Source: Bacteroidota bacterium | GTDB lineage: Bacteria > Bacteroidota > Bacteroidia > UKL13-3 | DNA length: 44,775 bases | Direction: 5' to 3' | NCBI GenBank assembly: GCA_947477885.1 | Contig: CANJUD010000016.1 | Location: forward strand, 1-44,775 | In this document: positions 1 to 44,775 of the stretch, in pieces | Numbering within the stretch: the stretch's first letter is position 1 | Layout of the letters: each line of letters starts with the position of its first letter | Translations under genes and position numbers: made by a program | Notes under the pieces: model-generated | What the model saw: only the letters and a program-made list of their open reading frames with translations | The model's database searches: none | Told to the model about the DNA's origin: nothing

Positions 1-108
1 CCAAATGTGTTGTTTGGTGCACTTGGTCGCGAACAGTTCCTGAATGATTTTGTGTCTCTCGTCTTCGGTAAAATATTTACCTGCTTTTTGATTGATTTTT
101 TTTTCCAT
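1..108 (-). CDS. N-terminus of a probable transposase/HTH protein (partial)
   Basis: The minus strand reads 36 uninterrupted codons from an ATG at 106-108 to the window edge. The peptide is basic and helical, beginning MEKKINQKAGKYF and continuing with TEDERHKIIQEL, which looks like the first helix of a helix-turn-helix DNA-binding domain as found in IS transposase first ORFs. A short perfect hairpin (111-130) lies immediately upstream, and a TGTCCTGAAATAGG-like IS end lies at about 144. The C-terminal remainder is outside the window. Assignment as a transposase rests on this context and on general resemblance; an ordinary HTH regulator is the alternative. Confidence 0.5.
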   Translation of the reverse strand, partial: MEKKINQKAGKYFTEDERHKIIQELFATKCTKQHIW

Positions 109-110
109 GT

Positions 111-130
111 TTTACACTTTTTAGTGTAAA
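111..130. promoter_or_regulatory. Perfect 8-bp inverted repeat before the transposase-like gene
   Basis: TTTACACT at 111-118 and AGTGTAAA at 123-130 are exact reverse complements around a TTTT loop. The element sits two bases upstream of the start codon at 108. It could be a hairpin limiting translation, an operator for the encoded DNA-binding protein, or part of the IS terminal structure. The sequence alone does not decide between these. Confidence 0.45.
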
Positions 131-258
131 CCTATTTCAGGACAAGACAGAATGTTTGGTAGGCAGGTCTGAATGTTTGGATAGGAAGTGTATGAGTTCA
201 GTTATTTATATGATGGTATTTATTTTTTAAGTTTGGGCGTTGTTGGTATGGTAATAAA

Positions 259-294
259 CGTATAAAGGCCACCCTTGCGGGAAGCCTTTATACG
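259..294. repeat. 11-bp perfect inverted repeat
   Basis: CGTATAAAGGC (259-269) and GCCTTTATACG (284-294) are exact reverse complements separated by 14 bases that are themselves partly self-complementary (CCC/GGG). No T-run follows, so it is not a canonical terminator. Confidence 0.6.
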
Positions 295-557
295 CTATGA
301 AAACAAACTTAAACCTTTGTGCAAGAATAAAAATCCTTGAAAATGGGCAAATGTATGGAGATTTTTGGATAATGCAAATATTTTCACAAAATTCATATAT
401 CGCCTAATTTTTTATTTTATTTGGATGTTTGATTCTTAGTGCTTTCATTTGCTTCGCAATTAGATAAAGTTCTAAAGATATTAGGCATTCTTTTAAAACA
501 AACGGTCAAAGGCTAAACCGGAAATTTACAAATCGAGACTTTTTGTTGAAATGGATG

Positions 558-573
558 CACCCCGCCAGGGGTG
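558..573. other. GC-rich hairpin, terminator-like
   Basis: CACCCC (558-563) pairs with GGGGTG (568-573) around the loop GCCA and is followed by a T-rich stretch (574-584). No gene ends immediately upstream on the plus strand, so its role is unclear. Confidence 0.35.
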
Positions 574-793
574 TGTTCTTTTCTTCAATTCTTTCTTGAT
601 TGGGTATTCCAGTACCCGCATTTGAGCAGATGATGGAAGGTTCACACCTCTTTTTTATTATATGGGGTTGTGGAAGTATAAATAAAATGTGGTTGGTGTA
701 AATAATAATTGATACTAGAAAACAAATTAGTAAAAAACAGATTTAACATACTATGACTATGAAACCTTTTACTTAGCTTGCCTTTTTAAAATC

Positions 794-845
794 GAAAGCA
801 GCCCCTTTTGGGGCTGCTTTCAGGGACTTCTCTTTCCCTGCCGTT
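794..845 (+). terminator. Strong tandem hairpin terminator without an upstream gene
   Basis: GAAAGCAGCCCC (794-805) pairs perfectly over 12 bp with GGGGCTGCTTTC (810-821) around TTTT. A second stem, CAGGGA (821-826) with TCCCTG (835-840), follows directly and then CCGTTTTT. This is a textbook intrinsic terminator in shape. The nearest plus-strand sequence upstream contains no recognised gene. Confidence 0.7.
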
Positions 846-991
846 TTTATATATAGTACTACTTATATCCAAAGGTTCTATTGGCTTAGATTGGTTTATA
901 AGTATTTTCTACAATAGCACTGTATAATTTGGCGGGGCAAAGATAATTTATAATTTTTCCAAACAATTAATTAAAAAAATCTTTAACCAAC

Positions 992-3225
992 ATGAAAAAA
1001 CTATTATTTCTTATTATTACAGCTTTGCTATACTTTAATAGCACATTTGCCCAATTGCGTAGTGCAGATATACTCAACGATAGCTATGGGAATGCCATTT
1101 GTTATAAATACCAATTTATTATAAAATTTGACCCTTCGATTTTGAATAAATCAGCTATAAACGATACTAGCATAAAAACAGGACTAGTTAGTGATTTTAT
1201 AGATTCTACTTTACTAGCATACCTAATAGATAATAGCTATTTAGATACTTCAATTTCTAATATGACAATGGATAAGATATATCCAACAATGTCGACTAAT
1301 GACACTTTAAGCGTAGCGAGGGATAGCAGTATTATTAAGGTACCTCCTTACTGGTCAACATTCTTATTGCATTGGAACTCTAACAACTCAACGAGTATGA
1401 CCTACCTGCAAGCTGTTGATTCTTTAAACAATTTAAAACCTTTTGTTGAATATGCGGAATTAAACTATTTGTTTAAGTTACAAGCACATTCTCCAAATGA
1501 CCAGTTTTTCCCAAACCAACTATCATTATTCGATCCATATGGTGCCGATGGTAGTATCTATATGAAAGATGCTTGGGATTATGCGTGGGGTACAGATAAT
1601 GTAAAAGTTGGTATATATGACGGAGGAATCAATTATTGTCATAACGATTTAACGGATGATTATTCAGGCAATGCAAATCATTCAAGAGTGAAAGGAGGAT
1701 ACGATTATGCTAATTTAGTTTCTATTTTTACAAATGGGAATAATGACCGAGACGGCCATGGTACTGCAATTGCAGGAATAATTGGTGCCGTGAAGGATAA
1801 TTCAAATGGTATTGCAGGTATAGCAGGGGGAGATGGGTCACAAAATGGTGTTAGACTATATGACATGAAAATAGCAGAAAACGGTGGTTACATAACACTA
1901 TCTGAAGTCGCAAATGCAATTTATCAAGGGGCTTTATCTTATTTAAATAATGGACAAGGATTGAATGTGATGAATCATAGTTGGGGTGGTGTTTTTTATA
2001 ATATAACTCTAAACAACATGATTAATTTTGCATTTAATAATAATTGTGCAATTGTAGCAAGTTCTGGTAACGTAAATACAAACAAAGGAATATTTTCAAC
2101 AACTAAAATGTATCCTGCCAGTTTGAGGAAAGACTGGGTTATGAAAGTAGGGGCAAACGATGGTAGTAATGTTGTTCCTTCCTTTTCATTTATTCCAATG
2201 ATATAGATTTTGTAGCACCAGGTGTTAATACTGAAATTAAAACGATAGATTATAATAACAATTTGGGGTATACATATACCGGCACTACAGGTACTTCTTT
2301 CTCTGCCGCACATGCATCAGGCACGGCTGCACTTATGATTAGTTATATAAGTAACAATTCTTTGGCTCCAAACAGTCTAAGTCATGAAGATGTTGAACAA
2401 TTGATAGAAAAAAATGCCAAAATAATAAACAGTTCGAACGCAACGTATAGTTCAGTAAGCGGGTATGGTAAAATCGATGCAGGTAATACTATTAAAAAAA
2501 TACTATTACCTAAGTATCAAGTAAAACATTGTAATGCAACTGTAAGCAATAGCACGGCTGTATTAACTGGAGGTAATATTGGTGCTGCTTTCAATTTAAC
2601 TTTTCCTGCAAAAGGATTAAGTTTAGGCTCTTATACAGGCGATATATATAAAGTTACAACTACATTTTCGCTAAACTTGCCATCAACCGCAACTGTATTG
2701 GGGGTGTGGGTCAGAAATAGTGCTAGCGATTTATATGCTCACAGTGGTTTCGTGTTTCCATTTTCCGACATTGCAATAACTGCCCAGAGCAGCAGTTCTG
2801 TGACAGTAGAGGGGTATATATATAACTTTAAGCAGTATATAAATGGGGCCTCATCTACAAGTTTGAACGAATGGTTACCTTTTGATTTGTCAGGGAATAG
2901 TGCTTTTGGTATTACAGTTTATATTTATGACCCTGCTGCAACAGCCATTTCAAATCCTGTTATTGAAAGCAAATGCTTGCATGCCTATCCCAATCCTGCC
3001 AATAATCAAATAACACTTGTAATGGGATTGATGAGAAATTCTATGCTTAATATAAGTCTAAGTGATATGCAAGGCAAATTGGTATATGAATTACCCAAAA
3101 AAGTATATAATGAAGGTCACAATGAAATACCTTTACCTGTTGGAAATTTACCAGAAGGTATTTATCTTTGTAAAGTAATTAGTGAAAATGAAACAATTAC
3201 GCAAAAAATAATAATAGCCCGATGA
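992..3225 (+). pseudogene. Secreted S8 subtilisin-like serine protease with T9SS sorting domain, frameshifted
   Basis: The plus strand encodes a subtilase of about 744 codons in two frames. Part one (992-2206) has a signal peptide (residues 1-20), a pro-region, the catalytic Asp in GIYDGG (D210) and the catalytic His in DGHGTAIAG (H256). It stops at TAG 2204-2206. Part two (about 2190-3225, one frame over) carries the catalytic Ser in GTTGTSFSAAH (codon 2296-2298) and a C-terminal T9SS type-A-like domain starting near AYPNPANNQ and ending in a basic residue. Inserting one T in the run at 2189-2191 restores a continuous SFYSNDIDFVAPGV reading, so a single-base loss is the simplest explanation. 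Without repair the 404-residue product lacks the catalytic Ser and the sorting signal. It overlaps the next gene by 4 bases (ATGA), so the two were probably one transcript. A sequencing error is equally possible. Confidence 0.85.
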
Positions 3226-4244
3226 AAACCCTGAAATCTATTTTAATTCATATAACGGGCGTTATTCTTTTGATCTTTTTATTTCAATCGTGTCGCCACC
3301 ATATTAATGTAGATAATGCGAATAGTAATTTATACATAGAATGCCAGCCTTTTGATGAAACTGGAGTTGACCCTATGCGTGTAATTGATTATTACCAAGA
3401 AAAAACTTGCGTGAGTAATCCATGTTTTAACCCAAACAATTCAGATGAGTTTATTTATTTTAAATTTGTATTAGATGCTAACTTCATCAGCAAACAATTG
3501 GTCACATATAATTTAAGAACAAAGCAAGAATTTGTTGTATTAGAAGATGCAAATTTGTCAGGAACTGTAAAATGGGCAAAGAATAATTGGATAGTCTTTA
3601 AAAATACTGGAGCTGTGTTGTATAAAATAAAACCCGATGGTGATTCTCTAACCCGCCTTACTTTTTGTTTAGCACACTATGAACCCGAAGTATCAGCAGA
3701 TGGCAAAGTTATTATAGCAACTGACAGGATAAGCAGTGAATCCATATACCGAGGAGATAAATTTATTTCATTTGATGGAGTTAGGCTTGATAGTATTCCT
3801 ATGAAATTTTATGGGGGTGCGAACTTGCTCAAATCTTGGAATACAGACAATATAATTGCTACGGGCTTTGATGACGGGGACAATACATATTTGGGCTTAT
3901 TAAATTATAAAACTAAAGAGTTTAAAAAAACGCTTCGATTTAGTAGTCCAACTAATAGAAACATATTAAATGGTATTTGTTGGCATCCCAATAATAGCGA
4001 AGTTTTTTGTAGCAATGATTCATCGGGTCTAATAAAGATAAATGTGAATACATTGCCTCCAACCACTATAAAAAATGGATGCGACACAAGGAAATATGGT
4101 GTAATATCAATATCTGCTGATGGTAAGAAAATGTTAGTTGATAAAACTATATACTGGTTTCCAGCAGACAAAAAATATATACATTTTCAATCCAATATAT
4201 ATATAATGGATATTGACGGCAGTAATGAAGAGAAGGTATTATAA
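3222..4244 (+). CDS. Lipoprotein with TolB/WD40-like beta-propeller repeats
   Basis: This 340-residue protein starts with a signal sequence and a lipobox ending LFQSC, predicting lipid attachment at Cys24. The mature part contains short propeller-like phrases typical of TolB/WD40-type proteins: KPDGDSLTRLTF, SADGKVIIATDR, SADGKKMLV and, at the very end, MDIDGSNEEKVL. It probably sits at the cell envelope and binds a partner through the propeller; no enzymatic motif is visible. Its ATG overlaps the stop of the subtilase (ATGA), suggesting translational coupling and a shared role in envelope or secreted-protein processing. The precise function is unknown. Confidence 0.7.
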   Translation: MKTLKSILIHITGVILLIFLFQSCRHHINVDNANSNLYIECQPFDETGVDPMRVIDYYQEKTCVSNPCFNPNNSDEFIYFKFVLDANFISKQLVTYNLRTKQEFVVLEDANLSGTVKWAKNNWIVFKNTGAVLYKIKPDGDSLTRLTFCLAHYEPEVSADGKVIIATDRISSESIYRGDKFISFDGVRLDSIPMKFYGGANLLKSWNTDNIIATGFDDGDNTYLGLLNYKTKEFKKTLRFSSPTNRNILNGICWHPNNSEVFCSNDSSGLIKINVNTLPPTTIKNGCDTRKYGVISISADGKKMLVDKTIYWFPADKKYIHFQSNIYIMDIDGSNEEKVL

Positions 4245-5200
4245 TAGAAACTAAAGGATAGAACAGCGTATAAAAAACAGCGTTTCCGCATAAGAAATGC
4301 TGTTTTTTTATTATAACAAGTCAACAAATTGGGAGGATCCAACTTCAAACCACAAATCTCGTTGAACTTTTTCACGGCGTAATCGCAGATAACGGGGGTA
4401 TTGATTTCATCGTGGTTGTGTACCAAGAAATACACTTCTTTGATGCCTTTGCCAATCCATTCTTTTATTCGCAAAGCCCATTCGTCTATTCTTATATAAT
4501 CTGTAGGGTGCAAGCTATTGCCCACCCAGCGGATAAAGGCTGTTTGATTTGTCAATCGCATGTGCACCACATCTCTTCTGCCAGCAGCATCAGTAAGTAC
4601 AAAGCCGATTCCAAGTTCTTGCATCAGGCTCATGGTTTCATCGAGTATAATAGAGTCGGTATGCCAATTGGTGTTTCTCAGCTCCAGTTGCAGGGCTATT
4701 TCTTTGGGCCAATCACGCAAATAGTTTTGTAATACTTCAACCGATTTTAAACCGAAGTTATCATGTACCTGTAATAACACAGGGCCTAGTTTGTCGCCAA
4801 AGCCTAGTATACTTTCTATATACTTATCGGTTTCTGCTTGTGCTTCTTTCAGGCGTTTCCAGTGGCTCACTCCTTGGTATACTTTGGGGCAAAACTTAAA
4901 TCCTTCGCCCGTCATGGCTGCCCACTTCTCAATGGTTTCTCTGGTATGCGGTTGGTGGAAAGTAGCATTCAGTTCAATACTGTTAAAATGCTTGGCATAG
5001 TGTGATAGGAAATCGGCGGCTTTGGTACCTTTGGGATATATCAAGCCTACCCATTCTGGTCGGCCCCATTTGACGCAGCCCTCATATACTTTTGTTTTAG
5101 CTTTCTTTCCGCTCAACACCTTGCCCGTTTGCGGGTGGTCAGGCGGTAGCGTGAAATCTATTCCTGATAAATCATCGGGATTAACACGGCCAAACTCCAT
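4187..5200 (-). CDS. DUF72 domain protein with an abnormal read-through tail
   Basis: DUF72 is a TIM-barrel-like family of unknown function. Residues about 35-280 match the family, with YEGCVKWGRPEW, FNSIELNATFHQ and GFKFCPKVYQGVSHWKRL. The start ATG at 5198-5200 fits family N-termini. The last ~42 residues after GLKLDPPN are hydrophobic and low in complexity. They are translated from the intrinsic terminator (4272-4308) and from the antisense of the lipoprotein gene's 3' end (58-base overlap). In another frame, tandem stops TAA-TAA (4308-4313) lie just before the terminator and would end the protein at about 296 residues. A one-base frameshift near the 3' end, or a sequence error, is therefore likely; the domain itself appears intact. 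Confidence 0.8.
   Translation of the reverse strand: MEFGRVNPDDLSGIDFTLPPDHPQTGKVLSGKKAKTKVYEGCVKWGRPEWVGLIYPKGTKAADFLSHYAKHFNSIELNATFHQPHTRETIEKWAAMTGEGFKFCPKVYQGVSHWKRLKEAQAETDKYIESILGFGDKLGPVLLQVHDNFGLKSVEVLQNYLRDWPKEIALQLELRNTNWHTDSIILDETMSLMQELGIGFVLTDAAGRRDVVHMRLTNQTAFIRWVGNSLHPTDYIRIDEWALRIKEWIGKGIKEVYFLVHNHDEINTPVICDYAVKKFNEICGLKLDPPNLLTCYNKKTAFLMRKRCFLYAVLSFSFYYNTFSSLLPSISIIYILD
4272..4308. terminator. Bidirectional intrinsic terminator between convergent genes
   Basis: AAAAAACAGCGTTTC (4272-4286) pairs with GAAATGCTGTTTTTT (4294-4308) around a 7-base loop; one G-U pair breaks perfection. The A-run and T-run on either side make it work on both strands, ending the lipoprotein operon on plus and, presumably, the DUF72 gene on minus. 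Confidence 0.85.
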
Positions 5201-5218
5201 GGATCAACTATTATATTA

Positions 5219-7483
5219 TTACGCTAGTTGTTGACGGATAATATTCAACGCACCACCTGCTTTGAACCACTCTATTTGTTGGTCGTTATAGGTATGGTTT
5301 ATCATAATAGTATCGCTTGTGCCATCAATATGATTTATCACCAAGCCAAGGGGTTTGCCCGAGGTGAAAGAGGTTAATCCTATAATATCAAAAGTATCGT
5401 CTTCTTTTATTTTGTCATAATCATTTTTATCTGCAAAGGTTAATGCCAACATACCTTGTTTTTTCAGGTTGGTTTCATGGATACGAGCATACGATTTTAC
5501 CAAAATAGCACGCACTCCCAAGTGGCGTGGCTCCATAGCTGCGTGTTCGCGGCTACTTCCTTCACCATAGTTTTCGTCGCCAACTACTATGCTGCCAATG
5601 TGTGCTGCTTTGTATGCACGCTGCACTGCGGGCACTTCGCCATATTCGCCAGTTAGTTGATTCTTCACACAATTGGTTTTCTCATTGGCAAAGTTTACTG
5701 CACCTATTAGCATATTGTTCGAGATATTATCCAAATGGCCGCGGAACTTAAGCCATGGACCTGCCATACTAATATGGTCAGTAGTGCACTTGCCTTTTAC
5801 TTTTATTAATAGTTTCAAGCCACACAAGTCGGTTCCTTCCCAAGCCGAGAAAGGCTTCAACAATTGCAAGCGATCACTAGTGGGCGATACCGCCACGTTT
5901 ATATTGCTTCCATCAGCAGCAGGAGCCACAAAGCCTGCATCTTCCACAGCAAATCCTTTTATCGGCATTTCAATTCCTTGGGGCTCTTGCAGTTTTACTT
6001 GTTCGCCAGCTGCATTGGTTAGGTAATCGGTTAGGGGGTTGAAGGTTAAATCTCCAGCAATAGCTAGTGCGGTTACAATCTCGGGCGATGCTACAAAAGC
6101 ATGGGTGTTAGGGTTGCCATCATTGCGTTTGGCAAAGTTTCTATTGAAGGAGGTAATGATGGAGTTTCTTTTGTTAGGGTCTGAAGTATGCCTAGCCCAT
6201 TGACCAATGCAAGGGCCACAAGCATTCGCTAATACTACGCCGCCCATTTCTTCAAACGTGTTCAAATAACCATCGCGTTCTACAGTATATCTCACCAACT
6301 CAGAACCAGGGGTAATAGTAAACTCTGATTTGGTTTTTAGCCCGGCATCTGTTGCTTGTTTGGCTACCGATGCAGCACGCGTAATATCTTCGTATGATGA
6401 GTTGGTGCATGAGCCAATCAACCCAACCTCTAACTCAGCAGGCCAGTTGTTTTCTTTTACTGCTGCTGCAAATTTGGAGATAGGCCAAGCTAAATCAGGA
6501 GTGAAAGGACCATTGATATGTGGCTCCAGCTCTGTAAGGTTGATTTCGATTACTTCATCAAAATATAGAGCTGGGTTTTCATATACTTCTTTATCGCCAC
6601 GTAAGTGCTCTGTAACGGCATCGGCTGCGGCAGCTATCTCGGCACGGCTGGTGCCTTTAAGGTATTCGGCCATTTTGTTATCATAACAGAAAAGGGAAGT
6701 GGTTGCACCAATCTCGGCACCCATATTACAAATGGTTCCTTTACCTGTGCATGATAGCGAATCAGCACCATCGCCAAAGTATTCAAGTATGGCATTGGTA
6801 CCGCCTTTTACGGTAAGTATACCAGCTACTTTTAATATAATATCTTTTGCCGATGCCCAACCGCTTAGTTTGCCAGTTAGTTTCACACCAATGAGTTTTG
6901 GCCATTTAAGTTCCCAAGGTAAGCCTGCCATCACATCGCAAGCATCGGCACCACCCACACCTATGGCTATCATACCCAAGCCGCCGGCATTAACGGTGTG
7001 CGAGTCGGTACCTATCATTAAGCCACCGGGGAAAGCGTAGTTCTCTAATATAACTTGGTGTATAATACCGGCACCGGGTTTCCAAAAACCTATACCATAT
7101 TTATTGGAAACGGAAGCTAGGAAATCATATACTTCTTTGTTCTTATCTATAGCAGTATTCAAATCGGTAACAGCGCCGTCTTTGGCTTGTATTAAATGGT
7201 CGCAGTGCACGGTGCTGGGCACGGCTACTTTGGGGCGGCCCGCTTGCATAAACTGCAGTAAAGCCATCTGTGCAGTAGCATCTTGCATTGCAACTCTATC
7301 CGGAGCAAAGTCTACATAGTCAATGAGGCGTTGGTAGGCATGGGCCGCATGGCCTTCGGTAAGGTGACTGTATAATATCTTTTCAGTAAGAGTAAGGGGT
7401 TTGCCTGTATGGTTTCGGGCAGCTGCCACACGGCCACCAATGCGGGCGTAGTGGGCATTAATTATGTCTAAATCGTAAGCCAT
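5219..7483 (-). CDS. acnA: Aconitate hydratase
   Basis: Isomerises citrate to isocitrate via cis-aconitate in the TCA cycle; cytoplasmic, [4Fe-4S]-dependent. The three cluster cysteines are visible: C359 in GSCTNSS and C422/C425 in [10 protein letters not shown]. The C-terminal swivelling domain has the conserved [17 protein letters not shown] loop. Starting at the ATG 7481-7483 (MAYDLDIIN) gives 754 residues, matching Bacteroidota and mitochondrial-type aconitases. The reading frame stays open upstream to 7642, but that extension has no family resemblance. A near-match to the Bacteroidota -7 element (TAACTTCG, minus strand 7514-7507) sits 23 bases upstream. The symbol reflects the aconitase-type fold; the family also includes mitochondrial-type enzymes named acn. 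Confidence 0.95.
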
Positions 7484-7601
7484 TATATCGTTTTTTAATT
7501 TTGGCGCGAAGTTAATGAACATAGGATTGGATTGCAAGCGGAGAGGCATAATAAATTCGAGCAACCACAAGCAGCCAAGCAGCCCTTGCGTTGTGTATTT
7601 A

Positions 7602-7631
7602 TTGGTTTCTGTATAACTTGATATACTTTTG
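7602..7631 (+). promoter_or_regulatory. Bacteroidota-type promoter for the hldD-kinase unit
   Basis: TTG (7602-7604), a 19-base spacer and TACTTTTG (7624-7631) match the TTG-N19-TAnnTTTG consensus of Bacteroidota primary sigma factors. The hldD ATG follows 17 bases later. Confidence 0.6.
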
Positions 7632-7648
7632 CATGAAAACAAATAGAT

Positions 7649-8614
7649 ATGATTATAGTTACAGGGGCGGCAGGGTTTATTGGTAGTTGCATGGTGGCAA
7701 AGTTAAATAGTATGGGTTTTTGTGAACTAATATTGGTTGACGATTTTTCTAACAAAGAGAAAAACAAAAACTTGGCGAACAAAGAGTATAAGGAACAAAT
7801 AGAAAGAGAAGTGTTTTTTGAATGGACAAAAGGCAAAGAAACACAAATACAATTCATTTTACACATAGGAGCACGCACAGACACAGCCGAGAGCAACAAA
7901 GCGGTGTTCGATAAATTAAATCTTAATTATTCAAAAGATATTTGGCAGCTATGCGTAAGCCATGATATTCCTTTAATATATGCTTCATCGGCCGCTACTT
8001 ATGGATTAGGGGAGCTGGGCTATAATGACGATGAAAAACAAGCACCATATTTAAAGCCTTTGAACCCTTATGGGATATCAAAAAACGAGTTTGATATATG
8101 GGCCTTGCTACAAGAAACCAAGCCGTTCTTTTGGGCAGGGTTTAAGTTTTTCAATGTTTATGGACCCAATGAATATCATAAGGGCAGAATGGCCTCTGTT
8201 ATATTTCATGCATATAATCAATTGCAAAAAGATAAGTATATAAACTTATTTAAATCGCATAATCCAGAATATAAAGATGGAGGACAAATGCGAGACTTTA
8301 TATATGTGAAAGATGTATGTGATGTATTATATTGGTTTATGATTAATCGCAAAAATTCGGGAATATACAATTTGGGCACAGGTCATGCAGAAACCTTTGA
8401 ACAGCTTGCCTTGAGCACAATATCATCGACCCACATCGGAGGCGAAATACATTATATAGACACGCCAGAAGATATCCGTGAAAAGTATCAATATTATACT
8501 TGTGCAAACATGAGCAAGATGCGAAATATTGGATATGATAATCTTTTTTATTCGCTTCAGAAAGGAATAGAAGACTATGTACAAAATTATTTAACAACAG
8601 GAAAACACCTATAA
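7649..8614 (+). CDS. hldD: ADP-L-glycero-D-manno-heptose 6-epimerase
   Basis: An extended SDR that epimerises ADP-D-glycero-D-manno-heptose to the L-glycero form used in the LPS inner core. Visible features are the N-terminal NAD(P) loop TGAAGFIGS, the [10 protein letters not shown] segment typical of HldD, the SSAATYG strand and the YGISK catalytic pair (Y141, K145). [16 protein letters not shown] is also characteristic of the family. The length, 321 residues, is normal. It is separated by one base from the following histidine kinase gene, so the two are probably co-transcribed from the promoter at 7602-7631. Confidence 0.92.
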
Positions 8615-8615
8615 T

Positions 8616-11600
8616 ATGAGGTTTCGCATCATAGCTTTTATATTGGGGCTGGCAAGTTTGTTATCAGGCTTGTTATGGGAAAGCTATTGGAAAAAACATG
8701 ATACAGAGCGACAAACTATTTTATCTGAAAACATATATGAGCGAATTGAAAAAAACGAAAAGGTTGCCGATGCTTTGTTAAATGATACCAATATTATTAA
8801 TGAACATGCGGTACTAAATTTCGAGAAGACGACAGCAGATAAAATACATGAAAATGGCTTTGAGCTATTGGCTTTCAACGGCGACAGCATGGTGTATTGG
8901 AGTACTGAGCGGGTAACAATAGATAGCTGTTTGGATGATTTGAGGAAAGGGTCTACATTCCTAAAAACGCAGAACGGCATATTTCAAGTATATAAAAAGA
9001 ACAAAGGATATTATAATTATTTATTACTGTTTCTAATAAAAAATGAATATCTAATACAGAACAAATATTTAGAAAACGAACTCAGCGAAAAATGGGAAGA
9101 AATAGAAAATGTAAAAATTAGTTTAGTTAAATTACCTGGGTATTATGAAATAAAATCGCCTGATGGGAAATATTATTTTTCTTTTCAAAGCGTTTCTGGT
9201 AATGCAAGTTACCCAGGTTGGTTAAAGATTCTTATTATACTAGGAGCAATTCTATTATATTTTTCTATCGAATCGTTTATCATCTACTTTATATGCAAGG
9301 AACAGGTGTTTTTTGTAACTATAATTTTCGGTTTGATATTGATAGTTTTACGATTGTTGCAGATACAGTATAAGTATCCTAACTTTCTATATGAAGGAGA
9401 GATATTTAGCCCTACTATTTATGCATCAAACTTCTTTTTCCCTTCGCTAGCCGATTTTATTATTAATGTTAGTTTAATTTGTAGATTACTTTTTGTGATA
9501 TTGGTGAAAAAAGGGAGCAAGAGCATTCGATTACCTAATCTTTTTAGTAAGTTTACTAAATATTTTTTATCACTATTATTATTGGGATCTCCTTTTGCTA
9601 CAGTATATTTAGTTCAAACCCTGATTGTCGACTCAACAATTTCGTTAAATTTTTCAAATAAATCAATTAACAGTTATACGCTTTATGCTTTGTTGTTGGT
9701 GGCTTTATGCTGCATGATGGGTTATTTAGCAATTAGAGTATTGCCCACTTCTAAAATTGATTTACGCAAAAAAAACATACCTTTTTTTACAGGAATCTTG
9801 TTTCTGTTTCTGTGTTTATTGTTTTGGTTTACGGGATATATATATATTATAGGTACCGCTTTATTAATAGGCTTGCTATTTATTGCAATATATGGCCGTT
9901 CACAAACGCATTTACAAAAAAGCTTCTTTTCTTTAATTATGTCGTCAATAGTTATCGGCTTAGTGTTTTCTCATTATAATAGAGAGAAGGAAAACGCTTC
10001 AAGAAGAATCATTACCCAGAACATATATGAAAGAAGAGATAGCCGTGCAGAAAGGCTGATGGGGGATATAGACAAACGATTACAAAACGACTTCTCATTA
10101 AAAAAACTATTATATAAAAACAGAGCAGGGAATGAGCAACTAAAAAAAAAAATAAAGGAAAATTATTTTACAGGATATTTGGGTCATTATAATATTTCTA
10201 TTTATACAACACAAAACGATTCAAGTTCTACCAAAATAGGAGAGTTAGACTCTATTTATTACAACAATGCTACGCAGGTAGAAAATACAAATTTTTCAAG
10301 AATCAATTCCTCAAGTTCATTGCAGGGTTATATAGCATTATACAATTTCAATGATGACGAAAAAGTTTCTGGTAGAATATATATTATTTTGCAGCCAAAA
10401 GGCCTAGGAGACCAGTTTGTACAAACAGAATTGTTCAGTCAAAGTAGAAGCGTTGATTTTTTTCAGAACCCTGACTATTCTTGGTGCATGTACCGGGAGG
10501 GCAAGCTTTTCAATAATCACGGAACCTATAATTATTCTGTAAACATTGATAGCCCCAATTTTAAATTCACAGATAACTTTTTCGACTATAAACAAAACGG
10601 CTACGACCATTTGGCATATAAAAACAATAATAATATTATAATTATTGCCAGCCGAAAAAGTGAGCCTCTTTATCGACCATTTACTTATATATTATTCTTC
10701 GTAACCTTTTTTGTGCAGATATTGTTTCTTGTGTTTTTGTTTAGCACCTTTTTTCATTTCATCAGGCATATCAGATATTTCTATAGCAGCAAAAGACGTT
10801 ATATCATTTCGGTTTTTCAATCGTTCAAAAGCAATTATATATCAGGAGGCTTTAACCTTTCATTATTATCGAACCAAATACAATTATTGTTAGCCTTTTT
10901 AATAGTAATTACCATTGTAATTACCGCGGTGATTAGTCAACAGGGTATCGTAAATAAATTTAACGAAAACCAACACGACAAGCTATTATTAAAAATAAAA
11001 CAAATTGCCTACGAAATTGAGAGCGACGCGGAGATAAACCCCACAAATTATCAATTGAGTGAACTTAGCAAACAGGTGAATAAGCTAAGCGAATTATATG
11101 CCTCTGATATTAATTTATTTGATTTGAGCGGCAACTTGCTAGCCACTTCTCAGCCAAAAATATTTGAGTTCGGCATTATGAGCAACCGCATTAATCCAGA
11201 TGCACTGCAACAGCTAAACTATAAAAATCAATCTCAGTTTATACATAATGAAAACATAGGCAAGCTTAATTATTTATCGGCGTACTTGCCTATTGTAGAA
11301 AACAACAAAATAGTAGCCTATATAAACTTACCATTCTTTAGCAAGGAAACAGAGCTAGAAACAGAGATTAAATCCAATATTATTAGTTTGATTACTCCGT
11401 ATTCGCTCATATTTATTATAATAAGTTTGTTCTCTTATATTATATCGTTAAGGGTGAGCAACAGCCTTAATTTTATCAGATTAAAAATAGCACAAACCAC
11501 CTTTGGGAAGAAGAACAATAAACTGGTGTGGAATAAACGTGACGAGATTGGAGCTTTGGTAAGGCAATATAATATGATGATTGATAAACTTGAAGAAAGT

Positions 11601-12293
11601 GCGGAGATGCTTGCTAAAACAGAGCGTGACCATGCATGGCGTGAGATGGCCAAACAAATAGCCCACGAAATAAAAAACCCCCTTACCCCGATGAAACTCA
11701 ATCTTCAAATGTTGCAACGCTCAGCACATGAAAATGTGGATGACCTTGAAGCACACGTGAAACGAGTAAGCAATTTGTTAATTGAACAAATAGATTCACT
11801 GTCACAATTGGCGGGCGAGTTTAGTTCCTTCGCTAGAATGACAGAGGGCAAACCCGAACAAATAAACGTGAATGATGTGTGCAAAAAGATTGCACAATTA
11901 TACAATATGCCCGGAAACGCAGTAGTTAATTTTCATAATAAAGAGGGAGAAAGTATTGTTTTAATTAATTCGGATGCTATACAAAGGGTGATGAATAATT
12001 TGGTTAAAAATGGCATACAGGCTGCTAAAGAAAGCTTGGAGCCCATTGTAGATATTTATATTGCAAACACAGGCAGCAAGTTTGTGATAACCATAAAAGA
12101 CAACGGCACAGGCATTCCCATCGAATTACACAACCATATTTTTGAACCTAACTTCAGTACCAAAAACTCGGGGATGGGATTGGGTTTGGCTATTGTGAAA
12201 AAAATAATTGAACGGGCAAATGGTCGTATTTGGTTTGAAACGGAGCAAAATGTGGGAAGCACATTTTATATAGAACTCGATTTGGCGAAATAA
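8616..12293 (+). CDS. Large NtrY-like membrane sensor histidine kinase
   Basis: A 1225-residue inner-membrane kinase. One N-terminal membrane helix (about 5-22) precedes a first extracytoplasmic region. Several helices follow (about 200-450), then a second extracytoplasmic region (about 460-685) and further helices near 690, 760 and 925. A HAMP-like linker (about 945-1000) leads into the catalytic part: the DHp H-box AHEIKNPLTPMK with phospho-acceptor H1017, the N-box NNLVKNGIQAA (N1128, N1132), the G1 box DNGTGIP and the G2 GMGLGLAIVKK, ending in FYIELDLAK. The LTPMKLNLQMLQ segment is NtrY-like. No response regulator is adjacent, so the partner must be encoded elsewhere. It is unusually long for the family because of the double sensor region. 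The signal is unknown; the neighbour hldD suggests an envelope stress link, but this is only contextual. Confidence 0.85.
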   Translation: MRFRIIAFILGLASLLSGLLWESYWKKHDTERQTILSENIYERIEKNEKVADALLNDTNIINEHAVLNFEKTTADKIHENGFELLAFNGDSMVYWSTERVTIDSCLDDLRKGSTFLKTQNGIFQVYKKNKGYYNYLLLFLIKNEYLIQNKYLENELSEKWEEIENVKISLVKLPGYYEIKSPDGKYYFSFQSVSGNASYPGWLKILIILGAILLYFSIESFIIYFICKEQVFFVTIIFGLILIVLRLLQIQYKYPNFLYEGEIFSPTIYASNFFFPSLADFIINVSLICRLLFVILVKKGSKSIRLPNLFSKFTKYFLSLLLLGSPFATVYLVQTLIVDSTISLNFSNKSINSYTLYALLLVALCCMMGYLAIRVLPTSKIDLRKKNIPFFTGILFLFLCLLFWFTGYIYIIGTALLIGLLFIAIYGRSQTHLQKSFFSLIMSSIVIGLVFSHYNREKENASRRIITQNIYERRDSRAERLMGDIDKRLQNDFSLKKLLYKNRAGNEQLKKKIKENYFTGYLGHYNISIYTTQNDSSSTKIGELDSIYYNNATQVENTNFSRINSSSSLQGYIALYNFNDDEKVSGRIYIILQPKGLGDQFVQTELFSQSRSVDFFQNPDYSWCMYREGKLFNNHGTYNYSVNIDSPNFKFTDNFFDYKQNGYDHLAYKNNNNIIIIASRKSEPLYRPFTYILFFVTFFVQILFLVFLFSTFFHFIRHIRYFYSSKRRYIISVFQSFKSNYISGGFNLSLLSNQIQLLLAFLIVITIVITAVISQQGIVNKFNENQHDKLLLKIKQIAYEIESDAEINPTNYQLSELSKQVNKLSELYASDINLFDLSGNLLATSQPKIFEFGIMSNRINPDALQQLNYKNQSQFIHNENIGKLNYLSAYLPIVENNKIVAYINLPFFSKETELETEIKSNIISLITPYSLIFIIISLFSYIISLRVSNSLNFIRLKIAQTTFGKKNNKLVWNKRDEIGALVRQYNMMIDKLEESAEMLAKTERDHAWREMAKQIAHEIKNPLTPMKLNLQMLQRSAHENVDDLEAHVKRVSNLLIEQIDSLSQLAGEFSSFARMTEGKPEQINVNDVCKKIAQLYNMPGNAVVNFHNKEGESIVLINSDAIQRVMNNLVKNGIQAAKESLEPIVDIYIANTGSKFVITIKDNGTGIPIELHNHIFEPNFSTKNSGMGLGLAIVKKIIERANGRIWFETEQNVGSTFYIELDLAK

Positions 12294-12295
12294 TA

Positions 12296-12363
12296 TAGTA
12301 GTCAGTAGTTAGTCCCTTTCGGGCTTAAGCCTGTGTTTACTAATTACTGTTTACTGACTAGTA
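12296..12363. repeat. Intergenic inverted-repeat element (TCAGTA type)
   Basis: TAGTCAGTA (12299-12307) and TACTGACTA (12352-12360) are perfect inverted repeats. Additional TAGT/ACTA copies in both arms enclose a short inner palindrome (GGCTTAAGCC). The same TAGTCAGTA arm recurs in the longer element at 30229-30340. Confidence 0.55.
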
Positions 12364-12368
12364 CAGCT

Positions 12369-12376
12369 TATTTTTG
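12369..12376 (+). promoter_or_regulatory. -7 promoter element of metG
   Basis: TATTTTTG matches TAnnTTTG and lies 7 bases before the metG ATG at 12384. It supports that start rather than an upstream in-frame ATG at 12333, and it implies a very short 5' leader. Confidence 0.5.
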
Positions 12377-12383
12377 CAGCAGA

Positions 12384-14465
12384 ATGACAAATAAGAAAAA
12401 AGTATATACAATCACAGCGGCGTTGCCATATGCGAATGGACCTTTGCATGTAGGCCATATAGCAGGATGCTTTCTACCGGCTGATATTTATCATAGATAT
12501 TTAAAACTAAAATGCGAAGATGCTATTTTTATTTGTGGCAGCGATGAGCACGGAGTGCCTGTTACTATTAGGGCAGCAAAAGAAGGCACAACTCCACAAG
12601 CCATAGTTGATAAGTATCATACGATGATGAAGAATGCGTTTGAGAAATTCGGCATCAACTTTAGTTTTTATGGCCGTACCTCGGCTGCATATCATCATAG
12701 TAATGCACAACATTTTTTTGAAACATTATATACAAATTCTAAGTTTGAAGAAGAAACCACACAGCAGTTTTTTGATACAGAAGCAAATCAATTTTTAGCA
12801 GACAGATATATTACAGGGACCTGCCCCAAATGCAGCAATCCCAATGCTTATGGCGATCAGTGTGAGCGATGCGGAAGCACATTGAACCCCACAGATTTAA
12901 TAAGCCCCAAATCGACATTAAGTGGCGGAAAACCAGAAATGCGTGAGACAAAAAACTGGTATTTGCCATTAAACAAATATCAAACCCAACTAGAAAACTA
13001 TATAAATAGTCATCTAAAAGATTGGAAGGTAAATGTATATGGACAGTGCTCATCATGGTTGAAAGATGGTTTGAATGCACGTGCGATGACCCGGGATTTG
13101 GATTGGGGTGTAAAGCTGTCACCCATAGTAAAAGATGCCGAAGGCAAAGTAATGTATGTTTGGTTTGATGCACCTTTGGGATATATTAGCAACACCAAAG
13201 AGTATATAGAAGATAGCTGGGAAAAATATTGGATTGAAGATAATCATACAGATCAAAAGTTAATACATTTTATTGGCAAAGACAATATAGTTTTCCATTG
13301 TATTATATTTCCTGCAATGCTAATGGCATATAACAACACTGGTGGGAAACAATATATATTGCCAGAAAATGTACCTGCAAACGAATTCCTAAACTTAGAA
13401 GGAGAAAAAATATCAACCTCAAGAAACTGGGCAGTTTGGCTGCACGAATACTTGGAAGATTTCCCAAACAGGAATGATGAATTAAGATATTATTTAACCG
13501 CTATTGCACCTGAAAGTAAGGATAGTGATTTTACATGGAGTGGATACCAACTAGCCGTTAATAGCGAGCTGGTAGCTGTGTTGGGTAATTTTGTAAATAG
13601 AGTAATTGTATTGACACATAAATTTTTTGAGGGCAAAGTACCAAGCAAAAATATATATGGAGAATTGGAAAACAAACTCTTTGAAAACTTATATAATAAA
13701 AGCAAAACCATCGATGAATATTTATCTAAATATAAGTTCAGAGATGCATTGGGCGAGCTAATGGACTTATATAGAGCAGGGAATAAGTACTTTGCTGATA
13801 CAGAGCCATGGCACTTAATTAAAACAAATAAGGAACAAACAGAAACGGTTTTAAATGCAGCCTTGGTTTATTGTTATAATTTGGGAATTTTATCGCAAGC
13901 ATTTTTACCAGAAACAGCAAAGAACATTTTTAATTTATATAATACCTCACCATTAGAAACAGATTTTAATACGATTATAAACGGGAATCATGTAGCATTG
14001 GAAACAAGCCACGAAATTGGGCAAGCGGTGCATTTGTTTAAAAATATTGAAGACATTGAGATACAAAAACAAATTGATAAATTAAAAAATAATCCTGCTA
14101 ATACTGTACAAACAGAAACAAACCTAAAACCACTAAAAGATATGATAACTTTTGATGATTTTGCAAAAATAGATTTACGTGTAGCAACTATTTTAGAGGC
14201 AGAGAAAGTACCCAATTCCGATAAATTATTAAAACTAACATTGGAAACAGGTATCGACAAACGTATAGTGGTATCAGGTATTGCAGAATATTATAAACCT
14301 GAAGATATAATAGGAAAACAAGTGTCGTTGGTTGCTAATTTAGCGCCAAGAAAAATGCGAGGTATTGAAAGCCAAGGAATGATATTAATGGCTAAGGATA
14401 GCGAAGGGAATTTACACTTTGTGAGTCCTACAAATACAATAAATACGGGTGCAGATATTACTTAG
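12384..14465 (+). CDS. metG: Methionyl-tRNA synthetase
   Basis: Charges tRNA-Met and initiator tRNA with methionine. The class I signatures are present: HVGH (the HIGH motif) near residue 24 and KISTS (the KMSKS motif). The zinc knuckle has CPKC followed by CERC. The C-terminal ~110 residues (from about MITFDDFAKIDLRV) are the tRNA-binding OB-fold domain found in bacterial MetRS dimers. The chosen start (MTNKKKVYTITAAL) gives 693 residues and sits just behind a TAnnTTTG element. An in-frame ATG at 12333 would add 17 residues of non-family sequence that overlap the repeat element. The 3' end overlaps the convergent oxidoreductase gene by 8 bases. Confidence 0.96.
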   Translation: MTNKKKVYTITAALPYANGPLHVGHIAGCFLPADIYHRYLKLKCEDAIFICGSDEHGVPVTIRAAKEGTTPQAIVDKYHTMMKNAFEKFGINFSFYGRTSAAYHHSNAQHFFETLYTNSKFEEETTQQFFDTEANQFLADRYITGTCPKCSNPNAYGDQCERCGSTLNPTDLISPKSTLSGGKPEMRETKNWYLPLNKYQTQLENYINSHLKDWKVNVYGQCSSWLKDGLNARAMTRDLDWGVKLSPIVKDAEGKVMYVWFDAPLGYISNTKEYIEDSWEKYWIEDNHTDQKLIHFIGKDNIVFHCIIFPAMLMAYNNTGGKQYILPENVPANEFLNLEGEKISTSRNWAVWLHEYLEDFPNRNDELRYYLTAIAPESKDSDFTWSGYQLAVNSELVAVLGNFVNRVIVLTHKFFEGKVPSKNIYGELENKLFENLYNKSKTIDEYLSKYKFRDALGELMDLYRAGNKYFADTEPWHLIKTNKEQTETVLNAALVYCYNLGILSQAFLPETAKNIFNLYNTSPLETDFNTIINGNHVALETSHEIGQAVHLFKNIEDIEIQKQIDKLKNNPANTVQTETNLKPLKDMITFDDFAKIDLRVATILEAEKVPNSDKLLKLTLETGIDKRIVVSGIAEYYKPEDIIGKQVSLVANLAPRKMRGIESQGMILMAKDSEGNLHFVSPTNTINTGADIT

Positions 14466-15465
14466 CACTATTATATATTCGTTCAATAATCTCTACCACC
14501 TTGGCTCCCTCTGCTGCGGAAGTATGTGGCTTTTCTAACCCATTTAATGTGTTTATTACATTGTCAATCACCTTGTCATGATTGTTGGCTGAGCCTTTAT
14601 AATGCCCATAATCATTTGCTTCTTGCGTTTTTTCTAATACGGACAATTGATAGTCTTTTATATGGCAATAGGTTACCTCATCCATATACTGTCCTCCGAT
14701 TTTTATGGTGCCGTTATCGGCTATAATGGTAATACTGCTTTCAAAATTCTTATCATATACCGATGTTGAAAAATTGAGAGTTCCGTTTCCGCCATTTATA
14801 AAATCAAAATTTGAAAAACCACTGTCTTCAAATTCGGTAATATTTGTATGGTTGTTATTATATAGTTTGGTTTGCACATTTTTTACATCGCCAAAGAGCC
14901 AATACACAATATCTATAAAATGGCTGAACTGGGTATATAACACTCCTCCGTCGAACTCCTTACTACCACGCCATGTTTGCGGTGTATAATAACGTTCGTC
15001 ACGATTCCAAAAACAATTTATCTGCACCATATATATATCGCCAAGTATACCTTTGTCTACTATACTTTTGATCCACTTTGCTGGAGGGGAATATCTGTTT
15101 TGCATCACGCAAAAAATATAGTTATTGGCATAACTATTTGCCAGACGATAGCAACTTTTTGGATCAATACCCATAGGTTTCTCAACAACCACATGATGGT
15201 TGTTTTGGAGAAAAATTTCTGCTTGAGAAGTATGTAAATAATTGGGCGTGGCAATAATTCCCACATCTGACTTTTGATTATTTATAAAATCTTCCAATTT
15301 TAAATACGTTTGAATTTTTGGGTATATAATTTTTGCGTCTTCTAATTTGTTGGGGTCATTATCTATTATGGCAGCAAGCTCACCAAACTCATGTCTGTCA
15401 ACCATTTGGGCGTGTCGCTTTCCTATATGTCCGAATCCACAAACTGCAAAAGTTATTGTTTTCAT
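14458..15465 (-). CDS. Gfo/Idh/MocA-family NAD(P)-dependent oxidoreductase
   Basis: A 335-residue dehydrogenase with the family's N-terminal Rossmann fold (VCGFGHIGKRH), a second-strand acidic residue (IIDNDP), IATPNYLHTSQAE and the catalytic-lysine motif VVEKPMG. The C-terminal half is the alpha/beta sugar-binding domain. Members oxidise or reduce sugars, inositols or nucleotide sugars, including 3-dehydrogenation of UDP-HexNAc uronates in O-antigen synthesis; the substrate here cannot be read from sequence. It lies 7 bases downstream of the saccharopine-dehydrogenase-like gene on the same strand, suggesting co-transcription, although no obvious pathway link exists. Confidence 0.85.
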   Translation of the reverse strand: MKTITFAVCGFGHIGKRHAQMVDRHEFGELAAIIDNDPNKLEDAKIIYPKIQTYLKLEDFINNQKSDVGIIATPNYLHTSQAEIFLQNNHHVVVEKPMGIDPKSCYRLANSYANNYIFCVMQNRYSPPAKWIKSIVDKGILGDIYMVQINCFWNRDERYYTPQTWRGSKEFDGGVLYTQFSHFIDIVYWLFGDVKNVQTKLYNNNHTNITEFEDSGFSNFDFINGGNGTLNFSTSVYDKNFESSITIIADNGTIKIGGQYMDEVTYCHIKDYQLSVLEKTQEANDYGHYKGSANNHDKVIDNVINTLNGLEKPHTSAAEGAKVVEIIERIYNSAK

Positions 15466-15472
15466 TTATATA

Positions 15473-16678
15473 TTAAGAAATATAATCTGTTAGATAAGTA
15501 TATCTTTTTGTGAGCGAACCATTTTCTGCTATGGTTGCATTCTTTATAATATCATCCTCTTTCTTACTTAACAAATGTGGCATTACAGAACGTAATAAAT
15601 CGTCACCAAAACCTTCGGATGCATCATAAGGAAGCTCACAAGGCAAATTACCCACAGCCATGATATCAACGGTGTTTGCTAAATATGGTTCTACCTCAGA
15701 TGAACTGTATTTATGATATCCATATACTGGATTTTCGATAGTGGTTGCTCGCAGGGTAATTGGCAAAGAACCAGGAATATCGCAACTAATATCGGCAACT
15801 ACTTCTATATTAAAAGTATCTTCTTTTATCTCCGAACGACTGAAGAACGCAGGAATTCCGGGCTTCCAAAGTATACCATTTACTAATAAATCCGTAACTT
15901 GCGAATAAGGTTTAAAAGTACAAATATAATCTTCGGGGTTATGATAGAAATCGCTTTTGTCCCAAGGGCGGCTATCTTTATGTTCGTAATAATGTTCTGA
16001 ACGAAGATGAACATATATAGGTTCATCAAATTTTTCTTGTAAAAATGCACGTGGGGTTACTTCTCGCAAATTGAGTTTTTCAAAAAGTTCAATAACACCA
16101 TGGCTTACTCGGCCATCTCCCGTTAAACAAATCTTGATAGGAGGTAATTGTATATGTTTATATTGTTCTACTAATTCATCATAGTTTTTGCAAAGATGAG
16201 CAGGTTTCAAATCATATAGTTTTTTCTTTTTCCCATAGGTCAATAAACCATTGTGCCCGCCTACTATACCAGCGTATCTGCCAAACCCTAATATACGACT
16301 ACCATTTTCCCAGGTTAACGTTTCATAATCAATTAATCTAATTTTTTTCTTAATAATTTCTCTTAATAATTTACGATTATGCGGTTGTTTTTTGATAGTA
16401 TGCGAAAAAAACAAATAGGTTTTATTCTCAATTAATTGTTCAACAGGAATTTCTTTAATACCTAATAATATATTACAATCAGTTAAATCTTCTTGTAATT
16501 TTAATCCCGCATTCTCATATTCTGTATCGACGATACAACGATGGGGAGATGGCTGCACCACTATGTCCACATGAGGAAAAGCTGTTTTTAGTTTTATACA
16601 TTGGGCGGGAGTCATGGCCACACGCTTGTCAGGCTCTGCTTTGCCTTCGCGTATTAAAACTATTTTTACTTGTTCCAT
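15473..16678 (-). CDS. Saccharopine dehydrogenase / alanine dehydrogenase-type protein
   Basis: A 401-residue protein of the alanine dehydrogenase/pyridine nucleotide transhydrogenase superfamily. The N-terminal domain opens IVLIREGKAEPDKRVAMTPAQC, the usual substrate-binding signature, and YLFFSHTIKKQPHNR resembles lysine-forming saccharopine dehydrogenases (LYS1/AASS type). GFGRYAGIVGGHNGL and a later GDGRVSHGV form the nucleotide-binding region. Such proteins act in lysine metabolism, interconverting saccharopine with lysine and 2-oxoglutarate using NAD(P). The start is fixed by the -7 element TAACTTTG 7 bases upstream. The exact substrate is uncertain, since Bacteroidota paralogues are often annotated only as NAD(P)-dependent oxidoreductases. 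Confidence 0.75.
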   Translation of the reverse strand: MEQVKIVLIREGKAEPDKRVAMTPAQCIKLKTAFPHVDIVVQPSPHRCIVDTEYENAGLKLQEDLTDCNILLGIKEIPVEQLIENKTYLFFSHTIKKQPHNRKLLREIIKKKIRLIDYETLTWENGSRILGFGRYAGIVGGHNGLLTYGKKKKLYDLKPAHLCKNYDELVEQYKHIQLPPIKICLTGDGRVSHGVIELFEKLNLREVTPRAFLQEKFDEPIYVHLRSEHYYEHKDSRPWDKSDFYHNPEDYICTFKPYSQVTDLLVNGILWKPGIPAFFSRSEIKEDTFNIEVVADISCDIPGSLPITLRATTIENPVYGYHKYSSSEVEPYLANTVDIMAVGNLPCELPYDASEGFGDDLLRSVMPHLLSKKEDDIIKNATIAENGSLTKRYTYLTDYIS

Positions 16679-16685
16679 GTGGCGG

Positions 16686-16693
16686 CAAAGTTA
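16686..16693 (-). promoter_or_regulatory. -7 promoter element of the saccharopine-dehydrogenase-like gene
   Basis: On the minus strand TAACTTTG (16693 to 16686) matches TAnnTTTG exactly and lies 7 bases before the ATG at 16678. I see no good -33 TTG at the expected distance. Confidence 0.45.
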
Positions 16694-16767
16694 AGAACCA
16701 AAATGTATTTATATATTGTTGAAGTTCTCAAATATTTATATATTACTTTTTATAAAAAAAAAGTATA

Positions 16768-19032
16768 CTAACCCCTTGATTGTGAGTCAATTACAGCAAT
16801 AGAAACCATATTAACTATTTCGCGAACCGAGCTACCGAGCTGTACGATATGTACAGGCTTGTTCATACCCAACAATACTGGCCCTATAGCTTCTGCGGCT
16901 CCAAGCTCTTGTAATATTTTATAACATATATTTCCTGCACTTAAACTTGGGAAAATAAGCACATTTGCGGGACCGCCCACCAATTCGCTGAAAGGAAAAT
17001 TTTCTTCCAACAAATTTTGATTTAGAGCAAAATTTCCCTGTATATCTCCATCCACAATTAAATCGGGGCGACGCTGTTTTACAAGGTCTCGGGCTTTTTG
17101 TACACGCCGGGGTGTATCGCCATCTGTGCTTCCAAAGTTTGTATAACTAAGCATGGCCACACGCGGTATCATATTAAAATTCTCTACAGCTTTTGCAGTC
17201 AATAAAGTAATGTCAGCAAGATCTTCAGCGGTCGGTCTTTGGTTCACGGTTGCATCGGCAAAAAACAAGACACCTTTTTTGGTGAGCATGATATACATGC
17301 CAGTAACTTTGTTCACCCGTTCATCACGCCCAATTATATGTAATGCGGGCCTTATAGTATTTGGATAATTACGAGTCATTCCTGAAATCATCGCATCTGC
17401 TTCTCCCGCTTCTAGCATCATACAACCAAAATAATTTCGTTCACGCATAATCTTTTTTGCATCGTGCAAGGTAACACCTTTGCGTTGGCGTTTCTCAAAA
17501 TATCGTTGGGCAAATTCGGCTCGTTTTTCTTCTTCGGCCATTTGGTCTACTATCTCCACGCCTTCCAGATCTAAATTGTTTTCCTTAATCATCGAAAGTA
17601 TTTTTTCGCGATTGCCCAATAAAATAGGAATTGCCAATCCGTCGTCTTTTACAATCTCTGCAGCTTTTAATATTTTATAGGTATCGGCTTCAGAAAATAC
17701 TACACGCTTCGGATTTGTTTTTGCACGTTGCATTACCAATCGCATAAACTTATTTTCATCGCCAAGCCTACCCAATAATTCTTGGTTATATGCACCCCAA
17801 TCAATAATAGGTTTACGAGCAACACCACTTTCTATAGCGGCTTTTGCCACTGCGGGAGCAACCGTTGTAATAAGGCGTGGGTCCATGGGTTTGGGCAATA
17901 TATATTCTTTACCAAACACTATATTTTTTTGACTGTATGCTACATTTACAATTTCGGGAACAGGTTCATGGGCTAAACTTGCGATGGCGTATACCGCAGC
18001 TAATTTCATTTCTTCATTGATACATGTTGCACGCACATCCAAAGCACCACGAAAAATAAAAGGAAATCCCAATACATTGTTTACTTGGTTGGGATGGTCG
18101 CTGCGACCTGTGGCCATTATAATATCGGGGCGTGATGCAATAGCTAAATCGTAGGCTATTTCTGGATTGGGATTGGCCATTGCAAAAACAATAGGATTTG
18201 CAGCCATGCTTTGCACCATTTCTACCGAAACAACATCAGCTTTGCTCAGACCCACAAAGACATCCGCATCTTTCATTGCATCAGATAAAGTTGTAATACT
18301 TCTTTGTGTGATAAATTCTTTTTTTGAATCGTCTAAATCTGTTCTATCGGCAGTGATTACGCCTTTGCTATCCAACATCACCACGTTTGCCCGCGTTGCA
18401 CCAAGAGCTATAAATAATCTGGTACAACTTATTGCAGAAGCACCCGCACCATTCACTACTAGTTTTACTTTTGATATATCTTTGCCCACAACTTTCAAGG
18501 CATTCAATAATCCTGCTCCACTAATGATGGCGGTTCCATGTTGGTCGTCGTGCATAATGGGGATTTTCAATTCTGCTTTCAGTCGGCGCTCTATCTCAAA
18601 ACATTCAGGAGCTTTAATGTCTTCCAGATTTATTCCTCCAAAAGTGGGTTCCAAAGCTTTCACAGTTTGTATAAACACTTCAGGATCTTTGGCATTTAGT
18701 TCTAAATCGAAACAGTCGATACCCGCAAATATTTTGAATAAAATCCCCTTTCCTTCCATCACTGGTTTGCTGGCTTCGGGGCCAATATCTCCAAGCCCTA
18801 GCACAGCGGTTCCATTACTAATTACGGCTACCAAATTTCCTTTGGCTGTATACTTATATACTTCATCTACATTTGCTGCAATTTCCAAACAGGGCTCTGC
18901 CACGCCGGGCGAGTATGCTAAGCTAAGGTCTCGTTTTGTATTGGTCGGCTTAGTTGGGATTACCTCAATTTTACCAGGCTTGCCATCTGCATGATAATTA
19001 AGTGCGTCTTGTCTGAGTTTTTTGTCTGTCAT
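16768..19032 (-). CDS. maeB: NADP-dependent malic enzyme with phosphotransacetylase-like domain
   Basis: Oxidatively decarboxylates malate to pyruvate, giving NADPH. The N-terminal ~430 residues are the malic enzyme: SLAYSPGVAEPCLEIA, DLGDIGPEASKPVMEGKG, the catalytic-loop ECFEIERRL, HDDQHGTAII, and the NADP fold VNGAGASAISC. The C-terminal ~320 residues (from about RVVFSEADTYKIL) are the phosphate acetyltransferase-like domain that serves as a regulatory module in MaeB-type enzymes. Starting at ATG 19030-19032 (MTDKKLRQD) gives 754 residues, close to other MaeB proteins; the frame continues upstream to 19116 but without family similarity. Confidence 0.93.
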   Translation of the reverse strand: MTDKKLRQDALNYHADGKPGKIEVIPTKPTNTKRDLSLAYSPGVAEPCLEIAANVDEVYKYTAKGNLVAVISNGTAVLGLGDIGPEASKPVMEGKGILFKIFAGIDCFDLELNAKDPEVFIQTVKALEPTFGGINLEDIKAPECFEIERRLKAELKIPIMHDDQHGTAIISGAGLLNALKVVGKDISKVKLVVNGAGASAISCTRLFIALGATRANVVMLDSKGVITADRTDLDDSKKEFITQRSITTLSDAMKDADVFVGLSKADVVSVEMVQSMAANPIVFAMANPNPEIAYDLAIASRPDIIMATGRSDHPNQVNNVLGFPFIFRGALDVRATCINEEMKLAAVYAIASLAHEPVPEIVNVAYSQKNIVFGKEYILPKPMDPRLITTVAPAVAKAAIESGVARKPIIDWGAYNQELLGRLGDENKFMRLVMQRAKTNPKRVVFSEADTYKILKAAEIVKDDGLAIPILLGNREKILSMIKENNLDLEGVEIVDQMAEEEKRAEFAQRYFEKRQRKGVTLHDAKKIMRERNYFGCMMLEAGEADAMISGMTRNYPNTIRPALHIIGRDERVNKVTGMYIMLTKKGVLFFADATVNQRPTAEDLADITLLTAKAVENFNMIPRVAMLSYTNFGSTDGDTPRRVQKARDLVKQRRPDLIVDGDIQGNFALNQNLLEENFPFSELVGGPANVLIFPSLSAGNICYKILQELGAAEAIGPVLLGMNKPVHIVQLGSSVREIVNMVSIAVIDSQSRG

Positions 19033-19231
19033 ATTACCATATTTGCAATTACTGCGTATTGTTTTTAAAGGTTCAAAGGTATTGAAAAACCTTGAGTGGA
19101 TAAAGATAAATGGCAAACGTTTTTCAAAAATTTTAGCCTATTGCAGCAACAAGCAAAGAAATCGGGATAGAAACTATATATTATAAATACTTCAGAAAGA
19201 TAATATTAGTTATTATTATATAGCCACTTCT

Positions 19232-19877
19232 TTAAAAGTGCAGTATCGAAAGAAAGACAACTGTAATACCATAATGATTGTATATAATAGGGGTAGAATT
19301 TACGGGTAATTCTTTAATAACTTCAGAAGCAGAAGAGTGTATGAACCAAACTTCTCCATTTTCGCAGCTAATAAAACCTGTATGATAATCAAGACCGACC
19401 ACATAGAGGGCATCACCTTTTTGTTTAATTGTTTCTATAAATTTCTGTAAATCGAAGGGGACAAAGTGTTGCATACTGTTTGGCATTACCAGTTTTTTTA
19501 TTATGTTTTCACTGGCTATTTCTGCTAAGTCAATTCGGTCAACAGGCACTCCCACATCTTGTAGCACGGTGCTTACAAAATAGCCACATGCAATGGCTCC
19601 GTGCTTGGGGCATTGCGTTTTTCCATAAAACTCCCAGGGTGTCCCTTCCTAAAAATTGTAGAAACTATCGGCCACCAAATGATGCCAAAGCTGTCTAGCT
19701 TCGGCAAAATATTTTTTACTATCTTTATCATATATATTTTTTATAGTTAGTAATACTATCTTTAAACATTTGTTATTGCTCGGCTTGTCCAGCTTGTTTA
19801 GTGATATGAATTACTGTTTCTGGAACAAATCCTTTTGCACATAAACACACAATCATAAAAGTGCACAGCACCTTCAT
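19232..19877 (-). pseudogene. Multiply disrupted secreted conserved protein
   Basis: A coherent protein of about 215 codons can be read on the minus strand only by crossing several lesions. From ATG 19875-19877 it begins with a signal peptide (MKVLCTFMIVCLCAKGF) and runs to an in-frame TAA (19773-19775, where Gln is likely, after QAGQAEQ). It continues as MFKDSITNYKKYI. A frameshift falls in the A/T-rich stretch around 19728-19745. The reading then continues KDSKKYFAEARQLWHHL to a TAG (19649-19651), probably once Trp, followed in frame by EGTPWEFYGKTQCPKHG, AIACGYFVSTVL and the rest to the stop at 19232. The only long open piece is about 111-140 codons of the C-terminal half. The text GTPWEFYG/IACGYFV/GLDYHTGFI resembles a Bacteroidota exported hypothetical family; its function is unknown to me. 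Confidence 0.7.
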
Positions 19878-20104
19878 ATTGTAGTAACGAAAAAACATAA
19901 AATATTTTTTACAGTTGGTATTACGTGGTAAGTTTTTTTACTTTAAGTTTCAATTGCGACACCAAATATTTATTCTACCAAATGATTGTTAACAAGTTAC
20001 CAAGTCGAATATAATAAGAAGGTTTGTGTAAGAAAAGTACGAAAAACATAATTACTTACTATCGGATAAGCTCCAAATTTGTAACATAAAAAATATATCC
20101 CAAT

Positions 20105-20380
20105 ATGAATGCTATCAAAATACCCAAAGAGCTTATCGGACAATATCGTTTCGTAAGGGCCGCTCTCACAGAATTGTCTAACAAGCTCACCCTGAAAACC
20201 CAACTGGAACGAGCCATGATATTGGGCAATTCGAGTCATAATAAGGTAAAGATAGTATTTGCAACTGATCGCGGGGCAATAGCCGTTGAAACAACGGTCT
20301 GGGCTGCAACCGATAGTTCGGTAGCACTAAAAGGAGGAGTGAATATTCCTTTGGATAGCATACACGAAGTCGTTTTTTGA
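20105..20380 (+). CDS. Small conserved protein of unknown function
   Basis: A 91-residue soluble protein without signal peptide or membrane segment. The N-terminal third is helical (AALTELSNKLTLKTQLERAM). The rest looks like a small beta-rich fold (VKIVFATDRGAIAVETTVWAATDSSVALKGGVNIPLDSIHEVVF) resembling small proteins common in Bacteroidota genomes. A clear terminator follows at 20414-20443, so it is a single-gene unit, which supports its being real. No function can be assigned. Confidence 0.75.
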   Translation: MNAIKIPKELIGQYRFVRAALTELSNKLTLKTQLERAMILGNSSHNKVKIVFATDRGAIAVETTVWAATDSSVALKGGVNIPLDSIHEVVF

Positions 20381-20413
20381 AAGTTCTTTATTCCATAGTT
20401 CCCAGATAGAAAG

Positions 20414-20443
20414 AAGGGCCTCAGCAATGATGCCCTTTTTTTT
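20414..20443 (+). terminator. Intrinsic terminator after the 91-residue gene
   Basis: AAGGGC (20414-20419) pairs with GCCCTT (20432-20437), followed by a run of T residues to 20443. Confidence 0.75.
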
Positions 20444-20466
20444 GTTGCAATAATATATGTGTTTTT

Positions 20467-20494
20467 TTTGGAACGAGTTTAGTTATTACATTTG
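20467..20494 (+). promoter_or_regulatory. Bacteroidota-type promoter for the PAP2-like gene
   Basis: TTTG (20467-20470) and TACATTTG (20487-20494) match the -33 and -7 elements with a 16-base spacer, slightly shorter than consensus. The ATG at 20502 follows only 7 bases after the -7 box, so the transcript would have almost no leader. Confidence 0.45.
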
Positions 20495-20501
20495 CACCTA
20501 T

Positions 20502-21134
20502 ATGGCCAAAGCCCTAGCATGGATTATATCCATACTTCTAAATCCTATTTTTCTAAATCTTTTGGGTTACTGTTATTTTGTATACCAGTTTCCTGTTTAT
20601 GTTGAAGCATATCACGAGCAAATTTATCGCTTGGGTTTTGGGATCTTAATATATACATTTTTTTTACCCTTGTCATTGCTTACTATATTAAAACTTACGG
20701 GGCGTATTCAAAGCTTTGCGTTGGATGATAAAAACGAACGGATCTTACCCTATATACTTTTTTTGATGTGCTATGCCTATAATTTTTACGATTTATATAG
20801 ATTGGAAATTCCTGGCCTGTTAAACACTTATGCTATTACAACGCTGCTTACTTTACTATATTGTTTTATATTAAATTTCCACGAAAAGGTTTCCGCACAC
20901 ACTTCTGCAATAGGGGGGTTGATGGGTTTTGTATTTGTAAATGCAGTTTGTTTCAAAACCGATAACCGACCAATTATTATAATACTTTTAATTTTATGCG
21001 GTCTTATATTTTGGGCAAGAATGTACTTGAAAGCACATAAAGCAAGGGAGCTTTTTATGGGGTTAATAGGAGGGTTGGTGATAGGACTTTTAGTTGGGTT
21101 TTGGGAAACGATATCCCTTTGGTCAAGGCAATAG
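20502..21134 (+). CDS. PAP2-like membrane protein
   Basis: A 210-residue polytopic membrane protein with about six hydrophobic segments. Degenerate versions of the three PAP2 phosphatase motifs are in order: NERILPY (motif 1 Arg and Pro), KVSAHTSAIGG with H133 in place of the PSGH centre, and ARMYLKAHKARE with R173 and H179 (motif 3; the final Asp is Glu). PAP2 enzymes dephosphorylate lipid phosphates such as phosphatidic acid or undecaprenyl pyrophosphate. The frame is open from 20457, but the ATG at 20502 is preferred because a TAnnTTTG element lies directly before it. Activity is uncertain given the altered motifs. Confidence 0.65.
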   Translation: MAKALAWIISILLNPIFLNLLGYCYFVYQFPVYVEAYHEQIYRLGFGILIYTFFLPLSLLTILKLTGRIQSFALDDKNERILPYILFLMCYAYNFYDLYRLEIPGLLNTYAITTLLTLLYCFILNFHEKVSAHTSAIGGLMGFVFVNAVCFKTDNRPIIIILLILCGLIFWARMYLKAHKARELFMGLIGGLVIGLLVGFWETISLWSRQ

Positions 21135-21145
21135 AAAAACCTTGC

Positions 21146-21850
21146 TTAAATAACTATTTTTCCATCCACATACGTAGGCACAAAATCATATATATCGAGT
21201 TGCATACAGAAATCTATATCGCGGTCTATTCCCATGCGTTCGAAGCGTTGGGCGTGGGCCGATTTTTTGATAAAGGCTGTGAGGTCATTTTGGGCAGTAT
21301 GATATAATGCTTCTGCAGCAATACTTGCATCATCGTTCATTTCAAAACCACTATTATACAATAGCCCCGCTAAAGCCCCTGCAAATAAAGTATCTTCAAG
21401 ATTGAATTTATTTTTCCACCCTGCACAAAGTATAATAGTATCTTGTCCTTCTGCTAGTAATTTATTTGCAACAGCTTGCAAATTTACAAACGCACCAATA
21501 TATATATTAGCAGCAGCCAATGATGCATGAATAGCCTGTGTGCCATTGGTTGTGGTAATAGCAAGTGGTTTGTCTTTTATATCATGATCCATAAAATCGA
21601 AAGGGGAGTTTCCTTTCTCAAAACCTTCTACTTTTTGTCCGTTGCGTTCGCCGGCTGTTATATAATTTTGTGGTTTATATAATATAGTTTCATATATACT
21701 CACCAGCGGAACTATATGTGTGATACCATGTGCAAATGCCACACACATACTGGTAGTTGCACGCAATACATCAGCCACCACCACAGTTTTGCCGCCGAGT
21801 GAATAATGCTCAATGAGCGAGGGGCTATATACTGTTTCTATTTGGGGCAT
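21146..21850 (-). CDS. comB: 2-phosphosulfolactate phosphatase family protein
   Basis: A 234-residue ComB-family protein. Characteristic stretches are VVVADVLRATTSMCVAFAHG, ITAGERNGQKVEGFEKGNSP and ITTTNGTQAIHAS, with AGWKNKFNLEDTLFAG and DDASIAAEALY later. In archaea ComB hydrolyses 2-phosphosulfolactate in coenzyme M synthesis. Bacteria with ComB homologues generally lack coenzyme M, so the bacterial role is probably another sulfonate or sulfolactate reaction. None of the other coenzyme M genes is in the window. A GGAG sequence lies just upstream of the ATG. Confidence 0.88.
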   Translation of the reverse strand: MPQIETVYSPSLIEHYSLGGKTVVVADVLRATTSMCVAFAHGITHIVPLVSIYETILYKPQNYITAGERNGQKVEGFEKGNSPFDFMDHDIKDKPLAITTTNGTQAIHASLAAANIYIGAFVNLQAVANKLLAEGQDTIILCAGWKNKFNLEDTLFAGALAGLLYNSGFEMNDDASIAAEALYHTAQNDLTAFIKKSAHAQRFERMGIDRDIDFCMQLDIYDFVPTYVDGKIVI

Positions 21851-21860
21851 ATGCTCCTAT

Positions 21861-21897
21861 TTTTTGTCATCCTGAGTTAATCGAAGGGTGACAAAAA
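21861..21897. repeat. Short palindromic repeat (GTCATCCTGAG type)
   Basis: TTTTTGTCA (21861-21869) and TGACAAAAA (21889-21897) are perfect inverted repeats enclosing TCCTGAGTTAATCGAAGGG, itself partly complementary. The core resembles the widespread TGTCATCCTGAG...GGATGACA interspersed repeat of Bacteroidota. Its position just after the gcvT stop makes it a plausible terminator on the minus strand. Confidence 0.6.
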
Positions 21898-21903
21898 TAT
21901 ATA

Positions 21904-22992
21904 TTATAAGAAAGGAATTTTGCAAACGACAGCTTTTAATGCTCTGTCGCGGATGTTTATATATATTTCTGTTCCGGGTTTTGAGTGCTCGGTTGCTACA
22001 TAGCCAAGTCCGATAGCTTTGTTCAATGTGGGCGACTGGGTACCTGAAGATACTTCGCCCATTGCATTGCCATTCGCATCTTGTATTATATAATGTTGGC
22101 GAGGAATACCACGGTCAATCATTTCAAATCCTACTAATTTTTTCTTGGGGCCATTTTCTTTGATTACTTTATGATGTGCTGAATTTGTAAATTCTTTGGT
22201 GAACTTGGTAATCCAACCCAAGCCTGCTTCAATAGGAGAAGTGGTATCATCGATATCATGACCATATAAACAGAATCCTTTTTCCAGACGCAAAGTATCG
22301 CGGCAGCCGAGTCCGCATGGGATGATATCATATTCTTTGCCTACTTCCATCACGGCATTCCATACTGTCTCAGCATCATTGTTCATCATATATAATTCAA
22401 ATCCACCCGAACCTGTATAGCCTGTATTTGAGATAATCACATCTTTAATACCAGCCATCGTTCCCATCGTGAAACTATAATATTCTAAAGATGACAAATC
22501 TACATCGGTCAATTTTTGTAATGCTTTAATCGCATTAGGACCTTGCACCGCAAGCAACGACATGGCATCACTCATATTGGCCATCTCTACACCAAAAGTA
22601 TTATGACTTGAAATCCAGTTCCAGTCTTTTTCAATATTCGATGCATTCACCACCAAATAATATTCGTCCGCTTTCCAGCGATACACCAAAAGGTCGTCCA
22701 CAATGCCGCCTTGGTCATTAGGCAGGCAGCTATATTGCACTTTTCCATCTTCCAATTTAGAAGCGTCGTTACTAGTGACAGATTGTATCAAATCCAAAGC
22801 TTTTTCGCCTTTCAAAATGAACTCACCCATGTGGCTCACATCGAACATACCCAAACTGTTACGCACTGCATGATGCTCTTGGATAAGGTTGGTGTACTGA
22901 ACGGGCATATTGTAACCAGCAAAGGGAACCATTTTGGCCCCGAGGGAAATATGCAAATTTGTTAAAGAAGTTGTTTTGAGATGTTGTTCCAT
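21904..22992 (-). CDS. gcvT: Glycine cleavage system T protein (aminomethyltransferase)
   Basis: Transfers the methylene group of aminomethyl-lipoyl H-protein to tetrahydrofolate, releasing ammonia. Family landmarks are the N-terminal [12 protein letters not shown], the [12 protein letters not shown] segment, [23 protein letters not shown], the folate-site [15 protein letters not shown] and [19 protein letters not shown]. The length from ATG 22990-22992 ([10 protein letters not shown]) is 362 residues, as expected; the extra upstream codons to 23025 do not match the family. Partner genes gcvP and gcvH are not in the window, so the system is dispersed. Confidence 0.95.
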
Positions 22993-23045
22993 TGTTGTAA
23001 AATTGCGGTGCGAAGATAATACCATCTGGTTAAACTTTTTTGGGC

Positions 23046-23435
23046 ATGAATTTTAAAACATTTGTTATAATACTTTTGATGCAATTGGTGTATGACAAAA
23101 CTTTTGCCCAAAAGATTCAAATAAAGTCACCAGAGCGCATAGACTCCCTGGTGCAGGCTCAAATAGAAAAGAATAAACAAGCAAATTCTATCTCGGGCTA
23201 CCGCGTACAATTGATGCAAACCACCGACCGTAAAAAAGCCAACGATGCCAAAACCACATTGCTCGAAAAATATCCTGACCTCGATGTGTACATCACTTTC
23301 CAAGCCCCAAACTACAAAGTGAGGGTAGGAAATTATTCCAAGCGAATCGATTGTGTAACTATATACAAAGTACTTTTGCCTGATTTTCCCCAATCGTTTG
23401 TGGTGTCAGATAAAATAGAATTACCGGAATTGTGA
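23046..23435 (+). CDS. Secreted SPOR-domain protein
   Basis: A 129-residue exported protein: a signal peptide (about residues 1-21, ending TFAQ), then a linker and a C-terminal SPOR domain ([21 protein letters not shown] ... [11 protein letters not shown]). SPOR domains bind denuded peptidoglycan glycans, often near the division site. The start at ATG 23046 excludes two in-frame upstream codons opened by TTG. It is transcribed away from the divergent gcvT gene; function beyond peptidoglycan binding is not evident. Confidence 0.8.
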
Positions 23436-23464
23436 AAAAGTATCAAATAGCTAGTATCAAGACA

Positions 23465-23545
23465 AATAAAATGGCAAGTAAATAGCAATTAGAACAGATT
23501 ATATTTTTTGCCGCAGGGCACTAATTACTCGCTACTAACTACTAA
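23465..23545. repeat. Low-complexity TAGTA/AGTA repeat stretch
   Basis: This spacer holds CAAGTAAATAGCAATTAG and its loose inverse CTAATTACTCGCTACTAACTAC, similar in composition to the TCAGTA elements at 12296 and 30229. The pairing is imperfect, so membership of the same family is tentative. Confidence 0.3.
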
Positions 23546-23550
23546 ATAAA

Positions 23551-23867
23551 ATGGCAAAAAAGGAAATTTTATCGTGGATGATGACCCCATTTTCTCCATC
23601 ATTTTCTCTGATTATTTGAAAGAAAAAGCAATATTCGATATCCGTGTATTTGGTGCCGGAGAAGAATGCATCAAGAACATTAATGACAACCCCGATTTTG
23701 TAATATTGGATTATAATTTGAATTCATTTGAAAGTAATGCGATGAATGGTATTGAGATATTGGAACGTATGAAAAAGACAGACGGTAATATTATGAAAGG
23801 TGCAAACTATTATATTATAAAAGACACTTCTTCGTTCAGCGAAATAGGGCTGATACTAGAAGACTAA
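23551..23867 (+). pseudogene. Broken response regulator receiver domain
   Basis: Read from ATG 23551 the frame is MAKKEI then shifts. Adding one T to the T-run at 23567-23570 gives MAKKEIFIVDDDPIFSI, a normal receiver N-terminus with the acidic pocket. The open part then holds VILDYNL (phospho-acceptor Asp) and MNGIEILERMKK. In a normal receiver about 18-20 residues with the fourth strand and conserved Thr/Ser follow; here TDGN runs straight into IMKGANYYIIKD (conserved Lys). An internal deletion of about 55 bases is inferred, besides the frameshift. A GTG start at 23574 could give a 97-residue fragment lacking the first strand. It lacks an output domain in any case, as in stand-alone receivers. 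Probably non-functional. Confidence 0.65.
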
Positions 23868-23885
23868 ACTACTATATATAAATAT

Positions 23886-23940
23886 TGTCATAGCGAGGAG
23901 CAGCGGGTTGGTATGAGCGATAGGCGGCTAAGCAATCTCC
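23886..23940. repeat. Interspersed repeat (GTCATAGCGAGGAG ... GCAATCTCC type)
   Basis: TGTCATAGCGAGGAGCAGCG followed by GGCTAAGCAATCTCC resembles the common TGTCATTGCGAGGAG...GAAGCAATCT interspersed repeat seen in many bacterial genomes. It fills the gap between the response regulator remnant and pyrF. Confidence 0.5.
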
Positions 23941-23956
23941 ATCGGAGTACATTCTA

Positions 23957-24757
23957 TTATAATAACAATTTCATCTCAGCTGCAACATTTTCAGCTTCTT
24001 CGGCGGCTTTTATTGCAAAGTCTTCTCCGCTACCTGCATATATAATACTTCGTGATGCATTGATAAGTAAGCCCGTATCTGCATTTCGCCCATTGGCAAT
24101 GGTCTCTGCCAATGAACCGCCCTGAGCACCAACTCCTGGCACCAATAAAAAATGATTTGGAATGAGTTGTCTGATTTCTTTCATTTGTATAGCTTTGGTT
24201 GCACCTACAACAAACATCGCTTGCTCGGCTCCATATTTTGCAGCTGTTTTTTGGATTACCTCTTCATATAGCTTTCCATTATCGGTATTTAAATTCTCAA
24301 AATCATTACTGCCTTCGTTGGAGGTTAATCCCAACACAATGGTGAATTTATTTTTATAGGCGAAAAAGGGTTCCAAACAATCCAAACCCATATAGGGTGA
24401 AACCGTTACCGCATCAGCTTGCATCACATCAAAAAAAGCTTTGGCATATTGTTGTGAAGTATTGCCGATATCAGCACGTTTGGCATCGGCAATTTTCAAA
24501 TGCGTATTTGGTATATACTTAAATGTTTCTTCCAAAATCTGCCAACCACGCCAGCCAAGGCTTTCATAGAATGCGGTATTAATTTTATACGCTACGCAAT
24601 GTGGTAAAGTAGCATCAATAATTTGCTTGTTAAAAACTATAATATTTTCTATCTCGCTTCTTAAATGTAAGGGCAATTTTTCTATATCCGTATCAAGTCC
24701 CACACAGAGACAGTTTTTTTGAGTATTGATCTTAGAAACAAGTTCTGAGTGATTCAC
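23957..24757 (-). CDS. pyrF: Orotidine 5'-phosphate decarboxylase (type 2)
   Basis: Last step of de novo UMP synthesis, decarboxylating OMP. The catalytic Asp-Lys-Asp array is visible in LKIADAKRADIGNTSQ, the N-terminal substrate strand is LCVGLDTDIEKLP, and the phosphate-binding region is FLLVPGVGAQGGSLAETIA followed by GLLINASRSIIYA. The length is 266 residues, normal for the family-2 (mycobacterial/Bacteroidota) type. The apparent start is GTG at 24755-24757, since no ATG lies between the upstream stop and the conserved N-terminus. It follows the threonine dehydrogenase gene by 17 bases on the same strand and may share its transcript. Confidence 0.95.
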   Translation of the reverse strand: MNHSELVSKINTQKNCLCVGLDTDIEKLPLHLRSEIENIIVFNKQIIDATLPHCVAYKINTAFYESLGWRGWQILEETFKYIPNTHLKIADAKRADIGNTSQQYAKAFFDVMQADAVTVSPYMGLDCLEPFFAYKNKFTIVLGLTSNEGSNDFENLNTDNGKLYEEVIQKTAAKYGAEQAMFVVGATKAIQMKEIRQLIPNHFLLVPGVGAQGGSLAETIANGRNADTGLLINASRSIIYAGSGEDFAIKAAEEAENVAAEMKLLL

Positions 24758-24774
24758 AAATATATATTATATAA

Positions 24775-25731
24775 TTATTTAGTAACTGCTTCTTGCAAAT
24801 TCTCTAACATATCTTTGGTCATCGCATCCAAATCGTACTTGTGGTGCCACCCCCAGTCTGCACGGGCTTCGCTATCGTTGATACTGCGTGGCCATGAATC
24901 GGCGATGGCTTGGCGTGGGTCGCTATCGGCATAAGCCATTTTAAAATCGGGAACATATTGTTGTATGTTTTCTGCAATCTCTTTTGGAGAAAAACTAATT
25001 CCTGCTACATTATAACTGCCACGAATTTTTACTTTTTCAGCGGGTGCATCCATCAAACTAATAGTTGCTCTCAATGCATCAGGCATATATAACATCGGTA
25101 GTTTTGTGTTAGCAGAGAGGAAACAATTATAATACTTTTCCTTGAGTGCAGCATGATATATATGTACGGCGTAATCAGTAGTGCCACCGCCCGGTGCCGA
25201 CTTCCAGCCAATCAATCCAGGATAACGAATACTGCGAACATCGACTTTAAATTTATTATAATAGTATTCGCACAATCTTTCTCCTACTTGCTTGGTAATT
25301 CCATATATGGTATTAGGTTCCATTACAGTATATTGTGGAGTCAAGTCTCTGGGTGTGGTTGGACCAAAAACTGCAATACTACTGGGCCAAAAAACTTTGC
25401 TGAATTTAAAATCAATAGCAGCATCCAATACTGTATATAAACTTTCCATATTCAGCTTCCATGCAAAATGGTGGTCTTTCTCTGCACTAGCAGAAAGCAA
25501 TGCTGCCAAAAGATAAACTTGTGTTACTCCATGTTTTTTTACCACCTCGGTAAACCTATTGTGGTCAAGGATATCCAGCACTTCAAAAGGCCCATCCGAA
25601 CCATGGCTGAAAGGCTCTCTTAAATCGGATGCAATTACATTTGATGCCCCAAAAATTGTTCTTAATTCTGCTACGAGTTCGGTACCTATCTGCCCACTAG
25701 AGCCCACGACCAATATTTTTTCTGTTGCCAT
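24775..25731 (-). CDS. L-threonine 3-dehydrogenase, SDR type
   Basis: Oxidises L-threonine to 2-amino-3-ketobutyrate with NAD. This is the epimerase-like (extended SDR) form known from Flavobacterium and animal mitochondria, not the zinc alcohol-dehydrogenase form. Visible are the NAD loop VVGSSGQIGTELV, the active-site strand PSSIAVFGPTTPRDLTPQYTVMEPN, the YGITK catalytic pair, and YPGLIGWKSAPGGGTTDYAV. The ATG 25729-25731 (MATEKILVVG) gives 318 residues and is preceded 9 bases upstream by TAAATTTG. The partner 2-amino-3-ketobutyrate CoA ligase is not in this window. Confidence 0.92.
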   Translation of the reverse strand: MATEKILVVGSSGQIGTELVAELRTIFGASNVIASDLREPFSHGSDGPFEVLDILDHNRFTEVVKKHGVTQVYLLAALLSASAEKDHHFAWKLNMESLYTVLDAAIDFKFSKVFWPSSIAVFGPTTPRDLTPQYTVMEPNTIYGITKQVGERLCEYYYNKFKVDVRSIRYPGLIGWKSAPGGGTTDYAVHIYHAALKEKYYNCFLSANTKLPMLYMPDALRATISLMDAPAEKVKIRGSYNVAGISFSPKEIAENIQQYVPDFKMAYADSDPRQAIADSWPRSINDSEARADWGWHHKYDLDAMTKDMLENLQEAVTK

Positions 25732-25740
25732 ATTTTGGTG

Positions 25741-25748
25741 CAAATTTA
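25741..25748 (-). promoter_or_regulatory. -7 promoter element of the threonine dehydrogenase gene
   Basis: Minus-strand TAAATTTG (25748 to 25741) matches TAnnTTTG and lies 9 bases before the ATG at 25731. Confidence 0.45.
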
Positions 25749-25765
25749 AGTGTTTTCAGATAAAA

Positions 25766-25818
25766 AACTCTGTGTAACTCTGTGAAATTTTTCCTCTGCG
25801 TAACCGTGGTAAAAAAAT
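25766..25818. repeat. CTCTGTGTAACTCTGTG-type direct repeat
   Basis: CTCTGTGTAA, CTCTGTGAAA and CTCTGCGTAA follow one another at about 10-16-base spacing and end in CCGTGGTAAAAAAA. This kind of CTCTGTGTAACTCTGTG tract recurs in intergenic DNA of Bacteroidota genomes; its function is unknown. Confidence 0.5.
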
Positions 25819-25926
25819 TAGCAAGTTTGTGGGAGAATATATCATGCCAAGCACACACCCAATAATTCCCCATAGCTATCAGGAGTAAAATCGCGAGGCT
25901 CCCCGCAATTGCAGAAGTCACTTAAT

Positions 25927-26961
25927 TTAGCGATTCGCTAGCTGCCCGCAGGCTGCATCAATATCCTTACCTCGGCTGCGGCGAGTCATTACGGTGCACT
26001 TGTTTTTGTATAATATATCTTTGAAAACTTTTAGGCGTTCTTCTCTTGAATTTATAAACTCGGTATCGCCAATACTATTATATTCTATCAAATTGATTTT
26101 GCTGGGAACACGCTGCGAAAAACTGCTGAGCTCTTCTGCATCTTCTGGGTTGTCATTAAAGTTATCAAATACTATATATTCTAGCATCACTTTCTCTTCC
26201 GTTTTATTGCAAAAGTATAATAGTGCTTCTTCCAATACTTGCAAATTATTACTGTCATTAATCGGCATCATATGGCTACGTTTCTCGTCGTTGGCAGCGT
26301 GCAGCGATACAGCTAAATTAAATTTTACTTCATCATCTGCCAATTTTTTAATCATTTTTGAAATTCCCGCAGTAGAAACCGTGATGCGATTATGTGATAA
26401 TCCCAAGCCATCATTTGAGATACACATTTGTGTACTTTTTAAAACATTGTCATAGTTTAAAAGTGGTTCGCCCATGCCCATATATACTATGTTTGTGAGA
26501 TCCATATTATAATGTAATAATGCTTGTTCTTTTATAATGCATACCTGATCATAGATCTCCCAATAATCCAAATTGCGAACACGTTCCATTTTGCCAGTGG
26601 CACAAAATTTACAAGTCAAACTGCAACCAACCTGACTGCTGATACAGGCCGTCATTCTTGTTTCTGTGGGGATTAGGACTCCTTCTACAATATTACCATC
26701 ATATAGTTTTAGTGCATACTTGATAGTGCCATCACTACTTTTTTGCTGGGTGTGTATGACAACTTTATTTAAGGTATAATATTCTTTTAGGTGCTCTATT
26801 ATATGTTGGGGAAAATCTTCTATTTCATCAAACCCTGTGATGTATTTTTTCCACAGATTATGATATATTTTTCTCGCACGACGTGGTGAGTCAGACCTTT
26901 CGCCTAACTCTTCCATCATAGTTGTTAGCTCTTCAATACTATATGAACGTATATTTTTCAT
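25927..26961 (-). CDS. rlmN: 23S rRNA (adenine-2503-C2)-methyltransferase
   Basis: A radical-SAM enzyme that methylates C2 of A2503 in 23S rRNA and A37 of some tRNAs. The cluster motif CSLTCKFC places C113, C117 and C120 in the usual CxxxCxxC arrangement. Upstream is the VEGVLIPTETRMTACISSQVG segment, and IVYMGMGEPLLNYDNV follows. The conserved C-terminal cysteine that carries the methyl intermediate is in RGKDIDAACGQLANR. The ATG at 26959-26961 (MKNIRSYS) gives 344 residues; an upstream ATG at 27003 would overlap the ABC transporter gene and the palindrome between the two. Confidence 0.95.
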   Translation of the reverse strand: MKNIRSYSIEELTTMMEELGERSDSPRRARKIYHNLWKKYITGFDEIEDFPQHIIEHLKEYYTLNKVVIHTQQKSSDGTIKYALKLYDGNIVEGVLIPTETRMTACISSQVGCSLTCKFCATGKMERVRNLDYWEIYDQVCIIKEQALLHYNMDLTNIVYMGMGEPLLNYDNVLKSTQMCISNDGLGLSHNRITVSTAGISKMIKKLADDEVKFNLAVSLHAANDEKRSHMMPINDSNNLQVLEEALLYFCNKTEEKVMLEYIVFDNFNDNPEDAEELSSFSQRVPSKINLIEYNSIGDTEFINSREERLKVFKDILYKNKCTVMTRRSRGKDIDAACGQLANR

Positions 26962-26970
26962 CTTACATTT

Positions 26971-26994
26971 AATTACGAATTTTAATTCGTAATT
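26971..26994. repeat. Perfect 11-bp palindrome between the ABC transporter gene and rlmN
   Basis: AATTACGAATT (26971-26981) and AATTCGTAATT (26984-26994) are exact reverse complements with two bases between. The element lies at the ABC transporter stop codon, 10 bases before the rlmN start. It could attenuate or process the message or be a protein-binding site. Confidence 0.55.
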
Positions 26995-28756
26995 ATTTCG
27001 CAACTAAAGTTTCTCTCTTCCGCTCCCCTATCTGTTGTCTCCACATCGCATAATACAATCCTTTCTCAGCTAATAAATCCTCATGCTTTCCTGTTTCAAC
27101 TACTTGTCCTTTTTCCAGAACATATATTTTATTGGCATGCATAATTGTACTCAATCTATGTGCAATCATCACAGTTATTTGTTGACTATCTATACTAATT
27201 TTTTTTACAGTTTGGCTAATTTCATCTTCGGTAAGTGAATCCAAAGAGGAAGTAGCTTCATCGAAAATGAGGAGTTGCGGATCACGCAAAAGTGCACGGG
27301 CAATGGAGAGTCTTTGTTTTTCGCCTCCTGAAATTTTAATTCCGTTTTCGCCAATATTGGTATCAATTCCTTTTTGTGCCCGTGATAATAAATTTTGGCA
27401 ACTCGCTTTATTTAGAACATCAATTATTTGTTCGCCAGTGGCATCGGGTTTTACAAATTCCATATTCTCACGAATACTTCCCGAAAACAATTGTGCATCC
27501 TGCGTAACGAAACCTATACAATGGCGGAAAATATCCATATCAACTTCATCGGCTCCAATACCATTATAATATATTTTTCCATTGGCGGGTTTATATAATC
27601 CCACCAATAATTTCACCAAAGTAGTTTTACCAGCTCCTGAAGGACCAACAAAGGCAATAGTTTCACCCTGCTTGGCTTCGAAAGATATATTGTTGACAGC
27701 ATCATGCTCTGCTGTAGCATGGCGATATGAAACATTGCTGAATTTGATATCTTTTAAGTGCCCTGTTTCTTTCGGATGCTCTGGTTTTTGCTCAACGGGT
27801 GTATCAATTATTTTTTTGAAATTGTTCAATGAAATTTCTGCCTCACGTTGCATAACAATGATATTTCCAAACTCCTGCAAGGGGCCAAACAAGAAGAAAG
27901 AATAAAACATAAAAGTGAGATAATCTCCGGGCAGAATTTCATGGTCAAAAATCAAAATTAACAGCATCAGTAACATAACACTGCGGGTAAATTGTACTGT
28001 TGTTCCCTGCAAAAAATTCAAACTTCTTATGTATTTTACTTTTTTTAACTCGAGACCTAGAATTTTAAATGTAGAGCGATTCAATCGTGAAATTTCCTGA
28101 TCAGCCAATCCGAGGCTTTTTACTAGTTCAATATTACGCAGTGATTCAGTAGTGCTGCCGGCCAAAGCGGTAGTTTCACCCACAATTTTTTTTTGCATAA
28201 TCTTTATTTTTCGCCCAAGTATGGAGCTAATAACACCAACTACTGCAATTGCCAGCACATAAATAGCAGCAATTTTCCAGCTTTTGCTAATAGCATAGGT
28301 CATAATAAACACAGTGCCTACTAGCGTAGAGAAAACCACACTAATAAAAGAAGTAATCAATCTTTCAGAGTCTGTTCTTACCTTTTGTAATACTGATAAT
28401 GTTTCTCCACTGCGTTGGTCTTCAAAAGTCTGATAAGGTAATTGCAAAGAATGTTTTAACCCTTTTGCATAAATATCAGCTCCCATTTTTTGAATAATCA
28501 CATTGGTATAATAGTCTTGAATATTTTTTGCCATACGCGATACCAAAGCAACCCCTACTGAAAGGCCAAGGAATAAAAGAGCATAATGCATATAATCTCC
28601 TTTAGACAGCTTATCATATTTCAATACAACGTCATTGAGTATTTGTCCTGCTATCATTGGGTCTAGCAATGAGAAACACTGGTTGATAGCCGCCAGAAAA
28701 AGTGTGAGGTATAATACTTTTCGGTAGGGTTTTAAAAATGCAAATAGTATTTTCAT
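26993..28756 (-). CDS. ABC exporter, fused membrane and ATPase domains
   Basis: A 587-residue half-transporter of the MsbA/lipid-drug exporter type. Residues about 1-310 form six membrane helices (for example LYLTLFLAAINQCFSLLDPM). The ATPase domain shows Walker A GPSGAGKTT (residues 371-379), a Q-loop in FVTQDAQLFSG, the signature ISGGEKQRL near 474, Walker B LLIFDEATSSLD and the switch histidine in MIAHRLST. It would work as a homodimer in the inner membrane. The substrate is unknown; no lipid A or export partner gene is next to it. It is followed 31 bases later by rlmN on the same strand. Confidence 0.9.
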   Translation of the reverse strand: MKILFAFLKPYRKVLYLTLFLAAINQCFSLLDPMIAGQILNDVVLKYDKLSKGDYMHYALLFLGLSVGVALVSRMAKNIQDYYTNVIIQKMGADIYAKGLKHSLQLPYQTFEDQRSGETLSVLQKVRTDSERLITSFISVVFSTLVGTVFIMTYAISKSWKIAAIYVLAIAVVGVISSILGRKIKIMQKKIVGETTALAGSTTESLRNIELVKSLGLADQEISRLNRSTFKILGLELKKVKYIRSLNFLQGTTVQFTRSVMLLMLLILIFDHEILPGDYLTFMFYSFFLFGPLQEFGNIIVMQREAEISLNNFKKIIDTPVEQKPEHPKETGHLKDIKFSNVSYRHATAEHDAVNNISFEAKQGETIAFVGPSGAGKTTLVKLLVGLYKPANGKIYYNGIGADEVDMDIFRHCIGFVTQDAQLFSGSIRENMEFVKPDATGEQIIDVLNKASCQNLLSRAQKGIDTNIGENGIKISGGEKQRLSIARALLRDPQLLIFDEATSSLDSLTEDEISQTVKKISIDSQQITVMIAHRLSTIMHANKIYVLEKGQVVETGKHEDLLAEKGLYYAMWRQQIGERKRETLVAK

Positions 28757-28893
28757 ATATTAAATTTGGGTGCAAATATCTGTATATCTAAGCAATTGCT
28801 GGCAGATATTATTAAGAAATAGAGATTGCCTGAGTTTGTTTTTTACGCAGGGATATCTTTGAACTAAAGTCGGTTGTGTAATAGCCTCAACAA

Positions 28894-28969
28894 TGTTCGA
28901 CTCCATCGGGGTCGTAGGGTTATAGCACGTGTTTGATTTATAAACTTACGGCCCCGATGGAGTCGAACA
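28894..28969. repeat. 23-bp near-perfect inverted repeat (CGACTCCATCGGGGTCG type)
   Basis: The arm 28894-28916 (TGTTCGACTCCATCGGGG then TCGTA) is complementary to 28947-28969 over 23 positions with one G-U-type mismatch; 30 bases form the loop. It fills the gap between two divergent genes and resembles interspersed palindromic elements, possibly non-autonomous mobile repeats, in Bacteroidota. Confidence 0.65.
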
Positions 28970-29029
28970 TCAGCACATCTTGGGTTTGATACAATCATAT
29001 AAAAAAAAACAACCTGCCAAATTTGAGCA

Positions 29030-29037
29030 TAAATTTG
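29030..29037 (+). promoter_or_regulatory. -7 promoter element before the B12-binding protein and sugar operon
   Basis: TAAATTTG matches TAnnTTTG and lies 11 bases before ATG 29049. It supports that start over an upstream in-frame TTG at 28980 and would drive the whole plus-strand sugar gene cluster. A clear -33 element is not seen. Confidence 0.45.
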
Positions 29038-29048
29038 CCCCTCGTAAA

Positions 29049-29456
29049 ATGGAAAGACCTATCAGAGTTTTAGTTGCAAAAGTTGGCCTTGATGGACACG
29101 ACCGCGGAGCGAAAGTTATCGCTACATCCTTGCGTGATGCGGGAATGGAGGTGATATATACAGGCTTGCGGCAGACGCCTGAGATGGTGGTGAAGGCCGC
29201 ATTGCAAGAAGATGTGGACGTGATTGGCGTGAGCATTTTATCAGGAGCACACAATACCGTGTTTCCAAAAATCATCACCTTGATGAAACAAGAAGATATG
29301 GGCGATGTGCTGCTTACAGGCGGTGGGATTATCCCAAACGCGGATATGGATGAACTAAAAAAAATGGGTGTAGGACAGTTGTTCCCGCCCGGCACGCCTA
29401 CTACCGAAATAGTGGGATATATAAAAGAATGGGTGAAAGAAAAACGCGTATTATAA
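29049..29456 (+). CDS. Stand-alone cobalamin-binding (methylmalonyl-CoA mutase C-terminal type) protein
   Basis: A 135-residue B12-binding domain. [20 protein letters not shown] contains the D-x-H-x-x-G motif whose His replaces the lower axial base of the cofactor. [18 protein letters not shown] and [30 protein letters not shown] complete the flavodoxin-like fold. Such small subunits partner with a separate large mutase subunit to isomerise methylmalonyl-CoA to succinyl-CoA. No large subunit is in the window. It ends one base before the cytidylyltransferase start, placing it at the head of the sugar operon; this may be accidental. The ATG at 29049 is chosen because of the -7 box directly upstream. 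Confidence 0.85.
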
Positions 29457-29457
29457 T

Positions 29458-30231
29458 ATGAAAGTTGTTATACTGGCCGGCGGACTCGGAACACGCCTAA
29501 GCGAAGAAACCGGAATGAGACCCAAGCCTATGGTTGAGATTGGTGGCAAACCTATCTTATGGCATATCATGAAAATATATAGTCATTATGGTTTCAATGA
29601 TTTTGTAATTTGTGCAGGCTACAAAAATTATTTTATCAAAGAATATTTTGCCAACTATGTATTGCACAATACAAGTATTACTGTTGACTTAAAAAACAAT
29701 GCGATTGAATATCATAAAAGCGAAGTGGAACCTTGGAAAGTAACCATCGTTGATACTGGGAATGATACAATGACCGGAGGCCGCATCAAACGCATTGAAG
29801 AATATTTAGACAATAAACCCTTTATGCTCACTTATGGTGACGGTGTGGGGAATATTGATATCTTTGCTCTTGTAGCATCGCACAAAGCAAGTGGCAAACA
29901 TTGCACTTTAACTACAGTGCAACCCGTTGGAAGATTTGGTGTAATAGATATAGAACCCAGTGGTACCGTTTCAAATTTTCATGAAAAACCAACCGAAGGC
30001 GGAACGTGGATCAACGGAGGTTTTTTTGTGTGTGAACCCGAAATATTTAAATTGTTGAATCATGATTATGATATATGGGAGAAAGCCCCGCTAGAAACAT
30101 TGGCAAACACAAACCAACTAAACGCTTTCAAACACCAAGGTTTTTGGCGGCCAATGGATACCCTGAAAGATAAAAATGACTTGAACGATTTATGGAACAA
30201 TAAACAGGCTGAATGGAAACTATGGAAGTAG
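29458..30231 (+). CDS. rfbF: Glucose-1-phosphate cytidylyltransferase
   Basis: Makes CDP-glucose from glucose-1-phosphate and CTP, the first committed step of the CDP-dideoxyhexose pathway. The nucleotidyltransferase signature GGLGTRLSEETGMRPKPM, IGGKPILWHIMKIYS, the metal/sugar segment LTYGDGVGNID and the RFGVIDIE, HEKPTEGGTWINGGF stretches are those of RfbF. The C-terminus ends GFWRPMDTLKDKNDLNDLW, also typical. It has 257 residues, full length. It lies one base after the B12-protein stop, and the stop codon itself forms part of a long inverted repeat. Confidence 0.95.
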   Translation: MKVVILAGGLGTRLSEETGMRPKPMVEIGGKPILWHIMKIYSHYGFNDFVICAGYKNYFIKEYFANYVLHNTSITVDLKNNAIEYHKSEVEPWKVTIVDTGNDTMTGGRIKRIEEYLDNKPFMLTYGDGVGNIDIFALVASHKASGKHCTLTTVQPVGRFGVIDIEPSGTVSNFHEKPTEGGTWINGGFFVCEPEIFKLLNHDYDIWEKAPLETLANTNQLNAFKHQGFWRPMDTLKDKNDLNDLWNNKQAEWKLWK

Positions 30232-30340
30232 TCAGTAATCAGTGGTCAGTAGCCAGTACCGTAAGGCTATTAATTACCCGTTTTGCAAAGCAAATCGGAA
30301 TACCACTGACCACTGATTACTGACCACTGATTACTGACTA
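30229..30340. repeat. 112-base intergenic element with 23-bp perfect inverted repeats
   Basis: The arm 30229-30251 (TAGTCAGTAATCAGT then GGTCAGTA) and the arm 30318-30340 are exact reverse complements over 23 bases. Inside the right half the unit CCACTGATTACTGA occurs twice in tandem. The element starts inside the rfbF stop codon and ends 5 bases before the rfbG ATG, so in RNA it would form a long hairpin between two cistrons. It shares its terminal arm with the element at 12296. Confidence 0.75.
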
Positions 30341-30345
30341 CTAAT

Positions 30346-31407
30346 ATGTTAAAAAGCACATACCTCAACAAAAAAGTCCTAGTAACCGGTCATACGGGTT
30401 TCAAGGGCTCGTGGTTGTGTGTGTGGTTGCAGCTGATGGGAGCTAAGGTGAAGGGATATGCATTGGAGGCAGAGAATCCATCATTATATAAGTTGATAGC
30501 AAAAGATTTAGAGATAGAATCATATATTGGTGATATAAGAAACAGAGAACTTTTTAAACAAGAAATACTCAATTTCGAACCAGATTTTATTTTCCATTTG
30601 GCTGCACAGCCCTTGGTAATTGCTTCGTACGAGCAACCTGTTGAAACATTCGAAACCAATGTAATGGGCACTGCACACTTATTAAATGCTGTACGATTCT
30701 TGGAAAAACCATGTACGGTTGTATGTATAACAACAGATAAAGTATATGAAAATAATGAGTGGATATATCCCTACAGAGAAACCGATCATTTGGGCGGGCA
30801 CGACCCATACAGCTCAAGCAAAGCAGCATGTGAGATTGTAATACAGTCATATAGAAGATCATTTTTTAACCCCGAACATTATAATAATCACAAAAAAGGA
30901 ATTGCCAGTGCACGTGCGGGGAATGTAATAGGAGGAGGCGATTTTGCAGAAAATAGAATCGTTCCCGACTTAATAAAAGCATTAGAAAATAATCAACCGC
31001 TACAAGTGCGAAACCCGCAAGCCGTGAGGCCTTGGCAGCATGTATTGGAGCCACTCAGCGGCTATTTATTACTGGGACAAAAACTATATAATAACCCCAC
31101 AGAATTTGCACAAGCATATAATTTTGGTCCTTGGCCACAGGATACGATGCCCGTGGAATCATTGGTGAAACTATTAATACAATCTTGGGGAAGTGGAGAT
31201 TATCATACTCCCGAAAACAAAAACAAACTACACGAAGCAGGTCTATTAGAACTTGATATTTCGAAAGCCGTAAACCAACTCAACTGGCAACCCAAACTCA
31301 ATATTTCCGAAACCGTAAATATGATAACAACTTGGGCAAAAAACTATACTAACCAAAATCCTTTCGACCTATGCAGAGAGCAGGTGGAGGGGTATGTAAA
31401 TATTTGA
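30346..31407 (+). CDS. rfbG: CDP-glucose 4,6-dehydratase
   Basis: Converts CDP-glucose to CDP-4-keto-6-deoxyglucose. An extended SDR with VTGHTGFKGSWLCVWLQ (NAD loop), FHLAAQPLV, a Thr-Asp-Lys triad region CITTDKVYEN and the YSSSKAACE catalytic pair. ARAGNVIGGGDFAENRIVPDL and VRPWQHVLEPL are typical of RfbG. The 353 residues are full length. The ATG follows the 30229-30340 hairpin element by 5 bases; the next gene starts one base after its stop. Confidence 0.95.
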   Translation: MLKSTYLNKKVLVTGHTGFKGSWLCVWLQLMGAKVKGYALEAENPSLYKLIAKDLEIESYIGDIRNRELFKQEILNFEPDFIFHLAAQPLVIASYEQPVETFETNVMGTAHLLNAVRFLEKPCTVVCITTDKVYENNEWIYPYRETDHLGGHDPYSSSKAACEIVIQSYRRSFFNPEHYNNHKKGIASARAGNVIGGGDFAENRIVPDLIKALENNQPLQVRNPQAVRPWQHVLEPLSGYLLLGQKLYNNPTEFAQAYNFGPWPQDTMPVESLVKLLIQSWGSGDYHTPENKNKLHEAGLLELDISKAVNQLNWQPKLNISETVNMITTWAKNYTNQNPFDLCREQVEGYVNI

Positions 31408-31408
31408 T

Positions 31409-32725
31409 ATGATGGAAGAGGCAAAACTCAAAAATATAAAAGACCAAATAAACGAACTTACTGAACAGTATTATAATATAAAGTTTGCTAAAAAACCATT
31501 TGAGGCAGGAGTAAATAATGTTCCAGTTAGCGGTAAAGTTTTCGATGCAGAAGAATTAAAATATATAATAGATTCTTCATTAGATGGATGGTTCACCACA
31601 GGAAGATTTAATAAAGCATTTGAAAAAGATTTAGCAAAATTTATTGGTTGCAGAAGAGTGATAACTGTCAACTCTGGCTCATCAGCCAATCTCTTGGCAT
31701 TTGCTACTTTAACCTCGGAAGAGCTTGGTGAAAGAGCAATAAAACCAGGTGATGAAATTATATCTGTAGCTGTATCATTTCCTACTACTTTAAACCCAGC
31801 TATATCTTTTGGATGTATTCCAGTTTTTGTTGATATAGATATTCCAACATATAATATAAATGTTGAATTAATAGAGGCAGCTATTACTCCGAAAACAAAA
31901 GCTATAATAGTTGCCCACACTTTAGGAAATCCATTTAATATTGAAGCAATACAACATATAGCAAAAAAACATAAACTTTGGATTATTGAAGATTGTTGTG
32001 ATGCATTGGGTGCAACATTCAATGGCAAACACGTAGGAACTTTTGGTGATATATCTACACTAAGTTTTTATCCTGCACATCATATTACTATGGGTGAAGG
32101 TGGGGCAGTTTTTACTAATCATACAAAGCTTGTTACACTAATAGAATCTATTAGAGATTGGGGCCGCGATTGTTGGTGCGAAACAGGTTGCGACAATACT
32201 TGTGGTAAGCGTTTTGAATGGCAACTAGGCGGACTTCCATTAGGCTATGACCACAAATATATATATTCACGAATTGGATATAATTTAAAGATAACTGACA
32301 TGCAAGCTGCATTAGGTTTGGCACAACTTCATAAGCTTCCCAAATTTGTGGAGCAACGCAGAGAAAATTATTCCAAACTATATAATGGATTAAAAAAATT
32401 CCAAGATAAAATTATATTGCCTGAACCAACACCTAACTCAGAGCCTTCTTGGTTTGGTTTCTTAATTACTCTGAAAGAGGAAGCAGGGGTTGACCGAAAT
32501 ACAATTATTAAAATACTCTCAGATGCTAAGATAGACACACGTTTGCTTTTTGCTGGAGATATTAGAAAGCAACCCTATTTCGAAAAAGTGAATTACCGTG
32601 TGTCTGGCGATTTGCCGAATAGTAGCATTGTATTGTATAATACATTTTGGATTGGCGTAACACCCATGATTGGAGATGAAATGATAGCACATGTAGTTAA
32701 AACATTTGATTCCATTTTTTCATGA
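31409..32725 (+). CDS. rfbH: CDP-4-keto-6-deoxyglucose 3-dehydrase (E1), PMP and [2Fe-2S] enzyme
   Basis: Removes the C3 hydroxyl of CDP-4-keto-6-deoxyglucose. It is an aspartate-aminotransferase-fold protein in which the PLP-binding Lys is replaced by His (H224 in FYPAHHITMGEGG), the hallmark of E1 dehydrases that use PMP. The iron-sulfur ligands follow the known spacing C-x57-C-x-C-x7-C: C197, C255, C257 and C265, with the latter three in RDCWCETGCDNTCGKRF. The length of 438 residues is normal. Its partner reductase (E3, a ferredoxin-flavin reductase such as RfbI/AscD) is not in this window and must be elsewhere if the pathway runs as in Yersinia. Its stop overlaps the next start (ATGA). 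Confidence 0.95.
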   Translation: MMEEAKLKNIKDQINELTEQYYNIKFAKKPFEAGVNNVPVSGKVFDAEELKYIIDSSLDGWFTTGRFNKAFEKDLAKFIGCRRVITVNSGSSANLLAFATLTSEELGERAIKPGDEIISVAVSFPTTLNPAISFGCIPVFVDIDIPTYNINVELIEAAITPKTKAIIVAHTLGNPFNIEAIQHIAKKHKLWIIEDCCDALGATFNGKHVGTFGDISTLSFYPAHHITMGEGGAVFTNHTKLVTLIESIRDWGRDCWCETGCDNTCGKRFEWQLGGLPLGYDHKYIYSRIGYNLKITDMQAALGLAQLHKLPKFVEQRRENYSKLYNGLKKFQDKIILPEPTPNSEPSWFGFLITLKEEAGVDRNTIIKILSDAKIDTRLLFAGDIRKQPYFEKVNYRVSGDLPNSSIVLYNTFWIGVTPMIGDEMIAHVVKTFDSIFS

Positions 32726-33765
32726 TATCAAGTATTATACAAGAAGATATTAATAGTATTATAAATGAGGATTTGCCTTGGGAAAATTTTAAAGGCAAAA
32801 CTATTTTAATTACTGGTGCAAATGGTTTTTTACCTGCTTATTTATCTTATGTGTTTATATATCTTAACAAATTAAAGGACTATCATATTGAACTGATTTT
32901 ACTTTGCAGAAATAAAGAAAAAGCAGAACTGAAATTTGCACAATTCCTTGAAGATAAAAATATACAATTATTGATTCATGATGTAAACGAGCCTATTTCA
33001 ATTGAACAAAACATTGATATTATAATACATGCCGCAAGCCAAGCTAGTCCTAAATTTTATGGAATTGACCCTGTAGGTACAATCAATGCAAATATTTTAG
33101 GTACAAGTAATTTACTTAAATTAGCATACGAAAAAAAATGTGAGAATTTTCTATATTTTAGTTCGAGTGAAGTATACGGAATTGGTAACACAGATGGCAA
33201 TCCTATAGCAGAAAACGATTTTGGTTATATGGACCCGACAAATGTGAGAGCTTGTTATGGAGAAGGAAAAAGAGCAGGAGAAACCCTATGTGTTTCGTGG
33301 ATGCATCAATATAATGTTCCAGTAAAAATAGTTCGGCCTTTTCATACATACGGACCAGGTATGGATTTGACTGATGGCCGTGTATATGCTGACTTTATAT
33401 CAGACTTAGTAAACAATAAAGATATAGAAATGAAAAGCGATGGCTTAGCGGTGCGGGCATTCTGCTACTTAAAAGATGCCACTATCGGTTTTCTATATAT
33501 ACTTTTAAAAGGCAAAAACGGACAAGCATATAATTTGGGAAATATCAATGGCCGTTCATCAATAATTGAATTAGCAGAAAAATTAGTTGATTTATTCCCT
33601 CAGAAAAAGTTAAAACTTATTAAAAAAGAAGCTGACGAAAACTATATTAGGAGTTTGGTAAATATTAATCTGCCCAACTCCACAAAATTAGGCAACTTGG
33701 GTTGGAACCCAACAACCACAATAGATGAGGGATTTAAAAGAACTGTATTAAGTTATACGATATGA
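32722..33765 (+). CDS. NAD-dependent epimerase/dehydratase (extended SDR)
   Basis: A 347-residue nucleotide-sugar SDR. The NAD loop is TGANGFLPAYL, the active-site strand ends FSSSEVYG, and the catalytic pair is in CYGEGKRAGE (Tyr and Lys four apart). YFSSSEVYGIGNTDG and YGEGKRAGETLCVSW also resemble UDP-glucuronate decarboxylases. HTYGPGMDLTDGRVYADFI and AYNLGNINGRSSI complete the fold. It overlaps rfbH and the next gene by ATGA, so it is an integral member of the operon and most likely reduces, epimerises or further dehydrates the sugar intermediate. The exact reaction cannot be assigned. Confidence 0.85.
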   Translation: MISSIIQEDINSIINEDLPWENFKGKTILITGANGFLPAYLSYVFIYLNKLKDYHIELILLCRNKEKAELKFAQFLEDKNIQLLIHDVNEPISIEQNIDIIIHAASQASPKFYGIDPVGTINANILGTSNLLKLAYEKKCENFLYFSSSEVYGIGNTDGNPIAENDFGYMDPTNVRACYGEGKRAGETLCVSWMHQYNVPVKIVRPFHTYGPGMDLTDGRVYADFISDLVNNKDIEMKSDGLAVRAFCYLKDATIGFLYILLKGKNGQAYNLGNINGRSSIIELAEKLVDLFPQKKLKLIKKEADENYIRSLVNINLPNSTKLGNLGWNPTTTIDEGFKRTVLSYTI

Positions 33766-34679
33766 TAGAAGAAATACATAATAAATTTAAAAATAACGAG
33801 ATATCCAAACATGAATATATCGAACAAATGTATGCTGTTCACAATATATTGTTTGAATACCAACCATTACTAAAAGCTAGTGATATTGAAAGAATAGAAC
33901 TCAATATAGATAATATCATATTTGTATATAAGCATACTGGCATTAAATTTATTTGCAGTATTGGTGATAAAAGGCTTGCCCCTCTTGATTCCCTGAACTT
34001 TGGAGAATATGAAAGAGAAGAATTGGATATGCAATTCAGAATTATACAAGCCGGTTGGAATATTATAGATATTGGGGCAAACTATGGTTGGTATGCTTTA
34101 CAAATGGCTACACAATTCCCCCAAAATCATATATATAGTTTTGAACCTATTCGACATACGTTTGAACAGCTTAACAAAAACATAGCGTTAAACAATTATA
34201 ATAATATAACAACAAACAATATTGGTTTATCGGAAAGTGCTGGTACTTTTGATTTTTACTTTAACCCGCAACTATCAGTAAATGCAAGCCTTGCCAATGT
34301 TTCTGGAAGTGATGATATCCATAAAGTTATCTGTACAGTAAGTACTTTAGATACTGAAATTAATAAGAGGAATATTACACCTCATTTTATTAAAATAGAT
34401 ATTGAAGGTGCAGAATTATTAGCTTTAAAGGGTGGAGTAGAAACAATAGAAAAATATAAACCTGCATTCTTTTTGGAAATGCTTCGCAAATGGTCAGCTA
34501 AGTTTAACTATCATCCAAACGATATAATAAATTTATTAACTTCAAAAAACTATAATTGTTATATCATACAAGGAGACATTTTGCAAGAAATTAATGAAGT
34601 GACCGAAGAAACTATTGAAACAAATTTTATATTTTTGCATACTGAAAATCATTCTGACTTAATTCAAAATTTAACCTAA
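33762..34679 (+). CDS. FkbM-family methyltransferase
   Basis: A 305-residue SAM-dependent O-methyltransferase. The SAM-binding motif is IIDIGANYGWYAL (about residues 105-117), followed by IYSFEPIRHTFEQL, and FIKIDIEGAELLALKGG is the FkbM post-motif. HFIKIDIEG supplies the catalytic Asp region. FkbM proteins methylate hydroxyls of sugars in O-antigens and polyketides. Its place between the epimerase and the transketolase subunits suggests methylation of the sugar made by this operon, or of its polymer. The first ~90 residues are not typical of the domain and may be a recognition extension. It ends directly before the next start. Confidence 0.85.
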   Translation: MIEEIHNKFKNNEISKHEYIEQMYAVHNILFEYQPLLKASDIERIELNIDNIIFVYKHTGIKFICSIGDKRLAPLDSLNFGEYEREELDMQFRIIQAGWNIIDIGANYGWYALQMATQFPQNHIYSFEPIRHTFEQLNKNIALNNYNNITTNNIGLSESAGTFDFYFNPQLSVNASLANVSGSDDIHKVICTVSTLDTEINKRNITPHFIKIDIEGAELLALKGGVETIEKYKPAFFLEMLRKWSAKFNYHPNDIINLLTSKNYNCYIIQGDILQEINEVTEETIETNFIFLHTENHSDLIQNLT

Positions 34680-35486
34680 ATGGAATTAAAACTATTTGCA
34701 TCTGATGTTAGGAAAATCGCATTAAAACTGGTGTTTGAAAAGAAAGCATCACATATTGGCGGAGCTTTTTCCATGGTTGAATTATTGACCGTATTATATA
34801 ATAAAATTCTAAATGTAAATCCTTCAAATCCCAATGACGAGAATCGTGATAGATTTTTATTATCTAAAGGCCATGCTTGTTCTACATTATATTCTACACT
34901 TGCATTAAAGGGATTTTTTACATTGGATGATTTGAATAGTTATACTGAAAACGGGAGTTATTTTACGTCACATATCAATCACAAAATAGCAGGTATAGAA
35001 TTATCGACGGGGAGCTTAGGCCATGCACTTCCTGTGGGTTGCGGGCTTGCATTATCAGCTAAAAGAAATAATAAATCATGGCAAACTTATGTGATGGTGA
35101 GTGATGGTGAATTGAATGAAGGTTCTAATTGGGAATCTATATTATTTGCACCACAACACAAATTGGATAACCTTACTTTAATAGTAGACTATAATAAAAT
35201 ACAAAGCTTGGGTTCTGTTGCCGAAGTGATGGAATTGCATCCGCTTGCAGATAAATTCAATGCATTCAGATGGGAAGTTTTTGAAATAGACGGACATAAT
35301 TTCGATGAAATAGAAACTGCATTTAATGCGGCAAAAAATATAGAAGGTAAACCTTCTGTAATTATTGCAAACACTATCAAAGGTAAGGGCGTAGACTTTA
35401 TGGAAGATAAATTATTATGGCATTATAAATCGCCCGACAAGCAACAATTAGAAGATGGTTTGAAACAAATAGAAGCGGAAAAATAA
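34680..35486 (+). CDS. Transketolase, N-terminal (TPP-binding) subunit
   Basis: A 268-residue half-transketolase. The thiamine diphosphate site is VSDGELNEGSNWE followed, 25-30 residues later, by VDYNKIQSLG, the GDG...N motif of the family. LSKGHACSTLYSTLAL and STGSLGHALPVGCGLALSAKR line the substrate and cofactor cleft. The pyrimidine-binding half is encoded by the next gene. The two-subunit form is common in archaea and in bacterial polysaccharide loci. The start immediately follows the FkbM stop (TAA-ATG), so expression is coupled. A role in nucleotide-sugar branching rather than the pentose phosphate pathway is inferred from the locus. Confidence 0.9.
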   Translation: MELKLFASDVRKIALKLVFEKKASHIGGAFSMVELLTVLYNKILNVNPSNPNDENRDRFLLSKGHACSTLYSTLALKGFFTLDDLNSYTENGSYFTSHINHKIAGIELSTGSLGHALPVGCGLALSAKRNNKSWQTYVMVSDGELNEGSNWESILFAPQHKLDNLTLIVDYNKIQSLGSVAEVMELHPLADKFNAFRWEVFEIDGHNFDEIETAFNAAKNIEGKPSVIIANTIKGKGVDFMEDKLLWHYKSPDKQQLEDGLKQIEAEK

Positions 35487-35492
35487 GTATAT

Positions 35493-36383
35493 ATGAGAAC
35501 AGCATTCATCAACCAATTAATAGTAGAAGCTCGCCAGAATAAAAATATATTTTTGGTAGTGGGCGATTTGGGTTTTTCAGTAGTTGAACCTTTTACAGAT
35601 GAATTTCCAGATAGATTTTTGAACGCAGGTGTAGCTGAGCAAAACATGACCGGAATTGCAGCAGGATTGGCTATGGAAGGATATAATGTATTTACTTATT
35701 CTATTGGAAATTTCCCCACGATGCGTGCATACGAGCAGATACGTTACGATGTATGTTATCATAACCTGAGTGTGAAAATTGTATCTGTGGGTGGCGGATA
35801 TGCGTATGGTCCATTAGGCACTTCGCATCATGCGACGGAAGATTTTGGCATCATGCGAGTACTCCCAAATATGATTGTTACTGCACCTTCTGACCCACAT
35901 GAAGCAAAAGCAATTACTACTTTATTGTGTAACCACAAAGGTCCAGGTTATATACGTTTGGGTAAGGCTGGCGAACCAAACCTTCATCAACGGGAAGTAG
36001 GATTACATATTGGCCAAGCATTATATATAAAAGAAGGTTCAGGAAATTTATATATTGCCACAGGTTCTATATTAAAAGATGTAATAGCACATGTAACTGC
36101 AAACGACCCAACAGCAGGTATAGCAAGTTTCCCTTTTATAAAACCACTTGACACTCATTTTATTGCTGATGCGGCCAAAAAATATACAAACTGGATTAGC
36201 TTAGAAGAGCACCAAAGCAGTTGTGGATTTGGTTCGGCGGTATTAGAATGTTTGAATGACTTATGTAACAATCAAACTATACCTAATATGCCAAAAATTA
36301 AGCGGGTTGCAATACCCGACAAGTTTATTGGTTATGCTGGCACGCAAGAATTTTTGAGAAAAGAGGCAGGTCTTATATTATAG
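35493..36383 (+). CDS. Transketolase, C-terminal (pyrimidine-binding) subunit
   Basis: A 296-residue partner of the preceding gene, 6 bases away. VAEQNMTGIAAGLAMEG contains the conserved Glu that activates the thiamine ring. YAYGPLGTSHHATEDFGIMRVLP supplies histidines of the active site, and GPGYIRLGKAGEP is typical of the family. The C-terminal domain (SFPFIKPLDTHFI, LEEHQSSCGFGSAV) is the usual third domain of transketolase. With the N-subunit it should form a complete enzyme transferring a two-carbon ketol unit. The gene ends with a 6-base overlap with the convergent repeat-protein gene. Confidence 0.92.
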   Translation: MRTAFINQLIVEARQNKNIFLVVGDLGFSVVEPFTDEFPDRFLNAGVAEQNMTGIAAGLAMEGYNVFTYSIGNFPTMRAYEQIRYDVCYHNLSVKIVSVGGGYAYGPLGTSHHATEDFGIMRVLPNMIVTAPSDPHEAKAITTLLCNHKGPGYIRLGKAGEPNLHQREVGLHIGQALYIKEGSGNLYIATGSILKDVIAHVTANDPTAGIASFPFIKPLDTHFIADAAKKYTNWISLEEHQSSCGFGSAVLECLNDLCNNQTIPNMPKIKRVAIPDKFIGYAGTQEFLRKEAGLIL

Positions 36384-37943
36384 TTTAACTTTAAAAGTTT
36401 GGCTAGATTTGTTATCATTGACCTGCACAAGTAATAGGTGATTTGAATAATATTCTGGTATTTCAATTATATAACCATTATTATTATATATATAACTTGA
36501 AGGAATTAATTTACCATCAAAACTATATATAGAAACTTGAACTTTATTTAAGCTAAAATCTAATGCCTTTGCAGATTCAAGTTTAATTGTATTTTTTGAG
36601 GTGCTATATATATGATAGTTCCCTTTGCTATTTTCTATTTTTGAAAAGCCAATGTTATATCCCGAATATATACCCATAACTCCCAAGTCGAAAGTGCCGT
36701 TTATATTTGTGAATCCCACAATAAATATTCTTCCATCGGGCTGTATACCAACAGCGTTTAGATAATCATCGCCCCCAGAACCAAATTTTTGGGTGAATTT
36801 CCCGTTTTGCCCGAAACTGTTGTCGAGATTACCATCTGCATTATATCTAACAAGCCCAGCCGACAATTTTCCATTTGCATCTTTGTATCTTCCAACGAAT
36901 AGTATTTTATCATTCCTCTGCACACAAACTCCTCTTCCATAATCATCGGATGTACCAACAGTAGTAACTTGTATTCCTCCTACTCCAAAAGTGTTATCTA
37001 AATTACCTGACGAATCATACCTTACTATTGCATAATCATTATTATTTGCACTTTTACAATAACCACCTAACAATATTTTACCTGTTGATTGCATAGCAAT
37101 TGAAAAAGCCCAATCATCTTTTCCCTTAAAATCTGTAATTTGTTTTCCTGAGTTGCCGAAAGTATTGTCTAATGTGCCATCAGTATTCAACCGAAGTACT
37201 ACAAAATCAATTGTGCCATTGTTCACTATCCCTCCCATTAATATTTTACCATCAGGCTGAATAAAATTTCCATAACATTTGTCGTCATTGCTTCCTATAT
37301 CAATTTGTTTAATGCCATTGCTGCCAAAACTATTATCTAGCTTTCCATCTGTATTAAGTCTGATAGTCATAAAATCTGCATCACCACCTGACACGGTATA
37401 CCCTGAAACAACAATTTTACCATCACTTTGAATTTTTAAAGCGTATGCCCTATCGTCTCTCGAACTATTATCTATAATTACTTTACCGCTTGACCCAAAA
37501 GTATTATCAAGGGTGCCATCAGAATTTACTCTCACTATTCCAAAATCAGATATTCCATTATCTACAATAGAGCCAACCATAACTACTTTATCATCACTTT
37601 GAACAGCAATATCTGCCCCGTCATCCGTAGTTCCACCAAAATCGAATGATGAAAACCCCTTGTTGTTAAATGAATTATTGTCCAAAGTGCCATCGCTATT
37701 TAACTGATATATTGCAAAATCATTATTATAAATACCTGCTATAACTATTTTACCATTATTCTTCAGAGCAACTGCATTTCCCAAATTGTCATACCCCAAC
37801 ACGTCTATAATTACTTTGCCTGAACTACCAAAATTAAAATCAAGAGTGCCTGCTGTTTGACCTTTAACCGCCATAAAAGGCATGGCACAAAATGCCACTG
37901 CTGCTATTAATTTAGCACTGATTTTTTGACTGTTTTTTTTCAT
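36378..37943 (-). CDS. Secreted delta-60 repeat protein
   Basis: A 521-residue exported protein: signal peptide (about residues 1-28, ending VKGQ), then seven delta-60 repeats recognisable by the GxLDxxFG box (for example SDGTLDNTFGSSGKVI), each about 55-60 residues and forming a beta-propeller-like array. After about residue 430 a different domain follows (KIENSKGNYHIYSTSKNTIKLESAK...) that ends SSQTFKVKL and looks like a T9SS-type C-terminal domain. It is probably surface-exposed or released. It follows the 1215-residue PKD protein by 3 bases, so both are one transcription unit. The role is unknown; adhesion or extracellular binding is usual for such proteins. Confidence 0.8.
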   Translation of the reverse strand: MKKNSQKISAKLIAAVAFCAMPFMAVKGQTAGTLDFNFGSSGKVIIDVLGYDNLGNAVALKNNGKIVIAGIYNNDFAIYQLNSDGTLDNNSFNNKGFSSFDFGGTTDDGADIAVQSDDKVVMVGSIVDNGISDFGIVRVNSDGTLDNTFGSSGKVIIDNSSRDDRAYALKIQSDGKIVVSGYTVSGGDADFMTIRLNTDGKLDNSFGSNGIKQIDIGSNDDKCYGNFIQPDGKILMGGIVNNGTIDFVVLRLNTDGTLDNTFGNSGKQITDFKGKDDWAFSIAMQSTGKILLGGYCKSANNNDYAIVRYDSSGNLDNTFGVGGIQVTTVGTSDDYGRGVCVQRNDKILFVGRYKDANGKLSAGLVRYNADGNLDNSFGQNGKFTQKFGSGGDDYLNAVGIQPDGRIFIVGFTNINGTFDLGVMGIYSGYNIGFSKIENSKGNYHIYSTSKNTIKLESAKALDFSLNKVQVSIYSFDGKLIPSSYIYNNNGYIIEIPEYYSNHLLLVQVNDNKSSQTFKVKL

Positions 37944-37946
37944 GAG

Positions 37947-40900
37947 TTATCTAACAAGTTTTACATTTCCTGTCAAATCAATATCTTTCGATTTAAATAT
38001 ATATATATATACGCCTTCAGGTGCTTCTTTGCCACTAGATGTTTTGCCGTCCCATAAATTACTTAAACTATCGGTGTCAAAAATTCTTTCACCCCAGCGG
38101 TTAAATATATCCATGTGAAACTTTGTAATACAATTGAGGTTGCCCAAAACTTCAAACTTATCATTCAGCCCATCGCCGTTGGGACTAAAGGCATTGGGAA
38201 GGTATAAACTATTATTAATTCCAGTTAACGAAAGTGTTTTTGTAATACTATCTTTGCAACTGTTGCCACTATAAGCTATTAGTTTTACATCATAATTTCC
38301 ATCACCATTAATTTTTTGATCAGGATTTTGAAGTTTAGAAAAAAGCGTGTCGGGGACCAAGTACCATTCCCATTTATTAGACTGTGATGAGGCATCAGCA
38401 AAGCTAACAATACCAGTACAAGTATTCAAAGTATAAGTAAAGTCGGCAGTGATGGATGTAATTACTTTAATGGTTTTTCTGAAGGTATCGCTTACGCTGC
38501 ATCCACTTGGGTCTAAGGCGATAAGTTTAACTACATAGGTTCCAGCTTGTGTGAAAATATGTGTAGTATTAGTATTGGTATCGACACTGCCATCATCGAA
38601 ATCCCAAACATAGTTTGTTGCCCCTACACTTTTATTTGTAAATTTAATATTGAGCGGAATACATCCTCCATAATTATCTGCATAAAACGAAGCTTTGTTC
38701 AAAGAGTCAATAACTATGGAAACATATACCAATTCCGTATCTTGGCATGTTCCATTTGTTACAGTAAGTAATGCCTTATAGTTGCCTACTTTATTATAGT
38801 TATGTGCAGTATTGAAATTGGTATCGGTATTTCCATCTCCAAAATTCCATATATAACTTATGCCATTATTGCTATTATTGGTAAACACCACGCTGTCAGT
38901 ACAGGTAATCTGATTAAAGGATAAGGCTGCACTGGGGCTTGTTAATATATTTATGGTAGTAAAAGCGGTATCATACATTTTACACCCAGCCACGTCGATA
39001 GTAATCAACACAACATTATAAGAACCACTTACCATATAGGTATGAGAAGTATTATAATTGGTATCTGTGTTTCCATCCCCAAAATCCCATATATAACTTG
39101 TTGCACCATTGCTACTATTTCCAAATATAATTTTAAGCGGTGCACATCCGCCTTTTGATGACACATTGAATGCTGCATTATTAATCGTGTCGTTTGATAT
39201 GGTAATGAACTGTTGACTCGAATCCATACAGCCATTGGTAGATGTAGCAATTAATTTTACCAGATAAGAACCCAGTGAAGCATAGGTATGGCTTAAATTA
39301 ATGTTTGTGCTATTGCTTGTATTTCCATCTCCAAATTTCCAAGTATAGCTTGTTGCACCTGTGGTATTATTCTTAAAATCAATTTGTGTGGTACATCCTG
39401 CTTTAGCATACGAAAAAGATGATTTGGGTTTTACATATACATTAATTCCTTTATATGAGCTATCCAAAAATTTACATCCAAAAGAATCTATACTATTTAA
39501 TCTCACCGTATAGTATCCACTTGTTATATACTTATGAACTACATTCTTGTTTGTGTCAACCGGACTGCCATCGCCAAAATCCCATACATAGTTTGTAGCA
39601 CCATTGCTCGTATTGGTAAATATGCATGTGAGGGTGTCGCAACCATTCGTATCTGATACATTAAAAGCAGAAGTATTAATAGAGTCACTAGATATTTTTA
39701 TAGTTTTTGAAATTGAGTCTTTGCAGCCGGAAGATGATGTAGCAACTAGTTTAACAGGATAATTCCCACTTACAGCATAGTTATGACTAAATGTACCCGT
39801 ATTTGTTCCAGTGTTTCCATCTCCAAAATCCCAATTTATACTAGTATACCCTGTAGAATTATTTTGAAAAGTTATATTGGTAGCACAGTTATTACCACTT
39901 GCAACAAATTTGGGTGTTGGTTTAGTATTTACATTTATTATAATAGTATCTGATGTTGTGTCGCAGCCTATAGATACTTGCAATATATATGTCGTGGTTA
40001 TACTGGGTTTTACTGTAATTGTGGCGTTTTTATTCCCTGTATTCCATAAATAATGTGTTCCAACTATTGGAGATACTCCTATATTTAAAGAATCTCCTGT
40101 ACAAATTGTTTTATCTGCCCCTAAAAAAACGGCACCTACGGCGTTGTAATACATAACTAACAAGGCATCGGTATTGCCTTTTGAAGTAAAACTTTGACCA
40201 GCGATGGTAGATGTCGACTCTAAAAAGCCAGCAACATATATATAATTACTTTTGTCGATAGCTAATCCCTGAGCTCCATCATTATTTGATCCACCACCGT
40301 AATCATACCACAATACTTTGCCCGATGTATCTAACATTGAAATCCAATAATCATCTCCTCCGTAATAGGTGCTTGTCTTCGCTGCATAAGTAATTTGACC
40401 ACCAAGTTTGCCGCCTATATATATCAGACTATCATTATTACCTAGTATAATATCATATCCTTGGTCATCTCCTGTTGAACCATATAATTTCCCCCAAATT
40501 GCAACACCATTAGAATCAAATTTTACTATATTAACATCATAATTACCTATTCCACTACCTAGTGATATATCATTACCATCGCTTGAAGTAACTATTGAAC
40601 TACCTTTGTTATGTCCAGAAACATATATCGTATTGTTTTTATCTATTACCAATGCAAGCCATACATTGCCTCCTGTAGACGTGTATAAAGATTGCAGCCA
40701 AAGGCAAGTTCCCGCTGCGTTGAAACGAGCTAAATATCCTGTATGAAAGTTACTCGATTTAGAGGTTTTAGCGCCAAAAGTTATAGTCTGCCCCGAAAGA
40801 CCAGCAACTCCACATATAACAATATTGTCTGATTTGTCAATATGAACAGAGGTGCCAATATCATCTCCTATACCTTTTCCTTGAACACCCCACAGAGCAT

Positions 40901-41594
40901 GTCCTGTTGAATCAGATTTTATCAAAAATGCATCATTTGAACCGCCTGATGTAAAACTAATAGTATCAAATTTTGCAGTTCCTTTGAATTCTCCAGTAAT
41001 ATAATAATTGAGGTTTTTATCAATAACTATATCATGTCCCATATCATCACCTGTGCTGCCTCCAAAAGTATTTGCCCATAATATATCTCCATTTTGAGTA
41101 TATTTAGCAACAAAAACATCATATCCACCTTGACTTGTAAGTGTTTTATTGCTTCCGTTTTGAGAAGTTAGTGTTGCTGTTCCTTGGTATCCTCCTGTCA
41201 CATAAATATTCCCGTATATATCGTTATCCATTCCTAAAAAATAAACACATTCATCTCCCGAACTTCCGATAGTTTGCCCCCATAATAAATTTCCTTTACA
41301 ATCAAATTTGGCTAAAAAATTATCTACCCCGCCAAAGTTTTGAATGGTTTTAGAACCAATTGTAATTGAAGCATTATTTGAACCAAACACATACACATTT
41401 CCACTATCATCAGCATAAATTTCATCCGATTCATCATGCTGTGCACTGCCTATCTGCCTACCTATAGTAGAATATTGAGCAAAGGATGAATTGTTAAAGA
41501 TGAATGATAAAATAAAAAGTATAAGTATTTTTTGAATCGTATTCCCCGACTTACAAATCCTGCAACAATCTCTTTGTATAACTTCGTATTTCAT
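37947..41594 (-). CDS. Giant secreted SBBP/Ig/PKD repeat protein with T9SS gliding-type CTD
   Basis: A 1215-residue exported protein. A signal segment (to about residue 40, ending SSFAQ) is followed by about eight SBBP-type beta-propeller repeats (to about 490; for example ILWANTFGGSTGDDMGHDI), an Ig-like SprB-type domain (about 490-558; FLGADKTICTGDSLNI), six clear PKD domains plus one degenerate copy (about 558-1125; each with WDFGDGNT), and the CTD from LPNAFSPNGDGLNDKF to the end (NRWGERIFD, GVYIYIFKSKDI). This CTD is the gliding-motility-associated type that targets proteins through the T9SS to the surface. Its repetitive DNA is expected for PKD tandem copies. Probable adhesin; no enzymatic domain is visible. 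Confidence 0.9.
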   Translation of the reverse strand: MKYEVIQRDCCRICKSGNTIQKILILFILSFIFNNSSFAQYSTIGRQIGSAQHDESDEIYADDSGNVYVFGSNNASITIGSKTIQNFGGVDNFLAKFDCKGNLLWGQTIGSSGDECVYFLGMDNDIYGNIYVTGGYQGTATLTSQNGSNKTLTSQGGYDVFVAKYTQNGDILWANTFGGSTGDDMGHDIVIDKNLNYYITGEFKGTAKFDTISFTSGGSNDAFLIKSDSTGHALWGVQGKGIGDDIGTSVHIDKSDNIVICGVAGLSGQTITFGAKTSKSSNFHTGYLARFNAAGTCLWLQSLYTSTGGNVWLALVIDKNNTIYVSGHNKGSSIVTSSDGNDISLGSGIGNYDVNIVKFDSNGVAIWGKLYGSTGDDQGYDIILGNNDSLIYIGGKLGGQITYAAKTSTYYGGDDYWISMLDTSGKVLWYDYGGGSNNDGAQGLAIDKSNYIYVAGFLESTSTIAGQSFTSKGNTDALLVMYYNAVGAVFLGADKTICTGDSLNIGVSPIVGTHYLWNTGNKNATITVKPSITTTYILQVSIGCDTTSDTIIINVNTKPTPKFVASGNNCATNITFQNNSTGYTSINWDFGDGNTGTNTGTFSHNYAVSGNYPVKLVATSSSGCKDSISKTIKISSDSINTSAFNVSDTNGCDTLTCIFTNTSNGATNYVWDFGDGSPVDTNKNVVHKYITSGYYTVRLNSIDSFGCKFLDSSYKGINVYVKPKSSFSYAKAGCTTQIDFKNNTTGATSYTWKFGDGNTSNSTNINLSHTYASLGSYLVKLIATSTNGCMDSSQQFITISNDTINNAAFNVSSKGGCAPLKIIFGNSSNGATSYIWDFGDGNTDTNYNTSHTYMVSGSYNVVLITIDVAGCKMYDTAFTTINILTSPSAALSFNQITCTDSVVFTNNSNNGISYIWNFGDGNTDTNFNTAHNYNKVGNYKALLTVTNGTCQDTELVYVSIVIDSLNKASFYADNYGGCIPLNIKFTNKSVGATNYVWDFDDGSVDTNTNTTHIFTQAGTYVVKLIALDPSGCSVSDTFRKTIKVITSITADFTYTLNTCTGIVSFADASSQSNKWEWYLVPDTLFSKLQNPDQKINGDGNYDVKLIAYSGNSCKDSITKTLSLTGINNSLYLPNAFSPNGDGLNDKFEVLGNLNCITKFHMDIFNRWGERIFDTDSLSNLWDGKTSSGKEAPEGVYIYIFKSKDIDLTGNVKLVR

Positions 41595-41626
41595 CTATAA
41601 ATTATCTGCTATTAAAATTTAGCAAG

Positions 41627-41654
41627 CAAAGATAATTTAAACTTGTAAACCAAA
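41627..41654 (-). promoter_or_regulatory. Promoter of the secreted repeat-protein operon
   Basis: Minus-strand TTTG (41654 to 41651) and TATCTTTG (41634 to 41627), 16 bases apart, resemble the Bacteroidota -33/-7 pair. The ATG at 41594 is 32 bases downstream. Confidence 0.5.
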
Positions 41655-41734
41655 ATAATATTTATTCATATATCCATCTGAAGATTGTCATAAATCCTCA
41701 AAACCCCTTTATTTTGCACGCTTAAGCTATTATT

Positions 41735-42706
41735 TTGACAACAGATTTTATTGTTTCATTGGGCATACCCACCTACAAAAGACCACATAGGCTGCGGAAC
41801 TTGCTCGAGCGTTTGCATACACAACTTGCAGAAGACCCTAAGCATTTTGAAGTGGTTGTTTCTGACAACTGCTCGCAGGACGAAACACCTGATGTGGTGA
41901 AAGAATTCACAGGCAAGTTGCACATAAAGCATTATACAAACCCCACAAATATTGGAGCCAATAATAATGTATTGTCGCTAATTGAAAAGTCCTCGGGTGA
42001 GTACCTTTGGATAGTACCCGATGATGATGACTTTGTATACGACGACTCGCTGCAGCAGGTGTACCAAGCTATTGCCAATTGTGATATAAAGCCCGCCGTG
42101 GTTTTGGTAAACTATAATTTGGTGGAGCTTGACACCAACAAAGTATTGAAAACAAACGCCATGAAAATTGACCATGATATGTTTTTCGAGAAGGGTTTTG
42201 ATGCACTTACCGTTTTGCAAGATGTTGATTTTTTGACAGGAATATGTTTATTGGTGAACCGCGAAATGTGCAAACATCCTTTTGCACGCGAAGAGGCGGG
42301 CGAATACCATTCACCGCTATCAATGGCATTGACCTGCATGGCTGAAGGTCCCTGCCTGGTAATCGCAAAACCCTTGGTAATATTAGGTGCTGGCGACACC
42401 TCCAATTGGCGTAATTATTGGCCCCGTATATATTTTCAGGATATGACCTCGTGCCTCTATGCCGCCCACCAAAAACTCGGCCTGCCCGCAGAGATTCTGA
42501 AAAGACAAATTGATTTGAAACGTAGTTACAAAACCGCCAGTACCGTATTAAGCTGGCACCGATTCCTGTTCCAAAAATATGGGATGAGCTGGAAAAAATT
42601 GGCTCAGTTTTATGGTTATGCCTTTGTGCTGAACTTGATTTTGATAGCACCGTTTAAGATTTTTGGGGATTTGAAGATTGTTAAAAAATTAAGAGGCAAA
42701 AATTAA
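41735..42706 (+). CDS. Family 2 glycosyltransferase
   Basis: A 323-residue GT-A fold transferase. The N-terminal strand VSLGIPTYKRPHRLRNLLE, the nucleotide-binding VVVSDNCSQDETPDVV, TNPTNIGANNNVL and the metal-binding IVPDDDDFVYDDSL are family 2 features. The C-terminal ~40 residues hold a hydrophobic stretch that could associate with the membrane. The start is an unusual TTG (41735-41737), because no ATG precedes the conserved strand in this frame. The transferase probably builds a surface glycan and may use the sugar made at 29458-36383, but other genes separate the two. Confidence 0.85.
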   Translation: MTTDFIVSLGIPTYKRPHRLRNLLERLHTQLAEDPKHFEVVVSDNCSQDETPDVVKEFTGKLHIKHYTNPTNIGANNNVLSLIEKSSGEYLWIVPDDDDFVYDDSLQQVYQAIANCDIKPAVVLVNYNLVELDTNKVLKTNAMKIDHDMFFEKGFDALTVLQDVDFLTGICLLVNREMCKHPFAREEAGEYHSPLSMALTCMAEGPCLVIAKPLVILGAGDTSNWRNYWPRIYFQDMTSCLYAAHQKLGLPAEILKRQIDLKRSYKTASTVLSWHRFLFQKYGMSWKKLAQFYGYAFVLNLILIAPFKIFGDLKIVKKLRGKN

Positions 42707-42856
42707 AAATGTACGATATACGATGTACGATTTTTGCTGACGCCCGATTATTACATCGCAGCGAACGCTTCATGGTTGGTCACAAGACACAACCACAGGC
42801 AATAACTATATAATCTGGCGGCAGCAACCCCATAGCCCATATCCCAATTCCCATTG

Positions 42857-42864
42857 TACCTTTG
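42857..42864 (+). promoter_or_regulatory. -7 promoter element of the ZIP transporter gene
   Basis: TACCTTTG matches TAnnTTTG and is 8 bases before ATG 42873; no convincing -33 element. Confidence 0.45.
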
Positions 42865-42872
42865 CCCCACAA

Positions 42873-43598
42873 ATGACCCTCGGAATTATACTTATATTAT
42901 TGCTCGTGTCGCCCTTGACTGGCGGGGTATTGGCATGGTTGCTTAATGGGGGTCGACACTCGCAAGTAAAAATATTTCTGTCGTTCAGCGGGGCGTATTT
43001 ATTTACTATATCTGTTACTTCATTAATGCCCGAGGTATATAAAGACGGGACTATTACAACTGGGTTTTTGGTATTGGCGGGATTTATGTTTCAAATTTTG
43101 TTAGAGCAATTTACCAAGGGTGTGGAGCATGGGCATCTGCATCACCATGGTGGCAAAGGGTTTCGGCCCGTATTGCAGATTTTTGTTGGAATGTCGCTGC
43201 ATGCATTTTTGGAAGGGATGCCTATTGGCGATTCGGGATTTATACAAAAAGGGCTTTCACAAAAATTGTTGCCCGGTACTTGCCTGCACGAAATCCCTGC
43301 GGCATTCGCATTGGGAAGTGTGATGCTAGCTGCGGGTTTCAGGGGATTAACTTTTTGGGCTATCATAATTCCCTATGCTTTTATGTTGCCCGCAGGTGCT
43401 TTGGTTTCAGGATTGTTAAACAGTGGTGGCTTGGAAGGTTGGGTACATAAATGGTTGCTGCCTTTTGTGATAGGAGCATTCCTGCATATTTCAACAACTA
43501 TATTATATGAAAACAGTGAGAACCATACTTATAAAAGATTACGCTTGGTAGCCGTATTGGCAGGCGTATTGATGGCTACTGCAAGTTTGGTATTGTAA
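42873..43598 (+). CDS. ZIP-family metal cation transporter
   Basis: A 241-residue inner-membrane protein with seven to eight hydrophobic segments. Metal-site residues are in helix 4, SLHAFLEGMPIG, and helix 5, CLHEIPAAFALGSV. A His-rich loop, HGHLHHHGG, lies between helices 3 and 4 as in other ZIP proteins. ZIPs import zinc, iron or manganese; the metal cannot be told from the sequence. It is followed 3 bases later by truA, so they are probably co-transcribed. Confidence 0.88.
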   Translation: MTLGIILILLLVSPLTGGVLAWLLNGGRHSQVKIFLSFSGAYLFTISVTSLMPEVYKDGTITTGFLVLAGFMFQILLEQFTKGVEHGHLHHHGGKGFRPVLQIFVGMSLHAFLEGMPIGDSGFIQKGLSQKLLPGTCLHEIPAAFALGSVMLAAGFRGLTFWAIIIPYAFMLPAGALVSGLLNSGGLEGWVHKWLLPFVIGAFLHISTTILYENSENHTYKRLRLVAVLAGVLMATASLVL

Positions 43599-43601
43599 TA
43601 T

Positions 43602-44357
43602 ATGAGAACCCGATACGCTCTCGAAATCGCTTACAAAGGCACGCAGTTTCACGGTTGGCAATTGCAACCCAATTGCAATTCCGTTCAAGCAGAAATGCAA
43701 AAAGCTTTATCGTTATTATGTCGCGAAGAAGTGCATTGCCTTGGCTGCGGCCGAACAGATGCAGGGGTTCATGCCAAACAATTTATCCTGCATTTCGAAA
43801 TTAATGGAGAGCTGCCTGAGAACATCGTATATAAACTCAACCATTTGCTTACCCGCGATATCAGCACTTATCATTTATATAATGTGTCTCCCAATTTTTC
43901 AGCCCGCTTCGATTGTACTGAAAGAAGTTACGAATATCACATCCATCAAAAACCCAATCCGTTTTTAACCGAATATTCTTGGTATTTTTTTAAACCTTTG
44001 GATTTGGAACTGATGAATAAAGCCGCTGAAAAATTATTGTTGCACAAAGATTTCAAAGCTTTCTGTAAAGCCAACTCGCAAGTTAACCATTATGAATGTG
44101 ATGTGAGACAAGCAGTATGGACACAAGAAGGTGACAGGTTGCTTTTCAAAATTACGGCCAACAGATTTCTGAGAAATATGGTTCGAGCCATCGTGGGAAC
44201 CTTGGTGGAAATAGGCGAAGGAAAAATTACTTTGGATGATTTTGAGCAAACCATAATCAGCCAAGACCGCAGAGAATCAGGGCAATCGGCTCCTCCTCAG
44301 GGCTTGTTCTTGGCCCGTGTGGTATACCCGCCCGGCACCTTTGAGCCCTTCGAATAA
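43602..44357 (+). CDS. truA: tRNA pseudouridine synthase A
   Basis: Isomerises U38-U40 in the anticodon stem of many tRNAs. The catalytic Asp is D53 in CGRTDAGVHA. The N-terminus RYALEIAYKGTQFHGWQLQPN, the ARFDCTERSYEYHI loop and the C-terminal FLRNMVRAIVGTLVEIGEG are all family features. It has 251 residues, full length. It lies about 65 bases upstream of the tRNA-Asn gene, which has its own promoter. Confidence 0.95.
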   Translation: MRTRYALEIAYKGTQFHGWQLQPNCNSVQAEMQKALSLLCREEVHCLGCGRTDAGVHAKQFILHFEINGELPENIVYKLNHLLTRDISTYHLYNVSPNFSARFDCTERSYEYHIHQKPNPFLTEYSWYFFKPLDLELMNKAAEKLLLHKDFKAFCKANSQVNHYECDVRQAVWTQEGDRLLFKITANRFLRNMVRAIVGTLVEIGEGKITLDDFEQTIISQDRRESGQSAPPQGLFLARVVYPPGTFEPFE

Positions 44358-44374
44358 AAAATTTAAAAAAGATG

Positions 44375-44406
44375 TTGGTTTGTATTTGCCCAAAGCAATA
44401 TCTTTG
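44375..44406 (+). promoter_or_regulatory. Promoter of the tRNA-Asn gene
   Basis: TTG (44375-44377), a 21-base spacer and TATCTTTG (44399-44406) match the Bacteroidota consensus. The tRNA begins 17 bases after the -7 box. Confidence 0.6.
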
Positions 44407-44423
44407 CAGCCCTTTAAAAACAT

Positions 44424-44497
44424 TCCTTGATAGCTCAGCTGGTTAGAGCGAGTGACTGTTAATCACTAGGTCCCTGGTTCGAGTCCAGGTCAGGGAG
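44424..44497 (+). tRNA. tRNA-Asn (anticodon GTT)
   Basis: A 74-base cloverleaf. The acceptor stem TCCTTGA (44424-44430) pairs with TCAGGGA (44490-44496), with one G-U. The anticodon stem AGTGA/TCACT closes the loop CTGTTAA, with GTT at 44458-44460. The T arm contains GGTTCGAGTCC. No encoded CCA follows. A terminator lies immediately downstream. Confidence 0.96.
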
Positions 44498-44507
44498 CAG
44501 GAAACAG

Positions 44508-44535
44508 AAGCCGACATTATAGTCGGCTTTTTTTA
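44508..44535 (+). terminator. Intrinsic terminator after tRNA-Asn
   Basis: AAGCCGAC (44508-44515) pairs perfectly with GTCGGCTT (44522-44529) around ATTATA, followed by a T-run. Confidence 0.9.
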
Positions 44536-44542
44536 TTTATGA

Positions 44543-44775
44543 ATGCATTATGTCTATATTCTCATTTCTTTAAAGACCAATAAATTTTATATTGGGGAAA
44601 CCTATGATATTCAGCAAAGACTAGTGTATCATAATGATTCATCTCTCAATAACAACTCTACAAAAGTTGGAATACCATGGCAGCTATACCTGTCCATAGA
44701 AGTGACAGACAGGGCGGTTGCCCGCCAGATAGAAAAATATATTAAAAACATGAAAAACAGAAACTATATAATCGG
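44543..44775 (+). CDS. GIY-YIG nuclease-family protein (3' end outside window)
   Basis: From ATG 44543 the frame reads MHYVYILISLKTNKFYIGETYDIQ (positions 44543-44614) and runs open to the window edge. YVYIL and FYIGET are the two halves of the GIY-YIG motif, and QQRLVYHN supplies the conserved Arg and His. TDRAVARQIEKYIKNMK fits the domain's helical end, with the metal-ligand Glu. Small stand-alone members (about 80-100 residues) are abundant in Bacteroidota and often lie next to tRNA genes; their target is unknown. It begins only 8 bases after the tRNA terminator. Confidence 0.85.
   Translation, partial: MHYVYILISLKTNKFYIGETYDIQQRLVYHNDSSLNNNSTKVGIPWQLYLSIEVTDRAVARQIEKYIKNMKNRNYII

Follow-up and report, generated by a model that had tools for sequence, protein, structure and literature searches.

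A two-chain transketolase within a CDP-sugar operon of a Bacteroidota bacterium, with a predicted role in branching sugar nucleotides

YerE and the YerE-like lyases ErwE and JanthE, which are encoded in lipopolysaccharide loci, are ThDP enzymes that add a short chain to CDP-3,6-dideoxy-4-ketoglucose (PMC12247030). The split-gene transketolases of miharamycin and amipurimycin biosynthesis in Streptomyces have been proposed to extend a keto sugar by a hydroxyacetyl group; the 2025 review from which this account is taken lists 13 candidate split transketolases, all from Streptomycetes and none tested in vitro, and states that addition of a two-carbon ketol to a ketone had not yet been shown for any transketolase (PMC12247030). 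The split transketolase found in Carboxydothermus hydrogenoformans accepts aldehydes together with hydroxypyruvate (PMC7661550). Actinoplanes missouriensis carries, in its wps-2 exopolysaccharide cluster, adjacent genes for a methyltransferase, both transketolase halves (N and C) and a DegT protein (PMC13390465, 2026); the consulted section of that description lists the transketolase halves by domain and assigns them no role.

The window analysed here, which is the whole stretch of 44,775 nucleotides, encodes a two-chain split transketolase on the plus strand, with open reading frames at 34680–35486 (tktN, 268 residues) and 35493–36383 (tktC, 296 residues). These genes close a seven-gene, same-strand run with the order rfbF-rfbG-rfbH-SDR-FkbM-tktN-tktC. 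The run begins with rfbF (29458–30231), for a glucose-1-phosphate cytidylyltransferase yielding CDP-glucose (TIGR02623, 405.8 bits against a cut-off of 300.25), followed by rfbG (30346–31407), for a CDP-glucose 4,6-dehydratase yielding the 4-ketone (TIGR02622, 483.3 bits against 278.45), and rfbH (31409–32725), for a PLP-dependent 3-dehydrase of the E1 type (NF011936, 703 bits against 423). As all three exceed their NCBIfam equivalog cut-offs, genes for a CDP-4-keto-deoxy sugar are present within the operon. The window RfbH carries the motif FYPAHHIT, with a histidine at the aminotransferase lysine position, as well as a C-x-C-x7-C motif, both of which we take to be marks of an E1 dehydrase. 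The following genes encode an SDR of the NAD-epimerase/dehydratase family (32722–33765; PF01370, E 1.7e-39), a proposed branch-ketone reductase, and an FkbM-family methyltransferase (33762–34679; PF05050, E 2.6e-20; TIGR01444, 101.8 bits against 37.7), for which O-methylation is proposed. Packing is tight: rfbG stops at 31407 and rfbH starts at 31409, rfbH overlaps the SDR gene (32725/32722) and the latter overlaps FkbM (33765/33762), FkbM ends at 34679 directly before tktN at 34680, and tktN and tktC are separated at 35486/35493. From rfbG onward, neighbouring genes thus overlap or are at most six bases apart, and the gene after tktC is convergent. The initial annotation had described a two-gene transketolase inside a sugar-nucleotide operon, closely coupled to FkbM and rfb genes, and ORF coordinates, Pfam domains, rfb equivalogs and gene spacing all agree with it.

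The reading frame at 28980–29456, which ends one base before rfbF, encodes a stand-alone B12-binding domain of the methylmalonyl-CoA-mutase type (158 residues) and is also kept in the related locus L048. Beyond the operon, two large, secreted-looking repeat proteins (521 and 1215 residues) are encoded convergently on the minus strand (36378–41594). The E3 reductase needed by RfbH is encoded nowhere in the operon; the sole E3 candidate found in the genome, a PaaE-like reductase on contig C18, might serve RfbH. When this PaaE-like protein was used as a query against the family loci, weak matches were obtained in five, and both the reductase and ferredoxin parts were matched only in an E3-like frame located just upstream of the rfbF gene of its locus (L080:3895–4902).

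The Pfam assignments, namely PF00456 on the ThDP-binding chain TktN (E 3e-46) and PF02779 plus PF02780 on the Pyr and C-terminal domains of TktC (E 3e-27 and 2e-11), encoded by the adjacent gene, place the pair in the split-chain transketolase superfamily. Only transketolase-type families were matched, and not the PF02776 type, which leaves the pair outside the YerE-like lyases. For both chains, the best sequence match in the PDB was the split-chain transketolase of C. hydrogenoformans (6yak/6yaj). Against NCBIfam, TktN scored 241.6 bits with transketolase versus 34.3 bits with DXS, whereas TktC scored nearly the same with DXS (125.2 bits) and with the transketolase model NF004559 (125.7 bits). 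An AlphaFold2 model of TktC (mean pLDDT 92.2) returned a DXS as the top Foldseek match, with a split transketolase close behind.

Active-site positions were anchored on human transketolase through a HMMER alignment of a housekeeping chain, with phosphate-site roles that we assign to human R318, S345, H416, D424 and R474. We then compared 82 family rows, comprising the window, the best 80 of at least 527 relatives and L017 of genome G082, with 26 housekeeping C-chains. S345, H416, D424 and R474 were invariant in 26/26 housekeeping chains; in the window pair, they are replaced by Phe, Gly, Leu and Lys, which sets it apart from housekeeping transketolase (EC 2.2.1.1). Across the 82 family rows, which include the best 80 of at least 527 relatives, S345 was replaced by Phe (60) or Tyr (22) and H416 by Gly (81) or Ala (1), D424 was never Asp and mostly Leu, and R474 was Lys in 62 and Arg in 20; the activating glutamate E366 was retained in 82/82, and R318 in 81/82 plus one gap. 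Among 36 viral and plasmid relatives, H416 was Gly in all 36, Arg474 was kept in 33 and Asp424 in three. Part of the phosphate site therefore persists in the family, given the retention of Arg474 in these rows and in 20/82 bacterial ones, of Asp424 in 3/36 and of R318 nearly everywhere.

On the TktN side, the equivalents of E. coli H26, H66 and H100, the last of which we take to contact the ketol donor, were His in 87/88 rows, and that of H261 in 88/88; the Gly directly after the latter was Tyr in 87/88. The window pair retains its ThDP/metal-binding and catalytic residues (four His, an Asp, an Asn and the activating Glu). The claim in the initial annotation that both halves keep the TPP site and the activating glutamate is thus sound for the Glu of TktC and the catalytic His, Asp and Asn of TktN, but not for the ThDP motif 'GDG', which reads SDG in the window and in 76/88 family rows. 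Since catalytic residues are kept and phosphate-site residues replaced, the window enzyme should be active, yet not on the usual sugar phosphates. The phosphate-binding residues, by which the initial annotation had proposed to compare it with housekeeping enzymes, differ at four positions, both in the window and across the 82 rows. In E. coli transketolase, we take R358, S385, H461, D469 and R520 as the equivalents of the human phosphate-site positions. Mutations at these positions were used to engineer that enzyme for aromatic aldehydes and 5-ketogluconate (PMC7661550, PMC12016104).

Apart from the window pair, the genome (3.1 Mb, 99.88% complete) has a single PF00456 match, located on contig C5 (housekeeping TktN, L003:4037–4885), and one further transketolase C-chain, on contig C9 (housekeeping TktC, L012:3225–4178), the latter of which retains the phosphate-site residues. 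These housekeeping chains are unlinked here, and both chains occurred together in 18/20 housekeeping control stretches. The initial annotation had proposed to look for a second, full-length transketolase elsewhere in the genome; a second enzyme is present, but it is also split. The idea that the window pair might be the only transketolase was accordingly rejected, and the combination named beforehand as speaking against a specialised enzyme, a sole transketolase with all phosphate residues intact, fails on both counts.

A search of GTDB genomes, with an alignment of five sequences as query, returned at least 595 stretches. Relatives are encoded in at least 527 of them, and the best 80 of these were taken for analysis; TktN was present in all 80. 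When 94 C-chains, 14 of them housekeeping, were placed in a quick IQ-TREE tree, the family and the housekeeping rows were split with an SH-aLRT of 100. The clade of the window comprised 44 rows (the window and 43 loci; SH-aLRT 92), and the remaining 36 (35 loci and G082), hereafter the sister group, consisted of 32 that group together (86) and four basal ones. Within the available flanks of up to 10 kb on each side, RfbF, RfbG or RfbH was found in 36 of the 43 clade loci among the best 80 of at least 527 (RfbF in 32, RfbG in 29 and RfbH in 26), and five of the seven without any had less than 5 kb of upstream sequence. By contrast, none of the 35 sister-group loci from the same best 80 contained RfbF, RfbG or RfbH; a sugar transferase was found in 29 and a DegT aminotransferase in 24, where the cluster names are our own reading, checked for one DegT member. 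At E 1e-10, the 20 housekeeping neighbourhoods, of which 18 spanned 19.9 kb and the other two 19.5 and 12.3 kb, contained no RfbF, RfbG, RfbH, SDR or FkbM. The clade of the window spans at least 11 named phyla, one of them archaeal, and both groups together at least 17.

RfbH shared the strand of TktN in all 26 RfbH-bearing loci among the best 80 of at least 527; it preceded TktN by no more than 5.3 kb in 25 of these loci and followed it in L114. Histidine replaced the aminotransferase lysine in 50/50 RfbH rows examined, and the C-x-C-x7-C motif was present in 33/47, all 14 misses being from viral miniature loci. Five loci (L060, L063, L085, L093 and L103) combined a C-methyltransferase with RfbF/RfbG, and a true RfbH was not detected in these five, so that the shared intermediate would be a CDP-4-keto-6-deoxy sugar. 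In a Methanofastidiosum contig, RfbH and RfbF matches fall within a single open frame of 806 residues (L084:4707–7124). In the sister group (L059, L073, L074, L083, L087, L104, L127 and others), the pair is found between sugar-transferase and DegT genes, without CDP-glucose genes. The link to CDP-sugars is therefore not universal in the family; the DegT protein might aminate the branch ketone in these loci.

Relatives were also found on plasmids and viral contigs. A Paenibacillus cellulosilyticus plasmid carries rfbF, rfbG, a C-methyltransferase gene, a natural SDR-TktN fusion (L167:7097–9001), annotated solely as an SDR oxidoreductase, and TktC; the fusion partner is a relative of the fold of the window SDR. 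In a Methylovirgula plasmid, the order is rfbF-rfbG-SDR-rfbH-tktN-tktC. The scan of viral contigs yielded 34 loci, six of which cover the whole C-chain at 39–40% identity and 28 only its first ~160 residues; PHROGs returned little for the window pair. In one miniature locus (L145), a TktN of 201 residues and a TktC of 159 residues are encoded between RfbH and FkbM. This viral cassette, with RfbH, a short TktN, a short TktC devoid of the C-terminal domain, FkbM and SDRs (L145:3047–7989), recurs in many of the loci L139–L166 and may represent a minimal ThDP carboligase. The C-x-C-x7-C motif is missing from all 14 long-enough RfbH sequences of the viral miniature loci.

Among 395 genomes drawn evenly across the phylum, RfbH was present in 29 and the transketolase family (E 1e-55) in three, namely the window's genome, G136, where it lies 2.8 kb from RfbH, and G446, which had no RfbF or RfbG match; the pair thus stands beside RfbH in only two of the 29 RfbH genomes. 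The profile PF02776, which covers the N-domain of ThDP enzymes of the YerE type, was searched in the 28 other RfbH genomes, and 13 of these had a matching gene on the contig of RfbH, no more than 6 kb away from it (G153, G432, G213, G406, G375, G388, G423, G181, G323, G385, G248, G381 and G154). In the two genomes that have the pair beside RfbH, G136 and that of the window, this 6-kb range contained no such gene, and the one PF02776 match above the cut-off in the window's genome is a MenD by our own reading. A PROSITE-like ThDP pattern caught only two of nine YerE-type ORFs, and BLAST was used instead. YerE-type ORFs occurred in three of the best 80 of at least 527 family loci (L058, L121 and L112) together with the pair, whereby strict mutual exclusion of the two was rejected. 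The window SDR is 35–36% identical to SDRs directly adjoining YerE-type genes in L197 and L201. With the PF02776 genes near RfbH, this similarity indicates that the pair occupies a slot held in other genomes by a ThDP enzyme of the sugar-branching type; by analogy with YerE, these neighbours of RfbH would themselves branch sugars.

Our preferred reading, to which we assign a probability of roughly 0.6, is that the pair transfers a two-carbon unit, most likely a ketol, to the 4-ketone of a CDP-3,6-dideoxy-4-ketohexose, so that a branched octose for a surface glycan results. RfbF, RfbG and RfbH would supply the CDP-3,6-dideoxy-4-ketohexose, and the two chains would assemble into a ThDP heteromer dedicated to sugar nucleotides, which would load the two-carbon unit, most likely glycolaldehyde from hydroxypyruvate or a ketose, on ThDP. 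Its transfer to the ring ketone at C4 would create a tertiary alcohol bearing a hydroxyacetyl branch. The SDR would reduce the ketone of this branch, the FkbM protein may carry out an O-methylation, and the octose would enter a surface glycan. Specialised ketol transfer, one of two roles suggested by the initial annotation, is supported by the separate housekeeping pair, the replaced phosphate residues, the recurrent linkage to CDP-4-keto-sugar genes and the YerE-type genes beside RfbH. The other, supply of a donor, found no backing, as the phosphate pocket is lost and the recurring neighbours act on sugar nucleotides rather than sugar phosphates. For the branching reading also speak the strand shared by RfbH and TktN, the likeness of the window SDR to SDRs adjoining YerE-type genes, the SDR-TktN fusion and the five C-methyltransferase loci. 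Against it count the absence of an E3 gene from the operon, the remaining part of the phosphate site, the co-occurrence of a YerE-type ORF with the pair in 3/80 loci, the sister group devoid of CDP genes, and the scarcity of the pair beside RfbH in the phylum sample.

The donor is the weakest point of this mechanism. Because TktC, in contrast to the transketolase-like TktN, resembles DXS just as much, the donor may be pyruvate, in which case the pair would act like DXS or PDH E1 and set an acetyl branch on the 4-ketone, giving a yersiniose-like product. The near-equal TktC scores and the DXS on top of the Foldseek list fit this account, as does the use of pyruvate by YerE, the functional parallel (PMC12247030). 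The clear preference of TktN for the transketolase model and the near-invariant equivalent of H100, a ketol-donor contact, speak for a ketol, so that we consider pyruvate unlikely, if the strongest of the alternatives. More doubtful is a role of the pair in producing an unusual sugar phosphate or another precursor of the same glycan without contact with a CDP-sugar. CDP-4-ketosugar reductases of the SDR type are common in loci of this sort, and the window SDR could alternatively reduce the 4-ketone itself to give a plain 3,6-dideoxyhexose; the sister group likewise has the pair without CDP-sugar genes. However, such a precursor role fits poorly with the replaced phosphate-binding positions, the 4-keto sugar makers RfbF and RfbG kept in RfbH-less loci, the SDR-TktN fusion in L167 and the YerE-type enzymes in the same neighbourhood. 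An ordinary pentose-phosphate transketolase that drifted into the operon would explain the conserved catalytic residues and the Pfam and NCBIfam labels, but it was rejected on residues and tree and seems very improbable: the genome has a second pair, the phosphate residues are replaced, the family is split from housekeeping rows at an SH-aLRT of 100, and the linkage recurs in at least 11 named phyla.

Sugar branching by YerE, from another ThDP superfamily, is already known, as is the proposal of split transketolases for miharamycin and amipurimycin. By title and abstract, we recognised no report of a transketolase of CDP-sugar loci in the open-access literature searched; Krug et al. 2024 may overlap. 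At about even odds, we suggest that an unrecognised transketolase branch, present in at least 17 named phyla, plasmids and phage-like contigs, makes C-branched sugar nucleotides for surface glycans as a counterpart of YerE, adding a two-carbon ketol to a ketone, after which an SDR in one group and a DegT aminotransferase in the other process the branch ketone. If so, many genes filed as central-metabolism transketolases would be sugar-branching enzymes, and many surface glycans would contain overlooked C-branched octoses. A virome study read a viral 'transketolase' as a pentose-phosphate gene (PMC3877843), which such a gene would then not have to be. There is demand for transketolases that accept ketones, as catalysts in the synthesis of chiral tertiary alcohols, and the family supplies many more candidates than the 13 Streptomycetes sequences, next to genes that point to the probable acceptor and thus make ketone acceptance directly testable.

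Compared with the described systems, wps-2 of A. missouriensis resembles the sister group and differs from the window operon, as the consulted part of its description names no CDP-glucose genes (PMC13390465). The C. hydrogenoformans enzyme shares the two-chain architecture, but, unlike the window pair, it keeps the phosphate-site Ser, His, Asp and Arg in our alignments. The miharamycin and amipurimycin enzymes, likened here by description only, are likewise split transketolases proposed to act on a keto sugar; whereas they belong to the secondary metabolism of Streptomycetes, the present family is found in surface-glycan loci with CDP-sugars across many phyla. The window pair is encoded in a locus of the type that houses YerE of yersiniose A biosynthesis, next to a comparable SDR; however, YerE is a single polypeptide that uses pyruvate and belongs to the ThDP decarboxylase superfamily (PF02776 type), and the window pair consists of two chains with transketolase domains only. 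The pair would then be YerE-like in its mode of action and a transketolase by superfamily.
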